From positions 124,001 through 188,000 of the forward strand of contig JAGVKG010000013.1 of NCBI GenBank assembly GCA_020050685.1: DNA of 64,000 nucleotides, written 5' to 3'. This DNA comes from Candidatus Obscuribacterales bacterium. GTDB lineage: Bacteria > Cyanobacteriota > Vampirovibrionia > Obscuribacterales > Obscuribacteraceae. This document shows positions 1 through 64,000 of the stretch, piece after piece; position 1 is the first letter of the stretch, and every line of letters begins with the position of its first letter. The notes under the pieces were generated by a model, which was not told the DNA's origin, ran no database searches, and saw only the letters and a list, made by a program, of their open reading frames with translations. Both the position numbers and the translations under genes were made by a program.

Positions 1-63
1 GATCAAACTGCCTCAACACTGAGGGACATAGCAATGCCGCCTAAGGCAAAGCCGAAGCAATGA
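1..63 (+). CDS. C-terminal end of an unidentified protein (partial)
   Basis: Frame 1 is open from the first base to a TGA at 61-63 and encodes a short basic tail ending PPKAKPKQ. A strong hairpin follows 7 bases later, which fits the end of a plus-strand gene that begins before the window. Only 20 residues are visible, so no function can be given. Confidence 0.4.
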   Translation, partial: DQTASTLRDIAMPPKAKPKQ

Positions 64-70
64 CACCGTC

Positions 71-102
71 TTAACAAGGAGCACCAACATGCTCCTTGTT
101 AA
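71..102. terminator. Bidirectional hairpin terminator
   Basis: Perfect 13-bp inverted repeat (71-83 with 90-102, arm TTAACAAGGAGCA) with a 6-base loop. It lies between the end of the partial plus-strand gene and the end of the minus-strand creatininase gene, so it probably serves both. Confidence 0.65.
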
Positions 103-197
103 AATCTATGTTTTTACTATCGCGCCTAGTACAACAAATCATAATTTGTCACCCTATTAACCATTTTGTGTGCGCTTCTCAGAGTGCCAATTTGAAA

Positions 198-1106
198 TTA
201 CAACTTGCGCAAAGTCTCGATGTCAGACTGAATGCCTGCCACCATTTCTTCCACAATTACTTTGCCTTTTTCATACGTCCCAAGTGTGGCATCACCAAAA
301 ATACCAGTTGGTGAATAAGTTCCCGTGTCGGACTTTGTCCGCGTCAGGCCGCCTTGTCCTGCCGGATCATAATCTTTCGCCGCCTTGCTCATGTCGACAG
401 TTTCCGGCGCCATGTATAACATCATAGACGTCTCAATTTCGTCTGCATGCGTACCGCCTTCTTGTTTGCTCACTTGCTTAGCACCATCGCCATGCAATTT
501 ATTCAGATCCGAATAAGTCATCTGAATTCCCAGCGCTGCTAACTTTTCCTTCGCCGGCTGCAAGGCACGCACCGTGGAAACACCCGTGTTGAGAATGTAA
601 AACCGCCGCGGCCCAAAATGCGCCAGGCTGCGGCAAATGTCCACGATCATATTACAAGCCGTGTCTTGCGAAAGTGTTACCGACCCTGGATATTCAACAA
701 AGGCCGGATAAAAATGATAATTGACCGTTGGCGCCACAACTACATTTGTCTCGCTCATAATCCGCTGCTTCAAATATTCAGCAATCAGCCAATCGTTTTT
801 TAGCTTTAAGTGTGGGCCGTGCTCTTTGGCAGCAGCACCAAGCGGAATAACCACAATTGTTTCCGGCGTCAAAACCTTTTCGGCTTCCTGCCAAGTTAGA
901 TCTTCCAGCAAAATTCCTTTTGTAGATCCTGCCTGCGAACCGGCTTTCATCTCTGTTTGGTTAAGATCTGTTTGCTTGTGAATTACTGCTACCACTTTCC
1001 TCTCTCCTTGATCCGCGACGCCAGACAATTGCCCGCTTGGTGCTGCCGACGCACAAACGCCGCTTGCAGCCAACAACATAGCAACCAGTGTTACCGCCTT
1101 TTGCAT
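198..1106 (-). CDS. Secreted creatininase-family amidohydrolase
   Basis: 302 aa. The N-terminus has a signal-peptide-like hydrophobic stretch ending ASAAPS. The core has family hallmarks: a PLGAAAKEHGPHLKLKND segment (the metal-binding E-H-G-P-H...D motif of creatinine amidohydrolases) and a later GGTHADEIETS segment matching the second metal-binding motif H-x-x-E-x-E-T-S. Members are Zn/Mn hydrolases acting on cyclic amides or formamides, so creatinine itself need not be the substrate. It is transcribed away from the HDAC-like gene at 1220, with a shared promoter gap of about 110 bases. A signal peptide is unusual in this usually cytoplasmic family, and residues between the metal motifs are too diverged to choose a substrate. 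Confidence 0.85.
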   Translation of the reverse strand: MQKAVTLVAMLLAASGVCASAAPSGQLSGVADQGERKVVAVIHKQTDLNQTEMKAGSQAGSTKGILLEDLTWQEAEKVLTPETIVVIPLGAAAKEHGPHLKLKNDWLIAEYLKQRIMSETNVVVAPTVNYHFYPAFVEYPGSVTLSQDTACNMIVDICRSLAHFGPRRFYILNTGVSTVRALQPAKEKLAALGIQMTYSDLNKLHGDGAKQVSKQEGGTHADEIETSMMLYMAPETVDMSKAAKDYDPAGQGGLTRTKSDTGTYSPTGIFGDATLGTYEKGKVIVEEMVAGIQSDIETLRKL

Positions 1107-1219
1107 CAGCTAATAGTAGCCCTGAGGCAGATTCGCCGCAATTCTTTATATCTGCGCCCAAACTATCTTCCATCAGGCCTGATCACAGTGCCCGCCCTCG
1201 TTTACGCTACAATTAGCAA

Positions 1220-2170
1220 ATGAAATTACCTCTTGTTTATTCATCCAAATACAATACCGATTTGGCAGAGCTGGGAATTGTCAAACCCTTTGCTCTTGAC
1301 CGCGGTCAATTGGTTTTGTCAAAACTGGCAAGCGACATGGGTGAGATTCCGGACATTCATTCGCCCGAGCCAATTAGCGATCAAATTCTCCGATTGGTAC
1401 ACACAGCGGAATACTTAGAGACGCTCAACAATTCCAGCACCTGGATTGAATTACTAGAGTTGAAGGCAGACGAATACTTTCCCGAAAAAGCCCAAGCGCC
1501 GCTCACCTTGTTGCTGGACGACATAAAAACAAAATGTGGTGGCACATTGCTAGCTTGCGAACTTGCGCTTAAGCACGGACTGGCTGCTAATCTTGGTGGT
1601 GGCTACCACCACGCTTTCCCCGATTGCGGGCGCGGATTTTGCGCGCTGCACGATATTGCTTGTGCGATTCGTTCGCTTAAGGCTCGCAAACTTTGCCGGA
1701 AAGTGCTTGTGGTTGATCTGGATTTCCATCAAGGCGATGGCACTGCTGTTGTCTTTCAAGGCGACAATTCCGTTTACACACTTTCCGTCCACTCAGAAGA
1801 AGGCTGGCCGGAAGAAAAACAACAAAGCACTCTTGATGTGCCAATTAAAAGTGACGAGACGCATCTTTATTTGAAGAAAGTTGAAGCAGCGTTAGCCAAA
1901 GCATTATCAGACTTTGCACCAGATTTAGTGCTCTATGTTGCCGGCAGCGATCCATATGAAAAGGATGTGTTGCCAGGCACCAAATTTATCCAACTGACCT
2001 TGGATCAAATGCGTCGCCGGGATGAGTTAGTCATTGATCGTTTTGCCGATCTAAAGATCCCGCTGGCCATGGTCTTCGCTGGTGGCTATGGTCCCCACGT
2101 TTGGGAAGTACATTATTTTGCCACGCGCAGAATATTAGAAAGAGCCGGGGCCCTCTCGCCGGTTCGCTAG
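1220..2170 (+). CDS. Histone deacetylase-family (acetylpolyamine/acetoin-type) amidohydrolase
   Basis: 316 aa, typical length for bacterial HDAC-like proteins. Catalytic features are visible: the GGGYHHAF segment with the paired histidines, VVDLDFHQGDGT with the Asp and His zinc ligands, YVAGSDPYEKD with the third zinc ligand, and FAGGYGP with the transition-state tyrosine. The family removes acetyl groups from lysines, polyamines or similar amines in the cytoplasm. It diverges from the creatininase gene and is followed 69 bases later by the Dam-like gene on the same strand. Family assignment is secure; the substrate is not. Confidence 0.92.
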   Translation: MKLPLVYSSKYNTDLAELGIVKPFALDRGQLVLSKLASDMGEIPDIHSPEPISDQILRLVHTAEYLETLNNSSTWIELLELKADEYFPEKAQAPLTLLLDDIKTKCGGTLLACELALKHGLAANLGGGYHHAFPDCGRGFCALHDIACAIRSLKARKLCRKVLVVDLDFHQGDGTAVVFQGDNSVYTLSVHSEEGWPEEKQQSTLDVPIKSDETHLYLKKVEAALAKALSDFAPDLVLYVAGSDPYEKDVLPGTKFIQLTLDQMRRRDELVIDRFADLKIPLAMVFAGGYGPHVWEVHYFATRRILERAGALSPVR

Positions 2171-2239
2171 ATTGCACTTATAATTGTTTTAGCGTCGTAA
2201 ACCAAATATTTTCTAGAAAGAGTTGGGCAGGTCTTCTAT

Positions 2240-3109
2240 ATGAATACTGCTGTCACCTCATTGCCTTCTTTGCGCCAAATTCCGCCAGGCCTATCTGGCA
2301 GATCTTCTAACGCGCCCCGCCCCTTCCTCAAATGGGCTGGTGGCAAGTCGCAACTTTTGCCTGCCTTTGCCCAATACTTCCCAACTTCATTTAATCGTTA
2401 CTTCGAGCCATTTGTCGGCAGTGGTGCAGTATTTTTCCGCCTGCAGCCAGAAGTTTCGTTTCTTTCGGATTTGAATTCCGAACTGATTAATTGTTACGAA
2501 GTGGTGCGCGACGACGTGGACAAATTAATCACCGCCTTACGCCGCCATGTTTACCAAGAAGAACATTACTACAACGTTCGCGCCCTTGACACCAAGAAGC
2601 TCAGCCGCCATGCGCGCGCCGCTCGCTTGATCTACTTAAACAAGACTTGCTTCAACGGACTTTACCGCGTTAATTCGCGCGGGCAATTCAATGTGCCGTT
2701 TGGCCGTTACAGCAATCCTCTTATATGCGACACGGAAAACCTGCGCCGCGTCAATCGCACTCTGAGAAAAGTCACTCTCTCAAGTGGAAACTTTGAGCAG
2801 ACTTTGAAACAAGCACGCAAAGGTGACTTTGTTTACTTAGATCCACCCTATCAACCGATTAGTGCGACTTCCAATTTCACTGGCTACACGCAACACAGTT
2901 TCAATTTCGCCCATCAAGAAAAACTGGCAAAGACGGTGAAAACCTTGAGCAAGCGTGGTTGCAAAATCATGTTGAGCAATTCCGATTGTCCAGAAATTCG
3001 TGACCTCTATGCCGACTTTCGCATTGACGTGGTTACTGCCACCAGAGCAATTAACTGCAAAAGCGATCGCCGCAAAGCCATCAACGAATTGGTCATTCTC
3101 AACTATTAG
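2240..3109 (+). CDS. Dam-family (D12 class) DNA adenine methyltransferase
   Basis: 289 aa. N-terminal FLKWAGGKSQLL and FEPFVGSGAVFF are the D12-class SAM-binding motifs, and FVYLDPPYQ is the catalytic DPPY motif. The enzyme should transfer methyl from SAM to N6 of adenine, probably in a short GATC-like site as for Dam. The ATG at 2240 has GGCAGG 8 bases upstream. No restriction endonuclease gene is adjacent, so it looks like a solitary methylase acting in mismatch repair, replication timing or gene regulation (inference). The first 25 residues before the conserved core are poorly conserved-looking and a later start is possible. Confidence 0.93.
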   Translation: MNTAVTSLPSLRQIPPGLSGRSSNAPRPFLKWAGGKSQLLPAFAQYFPTSFNRYFEPFVGSGAVFFRLQPEVSFLSDLNSELINCYEVVRDDVDKLITALRRHVYQEEHYYNVRALDTKKLSRHARAARLIYLNKTCFNGLYRVNSRGQFNVPFGRYSNPLICDTENLRRVNRTLRKVTLSSGNFEQTLKQARKGDFVYLDPPYQPISATSNFTGYTQHSFNFAHQEKLAKTVKTLSKRGCKIMLSNSDCPEIRDLYADFRIDVVTATRAINCKSDRRKAINELVILNY

Positions 3110-3139
3110 GGCCAGTAATTTTAGTGCAATGAATCACGA

Positions 3140-5284
3140 ATGCAAAAACTAGGCGTATCACAAAAACTCTTTGCTATTTCGCTTTTGTCACTTTTTTGTG
3201 AAATGCTGGTGATTCGCTGGCTCTCGACGGAAATTCGCATCTTTGCTTATTTCAAAAACTTGCCGCTCATGGCGGCGTTTCTTGGTTTGGGCTTGGGATT
3301 TCTGTGGACAAAGAAGCCAACCGACTTTCTCAAATGGTCGAGCATCGGTATTCTTTATTTCGGCGGTTTGATGATCTTAGCTGTCGGCTTGCATCTCACG
3401 CACTTGATTTTTGTCGACCCAACTCAAATCATGTTGTTCGGTGATTACGTCAGCGGCAAACTACCACTCTCAGGTTTTCTCGCCAGCCTTGTCACCGTCA
3501 TAGGTGTCTTTACCTTGTCTACCTTTATATTTGTTGGCTTTGGCCAAAAGACTGGGCAACTGTTCGAAGAGCTGCCACCATTGAAAGCTTATTCAATAAA
3601 TATTGCCGGCGCGCTGGCTGGCATTGGGCTCTTTGCATTGCTGAGCAATATGCAAACCGATCCTGGTGTCTGGTTGGTCGTAACCGGCATGCTATTCCTT
3701 TTATTTAGTCGGCGTCCAGCCAGTGTGCTAATTATTGTCTTGGGTCTGGCATACACATTCTGGCTAGCACCAGTTATGGCCCGTCTTTTGTATTCCGACA
3801 GTTATGTCACAACTGTCTGGTCGCCTTATTACCGCATCGATGTGTTGAAAGCCCACCTGCCTTTAAAAGAACATCCAAACGATCCGCCCATACCTTTGGG
3901 TTACGACATATTCATCAATTACGACAGCTTTCAATCGATGTTGGATTGCCAGCCAGAAACATTGGCCAAGTTACCAGCACACATGCAAACCAAAGTTCTT
4001 GAGCGTTATGCTAAACCATTCAATGCCTATGGCAAAACACCAGAGAATGTTTTGATCATGGGTGCAGGCACTGGCTCTGACGTTGCTGCTGCTTTGCGTT
4101 GTGGTGCAAAGCATGTAGATGCAGTCGAAATTGACAAGTCAATTTACGAATTAGGCAAACGCTACCATCCGGATCATCCTTACGATTCAAACAAAGTATC
4201 GGTGCACATTCAAGATGCGCGCACTTTTCTCAAGCACAGCAAAGATAAGTTCGACGTAATTGTCTTTGCCTTGCTCGACAGCCACACAGCATTTTCTTCA
4301 CTGTCATCTTTGCGCACAGACAATTTTGTTTTTACGGTTCAATCTTTCCGCGATGCTTTGCGTCTGCTCAAACCCGGTGGCATCATTACTGTGGATTTCA
4401 TTGTTGTTCCTGATTGGCTCTGGGATCGTCACTGCAAAGATCTTTATCTTGCCACAGGCAAATTGCCGACCGGATCGTATTGGGTTGACTCACTGCCCAC
4501 AGCATTTCTTGTTGCCCACGATAGCCGCTCAAACGATCTGACGACCGGCAGCAAACCACCAACATCTTGGGCACTGCCACGCAAGACAGAATTCAATAAT
4601 CAGATTATGGCAATTACTGACGATTGGCCATTTTTATTCTTGCCTCGTCATGAAATTCCTTTTGTTTATATTCTACCGATGTTGTTGGTCATGCTCGTCA
4701 GCATGATTCCCGTCGGGCGTTTATTAACGGAAGGCAAATCAACGGTTGTCGATTGGCAATTGTTCTTACTTGGTATGGGCTTTATGCTTTTAGAAACACG
4801 TGCCATGTCTGCCGTTTCACTTTTGTGTGGCGCAACTTGGACAGTGAACAGCGTTGTGATTGCCGGTGTGATGGTGATGATTCTGGTGGCAAATGCTATA
4901 GCCTTGCGTTTGTCTAACAAGCATTTGAATATCTTGCTTGGCTGTGTAGCGATAACCATCGTCACTTCTTCCATGGTTGATGTCGGTGAACTGAATTCGC
5001 TTGAGCCCTGGCTTGCCACCACTATCGGCACAACTGTTTTCTTGTTGCCCTTGATGTTCTCTGCCACTATCTTTGCCACCATCTTCAAGCAGACGACACT
5101 ATCAAGTCGTTCGCTTGCCTTCAATATAATCGGCGGCTTGTTTGGTGTGAGCGTTGAATATCTTTCCATGGCATTCGGTATCAAAGCGTTGTCCTGGTTT
5201 GCGCTCGCCATTTACTTTGGTGTGTTTGCCCTGGCGTTAAAGAAAGACAAGACACCAGTGGTCGTCCCAGAACGCGCAAACTAA
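3140..5284 (+). CDS. Membrane-embedded spermidine synthase-like protein
   Basis: 714 aa in three parts. Residues ~1-220 form several membrane segments. Residues ~295-430 carry a class I methyltransferase-like fold typical of polyamine aminopropyltransferases: VLIMGAGTGSDVAAAL (SAM-type glycine loop), AVEIDKSIYELG (acidic ribose-binding residue) and IQDARTFL. The C-terminal ~230 residues form another set of membrane helices. This architecture belongs to the fused membrane spermidine-synthase-like family, whose reaction is mostly unproven. It starts 30 bases after the methylase gene and is probably co-transcribed with it. The canonical acid in the DxxDP loop of true spermidine synthases is not evident (ALLDSHT is seen instead), so the product may not be spermidine. 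Confidence 0.85.
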   Translation: MQKLGVSQKLFAISLLSLFCEMLVIRWLSTEIRIFAYFKNLPLMAAFLGLGLGFLWTKKPTDFLKWSSIGILYFGGLMILAVGLHLTHLIFVDPTQIMLFGDYVSGKLPLSGFLASLVTVIGVFTLSTFIFVGFGQKTGQLFEELPPLKAYSINIAGALAGIGLFALLSNMQTDPGVWLVVTGMLFLLFSRRPASVLIIVLGLAYTFWLAPVMARLLYSDSYVTTVWSPYYRIDVLKAHLPLKEHPNDPPIPLGYDIFINYDSFQSMLDCQPETLAKLPAHMQTKVLERYAKPFNAYGKTPENVLIMGAGTGSDVAAALRCGAKHVDAVEIDKSIYELGKRYHPDHPYDSNKVSVHIQDARTFLKHSKDKFDVIVFALLDSHTAFSSLSSLRTDNFVFTVQSFRDALRLLKPGGIITVDFIVVPDWLWDRHCKDLYLATGKLPTGSYWVDSLPTAFLVAHDSRSNDLTTGSKPPTSWALPRKTEFNNQIMAITDDWPFLFLPRHEIPFVYILPMLLVMLVSMIPVGRLLTEGKSTVVDWQLFLLGMGFMLLETRAMSAVSLLCGATWTVNSVVIAGVMVMILVANAIALRLSNKHLNILLGCVAITIVTSSMVDVGELNSLEPWLATTIGTTVFLLPLMFSATIFATIFKQTTLSSRSLAFNIIGGLFGVSVEYLSMAFGIKALSWFALAIYFGVFALALKKDKTPVVVPERAN

Positions 5285-5340
5285 CTAATAACATGTCACC
5301 TGAGCAAAGCGAAAGATCCCCAATACGACTTTCTGTAGTA

Positions 5341-5393
5341 GTTCGACCGCAAACACCAAAATCCATATCGGGACGGACTTTGGTGGAGCGAAC
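5341..5393. terminator. Hairpin between convergent genes
   Basis: Nested inverted arms GTTCG/CGAAC and CACCAAA/TTTGGTG (5341-5345, 5354-5360, 5379-5385, 5389-5393) lie between two convergent genes. No clear U-run, so termination is inferred from position. Confidence 0.4.
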
Positions 5394-5407
5394 CGAGCCG
5401 GCGGCGA

Positions 5408-5812
5408 TTAGAGAAACTCGCCCGCCATGCGTACGCGCGAAGGTAATTTCACCTCCGACCACGAACCAAGCGCCACTGACGTGGCTGCTTTCTTCAGGTC
5501 TTTTGCGTACTGCGACAGCAGCGCGAGATCTTCTCTCTTCCTTTCCCAATTACCAACACTTTGCCGTTCAAGTTCGGCGATCAATTGTTCTGCACAGCCG
5601 ATATCGCGCATGGCGATTTCCGCGTAATGACCAAGCTTGACGATAAAGCGATCGTCGCTTGCTTTGCGATAAGCGCGATTGGCCAATTGCAGGCGCATAT
5701 ACGCTTGCGACAGACATTCATAAGCAAGTTCCAAACACGCTTTGCCGAATTCCCTGTTTTTCAAAAATTGATCGATCGACTGATGGTCGAAAGATCCTAA
5801 TCCATCGTCCAT
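5408..5812 (-). CDS. Small helical protein of unknown function, last gene of the metallopeptidase cassette
   Basis: 134 aa from the ATG at 5812, chosen because AGGAGG lies 9 bases upstream; an ATG 24 codons earlier has no comparable site. The sequence is strongly helical, with long stretches rich in Ala, Leu, Arg and Glu (ACLELAYECLSQAYMRLQLA; MRDIGCAEQLIAELERQ). No signal peptide or membrane segment is visible. I do not recognise a family. It is the most distal of four minus-strand genes (9754 to 5408) that include two zinc-metallopeptidase-like proteins; a hairpin lies 37-63 bases upstream of its start. It may be a chaperone, adaptor or inhibitor for that set, but this is only suggested by position. 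Confidence 0.7.
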   Translation of the reverse strand: MDDGLGSFDHQSIDQFLKNREFGKACLELAYECLSQAYMRLQLANRAYRKASDDRFIVKLGHYAEIAMRDIGCAEQLIAELERQSVGNWERKREDLALLSQYAKDLKKAATSVALGSWSEVKLPSRVRMAGEFL

Positions 5813-5848
5813 AGTAGTATGCCTCCTGTTTTGTAGAAGTCTTAGTAA

Positions 5849-5875
5849 AGTGCCGAGACTTAAAGCCTCGGCACT
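5849..5875 (-). terminator. Hairpin upstream of the 134-aa gene
   Basis: Perfect 9-bp stem AGTGCCGAG/CTCGGCACT with a 9-base loop. On the minus strand it is followed by TTTACT, a weak U-run, so it may partly terminate transcription from the 117-aa gene or act as an mRNA processing or stability element. Confidence 0.5.
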
Positions 5876-5922
5876 CGTGTGCATGCAGGGAAAACGAAAT
5901 CCAAACGATGCAGTGCAGCTCG

Positions 5923-6276
5923 CTATTCGACGACTTCTACATAAAACGTGAAAGGCTCGCCTGCGTCTGCCACCATGTCGTCCGGATCGGCATACGGCGT
6001 AACCGTAAGCGAAAGGATGCCCTCGGAAAGATTTTCAGCGGTCAGAAGAACAGGCACTGGCAGCGGTGTTTCCAAAACCATGGTCGGATCGAAATCCGGT
6101 GATTCAGAATCTTGGCTCTCGCGAGTGTCGTTCGGAATCAGGAATCCGAAAACGGACTGGGGAAAGTCGATTTCCACTGCTCCTGCATCGGTTGGGTTAA
6201 TCTCAAGCGCATCACCCGCTTGCATGGTGAATTTTCTTCCGGCTGCGTACTCGTCGATTTGAATTATCTTGGGCAT
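5923..6276 (-). CDS. Small acidic beta-rich protein of unknown function
   Basis: 117 aa, starting at an ATG preceded by GGAGG at a good distance. Acidic overall with alternating hydrophobic residues typical of a beta sandwich (KFTMQAGDALEINPTD; LSLTVTPYAD; EPFTFYVEVVE). No signal peptide. No family recognised. Small beta-rich proteins next to peptidases are often inhibitors: chagasin-type and emfourin-type inhibitors have this size, and emfourin genes sit beside protealysin genes. That makes inhibition of the neighbouring protealysin-like enzyme worth testing, but no diagnostic motif is present. Confidence 0.7.
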   Translation of the reverse strand: MPKIIQIDEYAAGRKFTMQAGDALEINPTDAGAVEIDFPQSVFGFLIPNDTRESQDSESPDFDPTMVLETPLPVPVLLTAENLSEGILSLTVTPYADPDDMVADAGEPFTFYVEVVE

Positions 6277-6329
6277 TCAGATATCCTCCAATGGATAGTT
6301 GTAGGTGGTCACAAATAACTGTGAGGAGC

Positions 6330-6365
6330 GGGGCTCGAGATTCAGACGACAAGCATCTGAACCCC
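6330..6365 (-). repeat. Hairpin between the 664-aa and 117-aa genes
   Basis: Inverted arms GGGG/CCCC (6330-6333, 6362-6365) enclose TTCAGA/TCTGAA (6341-6346, 6356-6361); alternative pairing GCTCG/CGAGC is possible. It is one of several strong hairpins placed between the genes of this cassette. Confidence 0.45.
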
Positions 6366-6410
6366 GAGCTTCCGTTCGCCACAACAAACGAGATTGACAA
6401 ATCAATCACA

Positions 6411-8405
6411 CTAGCTGGGCAATTTTTCGTCGCCTTTGCTATCGTGTTGTTTCTCTTGGTTCTCGCGATCGCGAAGTTGTTTGAGAAGCGCGAAGCTTCT
6501 GTCCTCGACAAACCCAGTTACCGCTTCTGTCGGTTGACCACTTGCCACCATCGCCCAGTTCGCCAATTGCGCTGCTGCACCGATATGGTTCGCGCCACAT
6601 TCAACTTGCGGAAGCAAGAGCGGACGGTTCTCGTCTACAATTATTTCTACAAGTTGATCGATCAGATTTTGGTCTTCCTTGGTGAAGGGAAGCACTTGAG
6701 CTAACGTGTTGCCGGAGAAACACGCAAACTTGGTGTGTTGCAGGATGTACACAGCCACTTTGCCGGCAGCAAGGATGTCCTTGTTGCACTGCTTGAAGAA
6801 GTTGCTTCCATCCTCAGAAAACCAGAGAGCCCACTTAGGCAATCTCTTGCGCTTGGTGATTTGCTTGAAGACTTCGAGACAATACTGCGCATCTTCAGCG
6901 AAGCCCATCATCGCCAACACGTAGCAGTTGAGAATGATGCGCACAGCCGGCGGCAGGTGAGCTTCGTACAGAAGCGCTCCAGTCTGTTTGTCGATCAGAA
7001 ACACTGTCGAATTCGGAATGCTGCGATTGCCATTGGTGAAGACCGTGACATTTTGCTGATCGTTGTATAGAGCAGCAAAATATTCAATCATCGACAAGAC
7101 AAATGCTTTACCGAATCGGCGAATTGCAATGATGTCGGCGTTGAGCTCGTTGAGCACATCTTGGCCGAACAGTTGCATCATCGCTTCTAGTGTATTCCTG
7201 GCATGACCAAAAATATTGATCGTTGCCGAAGAGAATTTCAGATCGCCCGAGAGAAATGCCGTTTGCAGTCCAGCCAAGACAAACTTCTGCGAATCCGGCT
7301 CGTAGTTCTCGAAACCAGCATAGGCGTCGTGTCCGATTTCATGCCCGAAGATCGGCGTCTTGTTCATTTGCATATCTTCAAGATTTCTTGGTCCGAAGAT
7401 AATGTGTGCACCGGGGCAACCAAGCGAACTTCCCAGCGAAGGGATTGTTGCCGGGTCACTATTTTCCGAGAGGCACAAGAACTGATCGCCTTTGCGATAA
7501 CGCGAGCGCGCTCCGCCCTTGATCATCTTTCTGAACGTGTCGACCGCCAGGTACTCTATAATGAACCGCTGACGACGATGGATGTCCTGGAGCACTTGCT
7601 CAAGATACCGACGATAAAGCGTCAACGTTTGCAGGAGTTCCGCGGCTCTGGGATCTTTGTCGATACCATAAATCCGCGCAATCATCACGTTGTCTTCATT
7701 GCCGGTCAGATCCTTGAACTTGCTACAAGCATGTTCAAAGAGCTCGGGCAAGGCTTGCTCATACATCGCCTTCAAGTGATTGGCATTCAGTTGCAGATTG
7801 GCAATTATGCCTTTGGCTTGTAGAGGAGCAAGCTGCTCAACAAGGAATGCATCCTTGCCTTGCAGATCTTGAGCTGATTCCCCAAACACAGCCATCAGTG
7901 GCTGGATCAGTTCTTCAATTGCAGCGCAAAAGCGATCTTCGTTCAATTGCTCTTGAGTGGCCTGAACGATGGATGGACCGGTAGCATCGAGACGCTGATC
8001 CGGCGCAAAACGAATGTCGTCTTCCTCGCTTTCTTCCTCGTCCTCCAAATCTTTGATCGAAAGCAGGCTGTCCGGATCCGCAGGTGTCGGTTGGCTATCG
8101 GCAGCGACATCACCAGAAACGGCAACGCCATTATCAACAATGCCACCACCCTGCATTTGTCCTTGCATCGCAGCCAGCGCTTGTTGTGCTTCAATCTGCT
8201 GCATGACTTCGATGTAATACTGTTCGATACGCAACTTTCCTTCCGCGATTAATTGCGGCAGTTCGGTCAACGTAAATACTTCCTTGCCATCGCCGATAAC
8301 GATCAAAGGACCGCGACGCTCGGTATCTCTGCGCGGAATAAGCGGAACGGAGTGAGCTGGAAGACGCGCGGAAATCGAATTAATAAAGCGCACTTGTTTC
8401 TTCAT
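6411..8405 (-). CDS. Large HEIGH-motif metallopeptidase-like protein
   Basis: 664 aa. Around residue 353 is FGHEIGHDAYAGFENYEPD, an HExGH zinc-peptidase motif (two His ligands and catalytic Glu) inside a helix; the third ligand cannot be assigned by eye. The first ~80 residues are basic and may form a separate domain. Residues ~80-150 are low complexity: a Gln/Met/Gly-rich stretch followed by a run of Glu and Asp (DLEDEEESEEDD). The rest is helical. There is no signal peptide, so it should stay in the cytoplasm or leave by a leaderless route. GGGAGG precedes the ATG. A terminator-like hairpin with six U lies only ~20-50 bases upstream. I know no named family with this architecture; the peptidase role is inferred from the motif. 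Confidence 0.75.
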   Translation of the reverse strand: MKKQVRFINSISARLPAHSVPLIPRRDTERRGPLIVIGDGKEVFTLTELPQLIAEGKLRIEQYYIEVMQQIEAQQALAAMQGQMQGGGIVDNGVAVSGDVAADSQPTPADPDSLLSIKDLEDEEESEEDDIRFAPDQRLDATGPSIVQATQEQLNEDRFCAAIEELIQPLMAVFGESAQDLQGKDAFLVEQLAPLQAKGIIANLQLNANHLKAMYEQALPELFEHACSKFKDLTGNEDNVMIARIYGIDKDPRAAELLQTLTLYRRYLEQVLQDIHRRQRFIIEYLAVDTFRKMIKGGARSRYRKGDQFLCLSENSDPATIPSLGSSLGCPGAHIIFGPRNLEDMQMNKTPIFGHEIGHDAYAGFENYEPDSQKFVLAGLQTAFLSGDLKFSSATINIFGHARNTLEAMMQLFGQDVLNELNADIIAIRRFGKAFVLSMIEYFAALYNDQQNVTVFTNGNRSIPNSTVFLIDKQTGALLYEAHLPPAVRIILNCYVLAMMGFAEDAQYCLEVFKQITKRKRLPKWALWFSEDGSNFFKQCNKDILAAGKVAVYILQHTKFACFSGNTLAQVLPFTKEDQNLIDQLVEIIVDENRPLLLPQVECGANHIGAAAQLANWAMVASGQPTEAVTGFVEDRSFALLKQLRDRENQEKQHDSKGDEKLPS

Positions 8406-8425
8406 GGTGTGTCCTCCCTTAAAGA

Positions 8426-8457
8426 CAAAAAACGCGACATCCGCACAGGGAGTCGCG
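8426..8457 (-). terminator. Terminator-like hairpin in the leader of the 664-aa gene
   Basis: Minus-strand CGCGAC/GTCGCG stem (8452-8457 with 8433-8438) followed immediately by a run of T (8427-8432), then a ribosome-binding site and the ATG at 8405. The geometry is that of an intrinsic terminator placed inside the leader, i.e. an attenuator candidate. Confidence 0.55.
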
Positions 8458-8538
8458 CAAAAAATTGGGGTACTGAGAAATCCAAATAATGGATTTGGTA
8501 ATGATTGATTCGCGCTTCTCCCAGAAATCCGAGCAAGT

Positions 8539-8589
8539 GCGAGACACGGGGGAGGCGGACAATTAAGTCCACCCCCGCCCGTGTCTCGC
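8539..8589. repeat. Strong hairpin between the M4 peptidase gene and the 664-aa gene
   Basis: Perfect 12-bp outer arms GCGAGACACGGG/CCCGTGTCTCGC with further imperfect pairing inside. It lies 47 bases after the M4 stop. No U-run on either strand, so it looks more like an mRNA stabiliser or processing site than a classic terminator. Confidence 0.5.
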
Positions 8590-8635
8590 TTAAGCCAATC
8601 TCACGATTACTCTTGCGAGCATCATGAGAGCGAGC

Positions 8636-9754
8636 TTACTTCTTGTTCTTGATCATGTACTCGATGTCGCACTGTTTCCAGGCTTTATCGAGATTGGTGA
8701 CCAGTTTCGGATTGAGCGACTTGCAAGCGGCGATGGTCGCGTTGTAGAAGTCAACGAAACCAGATTCGCTTCCGAGTCTTGTCGAGGCGTTGTGCCAGAT
8801 CTGACCCAGGCCCACTTCCTTCTTCCAGGTGAGGCCGCCGATGTCGTTGGCGAACAGAGCGAACACGCGGTTCACCGGTCCGGACCAAATGTGCACGCCA
8901 CCATTGTCATACGAGCTGGGCTCGTAGTTGGTGAACGTTGCCGGCTGTGGGTCTTTGCCGCCGAGACGCAGATCGTCATAAGCGGTGCCTGGATGCATCA
9001 TGTCGCGCAGCGACTTGCCGTTGACGTGCTCCGTCCAGATTCCTTTGCCGATGAGCCAGTGGCATGTCGAAGCATCCCATCCCATCATGTACATGAGGAA
9101 GAGAATGCCGCGTACATCGGAGAGGTGCTCGTTGAGAGCGCCGGACTGGTTGGCGTAGGTCAGGTTCGGACCATACTGCGTTACGGCATGACCCCACTCG
9201 TGTCCGATGACGTCCATGAGCATGAACGTCTTGAACATTTGTTGGTCACCGTCGCCGAGCAGTATTTGGTGCTCGTTCCAAGCGGCGTTGTTCCAGCGTT
9301 CATCAAAGTGAACGGTGGTGACCATGTCGGCGCCGTTGCCATCGAAGGAGTTCAAGCCGTAGAACTCGAGCAAGAACTGTTTGAAGCTCTTACCTTCTTT
9401 GCCCACTTCTTGACCGAAGCCGGTCCAGTCATGCGCTTGTTTGACGACTTTGTCTTTGTTGGCTTTTTCGACGAGACCGGTTTCGTTCCAGATCAGTTTG
9501 CCGGGGGCGTTATACCCGTTTTCGGCATCGTGAGTTTTCGGATTGCCTTTGCCGGTGATGGGCGAAGGAGTTTGCTCCTTGTGCCATGCTGGCAAAATCA
9601 ATTGCTCGCGTCTGATTTGGTCGCGCATCTCATCGATGTACGGCAGGTGCAACGGCGAGGGTTCGTTTTCGAACGCCTGGGCGATGTTTTCTTTAATGAA
9701 CGTCGGGATGATGCCCTGACGCTTTGCTTTTGCGGGATCGACTTTCTTACCCAT
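8636..9754 (-). CDS. Protealysin-like M4 (thermolysin-family) metallopeptidase without signal peptide
   Basis: 372 aa. The N-terminus has GIIPTFIKENIAQAFENE, resembling the short propeptide of protealysin-like M4 enzymes (I-I-P-P-[YF]). Catalytic motifs follow in order: VIGHEWGHAVTQY (HExxH-type zinc site, near residue 184), SGALNEHLSD (third zinc ligand Glu, compare GALNEAFSD in thermolysin) and YDNGGVHIWSGPVNRVFAL (the thermolysin NGGVH...SG.. region). Members are zinc endopeptidases; protealysin-like ones lack a signal peptide and act inside the cell or after non-classical release. GGAGG precedes the start, and a terminator-like hairpin lies ~60-110 bases upstream. First gene of the minus-strand cassette ending at 5408. 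Confidence 0.92.
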   Translation of the reverse strand: MGKKVDPAKAKRQGIIPTFIKENIAQAFENEPSPLHLPYIDEMRDQIRREQLILPAWHKEQTPSPITGKGNPKTHDAENGYNAPGKLIWNETGLVEKANKDKVVKQAHDWTGFGQEVGKEGKSFKQFLLEFYGLNSFDGNGADMVTTVHFDERWNNAAWNEHQILLGDGDQQMFKTFMLMDVIGHEWGHAVTQYGPNLTYANQSGALNEHLSDVRGILFLMYMMGWDASTCHWLIGKGIWTEHVNGKSLRDMMHPGTAYDDLRLGGKDPQPATFTNYEPSSYDNGGVHIWSGPVNRVFALFANDIGGLTWKKEVGLGQIWHNASTRLGSESGFVDFYNATIAACKSLNPKLVTNLDKAWKQCDIEYMIKNKK

Positions 9755-9814
9755 GGGATTTTCCTCCAGTGACTCCGAGCTAGCTATCGGAGAGTTGGTG
9801 TGTGATAAACGTGC

Positions 9815-9865
9815 AACAAAAAAGCGGCGCTAACCGCGACCGGAAGGCCACAATTAGCGCCGCTT
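9815..9865 (-). terminator. Perfect intrinsic-terminator-like hairpin upstream of the M4 gene
   Basis: 12-bp perfect arms AAGCGGCGCTAA/TTAGCGCCGCTT (9822-9833 with 9854-9865); on the minus strand the stem runs straight into TTTTTTG. No minus-strand gene is seen further upstream for it to terminate, so it is probably part of the M4 leader. Confidence 0.65.
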
Positions 9866-10703
9866 GCACTAGTGCTTTGTTGCTATGAACTCATTTAAGC
9901 GCCCCGAGTTTGCCATTCAGGCAACCTCTCCGCGCGTCAAGACGCTTCACTTCGCATTGCTATTCGCAACGCTTCGTTTCGCTGTCCTTCGGAAGCAATT
10001 GCGGATTCAGGCATGAGCGCCCGAACGATTTGGAAGGCGAGAAGAAACAAGCGGAAGCGAAGTGCAAAAAATTGCGCTCGATGCCACCACATGCAAATTC
10101 CACATCTCGGTGAGATGTAGTTGTGATTCCAAATTGTTCGGCTGCTTCTGAGTTACGAGTTGTTTGCGATGCCTGAATAAAGTGTTGTGAAACGATCTAT
10201 GAATTCAGCTTACAAAAGCCCGTGGGCCGTAATCAATACAATGTGGGTGAATCCTAATCTGGAATTTGTATACGCGCGAATTGAAAATTACTTTGCGCAG
10301 CTAGCGCCGCCAGTGCCACCATTGATGTTTGTCGCTTCTTCCCGAGAATCACTTTCTCTTGTTTGGCCGCTTGATAACCCTGCGTGCAAAATAGGACCGC
10401 ACAATTATTGGCTCTTTTGTTGTGTTGTCATGACATTGCGCAATCTAGCGCACCACTTGAATACCGGCGCGTGTCGCCACTCTCAAAAACCCCCGCACCA
10501 CGTTTGGTGGCAACGACTACACACGCTATACACACCCACGCCCCGCTTGACATCAAACAAATAACACATAGCGCGCCTTGCGATAACCACACGAGTTGGC
10601 GCATCGTGACAACCAAATTGGCATTGAACTTTTTTGCGCTTTCTCCGTCTTTATATATGTATCCACATGTACTATGGAAGTATGGACTGATAGGTAAAAC
10701 GCC
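9866..10703. other. 838-bp stretch without a convincing gene
   Basis: Short open frames here have no recognisable domains, no good ribosome-binding sites and erratic codon use. A small hairpin (ACATCTC/GAGATGT) is visible near 10100-10120. The left part should hold the promoter of the M4 peptidase gene, the right part that of the HicB-like gene. It may be decayed coding DNA. Confidence 0.4.
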
Positions 10704-10910
10704 ATGAAATACGAAGTCATAATTTACTGGAGCGAAGAGGATCAGGCCTTTGTTGCCTCGATGCCAGATTTACCAGGCTGCATGGCCGATGGAAAAACCT
10801 ACGAAGAAGCCTTGGCGCAAATTCAAGTAGTGGCCAACGAGTGGATAGCGACCGCTCAAGAATTAGGCCGAGCCGTTCCAAAACCGAAGGCAAAACACGT
10901 TCCGGTCTAA
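10704..10910 (+). CDS. HicB-like antitoxin-family protein (solitary)
   Basis: 68 aa. MKYEVIIYWSEEDQAFVASM followed by PDLPGCMADGKTYEEALAQ is the classic HicB/UPF0150 fold: a partial RNase H-like domain with the conserved P-x-L-P-G-C and a T-Y-E-E-A-L helix. HicB partners neutralise the HicA mRNA interferase, usually encoded directly before or after them. No HicA-like frame is visible on either side, so this is an orphan antitoxin-type protein, perhaps domesticated. The short C-terminal tail ending KPKAKHVPV carries no obvious DNA-binding domain. Confidence 0.85.
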   Translation: MKYEVIIYWSEEDQAFVASMPDLPGCMADGKTYEEALAQIQVVANEWIATAQELGRAVPKPKAKHVPV

Positions 10911-11102
10911 AATCTCAGCTTGTCATGAGTGTTTACCATTGCGCCACTCACGCAATCTTGACAAGCAAAACCGTTTTCTCGATGCCGCCAAAGCCTCGGC
11001 CTTCTTTGCTTTACAAGCAATCGCCACCAAGTACTTTGCCAATCACAAAACAATTTTTCGACCGCTTGAATCGGCATAGCCCAACTTTGTAGTTTGAATG
11101 GG

Positions 11103-11248
11103 ACCACCACTTTTACAAAGGGCCATTGAGATGACTTCCACGAGCTAATTATTCCGGTTCTCGGATCCCAGTCAACAGAAAGCAGAAGCAGCAATAACGC
11201 GGCTTCTGCTTTCTGGTCTCTTAAACCCAAATCACAAAAGTGGTGGGT
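11103..11248. repeat. Nested inverted repeats, MITE-like in size
   Basis: Outer arms CCACCACTTTT (11104-11114) and AAAAGTGGTGG (11236-11246) are perfectly complementary over 11 bp. Inside lies a perfect 14-bp hairpin, arm CAGAAAGCAGAAGC (11176-11189 with 11202-11215), loop 12. The unit fills most of the gap between the HicB-like gene and the RCC1 gene. It could be a small non-autonomous element or a structured leader; no target duplication is evident. Confidence 0.45.
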
Positions 11249-11286
11249 ACACCAAATCACACAACTCAATTTGAGAGGAATCAATT

Positions 11287-12909
11287 ATGTCTTCCATTTC
11301 AGCAAGCTACACCTACGACAATCTGGGACGTCTGATCCAAGTAGACTTTCCTTCTGGCGCAAAAACCACCTACACATATGACGCCGCAGGAAACCGCACA
11401 ACGGTACTCGAAGTTCCTGCAACCTTGACCGGCCCAGAAATGCCTACTGTCACTGCGTTGCCGAAAAAGCAAACTGGTGACTTTAAGAACAACCTAATGA
11501 TGGTTCTCATAAGCAAAGGGGGACAAACAGAACTCGTAGGCTGGGGCGACAACTCAAGCAGCGCCCTTGCTGCCGGCATAACTGGCAATACGACAACTCA
11601 TCGGCAGAAGCTGATGTTTGATCCAAACACCGCAGCTCCCCCGCAGGGAGCAAACATCTCAAAGTGGGCTTTCACTAATGGAGCACTATACGTTGTATTC
11701 TCAAACGGCTGGTGCTATTCCGCTGGCGCCAATGCCTACGGTGAATTGGGGCATGGTGATACAGTTGCACGCGCATACTTAAAGCGAATTGATTATTTTG
11801 TCAACAACAACATATCAATTACTGACGTATGGGCAGCATCATCATATTCCACTACCCAAGGTGGTGGCTGTGTGTATTTCCAGGCCTCAGACTATAAAAT
11901 GTACGGCTGCGGAAAAAACACGGATGGCAACCTCGGAAACACCACCGGCCCAACAACCAACCAAAGCACGCCTGTTGCTTGCGCAAACGTTCCATTCACT
12001 ACAGGCAGTCACGTCATTGATGTTGCTGTTTCCAGCAGCCTAGCCAACTTCAGCGCATACATGTTGCTGAACGACGGTAAGCTAATGGTAGCCGGATACA
12101 ATGCAGTTGGCCAACTCGGCGTCAATAGCACCACGAATGTAACCGGTTCGTTCCAATACGCGAAAAAGTCTACAGGAGTCGATCTCACAAATCTGATATC
12201 ACTATCTGTCAACGGCGGCTACTTCAATGCCGTCGGATGCAATGCGCTCGTAATTGAGAAAATCGACAACAACCCCGCGTCTGTCTGGACTTGCGGGAAA
12301 AACGGCAGAGGCGAACTCGGCATTGGCACCACAACCAACTCCAGCGGCTTCGTTCAAGCGCTACTTTCCGATATCTCAGAAGCAGGGTTGGGTGGTGGCT
12401 ATAACGGCTATGGCTGGGCCAAAACAACCACAGGTCAACTGTACACTTGGGGGTACGGCGGTAAAAGCAATTTGTTTCGAGGCAATACCTCCAACGCGGA
12501 AACTACTCCTCTGCTAGCCACTCTCGCTCCTCCCGGCCTCGTAGCAAGTGTCTTCTTTCCGAAAGGCAACAATTTGGGCACTAATGCTCAAATGATTGTC
12601 CAAATGACTAACGGACAAATTGCCTATGCCGGACTCGACAATGGGCAACTCGGTGTTGATACCACTGTGTCAGGTCATAGTGGTGCGTATAAATATCTCA
12701 TGGCTCCGCGCGATGTGCTTAATGCCACTGAAGTCATTACCGATATCTTCGTGCATGGAACGGGAGCGACTCAGAGGTTGTTCATATTAACGGCTTCTGG
12801 CAACTTGTATGCCAGCGGCAATAATACCGATGCTATTTGTACCGGCGGAATCGCTACAGACTCTGCAATGCCAAATGCGTTCTGGTCCAAGATCAACTTC
12901 CTGCCTTAG
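11287..12909 (+). CDS. YD-repeat plus RCC1-repeat beta-propeller protein
   Basis: 540 aa. The first ~40 residues hold two RHS/YD repeats (YTYDNLGRLIQVDF, YTYDAAGNRTTV). The rest is a chain of RCC1-type propeller blades, recognisable by repeats such as WGDNSSSALAAG, AGANAYGELGHGD, YGCGKNTDGNLGN, AGYNAVGQLGVNS, CGKNGRGELGIG and AGLDNGQLGVD. RCC1 propellers usually mediate protein-protein contacts. No signal peptide. GAGAGG precedes the ATG. The RHS gene follows 50 bases later with its own ribosome-binding site, so the two are probably one operon. The propeller may be a delivery or binding partner of the RHS protein; that is inference. Confidence 0.85.
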   Translation: MSSISASYTYDNLGRLIQVDFPSGAKTTYTYDAAGNRTTVLEVPATLTGPEMPTVTALPKKQTGDFKNNLMMVLISKGGQTELVGWGDNSSSALAAGITGNTTTHRQKLMFDPNTAAPPQGANISKWAFTNGALYVVFSNGWCYSAGANAYGELGHGDTVARAYLKRIDYFVNNNISITDVWAASSYSTTQGGGCVYFQASDYKMYGCGKNTDGNLGNTTGPTTNQSTPVACANVPFTTGSHVIDVAVSSSLANFSAYMLLNDGKLMVAGYNAVGQLGVNSTTNVTGSFQYAKKSTGVDLTNLISLSVNGGYFNAVGCNALVIEKIDNNPASVWTCGKNGRGELGIGTTTNSSGFVQALLSDISEAGLGGGYNGYGWAKTTTGQLYTWGYGGKSNLFRGNTSNAETTPLLATLAPPGLVASVFFPKGNNLGTNAQMIVQMTNGQIAYAGLDNGQLGVDTTVSGHSGAYKYLMAPRDVLNATEVITDIFVHGTGATQRLFILTASGNLYASGNNTDAICTGGIATDSAMPNAFWSKINFLP

Positions 12910-12959
12910 GGCAGCCGATCGCGAAACAAAAACAAATATCACACATAAGGAGAATCAAA

Positions 12960-15900
12960 ATGAACGAAGATTCTAAAAATCTTACGCCAATTGATCCGAC
13001 CAAGTTCGGCATGCTGTCGCAACAAACGGCAACCACGCCAACACTAGCGGAATCATATCGCATGGGTCGCACGTTGCCGAGCAACATCAACCCATCGCCT
13101 ACAAACGAACATGACCTGATCACGGAGCAGACACGCGCGCTAAAAGATGATTTGCAGATCATCTTCCAATATGTCCACAACAACATCAAATTCACGCCAA
13201 CTTATGGTTTGCAAAAGGGTGGACTGGGTGCTCTGATTGACGGGTCCGGCAACGCCTTCGATCAAGCAGACCTTATGGTCCGCTTGCTAACGCAAGCCAA
13301 AGACGCCCAAGGTGCTCCCAAATATACAGCCAACTATGTTCGTGGCTGTATTCTTTTGGATGCATCTCAACTATTCGGCTGGCTGGGAACAACGAATCTC
13401 ACCCGCGCCAGTGAACTTCTGGCAAATGGTGGTATTGGAAACGAGATTTCGGGAAGCCTGCTCAAGCTTGAGCACTGCTGGGTGCAAGTAACTTCAGGTA
13501 CAAACACCTATGTCTTCGATCCAGCTTTCAAACAGCATAACGATGTCTCTGCTATTGCAACGCTAGCGACGTCGCTCGGCTATGACCAGGCAACGTTTCT
13601 CGCCGCGGCCAAGCAGGGCTCTACTCCGACTCCTGCCACTGACTACGTTCAGAACATAAACGACGGAAATATCCAAACTCAAATCAACACGCTCTACGCA
13701 CAACTGATCACGTACATCGAGAATAATATGCCAGGCGCCAGCCTTGCTCAGATCCTCGGCGGACGTTCGATCGTTCCGATTGAAACAAGTGTTGAGCAGT
13801 CGGATCTATCGTACCGCGATACAAACTACACGATGACGATATCGAACACCGTCGACAACAAGTGCAAGTCAATTCTGCAGGTTCAATACGATCACACCGG
13901 CTCTCACTACACCATTGATGTTGCCTTCTTTTCGGCAGACATCTACGAAAAGCGCCTGACGTTGTGGTTCGTTGATGATCAGCAAGATCCAGAATACTTG
14001 ATGGCAAAGCTGCGCTTAGATGGAACTGCGTTAGATACTTCATCTCAGCAAACTGCCGGCAATGAAACTGATATCGTGCTAACTGCATCGCATGCATACG
14101 CAGATTCCTTTGCCGATGCCGTTCAGCAGTTACCGGTTCGCACTGGCGCTCAAACGGCTATCGGATCTGCCTGGGGAACCGCTTCCCCAGACATGGCGCA
14201 GCTTCATCAAATTGCACAGAATGAAGCCATAGCGCTAAACACTCTTGCCGGTGCCGAGAATATGCTTGGTCAATCGCTCTTGCTTATCTGGGACAATTTC
14301 ATTGGCCAAGGATGCAAGGCGCTCGATCTGCTTTCGCGAATGTCCAAGTGCGAAATCGTATTGCACCACTTCGTTGGCACAATCAGCCAACAGACGTTTG
14401 GTGCCAATCGGCGCAATGTGCTCAACTCCTTTCTCGGATGTTGGAGTGGATCTGCCCTCAACGATGACGCAGTAGAGATACCTGCTCTTCGCACAGCGTC
14501 ATCCATGGTTATGCACACCATGGAAGGCGTTGCTCACCAACAAGTGACCGGCGTTAACTGCGCAGGACCCATGCGGATAATCAGGACTGCTAATAGCGGC
14601 ACCAAAGACGCTAATGGCAACAGCAACAATGACCAACGCAAAATCTACCTGGGTACAAGCGCAAACTGGGCCGGTTCGGTCAAACCGGTAATGCAAAATC
14701 CGAACAACCCACCGGTGACACCACCTCCGGTTGCGTACACCACAACAACGCTGGGCGAGATAGAAAGTGAATTCATCAATCGCACCCCAAGCTGGAATGT
14801 GTTGCTCGCCGCGGATGCGGATATCGAGGTCGAAGGTTTCGATGACCAGTCCGATGTACTTTATGCCTATCTCGGCATCAGCTCAGACGGCAATATTGTT
14901 GGAAAGAACTGGCTCAATAGCAAGGGTTCAGTTTCTTCCGGCAATCAAGACGATACTGCAACCAACTCAGCAGCCAGCGACAACGCTAGGCAAGCTAACG
15001 GATTCGGTATGCCATCCGTCACCGCAAGTGAGTCCGCCCGTGTCAACATGCTAAATGGCCGGTACGAATACTCATGCACAGACATGACGGTTGGCAATCA
15101 AGGTGCGCCGTACGAACTATCATTCACGCGCAGTTATAATTCCGCATTGCGCCTCACGCATCAAGGTCTAGGTTTCGGCTGGTGTCACAATTGGCAGATG
15201 AAAGCATCTGAGAATAGTGACGGCTACATGGGCCTTGGTGAGCACAGTGTAATTGCCGGCGCGCCTGCAATTGCTGCATTGTTTGTCACGCTAGACATAG
15301 CAAGAGCAGGATTGGCTGTCGACAACATGGTTATCTTATGCATTGTCCAAGATATTTTGGCATTGCACTTGGTCAACAATGTTGTGCGCTTGCAGACCGG
15401 TGGTGGCACTGCCATCTTCACCAAAATGCCCGACGGTGCGTATCTGCCACCAGGTGGAACAAAAACCGCGGCTCTGCTCACGAAAAATCTGGGACAGTCA
15501 AGCAATGAGGATGATGACTACTTTGTCTACACTACTCCAGATAAAGTGAAGTACACATATTTGCCCACCGGAGAGTTAGACAAAATCGAATATCCATTCG
15601 GAATCACGATTGCTCTAACCTATGAAGGACAAAATATGCGCTTGGTCAAGGTGTCGAACGGTTTTCGCGAACTGAACTTCACCTATGATGTGTACAACAT
15701 CCTCATGTCAGTAAACGACGGTAAAGGCAGAACGGTGCAAATTACCGTTGATGCAAACACCCTCAATCTCACGTCCGTAAGCGATCCTCTACCGGTGAGC
15801 AATACGAACTACGAGTACGTGACAAGCAAGCGTGGTCTACTGAAAAAGATCACCAAGTCCGCTAATCCAACCAGTCCAGTTGTCACAAATGAGCACGACT

Positions 15901-18900
15901 CATTCTACCGAGTGAAGCAACAAACCGACGCATACGGCAATGTCTGGAAATTCTATCTAGCCGGAAGCCGAAGCGAAGAGGTTGCACCTAATGGTGTACG
16001 CCGCATTCTGTACTTCAATTCTAAAGGAAGTACCGTACACAGCAAGAATGTTGCTGATGGGGTTGATCCAATCGCAGGACCAGTGGTGGAATACGATGGC
16101 TTGCAGCGCCCGATCCGCATCACGCAACCAGAAGGCAATAGCACCTCAATGGTGTATCACGCTAACGGAGACGTGCTGTCGACAACCGAGCATGCAAAAC
16201 CGGGCAGCAGCCTGCAGGACAGAACGACATCGTTCTCCTACGGTGATACAAATTGGCCGACAAAGCCAACTTTGATCACCGACGCAGCAGACGCAATGAT
16301 TCTAACGGCCTATCATGCTACTCACGGAAAGCCAATTTCCGTCAAGCAACTAAAACCGACTGATGATCCAGAAGATCCGCCCGCGGATGCTCCGGAAACA
16401 ACCTATGTCTACAACGATAAAGGACAAGTGACCGAAATTCACGTCAAGACAGCGCACAACCCTACGCCGACCCATCTAAAAACGGTCAACGCATACAATC
16501 CAACCTCTTGCAACCTGGTTTCCGCAGCAATGGATCCAGATGGGGTGAATGTTGTGACGCTGTTTCAATATGACGATGAACATAGTCCAGACGAGTTGCC
16601 GGAGGTTGATCGTCCTCCAACTCCTGCTCATAAAATTGGAAATCTTCTGAAGGTTACCGATCCAAAAGGAAACGTTTCACTAGCAGAATACGACGCAAAT
16701 CGTCGCGTGACTCACACGAGAGGCCCGGGACCGTTTCATCAAGAAACATTCATCACATATGACGATAACGGCAACGTTATCGAAACGCGCAGCTTAACTT
16801 CCACCGATGTCAACACCCAGGTGACGCAAACAACGTACACTATAGACAGCAAGGTGGAAACAGTAATCGGGCCGGATAACTTCCCGCAAGGAAGTCAGCC
16901 GGTGCCCGTGCGTTACGTATATGATGAACTCAGACGGTTGAAATCGGCTACCGATCCTCAAGGTCATGTGGTCACTCCCATATACGACATCATCAGTAGA
17001 ACTATCGGTTCCGCCGTAGATGGGGTCACGCAGCAATCGGTTGCTTATACGCTTAACGGCAAAATCGCGTCTGTTACCGATGCACGTAACAAGACCACCA
17101 CGTTCCAGTACGACGACTTCGATCGCCCAACGAAAATAATCCATCCAGATTCTTCCGTCGAGGAAATCTCCGAGTACGATGAACGCGACAACGTGAAGAA
17201 ATCAAAAACCAGAGCCGGGCATGAGTACAACTTTGCATACGATGAGTTCGGTCGTCTTGCGAGCAAAACTCCTCCAGATGGCAGTGGGCTGCCTATCGCG
17301 AGTTTCACTTACGACCTGGCAAGCAGACCGGAGACAATCTCCACGCCTATCGTATCCGACGACCCGTCAACAGGAACATTCACCATGTCCTACGACAGCG
17401 TCGGGCGCATGACGAAGGAGACATATCAACGAGGACAAGATGAAACACGGGTCGTGGAAGCCTCGGTTCTAGACAAACACGGCAATGTGTTGCAATTGAA
17501 ATATCCCGACGGATCAATTGTCACAAATACCTTCGACCAACTCGATAGACTAACCTCTATTTCCGGTTTCGGTGCAAGCACCTCTTTTGCTTACGACTCC
17601 GCCTCTAGGCGCATGTCTCAGCTTAACGGTAATGGCACCGGACAAGGTTATTTCTTCGACAAGGTCGATAGCTTGCTTGCAATGTGCATCGGTGGCCTCA
17701 AGCCGAACTCGTCGCTTGGCACTCCTCCGCAAGTTCAACTTGCGTACAGTCTAAGTGACCTGGCTCAAAACGTCAGCAAAAGGTGTAACGATGCCAACTT
17801 CCTCTGGCAACCAACCGGTGAAGAAAACAGGACATTCGTCTACACCCAAGCCAACGATATCAACCAATATCCTTCCGTCGACGGTGTGCCGTTCACCTAT
17901 AACAGCAACGGTTGCCTCACAAACGATGGTGTCAACACCTACGCCTATGACATTGAAAGTAGGTTGGTGTCTGTCACCAACAGCGGTGGCATCGTTTCCT
18001 TCAAGTACGATCCTCTCGGTCGACTTGTTGAGAAAACCGTCGGCTCAAACAAAGTGCGTTATCTCTATTCCGGCATGCAACGGATTGAAGAATACACTAA
18101 CGGCACTTTATCGCGTCGCTATGTCTGGGGTGCTGCGCTTGATGAATGCCTTTTCGTTGTCGATGAGCCTAGTGATACTCTCACTTATCTCCACGCTGAC
18201 GAAACCGGTTCCACTATCCTCATCACAGATTCCACTGGAACTCCGATTCAACGCAACGCCTACACTCCATGGGGAGAACTTGCTTCCGGTTCGCTGTCCA
18301 ATATATCGGTCGGCTTCACCGGGCAGTTCTACATTCCTGAAACTGATCTCTACTTCTTCAAAGCTCGCTTCTACTCACCCAAGCTAGGCCGCTTCCTCCA
18401 ACCCGATCCCATCGGCTACGAAGGCGGTCCCAACTTGTACGAGTACTGTGGCAATGATCCGATTAACTTCAGCGATCCCATGGGTTTATGGAGTCCGGCT
18501 GATGGTCCTTTACAGGGCTTTATATCGAATGACCCTTTTCCACTGGGTAAGTTGATTGGAGATTTCGGCGATGCCATAACTCAAACCATGCGCTTGATCC
18601 AGGGATTAAAATCTCTGTTTGGTGGTCCAAATATATCTTCCTTTGAATCTCAATTCAACCAATTCATCAGCATGATGAATGAGCTGACGAAGGGGCAAGC
18701 CGCTTATGCACAGGCTACGACCCATTCTTCACCTGTGGGTACTGAGAGCGCCTCTCAGCACATCTTGCAAAATGGAAGCGTCTCGTTAACTGCGGATCCG
18801 CTTGTTGGTCCAAGTTATAGTGATTTTGATCCCTACGCTGCTGCCAAACATCTGAACATCGACATCAAAGCCGAGCGGCGCTATGCGCACAGTATGAATA

Positions 18901-19226
18901 CTCCATCAACTCTATGGAAGTTTCGTCCCGGTGGACATTTTGATTTCAAGCACAAATTCACCCCTGGTACTGCGGATTATCAACTCGCCACAGATCTAGC
19001 CAACTGGTTCTATGGTGATTACATGGTTGATATAGGCTGGCCGTATGCTGTCGCCAAAGCGGGAGCGGGCGGTGTTCAGATTATAACAAGCACAACAAGC
19101 CACATAGAGAAATGGGTCGGCAAGCCCTTTCACCACTATCGCAAAGCAACACACTTGGGATCTTGGCAGGATTGGCTTGACGGACCAAGAGACTCAAAGA
19201 TAGTGGACATCGGGTACGGAAAATGA
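12960..19226 (+). CDS. Giant RHS/YD-repeat protein with transglutaminase-like N-terminus and variable C-terminal tip
   Basis: 2088 aa from the ATG at 12960, preceded by AAGGAG. Residues ~60-190 resemble the transglutaminase-like domain found in RHS proteins: the His (LEHCWVQV) and Asp (VFDPAFK) regions are present, but the usual active-site Cys is absent (GSGNAFDQADLM), so this domain is probably inactive. Near residue 690 an RHS entry region begins (NGRYEYSCTDMTVGNQGAPY), followed by many YD repeats to ~1780. The RHS core (FYSPKLGRFLQPDPIGYEGG, near 1805-1845) is followed by ~245 residues of tip. Such shells enclose a C-terminal toxin or effector released after the core. The tip contains WKFRPGGHFDFKHKF, vaguely like polymorphic toxin type 44; this match is weak. 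Confidence 0.9.
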   Translation: MNEDSKNLTPIDPTKFGMLSQQTATTPTLAESYRMGRTLPSNINPSPTNEHDLITEQTRALKDDLQIIFQYVHNNIKFTPTYGLQKGGLGALIDGSGNAFDQADLMVRLLTQAKDAQGAPKYTANYVRGCILLDASQLFGWLGTTNLTRASELLANGGIGNEISGSLLKLEHCWVQVTSGTNTYVFDPAFKQHNDVSAIATLATSLGYDQATFLAAAKQGSTPTPATDYVQNINDGNIQTQINTLYAQLITYIENNMPGASLAQILGGRSIVPIETSVEQSDLSYRDTNYTMTISNTVDNKCKSILQVQYDHTGSHYTIDVAFFSADIYEKRLTLWFVDDQQDPEYLMAKLRLDGTALDTSSQQTAGNETDIVLTASHAYADSFADAVQQLPVRTGAQTAIGSAWGTASPDMAQLHQIAQNEAIALNTLAGAENMLGQSLLLIWDNFIGQGCKALDLLSRMSKCEIVLHHFVGTISQQTFGANRRNVLNSFLGCWSGSALNDDAVEIPALRTASSMVMHTMEGVAHQQVTGVNCAGPMRIIRTANSGTKDANGNSNNDQRKIYLGTSANWAGSVKPVMQNPNNPPVTPPPVAYTTTTLGEIESEFINRTPSWNVLLAADADIEVEGFDDQSDVLYAYLGISSDGNIVGKNWLNSKGSVSSGNQDDTATNSAASDNARQANGFGMPSVTASESARVNMLNGRYEYSCTDMTVGNQGAPYELSFTRSYNSALRLTHQGLGFGWCHNWQMKASENSDGYMGLGEHSVIAGAPAIAALFVTLDIARAGLAVDNMVILCIVQDILALHLVNNVVRLQTGGGTAIFTKMPDGAYLPPGGTKTAALLTKNLGQSSNEDDDYFVYTTPDKVKYTYLPTGELDKIEYPFGITIALTYEGQNMRLVKVSNGFRELNFTYDVYNILMSVNDGKGRTVQITVDANTLNLTSVSDPLPVSNTNYEYVTSKRGLLKKITKSANPTSPVVTNEHDSFYRVKQQTDAYGNVWKFYLAGSRSEEVAPNGVRRILYFNSKGSTVHSKNVADGVDPIAGPVVEYDGLQRPIRITQPEGNSTSMVYHANGDVLSTTEHAKPGSSLQDRTTSFSYGDTNWPTKPTLITDAADAMILTAYHATHGKPISVKQLKPTDDPEDPPADAPETTYVYNDKGQVTEIHVKTAHNPTPTHLKTVNAYNPTSCNLVSAAMDPDGVNVVTLFQYDDEHSPDELPEVDRPPTPAHKIGNLLKVTDPKGNVSLAEYDANRRVTHTRGPGPFHQETFITYDDNGNVIETRSLTSTDVNTQVTQTTYTIDSKVETVIGPDNFPQGSQPVPVRYVYDELRRLKSATDPQGHVVTPIYDIISRTIGSAVDGVTQQSVAYTLNGKIASVTDARNKTTTFQYDDFDRPTKIIHPDSSVEEISEYDERDNVKKSKTRAGHEYNFAYDEFGRLASKTPPDGSGLPIASFTYDLASRPETISTPIVSDDPSTGTFTMSYDSVGRMTKETYQRGQDETRVVEASVLDKHGNVLQLKYPDGSIVTNTFDQLDRLTSISGFGASTSFAYDSASRRMSQLNGNGTGQGYFFDKVDSLLAMCIGGLKPNSSLGTPPQVQLAYSLSDLAQNVSKRCNDANFLWQPTGEENRTFVYTQANDINQYPSVDGVPFTYNSNGCLTNDGVNTYAYDIESRLVSVTNSGGIVSFKYDPLGRLVEKTVGSNKVRYLYSGMQRIEEYTNGTLSRRYVWGAALDECLFVVDEPSDTLTYLHADETGSTILITDSTGTPIQRNAYTPWGELASGSLSNISVGFTGQFYIPETDLYFFKARFYSPKLGRFLQPDPIGYEGGPNLYEYCGNDPINFSDPMGLWSPADGPLQGFISNDPFPLGKLIGDFGDAITQTMRLIQGLKSLFGGPNISSFESQFNQFISMMNELTKGQAAYAQATTHSSPVGTESASQHILQNGSVSLTADPLVGPSYSDFDPYAAAKHLNIDIKAERRYAHSMNTPSTLWKFRPGGHFDFKHKFTPGTADYQLATDLANWFYGDYMVDIGWPYAVAKAGAGGVQIITSTTSHIEKWVGKPFHHYRKATHLGSWQDWLDGPRDSKIVDIGYGK

Positions 19227-19267
19227 TGAACTCGAGGAGGTGAATATATAGCATCTAGAGTTGAGAT

Positions 19268-19310
19268 ACAGGGGTCCGCATTTCAGATGCGGATCCCTGT
19301 ACTTTCTTTT
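19268..19310 (+). terminator. Intrinsic terminator of the RHS gene
   Basis: 14-bp stem with a single G-T pair (19268-19281 with 19287-19300, arms ACAGGGGTCCGCAT and ATGCGGATCCCTGT), followed by ACTTTCTTTT. It sits ~40 bases after the RHS stop. Confidence 0.85.
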
Positions 19311-19353
19311 GCGCAAGAGAGGCTAAGCATGCTGCTTACACTTCCATGCTATA

Positions 19354-19983
19354 GTGTCTCAAATTCAAGAATTTGAATTGGGAATGACTCGTTTGCACTC
19401 AAACCACAGCCATATGCGCCACGAACAATCAAGCATTACAAATAAAAAATCACCGGCGTCGCGTCCAAATGTGTTGGTCTATCTCTTCTATGGACTATTT
19501 GGTTTACTAACACTTCTCATTACACTTGTTGGGCTATGTACAATTGCGTATTGTACTTTGCCGCCATTCCCCTCGGACAATGAATTGATATCACGATTTG
19601 ATTCCAACAGGAGTGATTTTGAAAAGATCCTAAAAATGTCTAGAGAGGAAAAGGAGACCCTCAGAATCACAAAATACCCGCTTCGCAATATGGCCGAGTC
19701 TCGACAAGCAGAGTATCATGCCGCGTTTCGCAAAATTGGATTGTATGGAATCGACCGTGACTTAAAAAGAGGAAATGTGTTTTTCCTGGTCGCTACGAAG
19801 TTAAACAGCGACGTCAAAGGGTATGCTCATTTGCATAAACGTCCTCATGTAATTAAGGCGTCGTTAGATGACCCATTGGCTTTCTGGTGCGAACGCCAAG
19901 ATCCTGACGTTTCGGAGCGAGCAACCGCTTTTAGAGAACTCCAGGACGGTTGGTATATATGGCGGGAAGTAAATTATCAATAG
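19354..19983 (+). CDS. Single-pass membrane protein of unknown function, possible immunity protein
   Basis: 209 aa from a GTG at 19354; an in-frame ATG at 19384 is an alternative and would give 199 aa. A hydrophilic N-terminus is followed by one strong membrane helix (~residues 42-67, VYLFYGLFGLLTLLITLVGL) and a charged ~140-residue domain expected outside. No family recognised. It directly follows the RHS gene and its terminator, the usual place for an immunity gene, and membrane-anchored immunity proteins are known for effectors acting in the periplasm. The terminator between them argues for separate transcription, so the immunity role is speculative. Confidence 0.6.
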   Translation: MSQIQEFELGMTRLHSNHSHMRHEQSSITNKKSPASRPNVLVYLFYGLFGLLTLLITLVGLCTIAYCTLPPFPSDNELISRFDSNRSDFEKILKMSREEKETLRITKYPLRNMAESRQAEYHAAFRKIGLYGIDRDLKRGNVFFLVATKLNSDVKGYAHLHKRPHVIKASLDDPLAFWCERQDPDVSERATAFRELQDGWYIWREVNYQ

Positions 19984-20105
19984 GAGTTTCATGTTCCCGA
20001 CCACAAAAACAAGACAATATTGTTACGGTAGTTATACATCGCCGAAACAGGCAAACAATTATGCCACCAAACGCCCGGCTAAATTCACTTAGCTTCTCTT
20101 TTTGG

Positions 20106-21320
20106 TTACTTCTGGTTCGTCTTCTTCCAAGTAGCGAGAATTGAATTAGCCCTCTTGTCCAGTTTAGACGCAGCAGCCTCTCGACCGTTTTTACGTATGA
20201 TACATGCATATTCGCGCAAACTTGCGGCTACTCTCGGACTATTCGGACCTAATACCTTTTCCCGTATTTGTAGAGCACGTTTTGAAAGCGGCTCCGCATC
20301 AGCATATTTCCCTTGTTGCATATATAGCTGGGCCAAGTTGCTCAAAGTAACTGCTACCGAACGATGATCAGCGCCGAGTACCTTCTCCTGAATCTTCAAT
20401 GACTGCAAATACAATTCCTTGGCTTCTTTATTCTTCCCTTCTTGCGCATAAAGCGCGGCTAGGTTGTTGAGGCTCTCAGCAATATCTGGATGATTAGGGC
20501 CAAGTTGTTCTTCTCTGATTCGCAAAGAGCGTTTATAAAGACTCTCGGCTTGTGCATTCTTGTGTTGCAAACAATAAAGTGCTGCTAGATTATTCAGATC
20601 CGTCGCGACGTATGGATGGTGAGGACCAGATGATTTTTCATCTATAGACAAGGCGCGCTTGAAAAACCGTTCAGCGTCAACGTATCTCTTTTCCTCAACA
20701 TAAACTTCTGCAAGATTATTCAGACTCTGGGCTAGATCCGGATCGTTTGGGCTCAATGCCTTCTCCCTAATTTGTAAGGCGTGGTTATAAATTCTCTCCG
20801 CTTCCGCGTATTTATCTTGAACCTTATAGAGCAACGCGAGACTATTCAAGCCGGCTGCAACCGCTGGATCATCCTGACCTCGTTGACCCTCGACAATGTT
20901 CACGGCGCGCTTACAAAAGGTTTCTGCCTCCGCATATTTTCCTTGTTCTTTATATACTACAGCCAAGTTGTTTAGGCACTCCGCTACACTAAGGCCATTG
21001 GGCCCAAAACTATGTTCTCTGATTTGCAATGATCGCCTGTAAAGCTGTTCGGCTTGCGCAAATTTACCCTCGTTTCTGTAGACAACACCCAAAGCGTTTA
21101 GGCTGCTTGCCAATCGGTCGTCCTCTGGACCAAACTTTTCGGCTTGTTGCACAGCAATTTGAAGTGATTTCTCTGCACCCACATAATCGCCGAGTTTAAA
21201 TGCGGACATGCCATTTTTCATAAGATTGTCCCAGTCCGGCGTATTCGCGAAACACAAATCTCCACCCAAGAGAACCAAAATCGCCACCAATAGACTCGTC
21301 GATAGATTTCGGAAATTCAC
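20106..21320 (-). CDS. Secreted TPR protein with kinesin-light-chain-type repeats
   Basis: About 404 aa from a GTG at 21320, chosen because GGGGGCGG lies just upstream and a signal peptide (LLVAILVLLGGDLCFA) then starts at the right place; an upstream ATG at 21371 also exists. The mature part is made of 42-residue TPRs of kinesin-light-chain type: each has a [VTS]A..LNNLA.(V/L)Y..(Q/E)GKYA[ED]AE..YKRAL.I.E...GP..P pattern, about eight copies. Such repeats form a protein-binding solenoid. It would act in the periplasm or outside. Transcription converges with the plus-strand gene ending at 19983. Confidence 0.88.
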   Translation of the reverse strand: MNFRNLSTSLLVAILVLLGGDLCFANTPDWDNLMKNGMSAFKLGDYVGAEKSLQIAVQQAEKFGPEDDRLASSLNALGVVYRNEGKFAQAEQLYRRSLQIREHSFGPNGLSVAECLNNLAVVYKEQGKYAEAETFCKRAVNIVEGQRGQDDPAVAAGLNSLALLYKVQDKYAEAERIYNHALQIREKALSPNDPDLAQSLNNLAEVYVEEKRYVDAERFFKRALSIDEKSSGPHHPYVATDLNNLAALYCLQHKNAQAESLYKRSLRIREEQLGPNHPDIAESLNNLAALYAQEGKNKEAKELYLQSLKIQEKVLGADHRSVAVTLSNLAQLYMQQGKYADAEPLSKRALQIREKVLGPNSPRVAASLREYACIIRKNGREAAASKLDKRANSILATWKKTNQK

Positions 21321-21399
21321 TAGTCCGCCCCCACAAGATTCAACGATGATTAGCATTATCGATATTTCCACGTCCTCATGTCAATATTGTTGGCAATAG

Positions 21400-21675
21400 A
21401 TGTGTATTTGCGTGACATACACAGTTAATGATGCCCAGCAAGAGCGTCGGCGAGAATATTTTCAGGGAAGACAAGCAGAACCAAATTGTTTGCTCTGTGT
21501 ATTAAAAGCTTCGGGTATTGAGTTTAACTCAGCCGTCAATCTGCAAAACACAAACCGCGCCGATGAGGCTCTGAAGAAATTCGAAACCCTCCTCAAAAAA
21601 CATCCAAACTCTGGTGTAAAGGACCGAGCACTCCACTCAGAATATTTTGTGCTTGGTTGTAGGCGCATCTGGTGA
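21400..21675 (+). pseudogene. Possible TPR-like gene fragment
   Basis: A 91-codon open frame on the plus strand contains NRADEALKKFETLLKKHPNS, which reads like one TPR helix pair of the kind common in this window. It overlaps the 3' end of the minus-strand matrixin gene and has no ribosome-binding site. It may be a decayed duplicate or chance; listed because nothing else occupies 21371-21636. Confidence 0.2.
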
Positions 21676-23331
21676 GCTTTGATCGGTAACAGATGGAGCG
21701 GTGTCCATAACGTAATGGCGGCTGCGGGGATACGCTTGATACAAGTGAGCGAGCGTCGCTTTGTCACGCTGGCTCAGTCGTCTTTCCGCGCTGATTGTTA
21801 CTGGGATTGGCACCCACACCGTGGTAGATAATTTGGCTGGAAACATAACATCAGTGAAGTGAGGCGAGTGTCCCTGAAGCCCCAGCGCGTGACCGACTTC
21901 ATGACGGCACACGGAAGCAACATCCTTGCCATTCGATTTCAACAGCCCGAACGTATTTACAGTGCAGATTTTTATAGTTGCCGACTTGATCGTGCGCTGT
22001 CCGTTCTCGTCTGCCGGGCCGGGCAAGACAGCCGTTTCGCCTTGTTCGCCCAAAGAGCGCTTTTGGAAGTCGGACTTTTTCGCTGTCCAGGAGCAAACAA
22101 TGTTTGCATCTTCCTCTTTCTCAACTAGCACACAGGAAATCCGTCCCTCGGATGCGGCAATCCACTCTTCGAAACTTTTGACGAGATATTGATTGTATTT
22201 CTCCTTGTACCCACGCACCTTGGCACAGGGCTTTATGTACACTTTTATGGGCATCGCTTCCTTCGCCCATCTGCAAGTGCCGTTCTCAATGATGCTGCTC
22301 AGATAGTCGGGGCGACCGTCGTTCACATCGCTCACAACACCCATAATTGGCTTCATCTTTGCGTGAGGCTTCGGAGCAGTAGAAGGAGCAAATGTCGGTC
22401 CATCATCTTTCGGATACTGGCTCGACTGAACAATCGGTTCTTTTTCTCCTTTTTCTATTGCTTCCGCGGTAGCAACAAACTTTGGATCCGCCGCTTGCGA
22501 TTTGCTCTTCTCTAGAAACGATTTAGCCTCCGCGCACCTCAACGAATCAGGATGCTCATCAATGAATCTCTCAAGCAGCGCTTGCGCCTCTACCTGTTTA
22601 CCAGATAACAAATTACAGCCAGCAATATTGAACAGCGGTGCTTCCGACTGCGAATTAAATTCAAGCGCTCGATTGTATTGCGCAATTGCGCCAGCAGTAT
22701 CGCCGAGGCTTTGCAAAGCAAATCCCAAATCAGTATGAATTGAAGCCGAGTTGTCGTTCGGATCCAATTTACATGCTTCTTCGTACACCGCCTTCGCCTT
22801 TGCAAATTCTTCGGCATCCAACAAAGCCTTAGCCTTTTCGGCTTGCAAGAAAGATTGGTGCGTGCGCTGAGCGCGAGTCATGCTTTGTTTGTTCTTTCCC
22901 AATTCCAAAACGAACATATCTTCAAAATCCACCTGGTGGCACGAACCCAACAAAGACTCGCCGCCATCCGCCACTTGAAGCGTATAGTGATCAACCAAAA
23001 TTGGAGTCCAGTCCGCGCGTCCAGACGCTTTTTCCACGCGTATATCATGCAGTACGTACTGATTTGATTCCTTGTCGTAGCCACCTTCAACAAAGTGCTT
23101 CGACGTTCCGGCTTTGCCGTCGCAGGTCAACGTACCGGTAAGCGTTGCTCCTGCCTTAGTAACTTCCAAAACAACCGGAAGCTCAGTACCATCAATCCGC
23201 GCAATTCCGTACCACGCGCCCGACGCATCCTGATTCGCAGCCCCGTATGCGCCGGGGAACTCAGAGACGCCAAAAACTATTAGGCAGGACAGCAAGTAGC
23301 CAAAAATTCGCTTGCCAACTTTTGATGACAT
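21637..23331 (-). CDS. Secreted TPR-matrixin (M10-like) metallopeptidase with N-terminal beta domain
   Basis: 564 aa from the ATG at 23331, which has GGAGGG directly upstream and opens a signal peptide (GYLLSCLIVFGVSEFPGAYGA); the frame extends 41 codons upstream without support. Residues ~35-150 form a beta-rich domain (GAWYGIARIDG, LTGTLTCDGKAG). Residues ~155-290 carry TPR-like helices (AKAVYEEACKLDPND, AIAQYNRALEFNSQ). Residues ~370-530 are the peptidase: CRHEVGHALGLQGHS is the matrixin zinc motif HExxHxxGxxH, followed by the TDVMFP Met-turn. A putative secreted zinc endopeptidase, paralogous to the gene at 31210. A hairpin-flanked leader motif shared with the FHA-like gene lies ~70 bases upstream of its start. 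Confidence 0.9.
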   Translation of the reverse strand: MSSKVGKRIFGYLLSCLIVFGVSEFPGAYGAANQDASGAWYGIARIDGTELPVVLEVTKAGATLTGTLTCDGKAGTSKHFVEGGYDKESNQYVLHDIRVEKASGRADWTPILVDHYTLQVADGGESLLGSCHQVDFEDMFVLELGKNKQSMTRAQRTHQSFLQAEKAKALLDAEEFAKAKAVYEEACKLDPNDNSASIHTDLGFALQSLGDTAGAIAQYNRALEFNSQSEAPLFNIAGCNLLSGKQVEAQALLERFIDEHPDSLRCAEAKSFLEKSKSQAADPKFVATAEAIEKGEKEPIVQSSQYPKDDGPTFAPSTAPKPHAKMKPIMGVVSDVNDGRPDYLSSIIENGTCRWAKEAMPIKVYIKPCAKVRGYKEKYNQYLVKSFEEWIAASEGRISCVLVEKEEDANIVCSWTAKKSDFQKRSLGEQGETAVLPGPADENGQRTIKSATIKICTVNTFGLLKSNGKDVASVCRHEVGHALGLQGHSPHFTDVMFPAKLSTTVWVPIPVTISAERRLSQRDKATLAHLYQAYPRSRHYVMDTAPSVTDQSSPDAPTTKHKIF

Positions 23332-23383
23332 AAACCCTCCGCGCAGGTCTACACAAACTCCACGTGAGTCACAGACGCCCCAT

Positions 23384-23449
23384 TTCAAGGCGCTTGAACT
23401 CTCCATACCCCTACGGATTACAGTCGCTCTTGGATTAGATACCGACTGT
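23384..23449 (-). promoter_or_regulatory. Hairpin-motif-hairpin leader element upstream of the TPR-matrixin gene
   Basis: On the minus strand a perfect 7-bp hairpin ACAGTCG/CGACTGT (23443-23449 with 23420-23426) abuts AATCCGTAGGGGTATGGA (23419-23402), followed by a 6-bp hairpin TTCAAG/CTTGAA (23384-23398). The 18-mer is identical to one at 30670-30687. Confidence 0.5.
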
Positions 23450-23632
23450 TGCACGGGCTAGTATATACCATCGGGCAGCGCTCTTTGCATCTGCGGCTGA
23501 CAACCTTAGGCTTGGTTAATAAGCGCGAGAAAGTATAATAGGCCAGTCCGCAACAATGTACATCTGGGTAGTTAACAACGCGCTGCAAGCAAGAGATCAA
23601 AAGCAGATCAACTTACTTAGATCGCTAGAAAC

Positions 23633-24076
23633 ATGAAACTGTTTACCAAAGAATATTGTGAAAGTCCCGCAAAAGCCTGGGGAGCCGATCCAGACAGAGT
23701 GATCGTTTGGCACGCCTTCTCAAACTTCTATCTCGATACTTATTTTGACGAAGAGGATCTTCAAAGCATTGAAGACGGATTAGCAAGCTCTCCTTTCTCC
23801 ATAGCAGAACTTGCACATATTGCGTTCCACGAGGTTATGCCAGTGTGCATTTCTAACGCATTATTCTTTTGGGGCGGCGGCGAGTGGCTGGCCTTCGACA
23901 ATGATTGGCTAATACCGAAATGTTTACAGCTTCAAAAAAATCGTCCGTTTAGAACAACCGGGGATCCAGATAACATTCCTCGATATTTGAAGCTTGTTGC
24001 ACCCCTTTATACAGAGTCGTATTTTATGGTGCACCGCGTCGCACGGATTAGAAAGCGCGGAGAGGTTGGTCAATGA
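23633..24076 (+). CDS. DUF7079-like protein, possible immunity protein
   Basis: 147 aa. The pattern WHAFSNFYLDTYFDEEDL...IAFHEVMPVC...GGGEWLAFDNDWL matches the DUF7079 family as I recall it (W-x-x-LS-x-x-FLDT ... EVxPV ... GEWxxFD). The family is small, cytoplasmic and of unknown function, often near polymorphic-toxin or immunity genes. It diverges from the matrixin gene and is followed by another small protein gene of similar character. I cannot see a matching toxin close by other than the RHS protein 4 kb upstream. Confidence 0.7.
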   Translation: MKLFTKEYCESPAKAWGADPDRVIVWHAFSNFYLDTYFDEEDLQSIEDGLASSPFSIAELAHIAFHEVMPVCISNALFFWGGGEWLAFDNDWLIPKCLQLQKNRPFRTTGDPDNIPRYLKLVAPLYTESYFMVHRVARIRKRGEVGQ

Positions 24077-24250
24077 GGTTATCATCAATACTCCGGGCGT
24101 TGACACAATTACTTTCGAGCAAACATTCTCAGCGGTGCGCAGAAGAGCTTCACTTGCACGTAGGGCGCAGCCGCCAAACATCCTGCGAGTAAATCACTCT
24201 TGCTAACGTGAAATCAGCGACAATTATAACGAGCTTATGGACATAAAACG

Positions 24251-24682
24251 ATGAACGAAAAAGCCACCATACTAGACGAAATACAAAAGCGATTGGCAAG
24301 TCACCCGTCTTTGTCCTATGAAAAGAAGTTCGATTCCATTACGGTGGAACCCGTCTCCGAAGATGGCTTTCCTGTATCACTATTTATAGACAGCGATGAA
24401 TTCATGGTTTGCCTTGACGGGTGGCATGAACATTTCAAGTCAGAAGAAGAAGCCATCGCCTGCTTCTTGTTCGGCCTTAGCGATAAAGCCCGCATCAAGG
24501 CTATTCGCCGTGGTAATTTTGAACATCACTGGACCCTAGAATATCTCATTGATGATCGTTGGCTCGCACACAGCGTAGTCGGACTAATATTTTTCCCCTT
24601 CTGGCTCAAGTCACAGGTTATTTTTAGACAAAACTCTGCAATCACGGAACCACCTGCTCCAGATGCGGACTATCCGTTTTAA
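24251..24682 (+). CDS. Conserved small protein of unknown function
   Basis: 143 aa, no signal peptide. The middle has FMVCLDGWHEHFKSEEEAI and the C-terminal half FEHHWTLEYLIDDRW with GLIFFPFWLK, a layout I recall from small conserved proteins found singly in many bacteria, some near immunity genes. Exact family unknown. It ends one base before the end of the convergent lipoprotein gene. Confidence 0.65.
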   Translation: MNEKATILDEIQKRLASHPSLSYEKKFDSITVEPVSEDGFPVSLFIDSDEFMVCLDGWHEHFKSEEEAIACFLFGLSDKARIKAIRRGNFEHHWTLEYLIDDRWLAHSVVGLIFFPFWLKSQVIFRQNSAITEPPAPDADYPF

Positions 24683-24683
24683 A

Positions 24684-25304
24684 TCAAGGGGCTATCGAAA
24701 GTGCCTTTATGATTGCCTCCGCATAATCAGGATCTTTTTCCAACATTTCCATTCTTTTCTTGGCCATATCTATATTGAGGTAGAACTCGCAGTACTTTGA
24801 TTCATCGGGATCGTTCTCACCGTAGAAGAGCTTGAAATCGAGCTTGTGCTTGTCTAGATCATAACGAGCGGAATCATAAGGAGATTCACCAAGCAGAAGC
24901 CCACTGAAACCAATTTCTTTCCTCATCGCGCCTGGTTTCGTCTTAACTTCATAGAGCTTGGCCAAATAATTCACAAAGCTATCGCCAGCAGGACCGGGGG
25001 ATTCTATGCGAACACGCTGCATGACACCAGCATTGACACTCTTGGGTACAGTAACTTTTATACCAATATTTGATTCATGCCGTTTATCATGCGCCAAGAT
25101 TGTACAGGTATCGTCTTCGTTGGATTGAGCACTCTCAATCGTAAATATCACGTCGGTCGATGGCGCAATTGTAGACATTATTCCTCCCTTTGGCTCCTGT
25201 GCTGGCATTTGACTGGTGTTTGAAGAACCGCAAGCCGTTACAAGAATAACAATGCCTGCGCACAGAAGAACAGGCGTCACAACTGTTTCAAGGCGAAAAT
25301 ACAT
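24684..25304 (-). CDS. Lipoprotein of unknown function
   Basis: 206 aa. The N-terminal segment ends in a lipobox LVTAC (Cys ~25), so it should be lipid-anchored after signal peptidase II cleavage. The mature domain is mixed alpha/beta with no motif I recognise. It lies 35 bases after the giant FHA-like gene on the same strand and is probably in the same transcript, so an assembly or anchoring role for the FHA-like protein is possible but unsupported by any motif. Confidence 0.75.
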   Translation of the reverse strand: MYFRLETVVTPVLLCAGIVILVTACGSSNTSQMPAQEPKGGIMSTIAPSTDVIFTIESAQSNEDDTCTILAHDKRHESNIGIKVTVPKSVNAGVMQRVRIESPGPAGDSFVNYLAKLYEVKTKPGAMRKEIGFSGLLLGESPYDSARYDLDKHKLDFKLFYGENDPDESKYCEFYLNIDMAKKRMEMLEKDPDYAEAIIKALSIAP

Positions 25305-25339
25305 ACTCAGCTCCGTCGAAGTAATTCACGCATCAGGCG

Positions 25340-28300
25340 TTAATATGCAAATGCTTCATCTGGATCTGAACATTCGTATTCACCGGTGTCGACAATCAAC
25401 ATTCCCGAATCGTCGCAATCATTGGAAGAGTACGCAACCTTTGAAGCGGAGAAGAAGTGGCCGGTATTGACTGTCAATGATGTTGATGGTCCCTGATTTA
25501 GAATTTTCACCACGCCATTAAGTAGAAGGATTTCTGTCGCCGCTGCATTTGGTTCAAGAGTAACGGTTGGACCGATATTCACTATTCCCTTTGTCGAAAC
25601 GATAGTATCAACCGTTGTACCACTTGAGATTATTTGCGGTGGGGTCGGCCTCGACTTAAGAGCATCAACAATCGTGCTTACGGTGCTTCCTGCAACAACC
25701 TCAATGCCACCACCGCCGCCTTTCTCCATACCGTTAACAGTGAAGTAGCCTCCGGAACCAAGATCCACATTATTTGCGGCCAGAATACTCAGGTTTCCTC
25801 CCTGAATTCTAAAGGAAGCGTCATCACCAATATCTACGCTACCACTCAAAGCAACGAAGCTAGCGCCGCCCCCGTAAGCGTTGACTATTGCTTCATCTCC
25901 CAGCTGTATATCGCTACCAGAAATTGTAATGCCGCCAATCTTCTTAATGGCTGTAGTCTTTGTTAGTGCATAATTAGTGTATGGCCAAATACCAAACGAA
26001 ACCGGTGTTCCAGAACTCAAACCACCACCAAGCGAAACCTCGCCCGTAGAAGTTATCAGAACATTTGACCCAATCAAGAATTGATTGTCTGGTTTGTCCA
26101 AAACAATTGACGACCTGCCATTGATAATGAACTTACCATCGGAGAGAAAAATACTTTCATCGGCATTGGCGTCAGATATCGAGCCGGCAGTGGTGCTGGT
26201 GCCTGCAAATATGCTCAAGCCTTGAGCCCCCCGAAAAATGTTTCTTTCCTCTAGCTCAATGTTATGGAGCGCTGTAATGGTAACCATTTTTTCTGCGGCA
26301 ATGAAGGCACCAGAAAATGTGATATCACCGCTAACATTTAGCACAACATTTTGAGCCGCCGCCAAACCATTAACGATTTTCACCGAAGAATCTACATTGA
26401 CAGTTGCCGTAACCGCGCCGACCGTCAGGGTGGAAGTTCCTTCAAACACTGGCCCGCTTATATCAAGAACTCCATTTAGCAGTTTTGACATACCGACGGT
26501 AGTCTTGTCCGCCAGAATATCAACAGCAATGTCTTTAAATGAACCAGGCAGATTATTATCAACGTTTTGAATATTCAGCTTACCCAATCTTGCCTGGATT
26601 TCCACGCCTGCCTCTTCATCCCCATCACCAAGGATTTGAGCGCTAGGTCCAAATTGAATATTCAAATTACCGGTACCGTTCTGCAATAAAATAAAGAGCT
26701 TTGGACTGCTAATCTGCCCATTGTTAATGAGCGTTAGATTCGTCTGGCTAACCAGTTTCAGAGATTGATTGTTGTCCGATGCAAGAGTACCGTTTGCGCC
26801 GATTGTCAAAGCAGTTGCACCAAGATCAATTTGAGAAATTTCTAGATCGGGGTCGTCAAATCCAACAAAAGAAAGATTCCCATTTATCGTAGCGTTCTTA
26901 AGCGTTGGCGACATTTGTAGTCTTGCGGAACGCATCTCTGGCGAGAGAATGACGCTGACAGAAATTTCGTGCTCATGTCCGGCCACTGCGTTTCCAATAT
27001 TGAATGCCGTCATTGGGCGAATAAATTCAGCACCGGGAATTTCAATCCTGTTTTCAGCAGAACCATCCATTGTGAGATTCGACGCTGCCCCGGATCCGGT
27101 AAGACCAATTGTTTGTGTGATTCCTCTCGTTACTTGATACAACGCCAGAGACTGAGCCGGCGTTACCTTTGTTCGTGCAGAATTTGGATTTAAAGGATCA
27201 ACCAGCAAGTTGATCGTCTTGTCGCCACCATCTTGCTCAATCAGCGCAGATGTATCAGTTGAAGTTTTTACGCTTACTTTTCCTTGTGTCTTTGTTCCGA
27301 CAACGCGCTGAGCAGAAAGAGTGTCGGCAGCACCGCCAGCCACAAGCGCACCTGCGGTGCCATTTACAGAAGCAACGCCAATTTCAAACAGCGCACCGGG
27401 TAATGCGTATTCACTGGTCGCAACAGAGGCGAGATCGAAAGAAACAGGCAGCGGTTGTAAATCAGAAGTTTCAATTACAATCGTTCCACTGTCACCGTCT
27501 GCAGAGCCCATACCTTTAGCGCCGAGCGTGTTAATGCTAGCACCGCTGTTCGCTCCGCGAATTTGTACCGTACCGGATTTCAGCTTCACATCTCCACCAT
27601 CACCAGAAGTAAAGCCGCCTTGAGTTTGAACCGATCCACCAATTTCGATTCCGCCTAAGCGTTTGTGCGTGACGTCAGAGATCTCATTAGTATAGATAGT
27701 TACATTTCCCCCATCTGCACCACTTATCCCATTTCCACCAGCACCACCTTGTGCCAACACACTTCCCTTTATTAAGACACCGAAAGCTCCACTACCAGCC
27801 CCAATTTCAACATCCCCTGCGCGCCCAGGAGCGATCCCCCCAACCAACTTGCGCCCGCTAGTATTGATATTGCCACCAACGCTAATAAGAGATGCACCCG
27901 CATCAATAGCGACATTGCCGGAATGAGATTGCCCTTGTGTAAGTATGTCAGACGATATTGCTACTCCTAGTCCCCCAAATATCGAGACATCTCCCGCATC
28001 AACAAGGCTGCCGCTGGAGTTCACCGATCCTCTCACTATCACCTGGCCGAAATTAGACGTCAGTTCAATTTCGCCACCATTAGCACCCTGTGCGCTAACA
28101 GCTCCATTAACCTCCAGATCTTCTTGTGCGCTAATCTGTACACTCCCCGCTTGAACGAGACCACTGGTTGCATTCCTTCCGTCTGTCGAGATCCCACCGT
28201 GAACAATTACTTCCATTCCATTTATCACGACCGAACCGCCGCCACCCGGAGCAGTTGTCAAAACAGAGCCGACTTCGACTTTCCCTTCTTCCGAACCAAC

Positions 28301-30610
28301 AGAGACACTTCCACCCACTCCATTCTTCTTAACGCCATCCTGCGGATAAGACGACGCCGTCGACGTAATTGTTTGGGGACAAAAAACACCGTTGGTTCCT
28401 ACAACATCGATTGAACCTCCGGCTTTAAGTCCGTTCGCATTAATGCCCTTTCCAACCGCCACGTAGTCACCAGAAATATTTACAGTGCCGCCATTTCCCG
28501 CGGACGAATTGGCAATCACGCCACCCTTTGCATCGAATAATATTGGCGAAAGGAACATACTGTTGAAGCCAATATTCACTGCCCCTTCAGCAGATGAAAT
28601 GTTCACATCACCAGCGTTAAACTTGGCAGAGGTATTGACGTCTCCAGAAATTTCGATGCTGTCAACCGCAGTAATGTCAACGTCCACATTGTTGGCCCAA
28701 GTCCCGCTAGACGCGTTTATATTCTTTGCGACACTTATGTAGCCACCGCTGTCCAACTTGATTGATCCAGACTCCGTCAGAGAACTTGTATCCACAGATC
28801 CCCAAATTGTCATGTCGCCAGTAGACAACAATTCCACAGATCCACCCACCTTTGGGGAACTTGCATTGATGCTTCCGTTTTTCGCCCACACGTCGCCAAC
28901 AGTAATATCAGTATCGACAGAAGGCGTTGTAACTATTGAATCACCACCACCAACAAGTGTTCCATTTAGAAATACGAGTCCCGCACCAAAGTCCGCATCC
29001 GCACCAGCGAGCCTCACCGCGCCGCCAGTTAGCACAGCTCGCACATCTATGGGTCCGAGAATACTTATCTCATCGCCATCTGCATAAATCACAATGCCCC
29101 CACCGCTTGCCTTGCCAGAGGTTGAGGTAATAGCGCCAACTCTTACGTTTCCACCTTCAGCATCTACACCGGTGCCTGTGTGAGCATAGATGCGTACAAC
29201 ACCGCCGACCTCATTTTGAGTTGTGCTGGCCTTAATTTGAACATAATCTAGCGCCACCGAGCCACCCTGTTCCGACGGGCCGGACACCGTATATTGAGTG
29301 CCACCACTCACACTCTGTTGGCTGATATCATAGCCAGCAATGACGTGAAGATCGCCGCCTTTGCCGGTCTTGCTGGACAAATCAATGAGATTTACGTTCG
29401 GGTACGCAAATACATCTCCTTGCGCCAAAATTGCTAAGTCTTCTCCATTCGTCACAATATTTTCAGTAAGTTCGACGTCTCCATTTGTGTTCACAATAGT
29501 TGGATCACCACTCAAATTGAGATTGCCCATTTTCAACGTGCCGCCGGATACCTGCACGTGAGCTTCACAACCACTTATGTTTACAAGACCAGAGACTTCT
29601 TCTGCGTTTAGTTTAACCACCCCACCACCACCGAAAACATTCAATTCTTTAGCGTCGAATTTTCCGCCAGAAATTTCTGTTGTGTTCTTTGCTAGAAATC
29701 CTTCGTTCCTAAAATTGATATTTCCTTGCGAGGCAAGCACCGAACCGCCGCTGTTGTTCAACAAAAGGTTTTGAGTCAAGCTTGCGTCGAATGAAACATT
29801 TCCTGATTGTGCCGAAATCAAACCGGCGTTTGTGATTTTTCCTGCGTCGCTGTATAGCAACACACCCTGCCCGCCCGAAATGGTTGCGCCACCACCATTC
29901 AAGATTTCGCCAACCGCGTAAAGCGATAGCGTTCCGCTTGCACTCACGCTTCCAGAATTCGAAATATCGGAAGCCGAAAACATGTTCAGATTCACCGGCA
30001 ATTCAGTTTGCGTGGCAACGCTTCCATCAACCAATATATTTCCAGCTCTAATATTCACTGACGCGGCCGGATTATCGCCGAGCGCAATTACAGAACCTTG
30101 TGCGGAAAGTGTATTGGAAACATGCAATCCTTGCGCGCCGGAAACAACCGCGGTCACGCCTTGCGGAACAACAAGCGACGAGAATCGCGATGTGCTCAAA
30201 TCCGCAACAGAAAATATTCCGCCCACCGCTTCACCGAGATTTCCGAGTTCAAGGGTCTGCGATTTGCCCGCCATGATTTGTGCCAATGCGACAAACTCAG
30301 AAGCGGTGAGCAGATCGCCAGCCATGACCTGGCGATTCATTCCATCGCGCGTAATGACCGCTTGCTGCGCACCACCCAACATCCCGGACGTTACAGCAAC
30401 CGAAGCCGTCGTCGACGCAAGGTCGAGATCCATATGTCGACCAGCCGCCTGACGAAAAGCCGAGAGGTTGTTGGCAAATTCTGCTTGGGCTTGACGTGCC
30501 TCTTTCCGCTCCGCAAACGATCCTTCCGCGAAAGCAGCGGGCACAAGCAATTGCGCGGACAAGAGCGCGCAGATTAACGCCACGACCAACCGAAATGAAT
30601 ATTTGTTCAC
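25340..30610 (-). CDS. Giant filamentous-haemagglutinin-like secreted protein (copy 1)
   Basis: About 1756 aa from a GTG at 30610 with GGAGG 11 bases upstream; it opens a signal peptide ending LLVPAAFA. The mature N-terminal ~250 residues match the start of the protein at 34175 (shared order: DLLTASEFVALAQ, the SLVVPQ-type segment, a series of short beta turns), so the two are paralogs. The rest is a long run of short Gly/Ser/Asn/Val-rich strands typical of a parallel beta-helix (e.g. SGSVSASGTLSLYAVGEI). Such proteins act as adhesins, matrix components or surface filaments. The C-terminus ends in DSGMLIVDTGEYECSDPDE; a DTG[ED][YF] tail recurs in two other products here. No two-partner TpsB transporter gene is in the window. 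Confidence 0.88.
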   Translation of the reverse strand: MNKYSFRLVVALICALLSAQLLVPAAFAEGSFAERKEARQAQAEFANNLSAFRQAAGRHMDLDLASTTASVAVTSGMLGGAQQAVITRDGMNRQVMAGDLLTASEFVALAQIMAGKSQTLELGNLGEAVGGIFSVADLSTSRFSSLVVPQGVTAVVSGAQGLHVSNTLSAQGSVIALGDNPAASVNIRAGNILVDGSVATQTELPVNLNMFSASDISNSGSVSASGTLSLYAVGEILNGGGATISGGQGVLLYSDAGKITNAGLISAQSGNVSFDASLTQNLLLNNSGGSVLASQGNINFRNEGFLAKNTTEISGGKFDAKELNVFGGGGVVKLNAEEVSGLVNISGCEAHVQVSGGTLKMGNLNLSGDPTIVNTNGDVELTENIVTNGEDLAILAQGDVFAYPNVNLIDLSSKTGKGGDLHVIAGYDISQQSVSGGTQYTVSGPSEQGGSVALDYVQIKASTTQNEVGGVVRIYAHTGTGVDAEGGNVRVGAITSTSGKASGGGIVIYADGDEISILGPIDVRAVLTGGAVRLAGADADFGAGLVFLNGTLVGGGDSIVTTPSVDTDITVGDVWAKNGSINASSPKVGGSVELLSTGDMTIWGSVDTSSLTESGSIKLDSGGYISVAKNINASSGTWANNVDVDITAVDSIEISGDVNTSAKFNAGDVNISSAEGAVNIGFNSMFLSPILFDAKGGVIANSSAGNGGTVNISGDYVAVGKGINANGLKAGGSIDVVGTNGVFCPQTITSTASSYPQDGVKKNGVGGSVSVGSEEGKVEVGSVLTTAPGGGGSVVINGMEVIVHGGISTDGRNATSGLVQAGSVQISAQEDLEVNGAVSAQGANGGEIELTSNFGQVIVRGSVNSSGSLVDAGDVSIFGGLGVAISSDILTQGQSHSGNVAIDAGASLISVGGNINTSGRKLVGGIAPGRAGDVEIGAGSGAFGVLIKGSVLAQGGAGGNGISGADGGNVTIYTNEISDVTHKRLGGIEIGGSVQTQGGFTSGDGGDVKLKSGTVQIRGANSGASINTLGAKGMGSADGDSGTIVIETSDLQPLPVSFDLASVATSEYALPGALFEIGVASVNGTAGALVAGGAADTLSAQRVVGTKTQGKVSVKTSTDTSALIEQDGGDKTINLLVDPLNPNSARTKVTPAQSLALYQVTRGITQTIGLTGSGAASNLTMDGSAENRIEIPGAEFIRPMTAFNIGNAVAGHEHEISVSVILSPEMRSARLQMSPTLKNATINGNLSFVGFDDPDLEISQIDLGATALTIGANGTLASDNNQSLKLVSQTNLTLINNGQISSPKLFILLQNGTGNLNIQFGPSAQILGDGDEEAGVEIQARLGKLNIQNVDNNLPGSFKDIAVDILADKTTVGMSKLLNGVLDISGPVFEGTSTLTVGAVTATVNVDSSVKIVNGLAAAQNVVLNVSGDITFSGAFIAAEKMVTITALHNIELEERNIFRGAQGLSIFAGTSTTAGSISDANADESIFLSDGKFIINGRSSIVLDKPDNQFLIGSNVLITSTGEVSLGGGLSSGTPVSFGIWPYTNYALTKTTAIKKIGGITISGSDIQLGDEAIVNAYGGGASFVALSGSVDIGDDASFRIQGGNLSILAANNVDLGSGGYFTVNGMEKGGGGGIEVVAGSTVSTIVDALKSRPTPPQIISSGTTVDTIVSTKGIVNIGPTVTLEPNAAATEILLLNGVVKILNQGPSTSLTVNTGHFFSASKVAYSSNDCDDSGMLIVDTGEYECSDPDEAFAY

Positions 30611-30638
30611 GATGCCAGTTGCCTCCATAGGTGCAATG

Positions 30639-30687
30639 TTCGCCAACACCCAAAGGTGAGTTCGAAATTTCCATACCCCTACGGATT
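30639..30687 (-). promoter_or_regulatory. Shared leader motif upstream of FHA-like gene 1
   Basis: Minus-strand AATCCGTAGGGGTATGGA at 30687-30670 is identical to the one before the matrixin gene. A pairing segment TTCG...CGAA with inner CACC/GGTG (30639-30666) follows it, and a GGC/GCC stem precedes it. It starts ~60 bases before the likely GTG start. Confidence 0.5.
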
Positions 30688-30972
30688 TCGGCTTTTGCAA
30701 ATTTGCCCCGCCCAACTGGCAATTTTAGCTTTAAGTTACGCCTATTATAGCCGACGCTCTATAAAACCGGACTTTGGCTCATTTGAAAACTCCTCTTGGA
30801 GACATACACTAAACGACGCCGCTCACATTATTTTGCTCGCCGATGGCCCATCCGAACAACCTTCTCTAAAAATTATGAAGCCACTACATAAATTGACTTC
30901 GAGATTGCCGTCTTGTCTGAAAAGTTGAGATGCTGCACAATAGTTTTAAAGCCCTATCAATTGGTAATCGCC

Positions 30973-31173
30973 ATGAAATCTAAGACGGCTAAAGACCGGC
31001 GCAGAACACCACAACCAAGAGCGGATAATTCGAAAGCGGCCGTACAAGCATCACGGGCGTTACCAATCGCTCTTTGCGGCTCCGGTAAATTACTGGGCAA
31101 TTTAGAGTCTGCAACAAAACAAATTTCCAAAACCGTGCAAAGGTCCGTAGAGAAGACTATTGTAAAATTATAA
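30973..31173 (+). CDS. Possible small basic protein
   Basis: 66 aa from an ATG at 30973 (the frame opens at 30913). Lys/Arg-rich N-terminus then a helical C-terminus (SATKQISKTVQRSVEKTIVKL). No convincing ribosome-binding site and no family recognised. It may be an unexpressed frame within the ~500-bp gap. Confidence 0.25.
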   Translation: MKSKTAKDRRRTPQPRADNSKAAVQASRALPIALCGSGKLLGNLESATKQISKTVQRSVEKTIVKL

Positions 31174-31209
31174 CGTTCGTCCTTTGCCGGTTTAGCTCAG
31201 GCCACATTA

Positions 31210-32304
31210 TCACAAAGAATCTTTGCCGAATCTCTCCGCGCCTTTTGCAGCTTGCTCCATTGAATACAGCTTCTGAATTGTTTTCTTGTCGCGCTCGGAG
31301 AGAACTTGTTTTTTCATCGGGCTGGCGAAGGCGAACATGCTGTCGCCGAGTTGACTGCTGTGTCCGGAGAGTCCGAGGCCGTGACCGAGTTCATGCAAAC
31401 AGACAATGAGAAGCGATTCTGATTGGCTCGTTAAATGCTCCTTGGGGGACTTGGTCAAAATTATGATCTCGGAGCGGAAGATCGCTCCGTCCGATTCATA
31501 GGACACGCGACATTCGCCGCCTTCCATCGGAGTTGATAAGTCTTTAGGATTATCCGTCCATTCGCAAATAATGTCGGCATCCGCTTCGCCGTTTACCAGA
31601 GTAAAGCTAATTTTTCCATTAGAGGCTGCAGACCATTGTTCCATCGCCTGCTCAATCGATGAGGGACACAACTCTGTGTACCCCACTTTGCCAATACCGG
31701 ACTTGATCAAAACATGAAGCGGCATTTTTCTTTGATCCCAGCGCGCCACGTGCACTGCTGTACTTTCCTCAAAGTAATCTTCCTTGCCGGCGGAACTCGG
31801 GATGTTCTCACGCTGTTTGAGCACTCCTTTGAAATTCGCCATCATATCTTGAACGGCCTGAACGTGCGCGCCATGCGGATACTCTGCCAAATATTTGTTC
31901 AAGTACTCGAACGATTCGTCTGTTTTTCCCAACATTTGTTTGACGGTGCCAAGATTGACCAAAGCACTCTCAGACTTGGGATCTAGATCGTATGCTCTTT
32001 CTATTTTTTCTTCTGCTTGTGCAGCCTTACCAAGCTTCATCAAGCAAAGTCCAAAATTTGCCTGTGCTTCTGGGAAATCAGGAGCAAGCTTGCATGCCTC
32101 GGAAAACTTTACGATTGCTTCTGGATACTTTCCGGCATTTACAAGTTCCATGCCCTCTTTGAACGGCTTCATCGCCGACGTTTCCAAATTGGTAATCACG
32201 GTCTTGCAATGAAGCGGTTCCGAAGAAAGCGCTGTTAGTTGCAACGCAACGAGAGTCGCCAGTGCGACTCTCGCGAGAGCATTATTTTTCTTGCCACTGT
32301 TCAT
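31210..32304 (-). CDS. Secreted TPR-matrixin (M10-like) metallopeptidase, short form
   Basis: 364 aa from the ATG at 32304 (ATG at 32310 equally possible); both follow the serine-protease stop by about 20 bases. A signal peptide (VALATLVALQLTALS) is followed by TPRs (residues ~45-150: EGMELVNAGKYPEAIVKFSE, ESALVNLGTVKQMLGKTDES). The C-terminal peptidase domain has VCLHELGHGLGLSGHS, the matrixin zinc motif, followed by GDSMFAF as the Met-turn. It lacks the N-terminal beta domain of its paralog at 21637. Co-transcribed with the HtrA-like serine protease. Confidence 0.9.
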   Translation of the reverse strand: MNSGKKNNALARVALATLVALQLTALSSEPLHCKTVITNLETSAMKPFKEGMELVNAGKYPEAIVKFSEACKLAPDFPEAQANFGLCLMKLGKAAQAEEKIERAYDLDPKSESALVNLGTVKQMLGKTDESFEYLNKYLAEYPHGAHVQAVQDMMANFKGVLKQRENIPSSAGKEDYFEESTAVHVARWDQRKMPLHVLIKSGIGKVGYTELCPSSIEQAMEQWSAASNGKISFTLVNGEADADIICEWTDNPKDLSTPMEGGECRVSYESDGAIFRSEIIILTKSPKEHLTSQSESLLIVCLHELGHGLGLSGHSSQLGDSMFAFASPMKKQVLSERDKKTIQKLYSMEQAAKGAERFGKDSL

Positions 32305-32326
32305 GTGCATTATCTCGCCCACCCAA

Positions 32327-33802
32327 CTACATTTGCGCTTTTCCTTGCGCATTTGTTTTGGCAACATAGGCCCAATATGGTTTGAAATCATCAATGATGA
32401 GCTTCTTCACCTTCTCTGGAAATGGAATTGCAATTTTTCCTTCTTTGCCTTCCGCATTTACGAGCAGTTGCAAATTTTTGTCTGTCTCAAAATCATGCGG
32501 GTCAAACGTATAGACTCCGATATACGACTTATCAACAAGTTCCTTGTATTTGTATCCGGTGATAGACATGGTTTCGCGGTTGAACGGAACGCGACCAGAT
32601 TCAATCGGAATTCCGACCGGTTGATTATCGTCAGACACCAGTGTCATTTGCAAAAAGTCCTTTTTGACTTCGCGCTTTTTGGAAAACATCATCGGAGAAA
32701 CCATAAACGGTAGACCAACTGCAGCACCGGCGACCAGGACGCCCGCCGACGACAGGACACTTACGGCATTGAACACCTTGGTGCCCGTGCTCATTTTGGG
32801 ACGCGGCACAACCAGCACGGATACGACAGCCTTCTCACTCTCGTAATATTTATTGTTCTTGTAACTATATTCGTCATCGCTAACTTCAAAACCATTTTTC
32901 TTAGCGCGCTTTTCGCGACGGCTCATTTGCTCGTCTTCCATTTTTGCGAGTTGATAAAAACCCTGGGGCGGCGTCAACACGCATACGGAAAAATATTCAG
33001 ATTGAAAGTTGTAGTCGCTCTGCTTGCGGTCCTTCAACCAATCAGGATTTTCCTTTAGCAATTCCGTCATGCGGAACGGCACTTCCGGAACGTCTGGCAA
33101 AAGTTCCGGCGATGGTATTTCCATTTTGCCAATCTTTTCTTTCGCCTCTTTAATATCCTTAGCAGCCAAAACAATAGGCACCGCGCCAGCTATTGCCTGA
33201 CCGGTTGTCTCAGTTATGAATGTATTGATACCAATAACTTGCCCTTCGTAGCTGAGCAGCGGGCCGCCAGAGTTACCAGGATTCACGCTAGCATCGTGAT
33301 AAATCACATTCTTATCTATCTTGCCGACGACACCAACCGTCATCGCACGCTCGAGGCTTGTTCTATCTATTGGACTGCCGATAGCAACAACCTGCTCGCC
33401 GATCGATGTCAGATCATCCATATTCGCTGCAGCAGACAACGGAAGAGCGTCGTGCTCTCCGACCTTCTCTAAGTTAGACCAGAGGATCGCAATGTCATGT
33501 TCGCGATCGTTGACGACAACAACAGCTTCCAGCACTTCGTTTTGCCCGAACTTAACACGCAAATGTCCAGCGCCGTCTCTCACGACATGACTATTTGTCA
33601 AAATCAATCCGGAATCATCAATCATGAATCCCGATCCATGGCCGCCAGCAGTAAACACAGTAACCACGCCATTCTTGACGCTTTGGAAAATCTGCCCAGC
33701 TTTCGTCACTTCCTTTGCGAACGCGCCGGGCAACACAAATGTTTGACAGAGCGCTACCGCGCCGACCAATAAAACGGACAAGTACTTCTTTGCGCCAATC
33801 AT
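32327..33802 (-). CDS. Secreted trypsin-like (HtrA/S1C-type) serine protease without a PDZ domain
   Basis: About 491 aa from the ATG at 33802 (GAGAGGGC upstream), opening a signal peptide (LSVLLVGAVALCQTFVLPGAFA). The catalytic triad is clear: TNSHVV (His ~72), REHDIAIL (Asp ~103) and VNPGNSGGPLL (Ser ~190). After the protease domain no PDZ domain is recognisable; instead there is a charged ~150-residue region, a hydrophobic stretch (SSAGVLVAGAAVGLPFMVSP) that may span the membrane, and a further globular domain. It may cut or quality-control secreted neighbours. Start of a two-gene operon with the matrixin. Confidence 0.88.
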   Translation of the reverse strand: MIGAKKYLSVLLVGAVALCQTFVLPGAFAKEVTKAGQIFQSVKNGVVTVFTAGGHGSGFMIDDSGLILTNSHVVRDGAGHLRVKFGQNEVLEAVVVVNDREHDIAILWSNLEKVGEHDALPLSAAANMDDLTSIGEQVVAIGSPIDRTSLERAMTVGVVGKIDKNVIYHDASVNPGNSGGPLLSYEGQVIGINTFITETTGQAIAGAVPIVLAAKDIKEAKEKIGKMEIPSPELLPDVPEVPFRMTELLKENPDWLKDRKQSDYNFQSEYFSVCVLTPPQGFYQLAKMEDEQMSRREKRAKKNGFEVSDDEYSYKNNKYYESEKAVVSVLVVPRPKMSTGTKVFNAVSVLSSAGVLVAGAAVGLPFMVSPMMFSKKREVKKDFLQMTLVSDDNQPVGIPIESGRVPFNRETMSITGYKYKELVDKSYIGVYTFDPHDFETDKNLQLLVNAEGKEGKIAIPFPEKVKKLIIDDFKPYWAYVAKTNAQGKAQM

Positions 33803-34174
33803 CGTTCGCCCTCTCTGCTTGCGCCACAACCGAAATTCAATATATCGGGCTTAGGTCGAAACAATATCATTGTGCAAAATGCGGTGCAATCAAGCGCGAC
33901 ATAAATTTTGTCAAACGTTAATTTGTGCGCTTTTGACGACGCCCAAGTACCTTATGCCGTACTTATTGTACGTACGATTTTATTTACATAGTTAATTTGA
34001 GGGTTAATAGAACCTTCTATGTTCAATTCCCTATTAGTAATTACTTTAAAGTTTGGATTAATTTGTCCAAATAAAGCCTATGATCTTGTTCGATCATGTC
34101 GTATCCTAATTGCGTCCGGGGGTAAGTTGGGCATCTTCATGCCTATCGCGATTCAAAGAGAGTCGCACCCCGCC
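33803..34174. other. Divergent promoter region between the serine protease and FHA-like gene 2
   Basis: About 370 bases, AT-rich in the middle. Near its right end is a perfect hairpin ATGATC/GATCAT (34080-34085 with 34092-34097), then TCCGGGGGTAAG (34115-34126), then a hairpin GGCAT/ATGCC (34130-34134 with 34139-34143). The order resembles the leader element of FHA-like gene 1, but the core match is only partial. An in-frame ATG at 34139 falls inside the second hairpin. Confidence 0.4.
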
Positions 34175-37100
34175 ATGATTTCCAATAACAACGCCCGTCC
34201 CGCTTTCTCGCCGTTCCCGCTTCGCTCATCACGACCTTGCGGGAGCACACCAAGATCGCTTTGCAACCACCTTGGTGTTCGTTATCGATCGCTACTTTGC
34301 CTGATTCTGTTGATTCAACTCATTTCGATCTCGGTTGTACCGGCTTCGGCCGCCTGGAACGCAGAAGAGCGGGCAGCCGCTCCTGCCACGGCGCCGGCCG
34401 CCACCGAAAGCCTCAATCTCGATTTGTCTTCTACAAACAAATCTGTATCTGCGAATCTTCTCGGAATTTCGGAGTCCGTAAATATTTCTGCTGGTGGCGT
34501 TGCGCGATCAATCAGCCCGACTGATTTGTTGACGGCGGCAGAGTTTGTCGCTGCATCGCAAGTTCTAAGTGGTGGCATGCAAACCCTCAAAGTTGCAACC
34601 GATGGAAGCGCGCTGCGCGGTAGATTCTCGTTAAGTCCATCGACAGCCGCACAACTCACGGGCCTCGTCATTCCTCAACACGTAAAATTGTTTCAAGACT
34701 TTGGAACACTTGCGTCATTGTCGATGAGTGGCGATCTCGTGAATTCTGGAAAGATCTTTGCATTTTCCACAAATCCGGCGCAAAGTCTCGCAACCCTCAA
34801 TGCGCAAAACATTGTCAATCAATCATCCGGCTTGATCACTTCTGTTTTGTCTAGCGAATGCGGGGCAGCAAATGCTCTTTCCAATTTGTCGCTGAGTTTG
34901 AACTCGACAGAGGATATCATCAACAACGGAACAATCATTAGCGCTGGCGGTTTGGCTTTAAGCGCAGGAAATTCAATATCAAATATCGGCGCATCAGCTA
35001 TCATGCAGGCGACAAACAGCGTGAATCTTTATGCGGCGGCAGGACAATTTCAAAACAGCGGAACAATCAATGCCGTTGCTGAAAATATCAATGTTTCTGC
35101 TTTAACAACAAGCAATATTGTCTTCAACAGTGTTGGCGGACAATTGCGAGCTGATAACGGCGCAATAAATTATCGCGAACAGACTTATGCAAGCTCAGCA
35201 AATCTAGATCTGCACGGCGGCAACTATCTTTCGCAAGCACTTAATCTGAATTCTGGAAGCGGAATCACAAGTGTTGATGTGGGCGAAGTAGAAGGCGTTG
35301 TAAATACGATTGCCGGATGCGCTCACATCAGCGCCGATACACCCAATTTACGCATGGGGACATTTGAAGTTTCCGGGGATCCTTGGATCAACAGCACCGG
35401 AAGCCTTGATCTTGGCGGCGTAATTTCCACACCACTTTCATATCTTGTGGCGACTGCCGGTGGAAGTATCTATACTTCTTTGCCCTCGCAGTGCATTGAC
35501 ACCTCGTTTGCGGGAGGAAACGTTGTACTAATTGCCGGTGTTGCTGCAACCGAAGCCTCCGGCACCGTTTCACTAACCAACAGTCTCGGAGGAGGAGATA
35601 TTGTCCTCGTTTCTGGAAAAACAATTGATGGCACAAGCACCCAGGATATCGCAGGAATTTTGACGGGTGGCGGCAATTTGACTCTGATTGCTGTGAGCGA
35701 TGGTGCAACCAATAACAGCACTGGTGGTCACATCCTAATTCATAAGAACGCTTCAATTAATACCTCGGGCGGCAATAGTGCTGGCAGTATAATGATCGCG
35801 GCCGAAGCTGGTGGTGGATCTGCTGATGCTATTAGTATCGGAAATATCATAGCAGGGGGAATTGATGGCACCGTAGTCATCAAATCTGCAAATGCAAATC
35901 TCAGCGGTGCGGTTATAAATAGCGCAACGGGAGCAATAGCCGGAGACTTCAATAGTGACACATTGAATAACGGCAATTTCTCGATTCAATCGGTTAAAGG
36001 CGACGCGTCTTTAATTATAGAGACCAGCGGAAAAATCGCCCTGTCGGGATCTTATGAAGCCCAACAAATAAACGTTAGAGTGACGACTTTGGATCTGGCT
36101 GATGGCACGCTTGTATCAGCTGCCGGCGGAGACCTTTTCATTTCGGGCGCGATTGACGACCTGACTATTGTAGGAGCCGATCATGGCACTGCGTCATTAA
36201 TAGCTACCGACGGCAAACTAACCATTCAGAGTATGCACAGCGGAGATATCCTACTAACGTCAGAGACGTTCAACGGGGCCACATCGTTCATTCTTGACAG
36301 TGATCAGAGCATTCATCTGCAGTCTCAGAGCATGATAACGGTTGATCAAACTGTTGTGCTCGCCAATAGCGCGTCTTCCGGAGGCTGGAACATCATTGCG
36401 CCTACAATTCAGTTTAGTGACGGCAGTTTAGTTGATGCCACGGTCGGGAATGCCAATCTTGATGTGCATGCCAATATAATATTTCTTGGTACGAACACTA
36501 CAAGCGCTGAGCATAGCCATAATCCTATGCCAGTAAGCGTATTGGCGCGCAAAGTAACCATGGATGACTCTCTCCCTGGCACAAAGGGTTTCCTGAAAAT
36601 ACTCTGCACATCAGATGACGTAGCCTATCACCTAATATCAACTGATGATAACTTGACCATATCTGCTAACTCAAAAGCAGATTCATTCCTGGTACTAGGA
36701 GATTCAACGATCTATCTCGATTCGCCCACAAACGTGGGCTTGTCGGCCTCAAAGCGAATTTACTTAAATCAAAGTACGACAATAAGAAATGGCGAGTCAG
36801 GAGGGGACTGGATACTAAGCGCGAAAATTATTTCTACAGAGAGATCCTCGACGAAGCTTATTCTATCGAATGGCAGCAAAGTGACATTCCATCTCGAAGG
36901 AGACAGCAACATCTATAGTCAATTTATCAACAATGGTGAGATAACAGCATACGCTATCCGTGTTGAAAGCCCGCAAAGTCTTAAGGTGAGTGGCGGAGAT
37001 TGGGTTCATTCTTCCCGATTTAGACCCACTGGACCCGGAGAATCGCTGGTCATAGAATCAACATATAGTCTTACTTTCGAGAATACGTATTTTGAAGTAG

Positions 37101-39583
37101 TAGAAGAGGGGCATGGAATATCTCTTACCGCACCACACATGCATTCTGGCGGAAAGTTTACGACCGCTGGAGGTGAAATTATTTTACGGGCCAACGCCTC
37201 AGGCAATGGATCTTTAGAGGTAGTTACATTCAAATTCTTCGGCGGCCCGGTGAGTACATTCAGTGATAATGTATACATATGCGATACATGCCAACTATCA
37301 ACGGATAAATTGGTTCAATTCAACATAAACAACGGCAAATTTTCCAATTTCGGTTCAGTCTTAGCAACCAATATCATAATCACAAGCCCAGACACGCTCA
37401 CGGTCGCAGGCAAGGGTGCCTTTAGTTCGACTTCTGGAAATCCTCTGAAGATTGAGTCAGGCTCCTCGTTGTTTTTGAATGACGGGACAAGTTTTTCCAT
37501 TACAGGGGGCGGACTTTCCCTTCAAGCACCCCTGATCACAGTTGGTGCGAATGCGAATTCCAATCGTGGGTCGGCATATTTCCACACAAATGGGCAAGAC
37601 ATAACAATGCGGGCGAACAGCGCTGCAAACGGATCCGTGGAGCTGCATTCGGACGAAGGTTTGCTGGGAGCAACTCTCTGGCTAAATGGCGGACCGGTGA
37701 CGGTTTCTGGTACTACATTGTCTATGAGCGGCGGACTCGTTATTTGTGGAAATAATGAAATGACCTTGAAAAGCCTAGGCGATTTGACATTAGCAAGTGT
37801 GCTGAGCTATCAAGGCTCCATAAACATTATTAACCATTCAAGCGCAACCGGCAATATTGTTATTCTCGCTGATTCCGCCATTGCGAGTGCACTTGGGAAT
37901 ATTTTGATAAGAAATGAGAACACAATAGACGGAAATATTATTCTGGGTGGAAATGCATTTATTTCTGCAGGTTCTTATGACGCAAGTCAAGGAAATATTG
38001 AAATCAGTATTGGGAGTCCGGCTCCTACTTCGATTAAAATGTCCTCCAATATAAAATCTTATATTACAAATGGAGGCAAAATATTTTTTGGCTCTCGAGG
38101 AATCACGGCTGCAGCACCACTAAACAATTTGTATGCCAACGGCAGAGTAATAACTTTCAACACGGGAGAATTGCCAGCATCCGCAATTTCGCTTGAGGGT
38201 GGCGTGATCATAAACGGAACCAGGGCGCCGCTACTTACTAGCTTGGATTTTACGGACTCCTTTACGGGCGCTTTAGTCAAGGAACAGCAAGTTAATAGGA
38301 TTATTGGCGGCTTTATTTCTCAAAATAACACGGGCTGGGTTGGAAATGTTACTCTTACGCCGTTAAATTTGATGCCTCTAATTAATGGAGAAGTAATCCC
38401 TGTGGGCTTAACGTTGACCATGAATGGATTTACAGCAACAAGGCCGCTGCGAATCGAAACCAGTTTGGCAAGTTCTTCAACAAAAGTTGAGATAAGCGGT
38501 ACGCAGAAATTTACTGGCAATGCCGTCATTGATGCCAAAGCGAGTTCTTTTGTTCTTCGAGAAACAGGTATGCTAACGAGTGACAATGCGATCACTCTGA
38601 ATGTTTCTGGTGTTGTGATTCTGATGGGAAAACTCCTGAGCAAGACTTCCCTCTCTTTGAACGTTTACACTTCATCGACGTCATTTTCTACAAATCCGGC
38701 AATTAAATTAGACGGTGCCACCATTGGAAGCACTTCTTCAACCGTTTTGTTGAACATAGTTGGCACGGGACATATGGAAGACAATTATTCAACAAGTCTT
38801 ATACGTGGTAAAAGCGTTACTCTTTCAACTGATTTGGGTGATATTGGCTCAGACGGAAACTTTATAGATACGAAGAGCTCCTCTGTGACAATTCTTACAA
38901 ATCAAAATGGAACCGGAAATGCTTACGTCCGAAACAGTGGTACTGTTACCATAAATTCACTAGTTGGGGGAGAGTTGTATTTCGGCAACGATGGACAGCT
39001 TGCGATAAACGACGTGAGTGCCGGAATGGACGTCTTAATTGTGGCGCTTGGAAGTCTAACGGTCTCAAAGCACGCAAGTTCCGTTACCCGTTCAGTCGCT
39101 CTTGCGACTACCAATGGTAGATCGATCAAAATCATGCCTGAAGCAGAAATTATTGCGAATGATGGAAATATATACATTACATGCTTGAGCAGGGCCGGTG
39201 GAGCAATATCGATCGGCCAAAATGTTAACATCTCCGCGACAGGAACAGATGAGGACAAAGGCAACATACTAATTGCGCTTGATATTCCTGAAAATCCCAA
39301 GAACACTACGGCGCCAGCAAACATCACAGAGCATTTATCAAATGGCGGTGTTGTTTACTATGGGACAAATGGTATTTTGGCAAAGAAGCCGCCTGTAACA
39401 ATTAATGCGAATGCAAGAACAATCATATTGAATACGGGTTTGCTAAAAGAGAGCGCGATCACTATTCAAAGCGGCGCAACGATCACTGCGACGCAACCTG
39501 TGTCCTTTACGATTTCAGGCGAAGAATTTGCAACGGATACAGGAGACTATGTTGATGACTCGCTGTACCCTGACGATATTTAG
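34175..39583 (+). CDS. Giant filamentous-haemagglutinin-like secreted protein (copy 2)
   Basis: About 1802 aa from the ATG at 34175; earlier in-frame starts at 34139 and 34019 exist and the choice is uncertain. A basic N-region is followed by a hydrophobic signal segment (LLCLILLIQLISISVVPASA). The next ~250 residues match copy 1 (SVSANLLGISESVNIS, DLLTAAEFVAASQVLSGGMQ, LVIPQHVKLF). The rest is beta-helix-like repeats rich in Gly, Ser, Asn and Thr, expected at the cell surface or secreted. The C-terminus ends EEFATDTGDYVDDSLYPDDI, sharing the DTG[ED][YF] tail with copy 1 and with the small gene that overlaps its end. The two copies diverge from each other around the protease operon. Confidence 0.86.
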   Translation: MISNNNARPAFSPFPLRSSRPCGSTPRSLCNHLGVRYRSLLCLILLIQLISISVVPASAAWNAEERAAAPATAPAATESLNLDLSSTNKSVSANLLGISESVNISAGGVARSISPTDLLTAAEFVAASQVLSGGMQTLKVATDGSALRGRFSLSPSTAAQLTGLVIPQHVKLFQDFGTLASLSMSGDLVNSGKIFAFSTNPAQSLATLNAQNIVNQSSGLITSVLSSECGAANALSNLSLSLNSTEDIINNGTIISAGGLALSAGNSISNIGASAIMQATNSVNLYAAAGQFQNSGTINAVAENINVSALTTSNIVFNSVGGQLRADNGAINYREQTYASSANLDLHGGNYLSQALNLNSGSGITSVDVGEVEGVVNTIAGCAHISADTPNLRMGTFEVSGDPWINSTGSLDLGGVISTPLSYLVATAGGSIYTSLPSQCIDTSFAGGNVVLIAGVAATEASGTVSLTNSLGGGDIVLVSGKTIDGTSTQDIAGILTGGGNLTLIAVSDGATNNSTGGHILIHKNASINTSGGNSAGSIMIAAEAGGGSADAISIGNIIAGGIDGTVVIKSANANLSGAVINSATGAIAGDFNSDTLNNGNFSIQSVKGDASLIIETSGKIALSGSYEAQQINVRVTTLDLADGTLVSAAGGDLFISGAIDDLTIVGADHGTASLIATDGKLTIQSMHSGDILLTSETFNGATSFILDSDQSIHLQSQSMITVDQTVVLANSASSGGWNIIAPTIQFSDGSLVDATVGNANLDVHANIIFLGTNTTSAEHSHNPMPVSVLARKVTMDDSLPGTKGFLKILCTSDDVAYHLISTDDNLTISANSKADSFLVLGDSTIYLDSPTNVGLSASKRIYLNQSTTIRNGESGGDWILSAKIISTERSSTKLILSNGSKVTFHLEGDSNIYSQFINNGEITAYAIRVESPQSLKVSGGDWVHSSRFRPTGPGESLVIESTYSLTFENTYFEVVEEGHGISLTAPHMHSGGKFTTAGGEIILRANASGNGSLEVVTFKFFGGPVSTFSDNVYICDTCQLSTDKLVQFNINNGKFSNFGSVLATNIIITSPDTLTVAGKGAFSSTSGNPLKIESGSSLFLNDGTSFSITGGGLSLQAPLITVGANANSNRGSAYFHTNGQDITMRANSAANGSVELHSDEGLLGATLWLNGGPVTVSGTTLSMSGGLVICGNNEMTLKSLGDLTLASVLSYQGSINIINHSSATGNIVILADSAIASALGNILIRNENTIDGNIILGGNAFISAGSYDASQGNIEISIGSPAPTSIKMSSNIKSYITNGGKIFFGSRGITAAAPLNNLYANGRVITFNTGELPASAISLEGGVIINGTRAPLLTSLDFTDSFTGALVKEQQVNRIIGGFISQNNTGWVGNVTLTPLNLMPLINGEVIPVGLTLTMNGFTATRPLRIETSLASSSTKVEISGTQKFTGNAVIDAKASSFVLRETGMLTSDNAITLNVSGVVILMGKLLSKTSLSLNVYTSSTSFSTNPAIKLDGATIGSTSSTVLLNIVGTGHMEDNYSTSLIRGKSVTLSTDLGDIGSDGNFIDTKSSSVTILTNQNGTGNAYVRNSGTVTINSLVGGELYFGNDGQLAINDVSAGMDVLIVALGSLTVSKHASSVTRSVALATTNGRSIKIMPEAEIIANDGNIYITCLSRAGGAISIGQNVNISATGTDEDKGNILIALDIPENPKNTTAPANITEHLSNGGVVYYGTNGILAKKPPVTINANARTIILNTGLLKESAITIQSGATITATQPVSFTISGEEFATDTGDYVDDSLYPDDI

Positions 39584-39737
39584 CCTCTTGTTGTTTTTCG
39601 GTGAATATGGAGGCATCGGAATCCGATTTCAAAGTACCGTATCTTTCACCAGCCCCTCCAATGGCTCGTTTGAAATCATCGATACGGGAGAATTTCTTGA
39701 CGATTCAAGTGGTTTGGAAAAAGCCTTGACAAACTAA
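39555..39737 (+). CDS. Small secreted protein overlapping the end of FHA-like gene 2
   Basis: 60 aa from an ATG at 39555 with AGGAG 9 bases upstream, overlapping the FHA-like stop by 29 bases, so translation is probably coupled. The start opens a signal-peptide-like segment (TLTIFSLLLFFGEYGGIG). The mature part is short (STVSFTSPSNGSFEIIDTGE) and ends in an acidic tail with DTGEF, like the tails of both giant proteins. It may be a small partner of the FHA-like protein, or a displaced copy of its C-terminus. Confidence 0.55.
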   Translation: MTRCTLTIFSLLLFFGEYGGIGIRFQSTVSFTSPSNGSFEIIDTGEFLDDSSGLEKALTN

Positions 39738-39950
39738 TGATAAAAGTGGCTCTCACAATATAACAACATTCTTTTGTTTCATGAGCGCGACAAAACAAAG
39801 CAAGTTGAGATTACATATGTGGCCTACTCCCGGCTAATTCCACACTGGTATATTGCTGTTGGGGATTGGACTCGTCGGTAAGATGATAATTGCACTCCTG
39901 CAGTCAGCCTATAATGGGTGGACTCACACTCGCGCTCAAGGATCTACGCT

Positions 39951-40700
39951 GTGCTACTGACAAAGCAACTGTCATCTCTCAAAGCTATTTTGGCAACAGC
40001 GTGCGCCGCCTCCGTTCTCTGGTTCTCCGCGGTTCCTGTTCTTAAGTTCGTCTTGAAATTGCCAAAGCCGGTTTTGCCAGTCTGTTCTCCCGACGCATCG
40101 AAAGAGTCCTTGGCTCACTCACGAACACCAATCAATCGCATCTCACCGTGGATGCAGCTAGCGGTGCTTGCTGCAGAAGATCATCGTTACTATGAACACC
40201 ACGGCATCGACTCTCTCGGAATTCTTCGTGCAACCATCGACAATATTCGCGCCGGCAAAATGATTGAAGGCGCATCTACTATCACGCAACAACTCGCAAA
40301 AATAACTTTCCTCAATCAAGACGAAAAAACCGCCAAGCGCAAATTGCGACAAATGGTGCTTGCTTGGGAATTGGAAGAAGACTATTCCAAGGAAAGAATT
40401 CTCGAGGCTTATCTCAATACAGTTTATTTCGGCAGAGGCGCTTACGGAATTGAAAATGCTGCTCAAGAATATTTTGGCGTACACGCATCTCAACTTTCGA
40501 TAGCCCAATCCGCATTTCTCGCAGGACTGATCAAAGCGCCTTCATTCTTGGGGAACAAAGCCCATCTCAAAGACGCAATTTCACGTCAACGCCAAGTAAT
40601 CGAAAACATGGAAGAATGCAACTTTATATCGAATCTGCAGTCTAAATACGCCATTAGGCAGCCCCTTGCCTTTCGCGCTCAATCAGTCTTTGTTCGTTGA
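39951..40700 (+). CDS. Monofunctional peptidoglycan glycosyltransferase (GT51)
   Basis: 249 aa from a GTG at 39951 with AAGGAT 7 bases upstream; a GTG at 39918 would add 11 residues. An N-terminal membrane helix (LATACAASVLWFSAVPVL) is followed by the GT51 motifs in order: AAEDHRYYEHHGID (catalytic Glu), GASTITQQLAK, and LEAYLNTVYFGRGAYGIENA. It polymerises lipid II into glycan strands at the outer face of the inner membrane. At ~250 residues it lacks the transpeptidase domain of class A PBPs and fits MtgA-type enzymes. Its end overlaps the convergent TPR/TonB-like gene by 18 bases. Confidence 0.92.
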   Translation: MLLTKQLSSLKAILATACAASVLWFSAVPVLKFVLKLPKPVLPVCSPDASKESLAHSRTPINRISPWMQLAVLAAEDHRYYEHHGIDSLGILRATIDNIRAGKMIEGASTITQQLAKITFLNQDEKTAKRKLRQMVLAWELEEDYSKERILEAYLNTVYFGRGAYGIENAAQEYFGVHASQLSIAQSAFLAGLIKAPSFLGNKAHLKDAISRQRQVIENMEECNFISNLQSKYAIRQPLAFRAQSVFVR

Positions 40701-42050
40701 ACTCTTACCGCAAGAATCCTTGATCTCCTGTAGCTTCTTCTGAACCGCAGGATCGTCCTTGATTTTCAGCGCCTCGATATATTCGACGACCGCTCCGACA
40801 ACGTCACCATCAGAACGTGCATCATCTCCTAGCTTAATGTGATCTTTGGCGCTTTCTGGATCCATTCCAAGCTCCCTGATAGTACTATCGAAAACTTCCC
40901 GCGTCTCCTTATTATTTGATCTATAGTAGAGCGAAAGATGCAAATTCTTCAGTCGCCCCTTCGCATCATCCAACTGCTTGTTCGCCACTCCAAGATAACA
41001 AGCCGCTAGGCTCTCTTGAATTAAGTCTCTAAGAGTAGCGTTGTTTCCTTTACCAGCATTTTTGTTATAAACTGCCAACGCTTCCGTAAATGGGGCTATC
41101 GCCTCACTATATTTTTGCTCGGCTAACAATTGAGTAGCCTTCGCAAAAAGATCATGTTCACGACTATCAAATGAATTGTATGTATAAGCAACAGCAAATG
41201 GCACAAGCATCGGCGGTCCAGTCATAACGTTGTAATCAAACGAGAATTCAATGTCAACGTTCTCCTCTGACCCGGGTGGTAATGGCATGAATTTTCCAAC
41301 CGCCTTAATGGCATTAATGGCGGCATCATCGTGAGATTTGTCCTTTCCCTTCTTTCTAAGTTTGATATCGGATACAGTTCCGTCTCTGTGAATTTTAAAT
41401 TCGGTTGATACCAATTTGGACTTCATTGCTGATGGAGGTTTCCATTGAGCTTTGATCATGCTTTGTAACGTCGGCATGTATTTACTGAAGTCTGGTTGTG
41501 TTGGCTCCCCTTCTGCCAACTGCTTGCGGTGCTGCATTCGCGCTGCTTCTTGCTTAAATGACTTCCCGATGTCCGATTTCTCTTGTTTCTCATAAACAGC
41601 AGCCTTCTTCTCTAAAACTTCTTTGAATTTCGGATCCGCTTTTAGCACCCAGTCGAAATCTTGAATCGCTTTTTCAAAATCGTTATTTTCCTGGTAGGCT
41701 ATTCCTCGTATTAAATAGGCATCTTTATATTGTCCATCTAGTTCAATTGCTTTTGAAAGATCGGCAATAGCCTCTTGATACCTTGCGCTATGCAAATAGC
41801 TTAGCCCGCGACGATATCTCGCTCTTGCGTCGTTAGGGAATTCGTCCACTGCTTTTGTGAGAATGGCGATCGCAGCAGAGTACTGCGACTTCGCATCGTA
41901 GGCAGAACCCTTTGTAATCATTCCTTGCAATTTTGGTGAAGTCGCCTCTGTATCGGATTGACCAATAACAGACGGCATGGTGGTGATAACAATACAAATT
42001 ACAACTATTGTCCGCGATACAAATTTGATGAGTTTCAACATCTTAAACAT
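40683..42050 (-). CDS. Secreted TPR protein with a TonB C-terminal-like domain
   Basis: 455 aa. A signal or anchor segment (TIVVICIVITTMPSVIGQ) is followed by three TPRs (residues ~45-160: AIAILTKAVDEFPNDARARY, AIADLSKAIELDGQYKDAYL). Residues ~185-275 resemble a TonB/TolA C-terminal domain: YMPTLQSMIKAQWKPP, FKIHRDGTVSDIKLRK, AAINAIKAVGKFMPLPPG, the pattern of the cell-envelope energy-transducing fold. A second TPR-like region ends the protein. It probably links envelope proteins in the periplasm; a role in TonB-driven transport cannot be claimed. Confidence 0.82.
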   Translation of the reverse strand: MFKMLKLIKFVSRTIVVICIVITTMPSVIGQSDTEATSPKLQGMITKGSAYDAKSQYSAAIAILTKAVDEFPNDARARYRRGLSYLHSARYQEAIADLSKAIELDGQYKDAYLIRGIAYQENNDFEKAIQDFDWVLKADPKFKEVLEKKAAVYEKQEKSDIGKSFKQEAARMQHRKQLAEGEPTQPDFSKYMPTLQSMIKAQWKPPSAMKSKLVSTEFKIHRDGTVSDIKLRKKGKDKSHDDAAINAIKAVGKFMPLPPGSEENVDIEFSFDYNVMTGPPMLVPFAVAYTYNSFDSREHDLFAKATQLLAEQKYSEAIAPFTEALAVYNKNAGKGNNATLRDLIQESLAACYLGVANKQLDDAKGRLKNLHLSLYYRSNNKETREVFDSTIRELGMDPESAKDHIKLGDDARSDGDVVGAVVEYIEALKIKDDPAVQKKLQEIKDSCGKSSTNKD

Positions 42051-42070
42051 CTCACTATTGTCAGTACATT

Positions 42071-42535
42071 CTATGATTCAGGCGCTTCTGCGCCCACTTC
42101 TTCTTTACCGCTGTCGAAATCTTTTTTGAAGTGCCAGCGGATGTTTGTAATATCCGGACACGACGCAAGTGCTTGATGAATCGCCCTCGGTCCGTCGGCG
42201 CCGACGTTTTTGTCTCTCGCGCCAAATATTGATGCAAAAAAGCCTACGCTTCTTTCCACCCAGGCTACCCACACTGCTGGGTCCTCGCCCTCGGCTGGAC
42301 GGAAGCCGCAGACAAAGCAGTACTTCGCCTCGCCGACAGCAAAGTTGAAATACCAGCCAAAATCTTCTTGCCCAGGTTCAACGTCGCATTCAACGCTGGC
42401 TGCCTTAAGCTCACCAATCAACCATTTGCAGACATCATCGCCATAGCAACAAGGATTGATGAAGTAATCCTTCGCCTCGCTGGAATTGAACTTGTCCGAC
42501 TCAAAGGTCACGAAGGTGCGAATTGCCGACGCCAT
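42071..42535 (-). CDS. Conserved small cytoplasmic protein of unknown function
   Basis: 154 aa, no signal peptide. Features such as TFESDKFNSSEAKDYFINPC and EPGQEDFGWYF are a pattern I have seen in conserved hypothetical proteins of many phyla, function unknown. The AGGGGGCT and GCGGG before the ATG may serve as ribosome-binding sites; the same stretch carries AAATCGTAGGGGG, a near match to the leader motif found before two secreted-protein genes. It starts ~100 bases downstream of tRNA-Asp on the same strand. Confidence 0.75.
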   Translation of the reverse strand: MASAIRTFVTFESDKFNSSEAKDYFINPCCYGDDVCKWLIGELKAASVECDVEPGQEDFGWYFNFAVGEAKYCFVCGFRPAEGEDPAVWVAWVERSVGFFASIFGARDKNVGADGPRAIHQALASCPDITNIRWHFKKDFDSGKEEVGAEAPES

Positions 42536-42634
42536 TTCCCGCTGAGCCCCCTACGATTTCATCCGACCCGCAACAATTGTCAACAGAGCCATCCAAACAA
42601 AAAGGGCGACTCGAAAGCCACCCTACGAAAAATT

Positions 42635-42708
42635 CGGGACCGACGGGGCTCGAACCCGCGACCTCCTGCGTGACAGGCAGGCGCTCTAACCAACTGAGCT
42701 ACGATCCC
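42635..42708 (-). tRNA. tRNA-Asp (GTC)
   Basis: Minus strand. Acceptor arms GGGATCG/CGGTCCC pair (one G-T pair) and a G discriminator follows. D-loop TAGCTCAGTTGG, anticodon stem CCTGC/GCAGG with loop CTGTCAC (anticodon GTC), and T-arm GGGTTCGAGCCC are all standard. CCA is not encoded. Confidence 0.97.
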
Positions 42709-42798
42709 AGACACCTAACTATTGTAATAGGTCTTCCGACCCAACTTACAAGCTGGGTAGTGAAATATATCATATATAAGGATGACAAGCGAGAGGCT

Positions 42799-43986
42799 TT
42801 ATCTATTCTTTGCCTGTACCGGCATCAAGAGGTAACGGTAGTTATCGTCCCCGGCTTGCTTAAAGATTAGAGGCTTCAAAGCTCCGGTCATTTCCAGGCG
42901 GACTTCCTCAGCGCCCATGCGCTGCAAAACGTCCACGATGTAACGCACGTTGACGGAAATATCCAACGGCTCGCCTTCGTAACGCATAGCAATTTCGTCC
43001 TGGGCGCGTCCCAAATCCGGCGTATTGGAAGACACTTGCAAGGTCTCGCCCTCGAAGTGCAAGCTGACCAAATGTGTCCGCTCGTCCGACATAACCGCAA
43101 CGCGCTCAATCGCCTCAAGAATTGTTTGACGGTCAAACGTCGCCAAATGCGTATAGCCTGCCGGGAACAATTCGTGATAACGCGGATACTCACCAGAAAC
43201 CAAACGGCTGGAGAGGAAATGCGAATAAGTCTCAAAAGTAATTTGTCCGGAAACAATGGCAATGCGCACTTCCGAATCCGTGCTGTTGTCCACTAACTTC
43301 ATAAGTTCAGAACACGCACGCGCCGGCACAATTGCCTTAAAGGAAAGCGGCTTTTCCAAAGTTGCAGTTGCCGCAACATGTTCAACTTCCTTGTCACCAT
43401 CCACACGCTTGCCGGCTGGTGTATTTATCGAAAGCGCATCACGTCTATGCGCAAGACGGCTAGCATCTGTCGCTGTAGCTTCAAATGTACCTTCTTCCAA
43501 AAGCAAATAAACACCACCCAAAATCGAGCTGGCATCATAGCTGGCTGCAGCAAAGGCAGTTTGGGAAATGGCGCGACGCAAAACATCGGCTGGCATCAAG
43601 ATGCCTTCTTCCAATTTACTATCGACAATTTTCGGGAAGTCTTCTGCCGGCAATCCGGACAAGTTAAACTTCGAGCGCTTGCAGGTTACAGTCGTCTCAT
43701 AGTTGTCTTGATTCACTTGGAATGAAACCAATTCGTTTGGCAACTTTGAAACAACTTCCAAGAGCTTCTTGCCTGGCAGTGTAACTTTGCCTGGTCTGTA
43801 AACCACGCCTGTTGAGCGGCTTTGAATTGCCAAGTCGAGATCGGTTGCGGAGAAGCGCAACGTCACATCATCGACTGCTTCAATTAATACGTTGCTTAAA
43901 ATCGGTTGAACAACTCTAGTTGCAATTGCGTTTGAGCAATCTCTTAAAGCACGAACTAAAGCATCTTTTTGAATTGCAAAATGCAT
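42799..43986 (-). CDS. dnaN: DNA polymerase III sliding clamp (beta subunit)
   Basis: 395 aa, slightly longer than the usual ~370. Starts MHFAIQKDALVRALRDCSNA and shows the three-fold repeated clamp fold: TLPGKKLLEVVSKLPNE in domain 1, ILGGVYLLLEEG in domain 2, and the C-terminal YLLMPVQ matching the conserved Y-[LV]-[LIV]-M-P-[VIM] end. The dimeric ring tethers polymerase III to DNA. It lies downstream of dnaA on the same strand, separated by 301 bases that contain the candidate origin element. Confidence 0.97.
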   Translation of the reverse strand: MHFAIQKDALVRALRDCSNAIATRVVQPILSNVLIEAVDDVTLRFSATDLDLAIQSRSTGVVYRPGKVTLPGKKLLEVVSKLPNELVSFQVNQDNYETTVTCKRSKFNLSGLPAEDFPKIVDSKLEEGILMPADVLRRAISQTAFAAASYDASSILGGVYLLLEEGTFEATATDASRLAHRRDALSINTPAGKRVDGDKEVEHVAATATLEKPLSFKAIVPARACSELMKLVDNSTDSEVRIAIVSGQITFETYSHFLSSRLVSGEYPRYHELFPAGYTHLATFDRQTILEAIERVAVMSDERTHLVSLHFEGETLQVSSNTPDLGRAQDEIAMRYEGEPLDISVNVRYIVDVLQRMGAEEVRLEMTGALKPLIFKQAGDDNYRYLLMPVQAKNR

Positions 43987-44088
43987 GGTTTATTCCTCGA
44001 CGTCTGCTAATTGAAAGGGTACTCAAATTGCGCTTCTTTTGCAAGTAATTTCGCCCGACCTGGTTATATAGCTGTTCTTAGTGGCTTT

Positions 44089-44177
44089 AAGATCTTTATA
44101 TAGTAATAGTAGGGCCGAGAAATTTCTGTAGATAAGTCGTGAACGCGAAAGCCTGATTGGATCTAGCCTGTAGATAA
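44089..44177 (-). other. oriC: Candidate replication origin unwinding element (DnaA boxes plus DnaA-trio run)
   Basis: In the dnaA-dnaN gap. On the minus strand two identical 9-mers TTATCTACA (44177-44169 and 44135-44127, one mismatch from TTATCCACA) are spaced 42 bases apart. The second is followed by a 14-base spacer containing CTCGGCC, then CTACTATTACTA (44112-44101), whose complement reads as four TAG/TAA trinucleotides, then AT-rich sequence. This is the order box, GC-rich, trio, AT-rich described for basal unwinding elements of bacterial origins. Confidence 0.7.
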
Positions 44178-44287
44178 ACTGTTGTTGTGGTGTTAGGCGC
44201 GACTCTCTTGTCTTCTGCGCGCCGAAAAGCGCTCAACAACAAAGATGCAGAATACTCACAGGTTTCCTACAGTCTTTCTTCAAGCAC

Positions 44288-45820
44288 TCAAGCGCTCAGC
44301 TGACGGCGAATTTGTGCAACTGCATGCGCAAGGTCGGGGTTTTGCGGGATCTGCTCACGAATGCTGTTACAAGCCGAAATAGCCGATGAATGTTTGCGGC
44401 CGCCAAAGAACTCACCGATTCTTGGAAAGCTCATATCCATCAGTTCGCGCGCCAAGTACATTGCAACGTGCCTGGGCAAAGCTAAATCTTTTGATCTATT
44501 AGTAGATTTAAGATCGCTTACTTCCACGCGATAATGTGCGGCAACCGTATCGATGACCTTTTCAATTGTGAGAATTCGTTTGGGCGCGGCTTCAGTCTGA
44601 GGCTGCAAGATGTTGGACACTGTCTGCATGGTTAGCGGAGAGCCGGTCAGCCGGGCATATGCGCTCGTTCTGATCAGCGCCCCTTCTAATTCACGAATGT
44701 TGGTTGTGAAAACGGTAGCAATGTAATCCAACACTTCTGCAGGCACAGGAATTCCGGCAAGTTCAGCTTTTTTGCGCAGAATTGCTAAACGCGTTTCAAA
44801 ATCGGGCGCTTGAATGTCGGCAATCAAACCCCATTCAAAACGGCTGCGCAAGCGCTCTTCCAGAGTCGCCATCGATTTTGGCGGCCGATCACAAGAGAGA
44901 ACAATTTGTTTGCCGCTATCACGCAGCGCATTGAACGTATGGAAAAACTCTTCTTGCGTTGCATCTTTGCCGGCAATAAATTGCACGTCGTCCATCAAGA
45001 GCACATCGACTTGGCGATAACGTTTACGAAAGTCCAGTGTCCGATCATCACGAATAGAATTAATCAATTCGTTTGTGAAACGTTCGCAACTTATATAACG
45101 CACTTGTATGTTTGGCTTCATCAAAAGAATCTGATGACCAATGGCTTGCATCAAGTGTGTCTTGCCCAGACCAACGCCACCATAAATGAAAAGTGGATTG
45201 TAGGCTTGCCCAGGCTTCTCTGCCACAGCCAAAGCTGCCGAATGCACAAAGCGATTGTGTGAGCCGACCACAAACGTATCAAAGGTGTATTCCGGATTGA
45301 GATTGGCAGAAGTAATTCTGTTTTGCGCAAAGGCATAAGTGGACGATGGTGCTTGTGCCACCACTTCGCGTGCCGTTGGTGACGGATCCGTCACAGGAAG
45401 CGGCGCGGTCTTCGCTTGTGATCTCTTGGAGGCCGTCTCGCTTGATGGCATTTGCGCATTGGCAACATCTTGCTCGGGTGTCGCAGCAATGGTGGCAATT
45501 GAAGGCGTGTAGTTGTCGAACTCCAAGCCGGCCTCGACAACAATCGTGGCCGAAACCTTGTGTCCAATAACCAGGGATAAAGCATCGTTAATTACTGTCA
45601 GCAGATTAGAAGAAACATAGCCGCGCATAAACTCGTTGTTTACACCAACAACGGCACGACTATCGGAAAGCTCAACAAGCTGTGTTGGGCGAACAAACAT
45701 TTGAAAAGAGGGATGACTGAGTTTCTTTGCCAGCACGTCCTGCACATCTTGCCAGAGCTCTTTGTTCGGCTTCAAGACCTGCACGTCGCTAGTCAATTTG
45801 TTCGCCTCTTTCTCTGTCAT
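44288..45820 (-). CDS. dnaA: Chromosomal replication initiator DnaA
   Basis: 510 aa from the ATG at 45820 (a TTG 12 codons upstream is less likely). Domain I (~20-90) has ELWQDVQDVLAKKLSHPSFQ; domain II is a Pro/Thr/Ser-rich linker; domain III carries Walker A GGVGLGKTH and Walker B VLLMDDVQFI; domain IV ends with the DNA-binding signature region MDMSFPRIGEFFGGRKHSS. DnaA-ATP binds boxes in oriC and opens the duplex. The adjacent gap to dnaN contains two box-like 9-mers and a trio run. Transcribed away from rpmH. Confidence 0.98.
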   Translation of the reverse strand: MTEKEANKLTSDVQVLKPNKELWQDVQDVLAKKLSHPSFQMFVRPTQLVELSDSRAVVGVNNEFMRGYVSSNLLTVINDALSLVIGHKVSATIVVEAGLEFDNYTPSIATIAATPEQDVANAQMPSSETASKRSQAKTAPLPVTDPSPTAREVVAQAPSSTYAFAQNRITSANLNPEYTFDTFVVGSHNRFVHSAALAVAEKPGQAYNPLFIYGGVGLGKTHLMQAIGHQILLMKPNIQVRYISCERFTNELINSIRDDRTLDFRKRYRQVDVLLMDDVQFIAGKDATQEEFFHTFNALRDSGKQIVLSCDRPPKSMATLEERLRSRFEWGLIADIQAPDFETRLAILRKKAELAGIPVPAEVLDYIATVFTTNIRELEGALIRTSAYARLTGSPLTMQTVSNILQPQTEAAPKRILTIEKVIDTVAAHYRVEVSDLKSTNRSKDLALPRHVAMYLARELMDMSFPRIGEFFGGRKHSSAISACNSIREQIPQNPDLAHAVAQIRRQLSA

Positions 45821-46237
45821 GTATGCGGTTACCCGAATGCGCTTCGAAACTACCAATGATCTTTAGCAAGACTTCCAAGAATGATCAATATGTAGGGCGG
45901 GTGTCAGAAACGTCATCAAACGTTATCTTTTGATTAACCCTTGATCATCGTCGGATCCTCGTTCCGCCTCTGCCGATCGACAAGAGTGCGCAGCAAAAAC
46001 CGCAATTGCGGCAGGCTCTACCATAGACAAATTCCCAGGAAAGCCCAGCTCTGCTTGATTTCTGGCAAAACAAAGGCGAACACGAAATTGTGCTCATCTC
46101 GGAAATTTTTAACCGAGTCCGTTGCCTGGACCGGGCTTAACTCTTTGCTTGAGATGATAGCATAGGTATTCATTTGTATAGATGGCCAATATTTTTAAAG
46201 ATCATCGCCATCTGCTCGCCAAGGAGTTCAAACGCCT
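45821..46237. other. Divergent promoter region between dnaA and rpmH
   Basis: About 415 bases. On the plus strand TTGCTT, then TATTCA about 16 bases later (~46145-46172) is a plausible rpmH promoter. No full DnaA box is visible, so the second part of a bipartite origin, if any, is not evident here. Confidence 0.4.
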
Positions 46238-46372
46238 ATGAAAAGGACGTTACGCGGATCAAAGTCCAAAGCAAAAAAAGGATCAGGCTTTCTTAAGAGA
46301 ATGACCACCAAAGCCGGCCAAAAAGTTATCAAAGCTCGCCGTGCCAAGGGTCGTCATAAGCTGTCTGTCTAA
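46238..46372 (+). CDS. rpmH: Ribosomal protein bL34
   Basis: 44 aa. [20 protein letters not shown] then [20 protein letters not shown] and KLSV match the very basic L34 family, including the M-[RT]-T-K-[AS]-G-[RQ]-x-V-[LI]-x-x-R-R-x-K-G-R core. A structural protein of the 50S subunit. AAGGAG precedes the ATG. The rnpA start follows 8 bases after the stop, the conserved rpmH-rnpA order. Confidence 0.97.
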
Positions 46373-46380
46373 GCATCGCT

Positions 46381-46773
46381 GTGCTGCCTCGTACCCAAAG
46401 ACTGCAGAGAGCAAGCCTGTTTAAGCGTTTATACGCCGCGAAAAAAAGTGTTCTTTCTAAGATATTCACACTTTATGTTTTGCCCAGGCAACCAGGCTCA
46501 TCTCCGCGGAAGCCGCTGGTGGGTTTTGTTGTTGCGAAGAAAGTGCACAACAGAGCAACCAAACGCAATCTTGTTAAGAGAAGGTTGCGAGAGGCATATA
46601 AAAAGCTTTGCCGGTCAGGAACAGAATTTGGTCAGGCGAATCTTGGGCAATGGTATGCAATGGTTTTCGTTGTGCATAACCCAGCTCTAGCTGCAAGCTA
46701 TGAAGAGATTTGCAAAACGGTTAACGAAACTGTTTTGAAGGCAGAAAAAAAATACGGCCAGGAGCAGAAGTGA
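46381..46773 (+). CDS. rnpA: Ribonuclease P protein component
   Basis: 130 aa from a GTG. Carries the RnpA signature [20 protein letters not shown] followed by REAYKK, the conserved RNR-type motif that contacts the P RNA and pre-tRNA leader. It aids 5' processing of tRNA by the catalytic RNA (rnpB is not in this window). The end overlaps the yidD GTG by four bases, implying coupled translation. Confidence 0.96.
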
Positions 46774-47009
46774 AGACGTTCGTGCAATTTGCAATCAAGT
46801 GTTATCAAGCCACCAGGCTGATGCGCCTGCCAAGTTGTCGCTTCTATCCCTCTTGCTCCGATTATGCGTCGTCAGCAATTGAACAGCACGGTCTTATGAA
46901 GGGAATGTGGTTGGGCGCGAAGAGAATATTGCGCTGTCATCCATTCTCATCAGGCGGCACTGACTTTGTGCCACCACTTTCAAACATCAAAAGTTCTCGC
47001 GTCATTTAG
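46770..47009 (+). CDS. yidD: Membrane protein insertion efficiency factor YidD
   Basis: 79 aa from a [22 protein letters not shown] and the later GGTDFVPP give the family pattern (C-R-[FY]-x-P-[ST]-C-S-x-Y-[AS]). YidD is a small membrane-associated protein that helps YidC insert membrane proteins. Position between rnpA and yidC is the usual one. Confidence 0.95.
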
Positions 47010-47023
47010 TAAAGGAAACGCAA

Positions 47024-48151
47024 GTGGATATCACTTATTCATTCATGATCCCGGTTCTCGAGGCAATTGCCAAAGCCTGCCATAGCTATGGTTGGGCAAT
47101 TGTGCTTTTGACGCTTTTAGTGCGTGTCTTGGTTTACCCGTTGGTATCAAGCTCGACGCGTTCGATGCAGCGCATGTCGCAATTGCAACCAAAGTTGAAA
47201 GAGTTGCAAGAGCGTTACAAAGGCAATCCGGAGATGTTCCAAAAGAAGGCTGCGGAATTTTATCAAAAGAATCAGATCAATCCGCTCGGTGGCTGTTTGC
47301 CAATGCTTGTGCAATTGCCGATTTTGTTTGCCCTTTTTGCTACGTTTACCGGACCGCCGTTTGGTGACAAAGCGATAACCTCAAAAATTACTGTCGTGCC
47401 ACAACAAGAATCCCAGCGCGTGACAAAAACCGAAACATCGGGAAACAATAGTCCTTACGTTTCGCAAACAGGCGAACTGGCAAAGGTCGTCATGTATCCG
47501 GGTGATTCCACCGTTGTTGCTGGTGAGGCTGTCGACTTTGGTGTTCGCGCTCTTGAAGGCAAACTGCCTCCTGACTTCAAGGTGCAGTGGAAAATCGTCG
47601 GCGCCGATCATGGTGCAACCGTTTCTCAAGATGGACACGCTGTATTTCCGGAAGCTGGCGAAATCACAATTTCTGCCGAGGTTCCCGGTGTTGCAAAGAA
47701 TGAGGGCTTTTACTTTATCAAGGGCTTGGGTAGAGTCGCCAAAGGCATGGACTTGCTTAAGCCGGAGAATTGGGACAATTTGGTGCTGATTATTCTCTTC
47801 GGCGTTACAATGGTTATCTCCCAAAAACTAATGGTTCAACCACCGTCGCCCAATGCAGACCCCGAACAATTACTTATACAAAAGCAAACGCAGCGGACAA
47901 TGCCAATTGCCGTCACGGCAATGTTTTTCTTCATACCATTGCCTTCCGGTGTTTTCCTTTACATGGTTATATCCAACGTCGTTCAATCCCTGCAAACCTG
48001 GTTGGTGATGAGGACCCCCGGCAAGACCATTGTTGATGTGGCGCATGAAACTGCTGGTGGCAAAGGCGATGTGATTACGGTGGAGGCAACGGAGTCCGGA
48101 TCAGAAAATGAAACTGTAAATACCCCGAAGAAGAAGAAAAAGAAGAAATAG
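47024..48151 (+). CDS. yidC: YidC/Oxa1-family membrane protein insertase with a large extracytoplasmic insert
   Basis: 375 aa from a GTG. First helix region contains TLLVRVLVYPL with the conserved Arg of the hydrophilic groove; QINPLGGCLPMLVQLPILFALF is the second hallmark; the last helices include VTAMFFFIPLPSGVFLYMVI. Between the helix ending near residue 112 and the one near 250 there is an extra ~120-residue soluble domain (VVAGEAVDFGVRALEGKLPP, AEVPGVAKNEGFYFIKGLG), beta-rich and Ig-like in appearance, placed between helices where short loops are usual. The C-terminus is a Lys run (KKKKKKK) that may bind ribosomes, as in ribosome-binding YidC tails. Confidence 0.95.
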   Translation: MDITYSFMIPVLEAIAKACHSYGWAIVLLTLLVRVLVYPLVSSSTRSMQRMSQLQPKLKELQERYKGNPEMFQKKAAEFYQKNQINPLGGCLPMLVQLPILFALFATFTGPPFGDKAITSKITVVPQQESQRVTKTETSGNNSPYVSQTGELAKVVMYPGDSTVVAGEAVDFGVRALEGKLPPDFKVQWKIVGADHGATVSQDGHAVFPEAGEITISAEVPGVAKNEGFYFIKGLGRVAKGMDLLKPENWDNLVLIILFGVTMVISQKLMVQPPSPNADPEQLLIQKQTQRTMPIAVTAMFFFIPLPSGVFLYMVISNVVQSLQTWLVMRTPGKTIVDVAHETAGGKGDVITVEATESGSENETVNTPKKKKKKK

Positions 48152-48154
48152 GCA

Positions 48155-48700
48155 ATGACAGAAGACGCAAAACAAGCCAAATCGTATTTGGAAAATATGC
48201 TCTCGCTTATGGGCATACAAGCCACCGTCGAAGAAGATACCATCGACGAATCAACCATCAGCTATCGCATTGAGTGCAACGACGATGATGCCAAAATGTT
48301 GATTGGACGGAAAGGACAAACGCTCGAGGCCCTGCAGTTTCTTTTGAGACAAATGGTGCGCGGTGCCAGTGAAACGACAGAGCATTTTGTTTTAGACGTA
48401 CGGAATTATCGCTCAAGACGCGAAGAGTCATTGGTAGACAAAGCCAAGCGCGCTGCAGTTGCTGTGCTCAATGGTGAGTCGGAACTTTACGAACTTCTGC
48501 CGATGTCAGCTTTTGAAAGACGCGTTGTACATAATTATTTACACGAGCATTTCCCGGAACTCTCTTCGGAAAGCCACGGCTTAGGCCCAAATCGCCACAT
48601 TGTCATTTCGTATAAAGGCGAATCGGAAGAAGAAAAAGCCTACGGCGCAGCCCTAGACGCCGAAGAAACTCCCGACGAAGTTCACGCCGACAAAGAATAA
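48155..48700 (+). CDS. khpB: KH-R3H RNA-binding protein (Jag/KhpB)
   Basis: 181 aa. KH domain: ECNDDDAKMLIGRKGQTLEA, with the GxxG loop. R3H domain: MSAFERRVVHNYLHEH, including the R-x3-H pair, followed by GPNRHIVISY. The N-terminal Jag domain of longer homologs is missing, and the C-terminus is acidic. Family members bind RNA and influence cell division and sporulation-related regulation. Three bases separate it from yidC; it ends 2 bases before the convergent glycosyltransferase gene. Confidence 0.93.
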   Translation: MTEDAKQAKSYLENMLSLMGIQATVEEDTIDESTISYRIECNDDDAKMLIGRKGQTLEALQFLLRQMVRGASETTEHFVLDVRNYRSRREESLVDKAKRAAVAVLNGESELYELLPMSAFERRVVHNYLHEHFPELSSESHGLGPNRHIVISYKGESEEEKAYGAALDAEETPDEVHADKE

Positions 48701-48702
48701 GC

Positions 48703-49659
48703 TTATTCGCACCAATTTAAACACGTGGCCTTACCTAGTTTGCCGGACATGTAATCGCGCAGTCCGAGATATTCGGCGCGTAATTGTTTTAGGCCGCGCG
48801 AGCCCTTTAAAGGCAGCGAGATCAAGTGGCGGGCAAGATGTCCGGCAATGAAAAAATGTGCTGGCAGTGCGCGCGAACCTTTTAAGTAGTGACGGAAGAA
48901 CAAAAGACGATTGCGCGTGTAGTAATAAAATCGCCAATAACGACGCTCGCCTTCTGTCGATGCGCCACCAACATGTTCTACTCTTGCTTTCGGCACTAAT
49001 AAACATTGCCAGCCGGTAAGGCGCATGCGATGGCAAAGCTCCGTGTCCTCAAAATACAAAAAATAGGTTTCGTCAAACAAGCCTGATTCTGTCAGAGCCA
49101 AAGCGCGCATCAGTAAGTTAGAACCAGAAATCCAGTCGCAAGCAACGGACGACTTTCCTTGTGGCACGTCTTGCTTCAAATAAGTCTTGGCTTTGAGAAA
49201 GTCTATTTCGCCGCGGCCGGAAGCAACAAACTTATCGCCTGAGCCAGTGTGCACCATGGCACCAAGCATACCGGCTTCCGGGGAGATTAAAGCTTCTTGC
49301 ACGAGCAGCTCAAGTGAATCAATTGCCACTTTGGTGTCATTATTCAAAAGCCAGATCCATTCGGCCTTTTGAGCCAGGCAATATTTGATACCAGCATTGG
49401 CACCGCCGGCAAAACCAAGATTCTCGTCTAGTTTGAGAAGGGTTACTTCCGGAAAGAACTTGGCGATGGCAGGGCCGTCTTTATCCGGCGAGCCGTTATC
49501 AACAAGCAAGACTTTGTAATTGGGATAGGTCAGACCACGCAACGAGGAAATACACGCCTTGGTGTAATCTGCGCCGCGCCAATGCAAGACGATTATCCAA
49601 ATTGTTGGTGTTTGATTCTGGTTTGTCTCTGTTGTCACTTGATTTCTCTTGCCGGTCAA
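48703..49659 (-). CDS. GT2-family glycosyltransferase (rhamnosyltransferase-like)
   Basis: 318 aa from a TTG at 49659; a GTG at 49638 is an alternative. The family core is clear: IVLHWRGADYTKACISSL, VLLVDNGSPD, LDENLGFAGGANAGI and the metal-binding LLNNDTK. Later LFDETYFLYFEDTELCHRMR is the GT2 E-D region typical of the rhamnosyltransferase-like clade. It transfers a sugar from an activated nucleotide to an envelope glycan or lipid acceptor at the membrane. Convergent with khpB and divergent from the membrane protein gene at 49727. Confidence 0.9.
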   Translation of the reverse strand: MTGKRNQVTTETNQNQTPTIWIIVLHWRGADYTKACISSLRGLTYPNYKVLLVDNGSPDKDGPAIAKFFPEVTLLKLDENLGFAGGANAGIKYCLAQKAEWIWLLNNDTKVAIDSLELLVQEALISPEAGMLGAMVHTGSGDKFVASGRGEIDFLKAKTYLKQDVPQGKSSVACDWISGSNLLMRALALTESGLFDETYFLYFEDTELCHRMRLTGWQCLLVPKARVEHVGGASTEGERRYWRFYYYTRNRLLFFRHYLKGSRALPAHFFIAGHLARHLISLPLKGSRGLKQLRAEYLGLRDYMSGKLGKATCLNWCE

Positions 49660-49726
49660 GCGAGATTCTACTTGGATATTGCCTGCTTGCTTGATAATAT
49701 TAGAAGAACTGAATGGGGGTTGCGCA

Positions 49727-50167
49727 ATGTCTGAGTCTGATCTTCAAAATCAAGAAGGTAAAGAGCCGGAAGGCTCGACGGGTAGTGGTGCTACTAGGCG
49801 CCGCGGGAGCCTGCTCAACTTTTTTGAGGCGATGAAGATAGTTAATACTGCTTCGACTGCCGAGTCTGTCCGCCAACGGTTTTCGGACTATGTTTCTATC
49901 GGTCTTGTCGTTGTTTGTATTCTGTCTTTAGTAGCAGCCGTTGCTTTGCCGGTACCTGCCGGGTTTAAGCTTTTGCCGCTCGTGTTTACAATCGGTGCCG
50001 TGATTTTCTACATCATCAACCGACTGGGCATCATTGTCAGTATGACCCCGCGCCAAGCCTTGATTGTCTGGCAGGTTTTAATTGCTGCCTTCTGGTTGGG
50101 TGTGACTTCGTCCATGCTTGTCATGATCTTTTGCATTTACTTCTTCAGCCAGGGCGGCGCGCGCTAA
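49727..50167 (+). CDS. Small multi-pass membrane protein of unknown function
   Basis: 146 aa from the ATG at 49727, chosen because GGGGGTTG lies upstream; the frame extends to a TTG at 49649 with no support. A Gly/Ser/Arg-rich cytoplasmic N-terminus is followed by three hydrophobic helices (IGLVVVCILSLVAAVALPVP; LLPLVFTIGAVIFYIINRLG; ALIVWQVLIAAFWLGVTSSM). Ends 18 bases before the binding-protein gene on the same strand. No family recognised. Confidence 0.75.
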   Translation: MSESDLQNQEGKEPEGSTGSGATRRRGSLLNFFEAMKIVNTASTAESVRQRFSDYVSIGLVVVCILSLVAAVALPVPAGFKLLPLVFTIGAVIFYIINRLGIIVSMTPRQALIVWQVLIAAFWLGVTSSMLVMIFCIYFFSQGGAR

Positions 50168-50185
50168 TTTTGCGAGTGCAAACAA

Positions 50186-51808
50186 TTGTTGCGTGCAAGT
50201 AGAGCATCTTTGCCATTTCACTGGTTATTCGTTTGCTTGGTTTTTGCCAGCACCGTTTGTGCTGCCTGTACACCAAATAATACGAGCAGCGAATCGGATG
50301 TTAAACAAATAGTTTATGGTTCGGCTTGGGAGCCGATTAGTTTTTACCCGCTGCGTGGTCTTGATTCCGGATCGTTTTATGGCCAGACTCTCGTATACGA
50401 AGGGCTTGTAAAATACGACGCCAATTTGAAAGTTGTGCCGGCGCTGGCGGAGTCCTTCAATGTTTCTGCCGATGGCTGCACTATTACATTTAAATTGCGT
50501 CCGGGGCAACACTTCTCTACGGGCGAGCCGCTGACGCTTGTTGATGTGTTCGCCACATATAAGTTGTTGCTTTCCTCGGCTCCTTTCCGTTCTTACTTTA
50601 AAGATGTTTGTGCAATTGAACGCCTTGGCGATGATCAATTGGTCCTCAAACTTGCCAAGCCGGCAGCACCAATTATGTCGATGCTTTGTGAAGTGCGGAT
50701 TTTGCCCAAGCGTCTGCTTGATCTTCCGGATCATGGCAAGTCTGTTTTAGCGCGCACGCCGGTAAGTTCCGGGCCGTTTTGTCTTAAGCGCTGGGAATCA
50801 GGACTTGAACTTGTCTTTGTGCCAAACAAATATTACTGGGGCAAGGTGCCGGAGTTAGATCGTTTAGTTTGGCGCGTGGTGCCAAGCAAACAATTGTTGT
50901 CGCTGGCTTTGAAAACCGGCGAGATTGATGTGGCTCAAATAGATCCACGCATTTGGGTTTCGTTTCTGGCTAGCAAGCCACAACTAAAGCTTGAGCAGTT
51001 TCCTGGATCGCGAACGATTTACTTGGCTTTCAATTTGCGCTGCTTTCCATTTGCACTGCCAGCATTGCGGCAAGGCATTACGCTTTCAATTAATCGCGAA
51101 CAAATCTGCAAACAATTGTTTGCTGGTTATGCGACGGTGGCAAACACCGATTTTGTGCCGGCTTCCTTTGTCTTCAATCCGAAAATAAAAGTCTGGCCAT
51201 ATGATCTCAGGGAAGCTTATACAAAGTTGACGCAAGCAGGGTTTCGCTTCAATGGGCGTGAGTGGTTGTGGGCGCAAGGAAAAAATCCGCGACCGGGCGC
51301 GCAAAAGTTAGCCTTTTCAATTTTGACTGTCAAAGATTATGAGGACGTAGCCGAAACGGTTGCTTATCAACTCGGTCAAATCAATATACCGGCGGAAGTG
51401 CATATTGCTGAGCACGCAATCTTGCGCAGTCAGTATTTAAAATCCGGCGACTTTCAAACGGTTGTCTGGAGCCGCTCGGTTGGTCCCGATCCGGATTGTC
51501 TTGCTTACTGGTCCGGCAATGGTGCCTTCAACTTTAACGGCTATCAAAATCAAATGGTGGACAAGCTTTTGCTTGAAGGACAACACGAACTGAATCATAA
51601 GAAGCGCAAAGAAATTTACGGACAGGTCCAAGAATGCTTAGCTGAGGATTTGCCCTGGGACTTCCTGCTTCAACCCAAACTTTTGCTTGTCCATAATCAG
51701 GCGATCAAAAATGTGCAAAAGCCGGGACAAGAAAAAACTGGACTGCCTTGGGACAATCCGCTCTTTAATGCAGCCGATTGGCAAAAACTGCCAACAAGCA
51801 AAAGCTAG
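50186..51808 (+). CDS. Oligopeptide-type ABC transporter substrate-binding lipoprotein (SBP family 5)
   Basis: 540 aa from a TTG. Lipobox CAAC (Cys ~28) after a signal peptide. Family 5 features follow: YGSAWEPISFYPLRGLDSGS, TLVYEGLVKYDANLKVVPAL, ADGCTITFKLRPGQHFSTGE, and a C-terminal QECLAEDLPWDFLLQ region. Such proteins capture peptides, nickel or other small solutes outside the inner membrane for an ABC importer. No permease or ATPase genes flank it, so the partner transporter is elsewhere or the protein acts alone as a receptor or chaperone. Confidence 0.92.
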   Translation: MLRASRASLPFHWLFVCLVFASTVCAACTPNNTSSESDVKQIVYGSAWEPISFYPLRGLDSGSFYGQTLVYEGLVKYDANLKVVPALAESFNVSADGCTITFKLRPGQHFSTGEPLTLVDVFATYKLLLSSAPFRSYFKDVCAIERLGDDQLVLKLAKPAAPIMSMLCEVRILPKRLLDLPDHGKSVLARTPVSSGPFCLKRWESGLELVFVPNKYYWGKVPELDRLVWRVVPSKQLLSLALKTGEIDVAQIDPRIWVSFLASKPQLKLEQFPGSRTIYLAFNLRCFPFALPALRQGITLSINREQICKQLFAGYATVANTDFVPASFVFNPKIKVWPYDLREAYTKLTQAGFRFNGREWLWAQGKNPRPGAQKLAFSILTVKDYEDVAETVAYQLGQINIPAEVHIAEHAILRSQYLKSGDFQTVVWSRSVGPDPDCLAYWSGNGAFNFNGYQNQMVDKLLLEGQHELNHKKRKEIYGQVQECLAEDLPWDFLLQPKLLLVHNQAIKNVQKPGQEKTGLPWDNPLFNAADWQKLPTSKS

Positions 51809-51859
51809 GCGCAGTTTCCCGGCGCCCAGCTTTAGAACTTATCAGATACCCGACCGACT

Positions 51860-52078
51860 CTACTTAGCTGTTGTTGTGCAGAGTTGCTTGTCGCCCAAGT
51901 GCTCGTGGTACCAACGGATAGCCTTAGCATAGCGGTGAATTGCTTGCTTTCTGGCTGATGGCAACGAGTACGAAGGAGGCTGAAGGTGGAAATAACGACC
52001 TTCGTCGCCACAGGCTTGGGAAAATGCTGGTAAGGTAGCTGTCGAAATAGCAGCCAAGACCAATAATGCTTGTTTCAT
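51860..52078 (-). CDS. Small secreted protein of unknown function
   Basis: 72 aa with a clear signal peptide (MKQALLVLAAISTATLPAFSQA) and a ribosome-binding site AGGAG 8 bases before the ATG. The ~50-residue mature part (CGDEGRYFHLQPPSYSLPSA, then an amphipathic basic helix) has two Cys that could form a disulfide. Not recognised. It converges with the binding-protein gene. Confidence 0.65.
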   Translation of the reverse strand: MKQALLVLAAISTATLPAFSQACGDEGRYFHLQPPSYSLPSARKQAIHRYAKAIRWYHEHLGDKQLCTTTAK

Positions 52079-52422
52079 GAAAACTAACTCCTAAAAAATC
52101 AAATTGAGCTCTCTGTAATTTTACTACTGCTGAGTAAATCTGAGTATTGTCAAGCCACAATTGTAAATGTCCGATATTTAGTTCCTTGTTCGAATTCTCT
52201 CTTGTGGTCGTGGATAGTGGTATTTATCGGACTTATTTTTCCGCCAAATTTAATTTATAGTTCTTCAAAAAGTAGAAATACCTCGGGTTTTCAAGTAGAA
52301 TTTTAAGAGGCCTAATGACAAGGCCTGTGAATTTACCAAGGGTGGAAATAACTCAAGCGACAATTGGGCTCGTGCCCATCTGTGCTGAGGGGATTCGTTT
52401 AATAGTCCAGGAGCTCGTCTGA
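52079..52422. other. AT-rich gap with small hairpins
   Basis: About 340 bases between divergent genes. TTGACA lies on the minus strand near 52146-52151, but no well-spaced -10 was found. Hairpins AGGCC/GGCCT (~52310) and TGGGC/GCCCA (~52367) lie on the helicase side. No open frame of interest. Confidence 0.4.
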
Positions 52423-55400
52423 TTGGCTAAGGCGCATAAGCAAAAAAATCCACACCCCGGTACTGTCTTGCCGCCGCAAGTGAGCGCGGGAGAAGCGCTT
52501 AAATGGTTTGCCGCAAATTTTGGCGGCTACCTTGGCTCGCGTCGTGGTTTGTTCCTTTCCCATTTTTCGGAAGAAGACCAGGTTTCGCTCGAGTCTTGCT
52601 TGGTTTCGCTCAAGCAAAGACAGATCATGCCGCTTGTGATTAACGGTGATACGCTCTTTCGCCAAGCCGAGTATCTTTTTGGCCAAGCAGCAAAGCAATC
52701 TGCTTTTGGTGCACCACTTGAAAGTAACTGCGAACAGGAATTTCGCCAAAGCGATCTTGTAATTATCGAATCACTAGCGCCGCCGGAAAAGCCGGAACAC
52801 CTTTGGTATCTCTACCACTATCTTTTGTATCCGCGGGCGCTGGCAAACAAAGCCACGATTATTACTACGCCTCTTGCCTATGAGGATTTCATTCGTGTAG
52901 GCTCGGCCTGTCCGCAGCCAGGTGAGAAAGCACCCGAGCTTTTTGATAAGCCGACCTTGTGGGCTTTGACTTGGGAGAAATTTCTCTGGTTGTGTGAAGC
53001 AACCATGATCAATCTTTCCTTGTTTTCGATGACCAGAGAACAAGGGTTGCCACCAATGTTGGCAGCGGAATATTATCTTTGGATGTCTTTGGCAGAACGT
53101 GGTATAGAGGCGGTTCCGCAATATGTACACAACGACAATCAGCTTGATTTGGCTGTAATTGTTGATGGTTATAAATTGGACATTGAATGTGAGAGTCTGG
53201 CTTTCTCTTCGCAAAGTCAAGCGAGCGAAGTGGAGATGAGCCGGCATCAAGCCTTGTTTGGCGAAGGTTGGCAAATCATTTGTTTTTCCACCAAAGAGAT
53301 TTTCACAAATCATGCCGGTTGTGCTGATGCAGTTGAAGCGCTTTTGTTGCGCGAGAAATCTGCTAAAGCAAACGCGTCGCAAAGTGGTGGCACAGGATCA
53401 GGTCTGCCGGGACGCTTGGTGAGAAATGCGCTTGGCTTGGAAAGCCCGCAATCTTTTATGCAAGCAATGGCGCAAGCCAATCCCGGATATGCAATTGATC
53501 CAGAGCAAGCGAACGCTGTAGGACACATAGTTGGGGCAAGTGCAATTGTTGGTGGTGCGGGTTCCGGCAAGACGAGTTGTCTTGTGCAGAAAGCGGCTTA
53601 TTTAATTGAGCAGGGCGTTAGTCCAGAAAAGATTCTGATCCTCACACATTCCGGCGACACGGTTGAGAACACTAAGGAGCTTTTGGCCAAAGCACTGGCT
53701 AAAGAATTGGTTTTACGTGTAAATATTTCTACCTGGCATGATTTTGGTTTCAAAATAATCAAAGAAAATCCACAAGCGGCAAAACGCAAAGCACCAATTA
53801 AGATTGAAAGCAGTCCGCACAAAGTGATCAATCGACTTTTGGCTCGATATGGAAAAGATTTTGATCAAACCAAGTTGGAGTTGTCTGGTAATCCGGATGA
53901 ATTTATGATTGGCGAGGCAATTGCCTTTTTGAAATCACGCCTGGTCTCGGCCAAACAAGTGAAGGGTGCCGACAGCGTCAAGGGCTTGTCTGCGGATTCA
54001 ACTCCGCAAGCGATCAAGATCGATAGTTTTGTTTTGCGCATGTATCATGCTTATGAAGAACAAATGCAAAAATCAAATCGTATTGATCGTGACGACATGA
54101 TCTGTCTTGCTGTGCAGTCTCTCATAGATCGCTCGGATTTGAAAACGCGCTACCAGAATTTGTTCGATTATGTTCTGGTTGATGAGTTTCAAGAGACAAG
54201 CCTTGCTCAGGAAATTTTGGCGCGCTTGCTGTCTGGGCCGGAGGGCAATTTGACTATCGTCGGCAATCCCGATGAATGTATTAGTCAATCGGCGGGGGCT
54301 TTGCCAGAGGCAATTGCCGGTGTTTCATTCCGCTTACCGGAAGCAAAATGTTTTGTCTTGGAAAACAATTGGCGTAGCCAAACTGAATTAGTCAGGCAAG
54401 CAAACAAGCTCTTAGGCCACTATGCCGAACGACCAATTACTTTTGCCAATAAAGCGGCCTCTAAACGCCCGCCGGTTGTGGACAAGGCGCAAGTCTATGA
54501 AAGCGAAGTGCAAGAGGTAGAACAAGCGGTAAGACAGATCAAAGAACTAATTAGCGTTGGTCGATCCGGGGCCGATATTGGTGTTTTCTTTTGTGATCGT
54601 CGCTACCAAGATCTGTTACAAGAAAGTTTGGACGGACAAGCCGTTGCTTATCGAACCGCGGCAGAGTCGGAATCAGAATTGCTTCCTGATGAATCCGGTG
54701 ATTTGCTCGCCTTTCTCAAGCTTATAGTTGATCCGGATGGTCCGAAAGCCAGAGAATCGTTTGAAAAAACTTGTCAATTGAGAATAAAGGAAGTTGATCC
54801 CAAGTTGTTTGCCACCATTGCCGCATTTGCTGAGGCCAATAATCTTTCATTTCTCAAAGCTGTCGAAATTTATGCGGAAGCTACTGCGGATCAATCGTGC
54901 AAAGAATTGGAAGCACTGGTGCGCGTGATTAGATCTATGCACCAAGAAGGCTTGCCACCGGCAGAAACAATCGCGCTTTTGAAGAGAACGCAGCGCTTGG
55001 AAGAATATTACAAGGCTCAGCGCGTTCCTCCTGAGGCTAGATATGAACCACTTTCCAGAATCAATCAACTGGAAAGAGAGGCAAAAGAATTTAAAACGGT
55101 GGCGGAATTTGTCAAACACATTGTGGCGCGCAAGCAAGGACAACCAAGCACTACCGATGGTGGCCTGTGGCTAATGCCGGTGACAGAGGCAAAAGGTCGC
55201 GAGTTTGCCATTGTATTTATTCTTGGTTTGGCCAGTGGTATTATGCCTGGCGCCAAAGCAAATTTGGAAAATGAAGATCGTCGGCGTTGTTATGTCGCAT
55301 TTACCAGAGCAAGGGAACGCCTAATTGCCCTTTGTCCGCAAAGCTTTGGGCAAACCGCTTGTTCGCCCTCGAAGTTTCTTTATGAATCTGAGTTGCTCGC

Positions 55401-56220
55401 AGAGGAGATTCCGGTCGCGCAAGCAGAGCCCGTCAAACCGGCAGCGCCTGCAAAACTAGCAGCGGCTTCCACACAAGCGGTAAAACCTTTGCCAAGCGCT
55501 GCAGCACAGACGCAAAAGCCACCGGTGCCGCCAGTACAAAAGACAGTACAAGCCCCGACGCAGCCACCGCCACAACCGGCTCAACAGCCAATGCAGAGAC
55601 CGGCAACTCAGCCGGTGCCACCAGTTGCACAACCAGCGTCGCCGCGACCGCCTGTTCAGCCGGCAGCACAAGCTCCTGTGCCGCCACCGGCGCCAATACA
55701 ACAACCGGTCCAACAACCAATTGCGCCTGCAGCACAATCGGCCCCGGTCCAGCAACCGCCTCGGTCTGCTCCGCCACCGGTTTCTCAAGCGCCTGTTGCT
55801 CATTTGCCCGTACAGCCAACGCCAAAACCAGCACCACAAACTCAGGCGCAGACGCAGCCTCCAGCAAGTCCGCCGCAGCCGCCGATTACACAACCAGCCG
55901 CGCAGCTACCGATACAACCACCCGTACAACAACCTGTACCGCAGCCGTCACCCACTCTCGCTGCCCCACCTCAAGTTGCTCGGCCGCAGGCACAAGCACC
56001 GGCTGAGCCGTCGGAGCCAGTTGTCGCTCCTTCACCGCCCGCACGAGAGCCGCGTCAGACAAACAATTGTCCAAACTGCAAGAGTGATTTGGAAGGCGAT
56101 CCACGCTTTTGTGGATCTTGTGGTTTCGATTTGCGTCAATTAGTTTGCGTTTCTTGCTTGGCGCCGATAGAAGCAAGCGCAAAATTCTGTGGCGAGTGTG
56201 GTACTCATGTACAAAAATAG
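52423..56220 (+). CDS. Putative nuclease-UvrD-like helicase-double zinc ribbon fusion
   Basis: 1265 aa from a TTG with AGGAG 8 bases upstream. Order: residues ~1-200, an unrecognised domain with DLVIIESLAPP and IITTPLAYEDF (strand-like, as in P-loop ATPases but without a Walker A); ~225-310, a PD-(D/E)xK-like region, QLDLAVIVDGYKLDIECES then GWQIICFSTKEI; ~370-1000, an SF1A helicase: motif I GGAGSGKTS, motif II LVDEFQET, IV-like LENNWRSQTELV, V-like AKGREFAIVFIL and VI CYVAFTRARERL; ~1005-1210, a Pro/Gln/Ala-rich linker; ~1215-1265, two CxxC-type zinc ribbons. Likely DNA unwinding and cutting. I do not know this exact order from a named repair or defence system. No obvious partner gene is adjacent. 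Confidence 0.85.
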   Translation: MAKAHKQKNPHPGTVLPPQVSAGEALKWFAANFGGYLGSRRGLFLSHFSEEDQVSLESCLVSLKQRQIMPLVINGDTLFRQAEYLFGQAAKQSAFGAPLESNCEQEFRQSDLVIIESLAPPEKPEHLWYLYHYLLYPRALANKATIITTPLAYEDFIRVGSACPQPGEKAPELFDKPTLWALTWEKFLWLCEATMINLSLFSMTREQGLPPMLAAEYYLWMSLAERGIEAVPQYVHNDNQLDLAVIVDGYKLDIECESLAFSSQSQASEVEMSRHQALFGEGWQIICFSTKEIFTNHAGCADAVEALLLREKSAKANASQSGGTGSGLPGRLVRNALGLESPQSFMQAMAQANPGYAIDPEQANAVGHIVGASAIVGGAGSGKTSCLVQKAAYLIEQGVSPEKILILTHSGDTVENTKELLAKALAKELVLRVNISTWHDFGFKIIKENPQAAKRKAPIKIESSPHKVINRLLARYGKDFDQTKLELSGNPDEFMIGEAIAFLKSRLVSAKQVKGADSVKGLSADSTPQAIKIDSFVLRMYHAYEEQMQKSNRIDRDDMICLAVQSLIDRSDLKTRYQNLFDYVLVDEFQETSLAQEILARLLSGPEGNLTIVGNPDECISQSAGALPEAIAGVSFRLPEAKCFVLENNWRSQTELVRQANKLLGHYAERPITFANKAASKRPPVVDKAQVYESEVQEVEQAVRQIKELISVGRSGADIGVFFCDRRYQDLLQESLDGQAVAYRTAAESESELLPDESGDLLAFLKLIVDPDGPKARESFEKTCQLRIKEVDPKLFATIAAFAEANNLSFLKAVEIYAEATADQSCKELEALVRVIRSMHQEGLPPAETIALLKRTQRLEEYYKAQRVPPEARYEPLSRINQLEREAKEFKTVAEFVKHIVARKQGQPSTTDGGLWLMPVTEAKGREFAIVFILGLASGIMPGAKANLENEDRRRCYVAFTRARERLIALCPQSFGQTACSPSKFLYESELLAEEIPVAQAEPVKPAAPAKLAAASTQAVKPLPSAAAQTQKPPVPPVQKTVQAPTQPPPQPAQQPMQRPATQPVPPVAQPASPRPPVQPAAQAPVPPPAPIQQPVQQPIAPAAQSAPVQQPPRSAPPPVSQAPVAHLPVQPTPKPAPQTQAQTQPPASPPQPPITQPAAQLPIQPPVQQPVPQPSPTLAAPPQVARPQAQAPAEPSEPVVAPSPPAREPRQTNNCPNCKSDLEGDPRFCGSCGFDLRQLVCVSCLAPIEASAKFCGECGTHVQK

Positions 56221-56633
56221 CTACCAGCCACCTTAGCATTCTTAAATAATCGAGTTTGTTTTACAGGCAGGCAAACACGATTCAAACCTAGTATCCATAG
56301 GCATTTGGTCGTCTACTCGTCTCAGCCAGGGCTGGGAAAACCCAGGAGAAACAAGCAAAAAAGCCTCGCGACGAGATAGGAATTTTGTCATTTATGTTGT
56401 GCTTGTGGCGCCCCTTGATATGCTTGTAATAGTATCGGTTCGGCTGATTGAAATTGTAAGTAAAGTAGATGCTGGGGTGGATCGATTAACTTACAAGAGA
56501 TTAGACTTACATGAGCAAGTCAGCGCATTGTACTGGTACTAAGGGGCTGGGCAACAGACAAAATTTGAAATCCCTATCGAACAGTAATTCGAGCCGGTGG
56601 CTTAGCCGCTGGCGTTAAACGAGGAAGGGGCGG
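56221..56633. other. Structured intergenic region before the histidine kinase gene
   Basis: About 410 bases without a gene. On the plus strand, CTCGTC (from ~56318) pairs with GACGAG (to ~56375), enclosing a hairpin CTGGG/CCCAG with loop AAAA; a further hairpin CCTA/TAGG lies near 56290. The section could be a structured leader or RNA. No strong promoter pair was identified; GAGGAAGGGG precedes the kinase ATG. Confidence 0.35.
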
Positions 56634-57740
56634 ATGTTCGAGAAGCAAATTAGCATTTTGCTAATTGAGGACGATACAGAAAATTCTGGAGTCGTTCAGA
56701 GCACGCTGTCGCTTGTTTCCGACGTGAGTTGCCAATCTGTTGTACGTGTGGCCGATGCAGTTAAGCTTTTGAAGCAGAAGCGTTTTGATTTAGTAATCTT
56801 GGACCTATGTTTGCCGGATGCGCAGGAGTTGCCAATTATATTGGTGTTACAGGATCGCTGTCCGGAAATGCCGATTATCGTTTTGGCTGGCCCAGATGCG
56901 GAAACTCGAGCGGCTGAGGCGGTGCGTCTCGGTGCAGAGGATTACTTGCTTAAGAGCGAGATTACGCCCAATCTTCTTTATCGCTCGATCTATTACTCGA
57001 TTGAGCGCAAACGAGCCCGGGAAATGTCCAAGCAACTGCTTTTGATGAAGCAGCGAGAAGACTTTATTGCCACGCTCACGCATGATTTGAAGAATCCCCT
57101 GATTGGGGCAGAAAAAATGCTTGAGCTTTTGCAAGAGTGCAAACTGGGCGTGCTGACGGACAAGCAATTGCAAGTGATTGATCTCTTGCGCAAGAGCAAT
57201 CGAGAGCAGCTGGATATGATCCAGCAGTTATTGGAAGTCTATCGCTATGAGGCGGGTGTGCAAGCGCTGACCTTCCAAAATGTTGATCTGGTGTCGTTAA
57301 TAAACGACTGCGTGGCTGAGCTTAATCCGGTAGCCGAGTCGCGAGACTTGCAGATTCATCGTTTGTTGTCCGGCGATCTTAAGTCCATTTGGGCCGATAG
57401 TCATGCTATCCGGCGCGTCGTGAGAAATCTACTTTTGAACGCTATTAAGTTTAGCCCGGAAGGCGGGCGAATCGATGTTGTTGGCAAACGTAACGAAGAA
57501 CAGGTAGAAGTATCCGTAAAAGATGAAGGCGTAGGCATTCCAGAAGTAGAAGCGGGGATGTTGTTCCAACGCTTTGTCCAGGGTTCGGCTGGCAAAGGGC
57601 ACACGCCAGGTACCGGGCTGGGATTGTATTTGTCACGCAGAATTGTCGAGGCACACGGCGGGCAACTTGATTGTGCCAGCCAAGAGGGCAAAGGCAGTGT
57701 CTTTGTTGTGCGCTTGCCGCTATTTATACCAGCGACGTGA
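56634..57740 (+). CDS. Hybrid response regulator-sensor histidine kinase
   Basis: 368 aa. N-terminal receiver (1-125): ISILLIEDDTENS with the acidic pair and LVILDLCLPD with the phospho-acceptor Asp, then DYLLKSE with the conserved Lys. Linker helix, then HisKA around residue 150: FIATLTHDLKNPL, where the His is the autophosphorylation site. HATPase_c follows: N-box LLLNAIKFSPEGG, G1 VKDEGVGIP, G2 GTGLGLYLSR. No sensor or membrane segment, so it is a cytoplasmic receiver-kinase, probably taking phosphate or signal from another protein. The partner regulator is not adjacent. Ends 17 bases into the convergent coaE gene. Confidence 0.93.
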   Translation: MFEKQISILLIEDDTENSGVVQSTLSLVSDVSCQSVVRVADAVKLLKQKRFDLVILDLCLPDAQELPIILVLQDRCPEMPIIVLAGPDAETRAAEAVRLGAEDYLLKSEITPNLLYRSIYYSIERKRAREMSKQLLLMKQREDFIATLTHDLKNPLIGAEKMLELLQECKLGVLTDKQLQVIDLLRKSNREQLDMIQQLLEVYRYEAGVQALTFQNVDLVSLINDCVAELNPVAESRDLQIHRLLSGDLKSIWADSHAIRRVVRNLLLNAIKFSPEGGRIDVVGKRNEEQVEVSVKDEGVGIPEVEAGMLFQRFVQGSAGKGHTPGTGLGLYLSRRIVEAHGGQLDCASQEGKGSVFVVRLPLFIPAT

Positions 57741-58314
57741 GCAGTTCTTGCACGCGCTTTTTTGTTTCTTCCCGGCTGCCTGAATTGTCGATGATTGCAT
57801 CGGCCCTGGCTGCTTTTTCTTTCTGCGGCAACTGAGCTGCAAGGCGCTGATCAATTTCTTCATTGCTTAAGCCATCGCGCTTTTGCAGGCGGCTGCGAAT
57901 ATCGGATTCTTTGGTGACAACCACCCAAACTTCGTCATAACGATCTTCGAGCCCAGCTTCAAACAAGAGGGGCACAAGCACAGCGATTTGTGGTGCCTGG
58001 GACAAGGTGGCAATTTGTCTTGTGCATTCTTCTAGTACTAATGGGTGTACGATCGCTTCTAGTTGTTTGCGCTTGTTCTCGTTGCTAAATACAAGGGCTC
58101 CCAATTTGGCGCGATCAATAGCATTGGTTGTGTCGTTGAGAATCTCTTTGCCAAAAGCCGCCAGAATTTGTTCTTGTGCTGGTTTTGATTCGGCGAGAAT
58201 TTTGTGCACGACCATGTCCGTGTCAATCACCGGCACTGCGAGCGACTCTAAAATGTTGCCCACAGTTGACTTGCCGGAGCCAATTGATCCGGTTATGCCA
58301 ATTATTTTGCTCAT
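57724..58314 (-). CDS. coaE: Dephospho-CoA kinase
   Basis: 196 aa. MSKIIGITGSIGSGKSTVGN has the Walker A loop; VIDTDMVVHKIL and LVFSNENKRKQLEAIVHPLV are family landmarks. It phosphorylates the 3' hydroxyl of dephospho-CoA with ATP, the last step of CoA synthesis. The secreted protein gene lies 14 bases upstream on the same strand, so they may be co-transcribed. The 3' end overlaps the kinase gene by 17 bases. Confidence 0.96.
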   Translation of the reverse strand: MSKIIGITGSIGSGKSTVGNILESLAVPVIDTDMVVHKILAESKPAQEQILAAFGKEILNDTTNAIDRAKLGALVFSNENKRKQLEAIVHPLVLEECTRQIATLSQAPQIAVLVPLLFEAGLEDRYDEVWVVVTKESDIRSRLQKRDGLSNEEIDQRLAAQLPQKEKAARADAIIDNSGSREETKKRVQELLTSLV

Positions 58315-58328
58315 CTTCTTTGGTTCAT

Positions 58329-59039
58329 TTATAAGGTGCTGCCTTTAGAAACTAGAGAGCTGACGCGCAAAAGCAGATCGTCAATCATCGCCTGTGAGGC
58401 GCGGTTAAGCGAGCGCGAGCGAACGGCAGAGACTTCTGTTTTGTGTGGTGCAGTTTCCCGCACCGTTAAGACGATTTGATCGTTTGAGTTAGTGTCTAAT
58501 TTGGTGTGCAAGACAAGTGTTCCCTGGTTGGAATCCATGGAGTCAATTGCTAAGTCGGTCTGTGCACAGGTGGCAATAATTGCCATAAAAGTATCTTCAA
58601 ACGAGGCCAAATACGAACGTGAAATTTCTCTCCTCTTGTTTGGCTCGTGCTCGTTGGTAATTGTCGCCTGTGTCGGGACTTTATTTTGTCTGGTTGGCGC
58701 GACACTTGAATGCGTTTCAAGCGGAGATTTATTTGTTGAGTGATGCAATATGAATGCGGCCCTGCCGGCCAAAGACGGCTTGGCTAGTCCTGTACCCAGA
58801 GGTGGTGGCAGTTGATCGTTGGCATCCGGAGTAGGAATAGGCGGACGTTCTTGTGCTTGCGCTGGCCGCGTATCAATAGTTGCCGGTGGCGGCACAACAA
58901 ATTGTTGCTCTGTTTGTTGATTTGACTCAGCAGAGAATGCATTACTTGATATAACCAAGGAAATAACAGCGGCAAACAAAGCCAAAAGTACGGCGCGACA
59001 AGCAAATGATGTCGAGGAAAGTCTTGGCGATTTATTCAT
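58329..59039 (-). CDS. Secreted protein of unknown function
   Basis: 236 aa from an ATG at 59039 (ATG at 59048 also possible); the longer frame from 59132 would put the signal peptide too far inside. Signal peptide: LLALFAAVISLVISSNAFSA. A Pro/Gln-rich middle (PPPATIDTRPAQAQERPPIP) precedes a C-terminal ~110-residue alpha/beta domain (FEDTFMAIIATCAQTDLAID, TLVLHTKLDTNSNDQIVLTV). This domain shape recurs in envelope lipoproteins but I cannot name a family. Confidence 0.7.
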   Translation of the reverse strand: MNKSPRLSSTSFACRAVLLALFAAVISLVISSNAFSAESNQQTEQQFVVPPPATIDTRPAQAQERPPIPTPDANDQLPPPLGTGLAKPSLAGRAAFILHHSTNKSPLETHSSVAPTRQNKVPTQATITNEHEPNKRREISRSYLASFEDTFMAIIATCAQTDLAIDSMDSNQGTLVLHTKLDTNSNDQIVLTVRETAPHKTEVSAVRSRSLNRASQAMIDDLLLRVSSLVSKGSTL

Positions 59040-59278
59040 TGCCGGCATTTTTGGGCTGGTTATTTCAAATAGACAAAAGTTAAGCAAAGTGTTCTGGTTG
59101 TGAAGCGATCCGCGGAACCCAAGCATCATCACAAATTTAAGAAAGTTTGTCGAGATCTACTCGCGCCCGCTAATCAAGGCGCGGTTGTCAGTGGGCGATA
59201 ATTTGGAAAGTCTATTTGTAAATCGGTGCAGTCAGGTCTTGCCGCCAAGACGAGCGCTCGAAGGAGAGTATTGATTCC

Positions 59279-60829
59279 ATGATTATGTTACCGCGTGTGT
59301 TTGTTGCCCTCAGTGCCACGGTTACTCTCGGCGCTTTGTTCGCGGGAAGTAACTTTGGCTGGTTTGATATGCACTATGGTGCGGCGTGCGCGCAAGGCGA
59401 GACAGCCGAAGCCACAGGCGGCATTAGTGGCCGCATCGACACGGAAAGCAATACTCATGATGCTGACCAACACGTAAAGGAAGGCGAGCGTTGTGCCAAG
59501 TTCGGCAATTGGACTGGTGCAGCCGATGAGTTTGCTAAAGCCGTCAAGGCTAATCCGGCCAATATTGTTGCTTATTACAACTTGGGTGTCGCGTATGCAC
59601 ATTTGAAAAAATACGATCAGGCAGCAGAGATGGAACGCCGGGCGATTGAAATGAATCCCGAGTACACATTGGCATACATCGAATTGGGCAGTATATTAGA
59701 ACGTACCGGCGATTTGGCTGGTGCCGAAGAGGCCGAGGCAAAGGCAGTATCGCTTTCGCCAAACAATAAGATTGCCAAAGAAAACCTTTCCGCGCTTTTG
59801 GTCAAGAGAGCCTCGAGGCAAGTGAACAAAATGCCAGGCGAGGATGCTGCACGCAAGGGGCTTGGTCCAGCGGCTATGGAATCAGAAGCACTATTGAGAA
59901 TGAATGTTTTCGATAGGGTCAAGCAAGGCAACACACACTTTCAACAAGGTGAAATGAGCAAAGCCAAGGAAACCCTTGGTCAAGCAGCAAAAGATTTCCC
60001 TTGGTCGTCTGTCGCTCATGCTAATTTTGGTGTGGTGCTGGGAGCCACGGGCGATTTAGTCGGCGAAATTCGTGAAGAGCGAAAGGCTCTGGAAATTGAT
60101 TCTGCTAATGTTGCGGCCCAAGTCAATTTGGGCTGGGCGCTTTCCCGCAAGGGCAAATGGGAAGAAGCTGAAACTGCTTATAAGAGTGCCTTGGCTCTCA
60201 ATGCCAATTTGCTCGAGGCAAAAATTGGTTTGGCTGTAGCCACGGTTAAGCTTGGTCAAGTTGATAAAGGGCTAGAGAGTTTGCGTCAAATTGGCATTGA
60301 GCTTTCCGGTAATGCACTGCCGAGCATTGCCACTGGAGCATTGCTTACCGATCTTGGACGCTTGGATGAAGCAGACGCGGCTCTGCAAGAGGCTTTGCGC
60401 CTAGAACCAAATAATCGTGAAGCCCAACAAAGAGTAGCCGCGCTCTTGTTGCAAAAAGGGCAGTGGGCTGCCGCGGCAGAGAAATATCAGGCTCTTTTAA
60501 CTCCAGCCACGGCCGGATCTAACAATTCGGGTGGCAATTGCGATAACTTGGTGGGCTTAGGTCTTGCCCTTTTGAAGAGTGGCGACAAGCAAGGCTCTCA
60601 GGACAAGTTTCGCCAAGCCTTGGAAATAGAGCCGGACAATGCTTGTGCTCATGCCGGTTTGGGACTGACCTTGCTTTCGCAAGGTGACAACAAGCAAGCA
60701 ATGGAAGAAGCCCGCGAAGCACTCATGCTTGATCCTAAGCAAGAGCTGGCCCAGGCATTAATCAGCAAGTTGAATAACCACAAGGCAAGCACCAAGAACA
60801 TTAGCGGACGCAGCAGCCGCTGGTTCTAA
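59279..60829 (+). CDS. Secreted TPR protein
   Basis: 516 aa, AAGGAGAG upstream of the ATG. Hydrophobic N-terminus (VFVALSATVTLGALFAG) as signal peptide or anchor, then TPRs to the end, e.g. DEFAKAVKANPANIVAYYNL, AAEMERRAIEMNPEYTLAYI, AETAYKSALALNANLLEAKI, ADAALQEALRLEPNNREAQQ, SQDKFRQALEIEPDNACAHA. About ten repeats form two solenoids, joined by a less regular linker near residues 180-215. Scaffold for envelope proteins is likely; no enzymatic domain is seen. Confidence 0.88.
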   Translation: MIMLPRVFVALSATVTLGALFAGSNFGWFDMHYGAACAQGETAEATGGISGRIDTESNTHDADQHVKEGERCAKFGNWTGAADEFAKAVKANPANIVAYYNLGVAYAHLKKYDQAAEMERRAIEMNPEYTLAYIELGSILERTGDLAGAEEAEAKAVSLSPNNKIAKENLSALLVKRASRQVNKMPGEDAARKGLGPAAMESEALLRMNVFDRVKQGNTHFQQGEMSKAKETLGQAAKDFPWSSVAHANFGVVLGATGDLVGEIREERKALEIDSANVAAQVNLGWALSRKGKWEEAETAYKSALALNANLLEAKIGLAVATVKLGQVDKGLESLRQIGIELSGNALPSIATGALLTDLGRLDEADAALQEALRLEPNNREAQQRVAALLLQKGQWAAAAEKYQALLTPATAGSNNSGGNCDNLVGLGLALLKSGDKQGSQDKFRQALEIEPDNACAHAGLGLTLLSQGDNKQAMEEAREALMLDPKQELAQALISKLNNHKASTKNISGRSSRWF

Positions 60830-60888
60830 TCTGACTGCAGCTCTGGTTCTGGGACCAGATTGCCGTACTTTATCCCAAATCTGGACTC

Positions 60889-60920
60889 GGGGTAATTCCC
60901 CCAATCTTTGGGCTGTTTTT
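60889..60920 (+). terminator. Weak hairpin terminator after the TPR gene
   Basis: GGGG/CCCC (60889-60901) overlaps CCCAA/TTGGG (60900-60912), which is followed by CTGTTTTT. Two mutually exclusive short stems; the second has a U-run. Confidence 0.5.
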
Positions 60921-60957
60921 AAGCAAACGATCTTTTTTTCTGGTTCTGGTTAGAATA

Positions 60958-60963
60958 TATAAT
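60958..60963 (+). promoter_or_regulatory. -10 element before the second TPR gene
   Basis: TATAAT at 60958-60963, ~90 bases before the start at 61053. A matching -35 is poor (TTTTTC), so an activator or extended -10 contact may be needed. Confidence 0.4.
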
Positions 60964-61052
60964 AGGACTCTCAAAAATTTCGCGGCAAGGCAGTTTGAAA
61001 CGATACTTTTGATGAGAAGGGCGACTTAATCGTCGTTGGCTGGGAGCCAATT

Positions 61053-62141
61053 ATGACCAGGCACAATTACAGAGTTCTAGCTTCCCTCAAGCGGGCCAAA
61101 ATTGGCTGTCTGGCTTTAGCCATTCAAGCACTGCTTTGCTCGCCTGCTTTTGCAGGCGAAGCGCTGGATCTGGGTGTGCGTTTATACAATAGCGGGCGTT
61201 ATCCGGACGCCGTAAAGATATTAAGGCAAGCGGCTTTCCTTGAGCCAGGCAATGTGCGCGTGCATTACTATTTGGCCAATGCGCTTTTAGCAACTGGTGC
61301 TAAGGATCAGGCCATGCAGGAATATGGCATGTGCGTCTGGCTTGAGCCCAATAGTGATGCAGCAAAATACAGTCGCCTGGCTTTGAATCAACGGCTCGGT
61401 GTGCCTAGTACATTAATTGCGACAAACCCGGGCAGCGCGAATGTGGCTCTACAAGCTGGTTCTGCACAGGTGAGTGATGCCGTGAGACCTGTAACTTATA
61501 CCAACGAAAAAGTTAACAACACAATGTCGGTGATACGCCGACAAGCGCACTATGAAAAAGAAAAGCAACGTCGAGTCGGCGAGGCTGGTGCGGCGCAAAT
61601 GTCCTTGATAAGCGATGTTCAAGCCGGTCGTATTGAAGAAGAGGCGCGCTCGGAAATTGCCCGGGTGTTGACACCACCGGTGATTCCGCAAGCATACATT
61701 GCTCCTGGAGTTCGCCTGTTTGGCCCGCCACCAATGTGGGATCCGGCAGTGGCTCGAAGGCAAGCCGATCAAATTAGACAGTCTGCCGACGAAACAAAAA
61801 AGAAAATCCAAGCGCGGGCAAATGCTAGTGCACTCATTTATAAACAATTGTCTGAGCAACGACAAAAATCCTTGGATCAAGTTGTCGCCAGTGTGGAAGG
61901 ACTCTTATCCGAGTCACGAAGCCCAAGCGGTGTCAAGCTCAACCCAGTTGGTACAGATCTTTATGTTCGCTATTACGGAGACGGCAAAGGCGTCAAGCAT
62001 TCGGCAAATCAATTGGCAAATGGCCGCGGAGTGGAAAAGCTGGTTGGTTCTAAGGCAAGCCAAGGCGTCTTGCACCACGATGGATATGCTTTCGACCCGC
62101 CACGGGTGATTAAAACTGTGACTGGCAAGATAATGGATTGA
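61053..62141 (+). CDS. Secreted TPR protein with coiled-coil region
   Basis: 362 aa, GGGAG upstream. Signal peptide ends SPAFAG. Two TPRs follow (residues ~38-105: AVKILRQAAFLEPGNVRVHY, AMQEYGMCVWLEPNSDAAKY). The middle (~150-290) is rich in Arg, Gln and Glu and probably forms coiled coils (RRQADQIRQSADETKKKIQA). The C-terminus (DLYVRYYGDGKGVKHSANQL) is a small globular region of unknown type. Its TGA overlaps the -35 hexamer of the RNA gene that follows. Confidence 0.8.
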   Translation: MTRHNYRVLASLKRAKIGCLALAIQALLCSPAFAGEALDLGVRLYNSGRYPDAVKILRQAAFLEPGNVRVHYYLANALLATGAKDQAMQEYGMCVWLEPNSDAAKYSRLALNQRLGVPSTLIATNPGSANVALQAGSAQVSDAVRPVTYTNEKVNNTMSVIRRQAHYEKEKQRRVGEAGAAQMSLISDVQAGRIEEEARSEIARVLTPPVIPQAYIAPGVRLFGPPPMWDPAVARRQADQIRQSADETKKKIQARANASALIYKQLSEQRQKSLDQVVASVEGLLSESRSPSGVKLNPVGTDLYVRYYGDGKGVKHSANQLANGRGVEKLVGSKASQGVLHHDGYAFDPPRVIKTVTGKIMD

Positions 62142-62167
62142 CACTTTTAATTGGACAGGGATATGAT
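62138..62167 (+). promoter_or_regulatory. Consensus sigma-70 promoter
   Basis: TTGACA (62138-62143), 18-base spacer, TATGAT (62162-62167). Predicted start near 62174-62175, the 5' end of the structured RNA. The -35 overlaps the stop codon of the TPR gene. Confidence 0.75.
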
Positions 62168-62174
62168 GACTTTA

Positions 62175-62378
62175 GTCTCGGTCTGGGGCAGAGCATCAAA
62201 AAGTTTTGTCCTACAGCTTCGAGTAATAGGGGTTCTCACTCGCGATGTGGACGTAGACCTATGAACCTATTTGGTGCCAACTAAAGAGGAATTAGGAAAC
62301 GATAAAGCATCAAGGAAGTTCCCCACCTGGTAAACCAGGGTCAAAACTCGTCATCGGTCCTTGGCTGAGACCATTTTT
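62175..62378 (+). ncRNA. Structured RNA of ~197 nt, 6S RNA candidate
   Basis: The 5' end GUCUCGGUC pairs with the 3' end GGCUGAGAC (nine pairs with G-U), continued inward by GGGGC with a GGUCCUU segment and by AGUUUUG/CAAAACU. The inner part holds further hairpins, including CCUGG/CCAGG with loop UAAA next to the closing stem on the 3' side, as in the central region of 6S RNA, and GGUUC/GAACC. The RNA ends in AUUUUUU. A consensus promoter sits directly upstream. No open frame fits. Length and layout suit 6S RNA, which sequesters sigma-70 polymerase. The ATG of tsaE lies only ~6 bases after the U-run, so a leader function for tsaE is the main alternative. Confidence 0.6.
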
Positions 62379-62383
62379 TAAAA

Positions 62384-62950
62384 ATGCAATTAGGCGTTTC
62401 GGAAAATCACATAGAACTGACGCTTGCTGATGCGGCTGCCACCAAATCATTTGGGCGTACGCTTGCTCAAGTCTTGCAACCAGGCACAATCATCGCTCTC
62501 AGAGGTGGCTTGGGCGCGGGCAAGACAACGCTTGTCCAAGGTATTGGCGAGGGGCTCGGCGTGCGAGAAGTGATTAACAGCCCTACATTCACTACGCTCA
62601 ACGAATACGAAACTGGCAAGCTGCCAATTTTCCACATCGACCTTTACAGATTGAACGAGGACGAGGCCAATCCCAAAGATGTTCTTGGTCCTGGCATCGC
62701 CGTGGTTTTGGCTGAACTTGATCAATTACAAGATCAAGGAGGGATCTTAATAATCGAATGGTCGGAATATCTTGGCGACAATTTGCCAGCCGATCATATT
62801 TTAATTAAGCTAGATTACGCAAAGTCCAAGGAAAATCTTTCTTCTAATTTTGAGCAAGATTTTTCTGGCAGAGAAGCCAGCGTCCATGCTTATGGCGCCA
62901 ATTCGAGCAATTTGCTCGAACAACTCAAGCGAATCCTTATATCTTGCTAA
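62384..62950 (+). CDS. tsaE: tRNA threonylcarbamoyladenosine biosynthesis ATPase TsaE
   Basis: 188 aa. Walker A GGLGAGKTTLVQG, then INSPTFTTLNEYETGKLPIF followed by HIDLYRL, and IIEWSEYLGD: the TsaE signature set in order. It is the ATPase partner of TsaB and TsaD in making t6A37 on tRNAs reading ANN codons. No ribosome-binding site is visible: the ATG follows the U-run of the preceding RNA by about six bases. A C-terminal tail after ~160 is less conserved. Followed by 306 bases and topA. Confidence 0.93.
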   Translation: MQLGVSENHIELTLADAAATKSFGRTLAQVLQPGTIIALRGGLGAGKTTLVQGIGEGLGVREVINSPTFTTLNEYETGKLPIFHIDLYRLNEDEANPKDVLGPGIAVVLAELDQLQDQGGILIIEWSEYLGDNLPADHILIKLDYAKSKENLSSNFEQDFSGREASVHAYGANSSNLLEQLKRILISC

Positions 62951-63256
62951 GATATCTAAGTGAATTGAGGGCAGATCTTATAAATAGTAATAGTAGTTTT
63001 GGCTATCCATCAGCATATAAGTGGCATGTTGGCTGGAAAGTGATCAAAGTGGGTATGATGCCGTGGTGCACTTGACGGTCGTGTTATACTCTGGCATCGT
63101 TGAAGGCACTTGACAGGCGGGTCGAAAAAATTCGTACCTTTATATAGTGTCTTTTTATGGCCAGTAATTTTATAGATAGATTTCGTCTGGTTTGATATCG
63201 TTCGTATTGTTAGTTAGTTTTTTGCGGCTTCCCAAACTCCCTTTGAAAAAGTTGAA
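62951..63256. other. topA upstream region with an origin-like repeat
   Basis: 306 bases. Positions 62973-62996 read AGATCTTATAAATAGTAATAGTAG in two overlapping blocks (AGATCTT, TAGTAATAGTAG), nearly identical to 44090-44112 in the origin region. No DnaA box is next to it. An extended -10 (TGTTATACT, ~63081-63089) may serve topA; TTGACA at ~63109 has no fitting -10. Confidence 0.45.
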
Positions 63257-64000
63257 ATGACAAAAGCACTCGTAATCGTTGAATCCCCGGCTAAGGCCAA
63301 GACCATTAGCAAAATCCTCGGTAAGGATTTCCAAGTAAAGGCAAGTATCGGGCACGTACGCGACTTGCCGCGCAATAAGCTTGGCGTGAATGTGCGCAAG
63401 AACTTTGAACCACAATATGAGGTGCTTCGAGAGAAAGAGCCGATTGTGGAAGAATTAAGAGAAGCCGCGAAGCAAGTAGACAAAGTCTATCTCGCGCCCG
63501 ACCCTGACCGCGAAGGGGAAGCTATTGCTTGGCACTTGTCCGAGCTTTTGGATTTGCCGAAGAACAAATTGCATCGCATTGAGTTCAACGAAATCACCAA
63601 GGAAGCTGTTTTGGCGGCGATTAAATCGCCACGCCAAATCGACAAGCGTTTGGTTGATGCGCAACAAGCTAGACGTGTGTTGGATCGTTTGGTTGGTTAT
63701 AAAATTAGTCCGCTTTTGTGGCGCAAAGTTAACGGACGTTCGGCTGGTCGTGTACAAAGCGTTGCCGTGCGTTTGATTTGTGAGCGTGAAGCGGAAATTG
63801 AAAGTTTTGATCCAAAAGAATATTGGTCAATCAAGGCCGAACTTTCGCGTGCTCGTTCCAAGCAGACTTTTACAGCCGCTCTGGTTAAGTACGAGGGCAA
63901 GCGCGTGATTAGCGCATCTGACAAGCCTGGCACAAACACGCTTGTCATTGATAGTGAGAAAAAAGCCAAGTCAATTCTCAAAAATGTTGATGGCGAAGAA
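63257..64000 (+). CDS. topA: DNA topoisomerase I (cut by window end)
   Basis: The ATG at 63257 opens [17 protein letters not shown], the TOPRIM start of bacterial topoisomerase I, followed by [13 protein letters not shown] with the acidic metal-binding residues, then [20 protein letters not shown]. 248 codons are visible; the catalytic tyrosine and zinc-ribbon repeats lie beyond the window. It relaxes negative supercoils by a covalent 5'-phosphotyrosyl intermediate. Confidence 0.97.

Follow-up and report, generated by a model that had tools for sequence, protein, structure and literature searches.

A conserved pairing of a protealysin-like M4 peptidase gene with a member of an apparently undescribed protein family in Candidatus Obscuribacterales

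Introduction

Among the closest described counterparts of the locus considered here is the protealysin-emfourin operon of Serratia proteamaculans, in which a leaderless M4 peptidase gene stands beside the gene of a small inhibitor, emfourin (PF20242; about 100 residues), and protealysin itself has been described as intracellular (PMC9505478). A second point of reference is neprilysin, of peptidase family M13, whose residues His583, Glu584, His587, Glu646, Asp650, His711 and Arg717 have known roles (PMC2259306, PMC7822871). The locus that we describe likewise places a leaderless protealysin-like M4 gene beside a partner gene, and the M4 precursors of related genomes likewise carry a short PPxxL-type propeptide; unlike emfourin, however, the partner is a protein of 620-750 residues, here called HEIGH, in which catalytic-type residues are laid out much as in neprilysin. 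Intracellular protein turnover in the Obscuribacterales is an unstudied subject, and a literature search on proteases in Obscuribacter and the Obscuribacterales returned nothing on an M4-HEIGH locus. The conserved pair offers specific, testable genes in an uncultured, cyanobacteria-related order.

The locus and its genes

The window is a 64,000-nucleotide stretch of a Candidatus Obscuribacterales genome (GCA_020050685.1, contig JAGVKG010000013.1), to which all coordinates refer unless a locus handle precedes them. A sequence-only reading had placed four open reading frames on its minus strand, and direct inspection finds them there:

8636..9754, minus strand: protealysin-like M4 metallopeptidase zymogen, 372 aa (Pfam, PDB, motif spacing)
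6411..8405, minus strand: HEIGH-family protein, candidate zinc peptidase, 664 aa (family alignments, AF2 model)
5923..6276, minus strand: 117-aa orphan protein, outside the conserved unit (relatives not found; AF2 model)
5408..5812, minus strand: 134-aa orphan protein, outside the conserved unit (relatives not found)

As had been noted, good ribosome-binding sites of the AGGAG/GGAGG type precede all four starts, and none of the four proteins has a signal peptide: a Kyte-Doolittle scan, which is a hydropathy heuristic rather than SignalP, found no N-terminal hydrophobic segment in any of them, or in the relatives of M4, of HEIGH and of the M1 aminopeptidases introduced below. A longer start for the 134-aa frame exists at 5884; we place the start at 5812 because an AGGAGG site supports that position.

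The M4 peptidase

The gene at 8636-9754 is the sole M4 gene of the window genome. Its product matches PF02868 (1e-32) and PF01447 (3.8e-18), both above the Pfam cut-off, and its nearest solved structure in a PDB sequence search is 2vqx (E 3e-54), which bears out the earlier description of the enzyme as protealysin-like. The catalytic residues are intact, comprising HEWGH, the third-ligand Glu at +24 (EHLSD) and the catalytic His in GGVH (GGVHI). A hydrophobic N-terminus is absent; relatives begin with the propeptide motif GIIPPYxLL, which we take to be what a protealysin propeptide should show, and the window protein carries a weaker version of it (GIIPTFIKENI).

Two minor observations concern this gene. 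An open frame of 382 aa runs antisense across its whole length (8624-9772, plus strand) and is probably due to chance, since codon scoring comes out in favour of the M4 strand. Three genomes of a single genus (G026:C88, G041:C20 and G034:C417) each carry a pair of M4 genes on one contig, separated by about 0.4-1.4 kb, which suggests a recent expansion.

The HEIGH family

The large partner had been singled out as new, and we find it to belong to an undescribed family. Models of Pfam, NCBIfam, PADLOC and PHROGs all fail to match it, as do PDB sequence searches. Relatives within the same bacterial family are about 18-28% identical to the window copy, compared with 37-46% for M4, such that in the window genome HEIGH diverges much faster than its neighbour; among themselves the relatives are mostly about 40-56% identical. 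Of 53 Obscuribacterales genomes (families f1 and f2), 44 are hit by a profile built from 39 members, against 0 of 187 genomes elsewhere in the class, and a phylum-wide sample of 291 other genomes gave a single borderline hit (E 9e-4). Where relatives have named records, these are MAGs assigned to Candidatus Obscuribacterales, Obscuribacter and Melainabacteria, although the named-genome search used a narrow pattern, so that rarer distant members elsewhere are possible. The protein is under purifying selection (dN/dS about 0.06-0.25 in four pairs). In a tree, the window copy forms a very long branch that groups with M4-linked members, and HEIGH paralogues lacking M4 fall for the most part into clades of their own. 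For the window protein, the AlphaFold2 model (mean pLDDT 82, pTM 0.79) returned nothing below E 0.1 from the PDB in Foldseek, a search that small shared cores can escape, and no similar structure was found in BFVD.

What the members share is a set of residues. Alignments show that HExxH, ExxAD and HxPxxxR are conserved across the family and are not a chance motif, the candidate site of the window protein consisting of H355, E356, H359, E420, D424, H483 and R489. In window numbering, H359, E420, D424, H483 and R489 do not vary among 39 divergent members. All seven residues are found in 35 of the 39, and in the other four HExxH is replaced by HExxxH. Counting from the first His, the Glu mostly lies 64 residues on, the His of HxPxxxR mostly 59-65 residues beyond the Glu, and the Arg at +6 from that His; in genuine M13 genes from these bacteria the corresponding values are 61, 64 and +6. 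The HExxxH paralogues (GHEVGGH) form a clade of 513-550 aa proteins that keep ExxxD and HxPxxxR-type motifs, and are encoded at the following places:

L053:3558-5126, HExxxH HEIGH paralogue
L054:6858-8399, HExxxH HEIGH paralogue
L056:7028-8680, HExxxH HEIGH paralogue
L057:561-2102, HExxxH HEIGH paralogue

A further subfamily of about 950-1050 aa (L060:5629-8727 and L061:6445-9339) is present in each of the order's two families and is possibly the ancestral form; its L060 member contains a weak Rho_N-like stretch.

Comparison with known zinc peptidases

The catalytic-type residues of HEIGH (HExxH, ExxxD, His, Arg) fall in register with those of M13, and membership of that family was considered and rejected: the motif register fits, but neither HMM searches, nor profile-profile comparison, nor Foldseek supports it. 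Members of HEIGH have no match to PF01431 in Pfam scans, lack a signal peptide or membrane anchor by hydropathy, and continue for about 170 residues past the H-R motif. In M13 the substrate-binding motif NAFY sits about 41 residues before HExxH, and it was not found at the matching place among the conserved columns of HEIGH. Neither hmmsearch nor hhalign detected homology to M13, M4, M1 or M49. Against M13, hmmsearch did no better than with shuffled sequences and hhalign stayed below 1%; by the same profile procedure M13 and M4 join each other at 73%, and the subgroups of HEIGH all join at 99% or more.

Other assignments fare no better. M49 differs from other zinc peptidases by this very replacement of HExxH with HExxxH, and one HEIGH subfamily resembles dipeptidyl peptidase III in having HExxxH with an ExxAD-type motif; M49 membership is nonetheless rejected, since the window protein has HExxH and the family shows no profile match to the PF03571 members of related genomes. 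With thermolysin (M4, clan MA(E)) HEIGH shares a Glu as the putative third ligand and an acidic residue four positions on, but its spacings are about 64 and 63 where M4 has 24 and 78, and homology is not detectable. As neither homology nor a fold match was detected, we would place HEIGH outside M13, as an undescribed family whose catalytic-type residues are laid out in a neprilysin-like manner. We further suggest, tentatively and with the balance of our judgement somewhat against it, that this is a new cytosolic zinc-peptidase family of one order, which came to a neprilysin-like active-site layout on a fold outside the PDB, radiated into HExxH, HExxxH and approximately 1000-aa forms and took a protealysin-type enzyme as partner. 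Should HEIGH be active, the zinc peptidases would gain a family without detectable relatives, and the layout HExxH / ExxAD / HxPxxxR would have an independent case.

Conservation of the M4-HEIGH pair

In 19 of the loci read, M4 precedes HEIGH on the same strand, 99-4993 bp away, and the coordinates in two further genomes (G004 C140 and G027 C4) give the same order. The co-occurrence expected by the sequence-only reading is therefore present in part: the pair is found in 21 genomes from 14 Ca. Obscuribacterales genera, while the two small genes of the window are singletons. We conclude that both the pair and the HEIGH family are real and conserved, and apparently undescribed.

Order and strand of the pair stay constant while the intervening genes come and go. 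Acyl-CoA dehydrogenase genes intervene in about 11 loci; genes for proteins of 628-810 aa between M4 and HEIGH had been considered as a possible paralogue and proved to be these dehydrogenases. A Pfam-less protein of 470 aa lies between the two at a few loci. In about 15 loci, one or two genes for leaderless M1 aminopeptidases lie upstream in divergent orientation, and genes for MORN-like repeat proteins are often found downstream. At the window locus the M1, acyl-CoA dehydrogenase and MORN neighbours are absent, the two M1 genes of that genome being on another contig. Flanking genes that we name HDAC-like and Dam-like, from sequence rather than by family search, are common to the window and several relatives, which indicates that the genomic place of the pair is old. 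Half of the HEIGH members read have no M4 neighbour, and there are also M4 genes without HEIGH in their vicinity.

Hairpins between the genes

Every gap of the window locus had been said to hold a strong hairpin:

9822..9865, minus strand: 20-bp hairpin with T tail, intrinsic-terminator-like, between the upstream region and the M4 ribosome-binding site (z -5.5)
8539..8589, minus strand: highly stable hairpin between M4 and HEIGH (best 60 nt at -48 kcal/mol)
8432..8457, minus strand: short hairpin and then a T tract, immediately before the HEIGH ribosome-binding site
6330..6365, minus strand: hairpin downstream of HEIGH (-31.9 kcal/mol)
5849..5875, minus strand: hairpin between the two orphan genes, near window background

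All five exist in those places, but they are less special than was supposed, two being near the background of the window. The gap sequences fold better than shuffled versions (z -5.5, -10.4, -3.1, -3.7 and -4.0); 14 of the 22 measurable gaps of the window nevertheless contain a 60-nt hairpin of -20 kcal/mol or lower, the median for coding sequence is -19.5 kcal/mol, and only those at 9822-9865, 8539-8589 and 6330-6365 stand clearly above this background. With their T tails, 9822-9865 and 8432-8446 resemble intrinsic terminators; 6330-6365 is a probable transcript end. Relatives in which the two genes are directly adjacent repeatedly have a stable hairpin between M4 and HEIGH, at -29 to -42 kcal/mol in seven loci and at -22 kcal/mol in an eighth whose gene start is uncertain, these energies being uncorrected for the base composition of the relatives. 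Such strong gap hairpins argue against simple co-transcription, and the recurrent one may reflect partial termination or processing between the genes.

Proposed function and alternatives

The reading we prefer, and which we would judge to come close to an even bet, is that the conserved unit is the pair itself, namely a leaderless protealysin-like M4 zymogen followed by an order-specific zincin-like HEIGH protein, acting together as a cytosolic proteolytic relay. By analogy with neprilysin, H355, H359 and E420 of HEIGH would bind one zinc ion, E356 would serve as the general base, D424 would orient a zinc ligand, and H483 together with R489 would hold the substrate carbonyl. Once matured, M4 would make internal cuts in the cytosol, HEIGH would trim the peptides so released, and the last steps would fall to the leaderless M1 aminopeptidases usually found beside the locus. 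The window locus would then be a decayed or changed version, with its usual neighbours lost, a very long HEIGH branch, and two orphan genes occupying the place of the MORN-like genes of relatives. The conservation of seven residues, the M13-like spacing, purifying selection, synteny (including the recurrent M1, acyl-CoA dehydrogenase and MORN-like neighbours) and the missing signal peptides all support the relay, as do the description of protealysin as intracellular (PMC9505478) and the grouping of the window HEIGH with M4-linked members. It is weakened by the fact that homology of HEIGH to known peptidases goes undetected though that between M13 and M4 is detectable, as well as by the half of the HEIGH members read that lack an M4 neighbour, the strong hairpins in the M4-HEIGH gap and the location of the window genome's M1 genes on another contig. 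If HEIGH is an active peptidase, it would also be a second kind of genetic partner for protealysin-like enzymes, besides emfourin.

Gene order and adjacency also resemble the protealysin-emfourin operon (PMC9505478), and, as the main alternative, HEIGH could be a dedicated regulator of M4 (a maturase, inhibitor or immunity partner), taking the role that emfourin has in Serratia while M4 acts as an effector or stress protease. The rapid divergence of HEIGH relative to M4 in the window genome is consistent with such a role, as is the distribution of emfourin: the window genome has M4 and no emfourin (PF20242) above cut-off, and the genuine emfourins found in 20 of 50 relatives lie on contigs without an M4 hit (including L139-L146), so that they may have other targets in those relatives. 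A pure inhibitor, however, would have no need of the catalytic-type residues that 35 of 39 HEIGH members retain, and many HEIGH genes and some M4 genes occur without the other nearby; we regard a regulatory role as unlikely, if still to be reckoned with.

Slightly less likely again, in our estimation, is that the pair is an old neighbourhood kept by vertical descent and functionally unlinked. All cases do fall within a single family of one order, several loci have additional unrelated genes in common beside the pair (the HDAC-like and Dam-like ones), and acyl-CoA dehydrogenase genes have been inserted without an obvious link. Yet order and strand have been kept in all 21 genomes and 14 genera despite HEIGH identities that have fallen to 20-56% and the turnover of intervening genes.

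The small proteins and other genes of the window

The sequence-only reading had held a peptidase-plus-inhibitor logic of the four genes to be plausible, with the 117-aa protein as a possible inhibitor of M4, and although that protein is encoded near M4 and is predicted, with low confidence, to be all-beta, we consider the idea very improbable and reject the four-gene cassette as unsupported, because neither small protein has relatives in 50 genomes of the same family (best E 0.05 for the 117-aa and 0.016 for the 134-aa protein, both short partial matches) or in viral contigs. The 117-aa protein was also examined as a possible emfourin and rejected, PF20242 being unmatched in Pfam and absent from the locus in a whole-genome model run, while relatives' emfourins are unlinked to M4. 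Its AF2 model contains beta strands only (pLDDT 59), and is poor enough that the lack of a Foldseek match is uninformative.

Two plus-strand features lie near the locus. A 68-aa protein with a HicB-like antitoxin domain (PF15919) is encoded at 10704-10910, with no HicA seen beside it, and the stretch 11287-19226 holds the gene of a 2088-aa RHS-repeat protein and, ahead of it, that of a 540-aa protein in which an RHS repeat is combined with RCC1 repeats.
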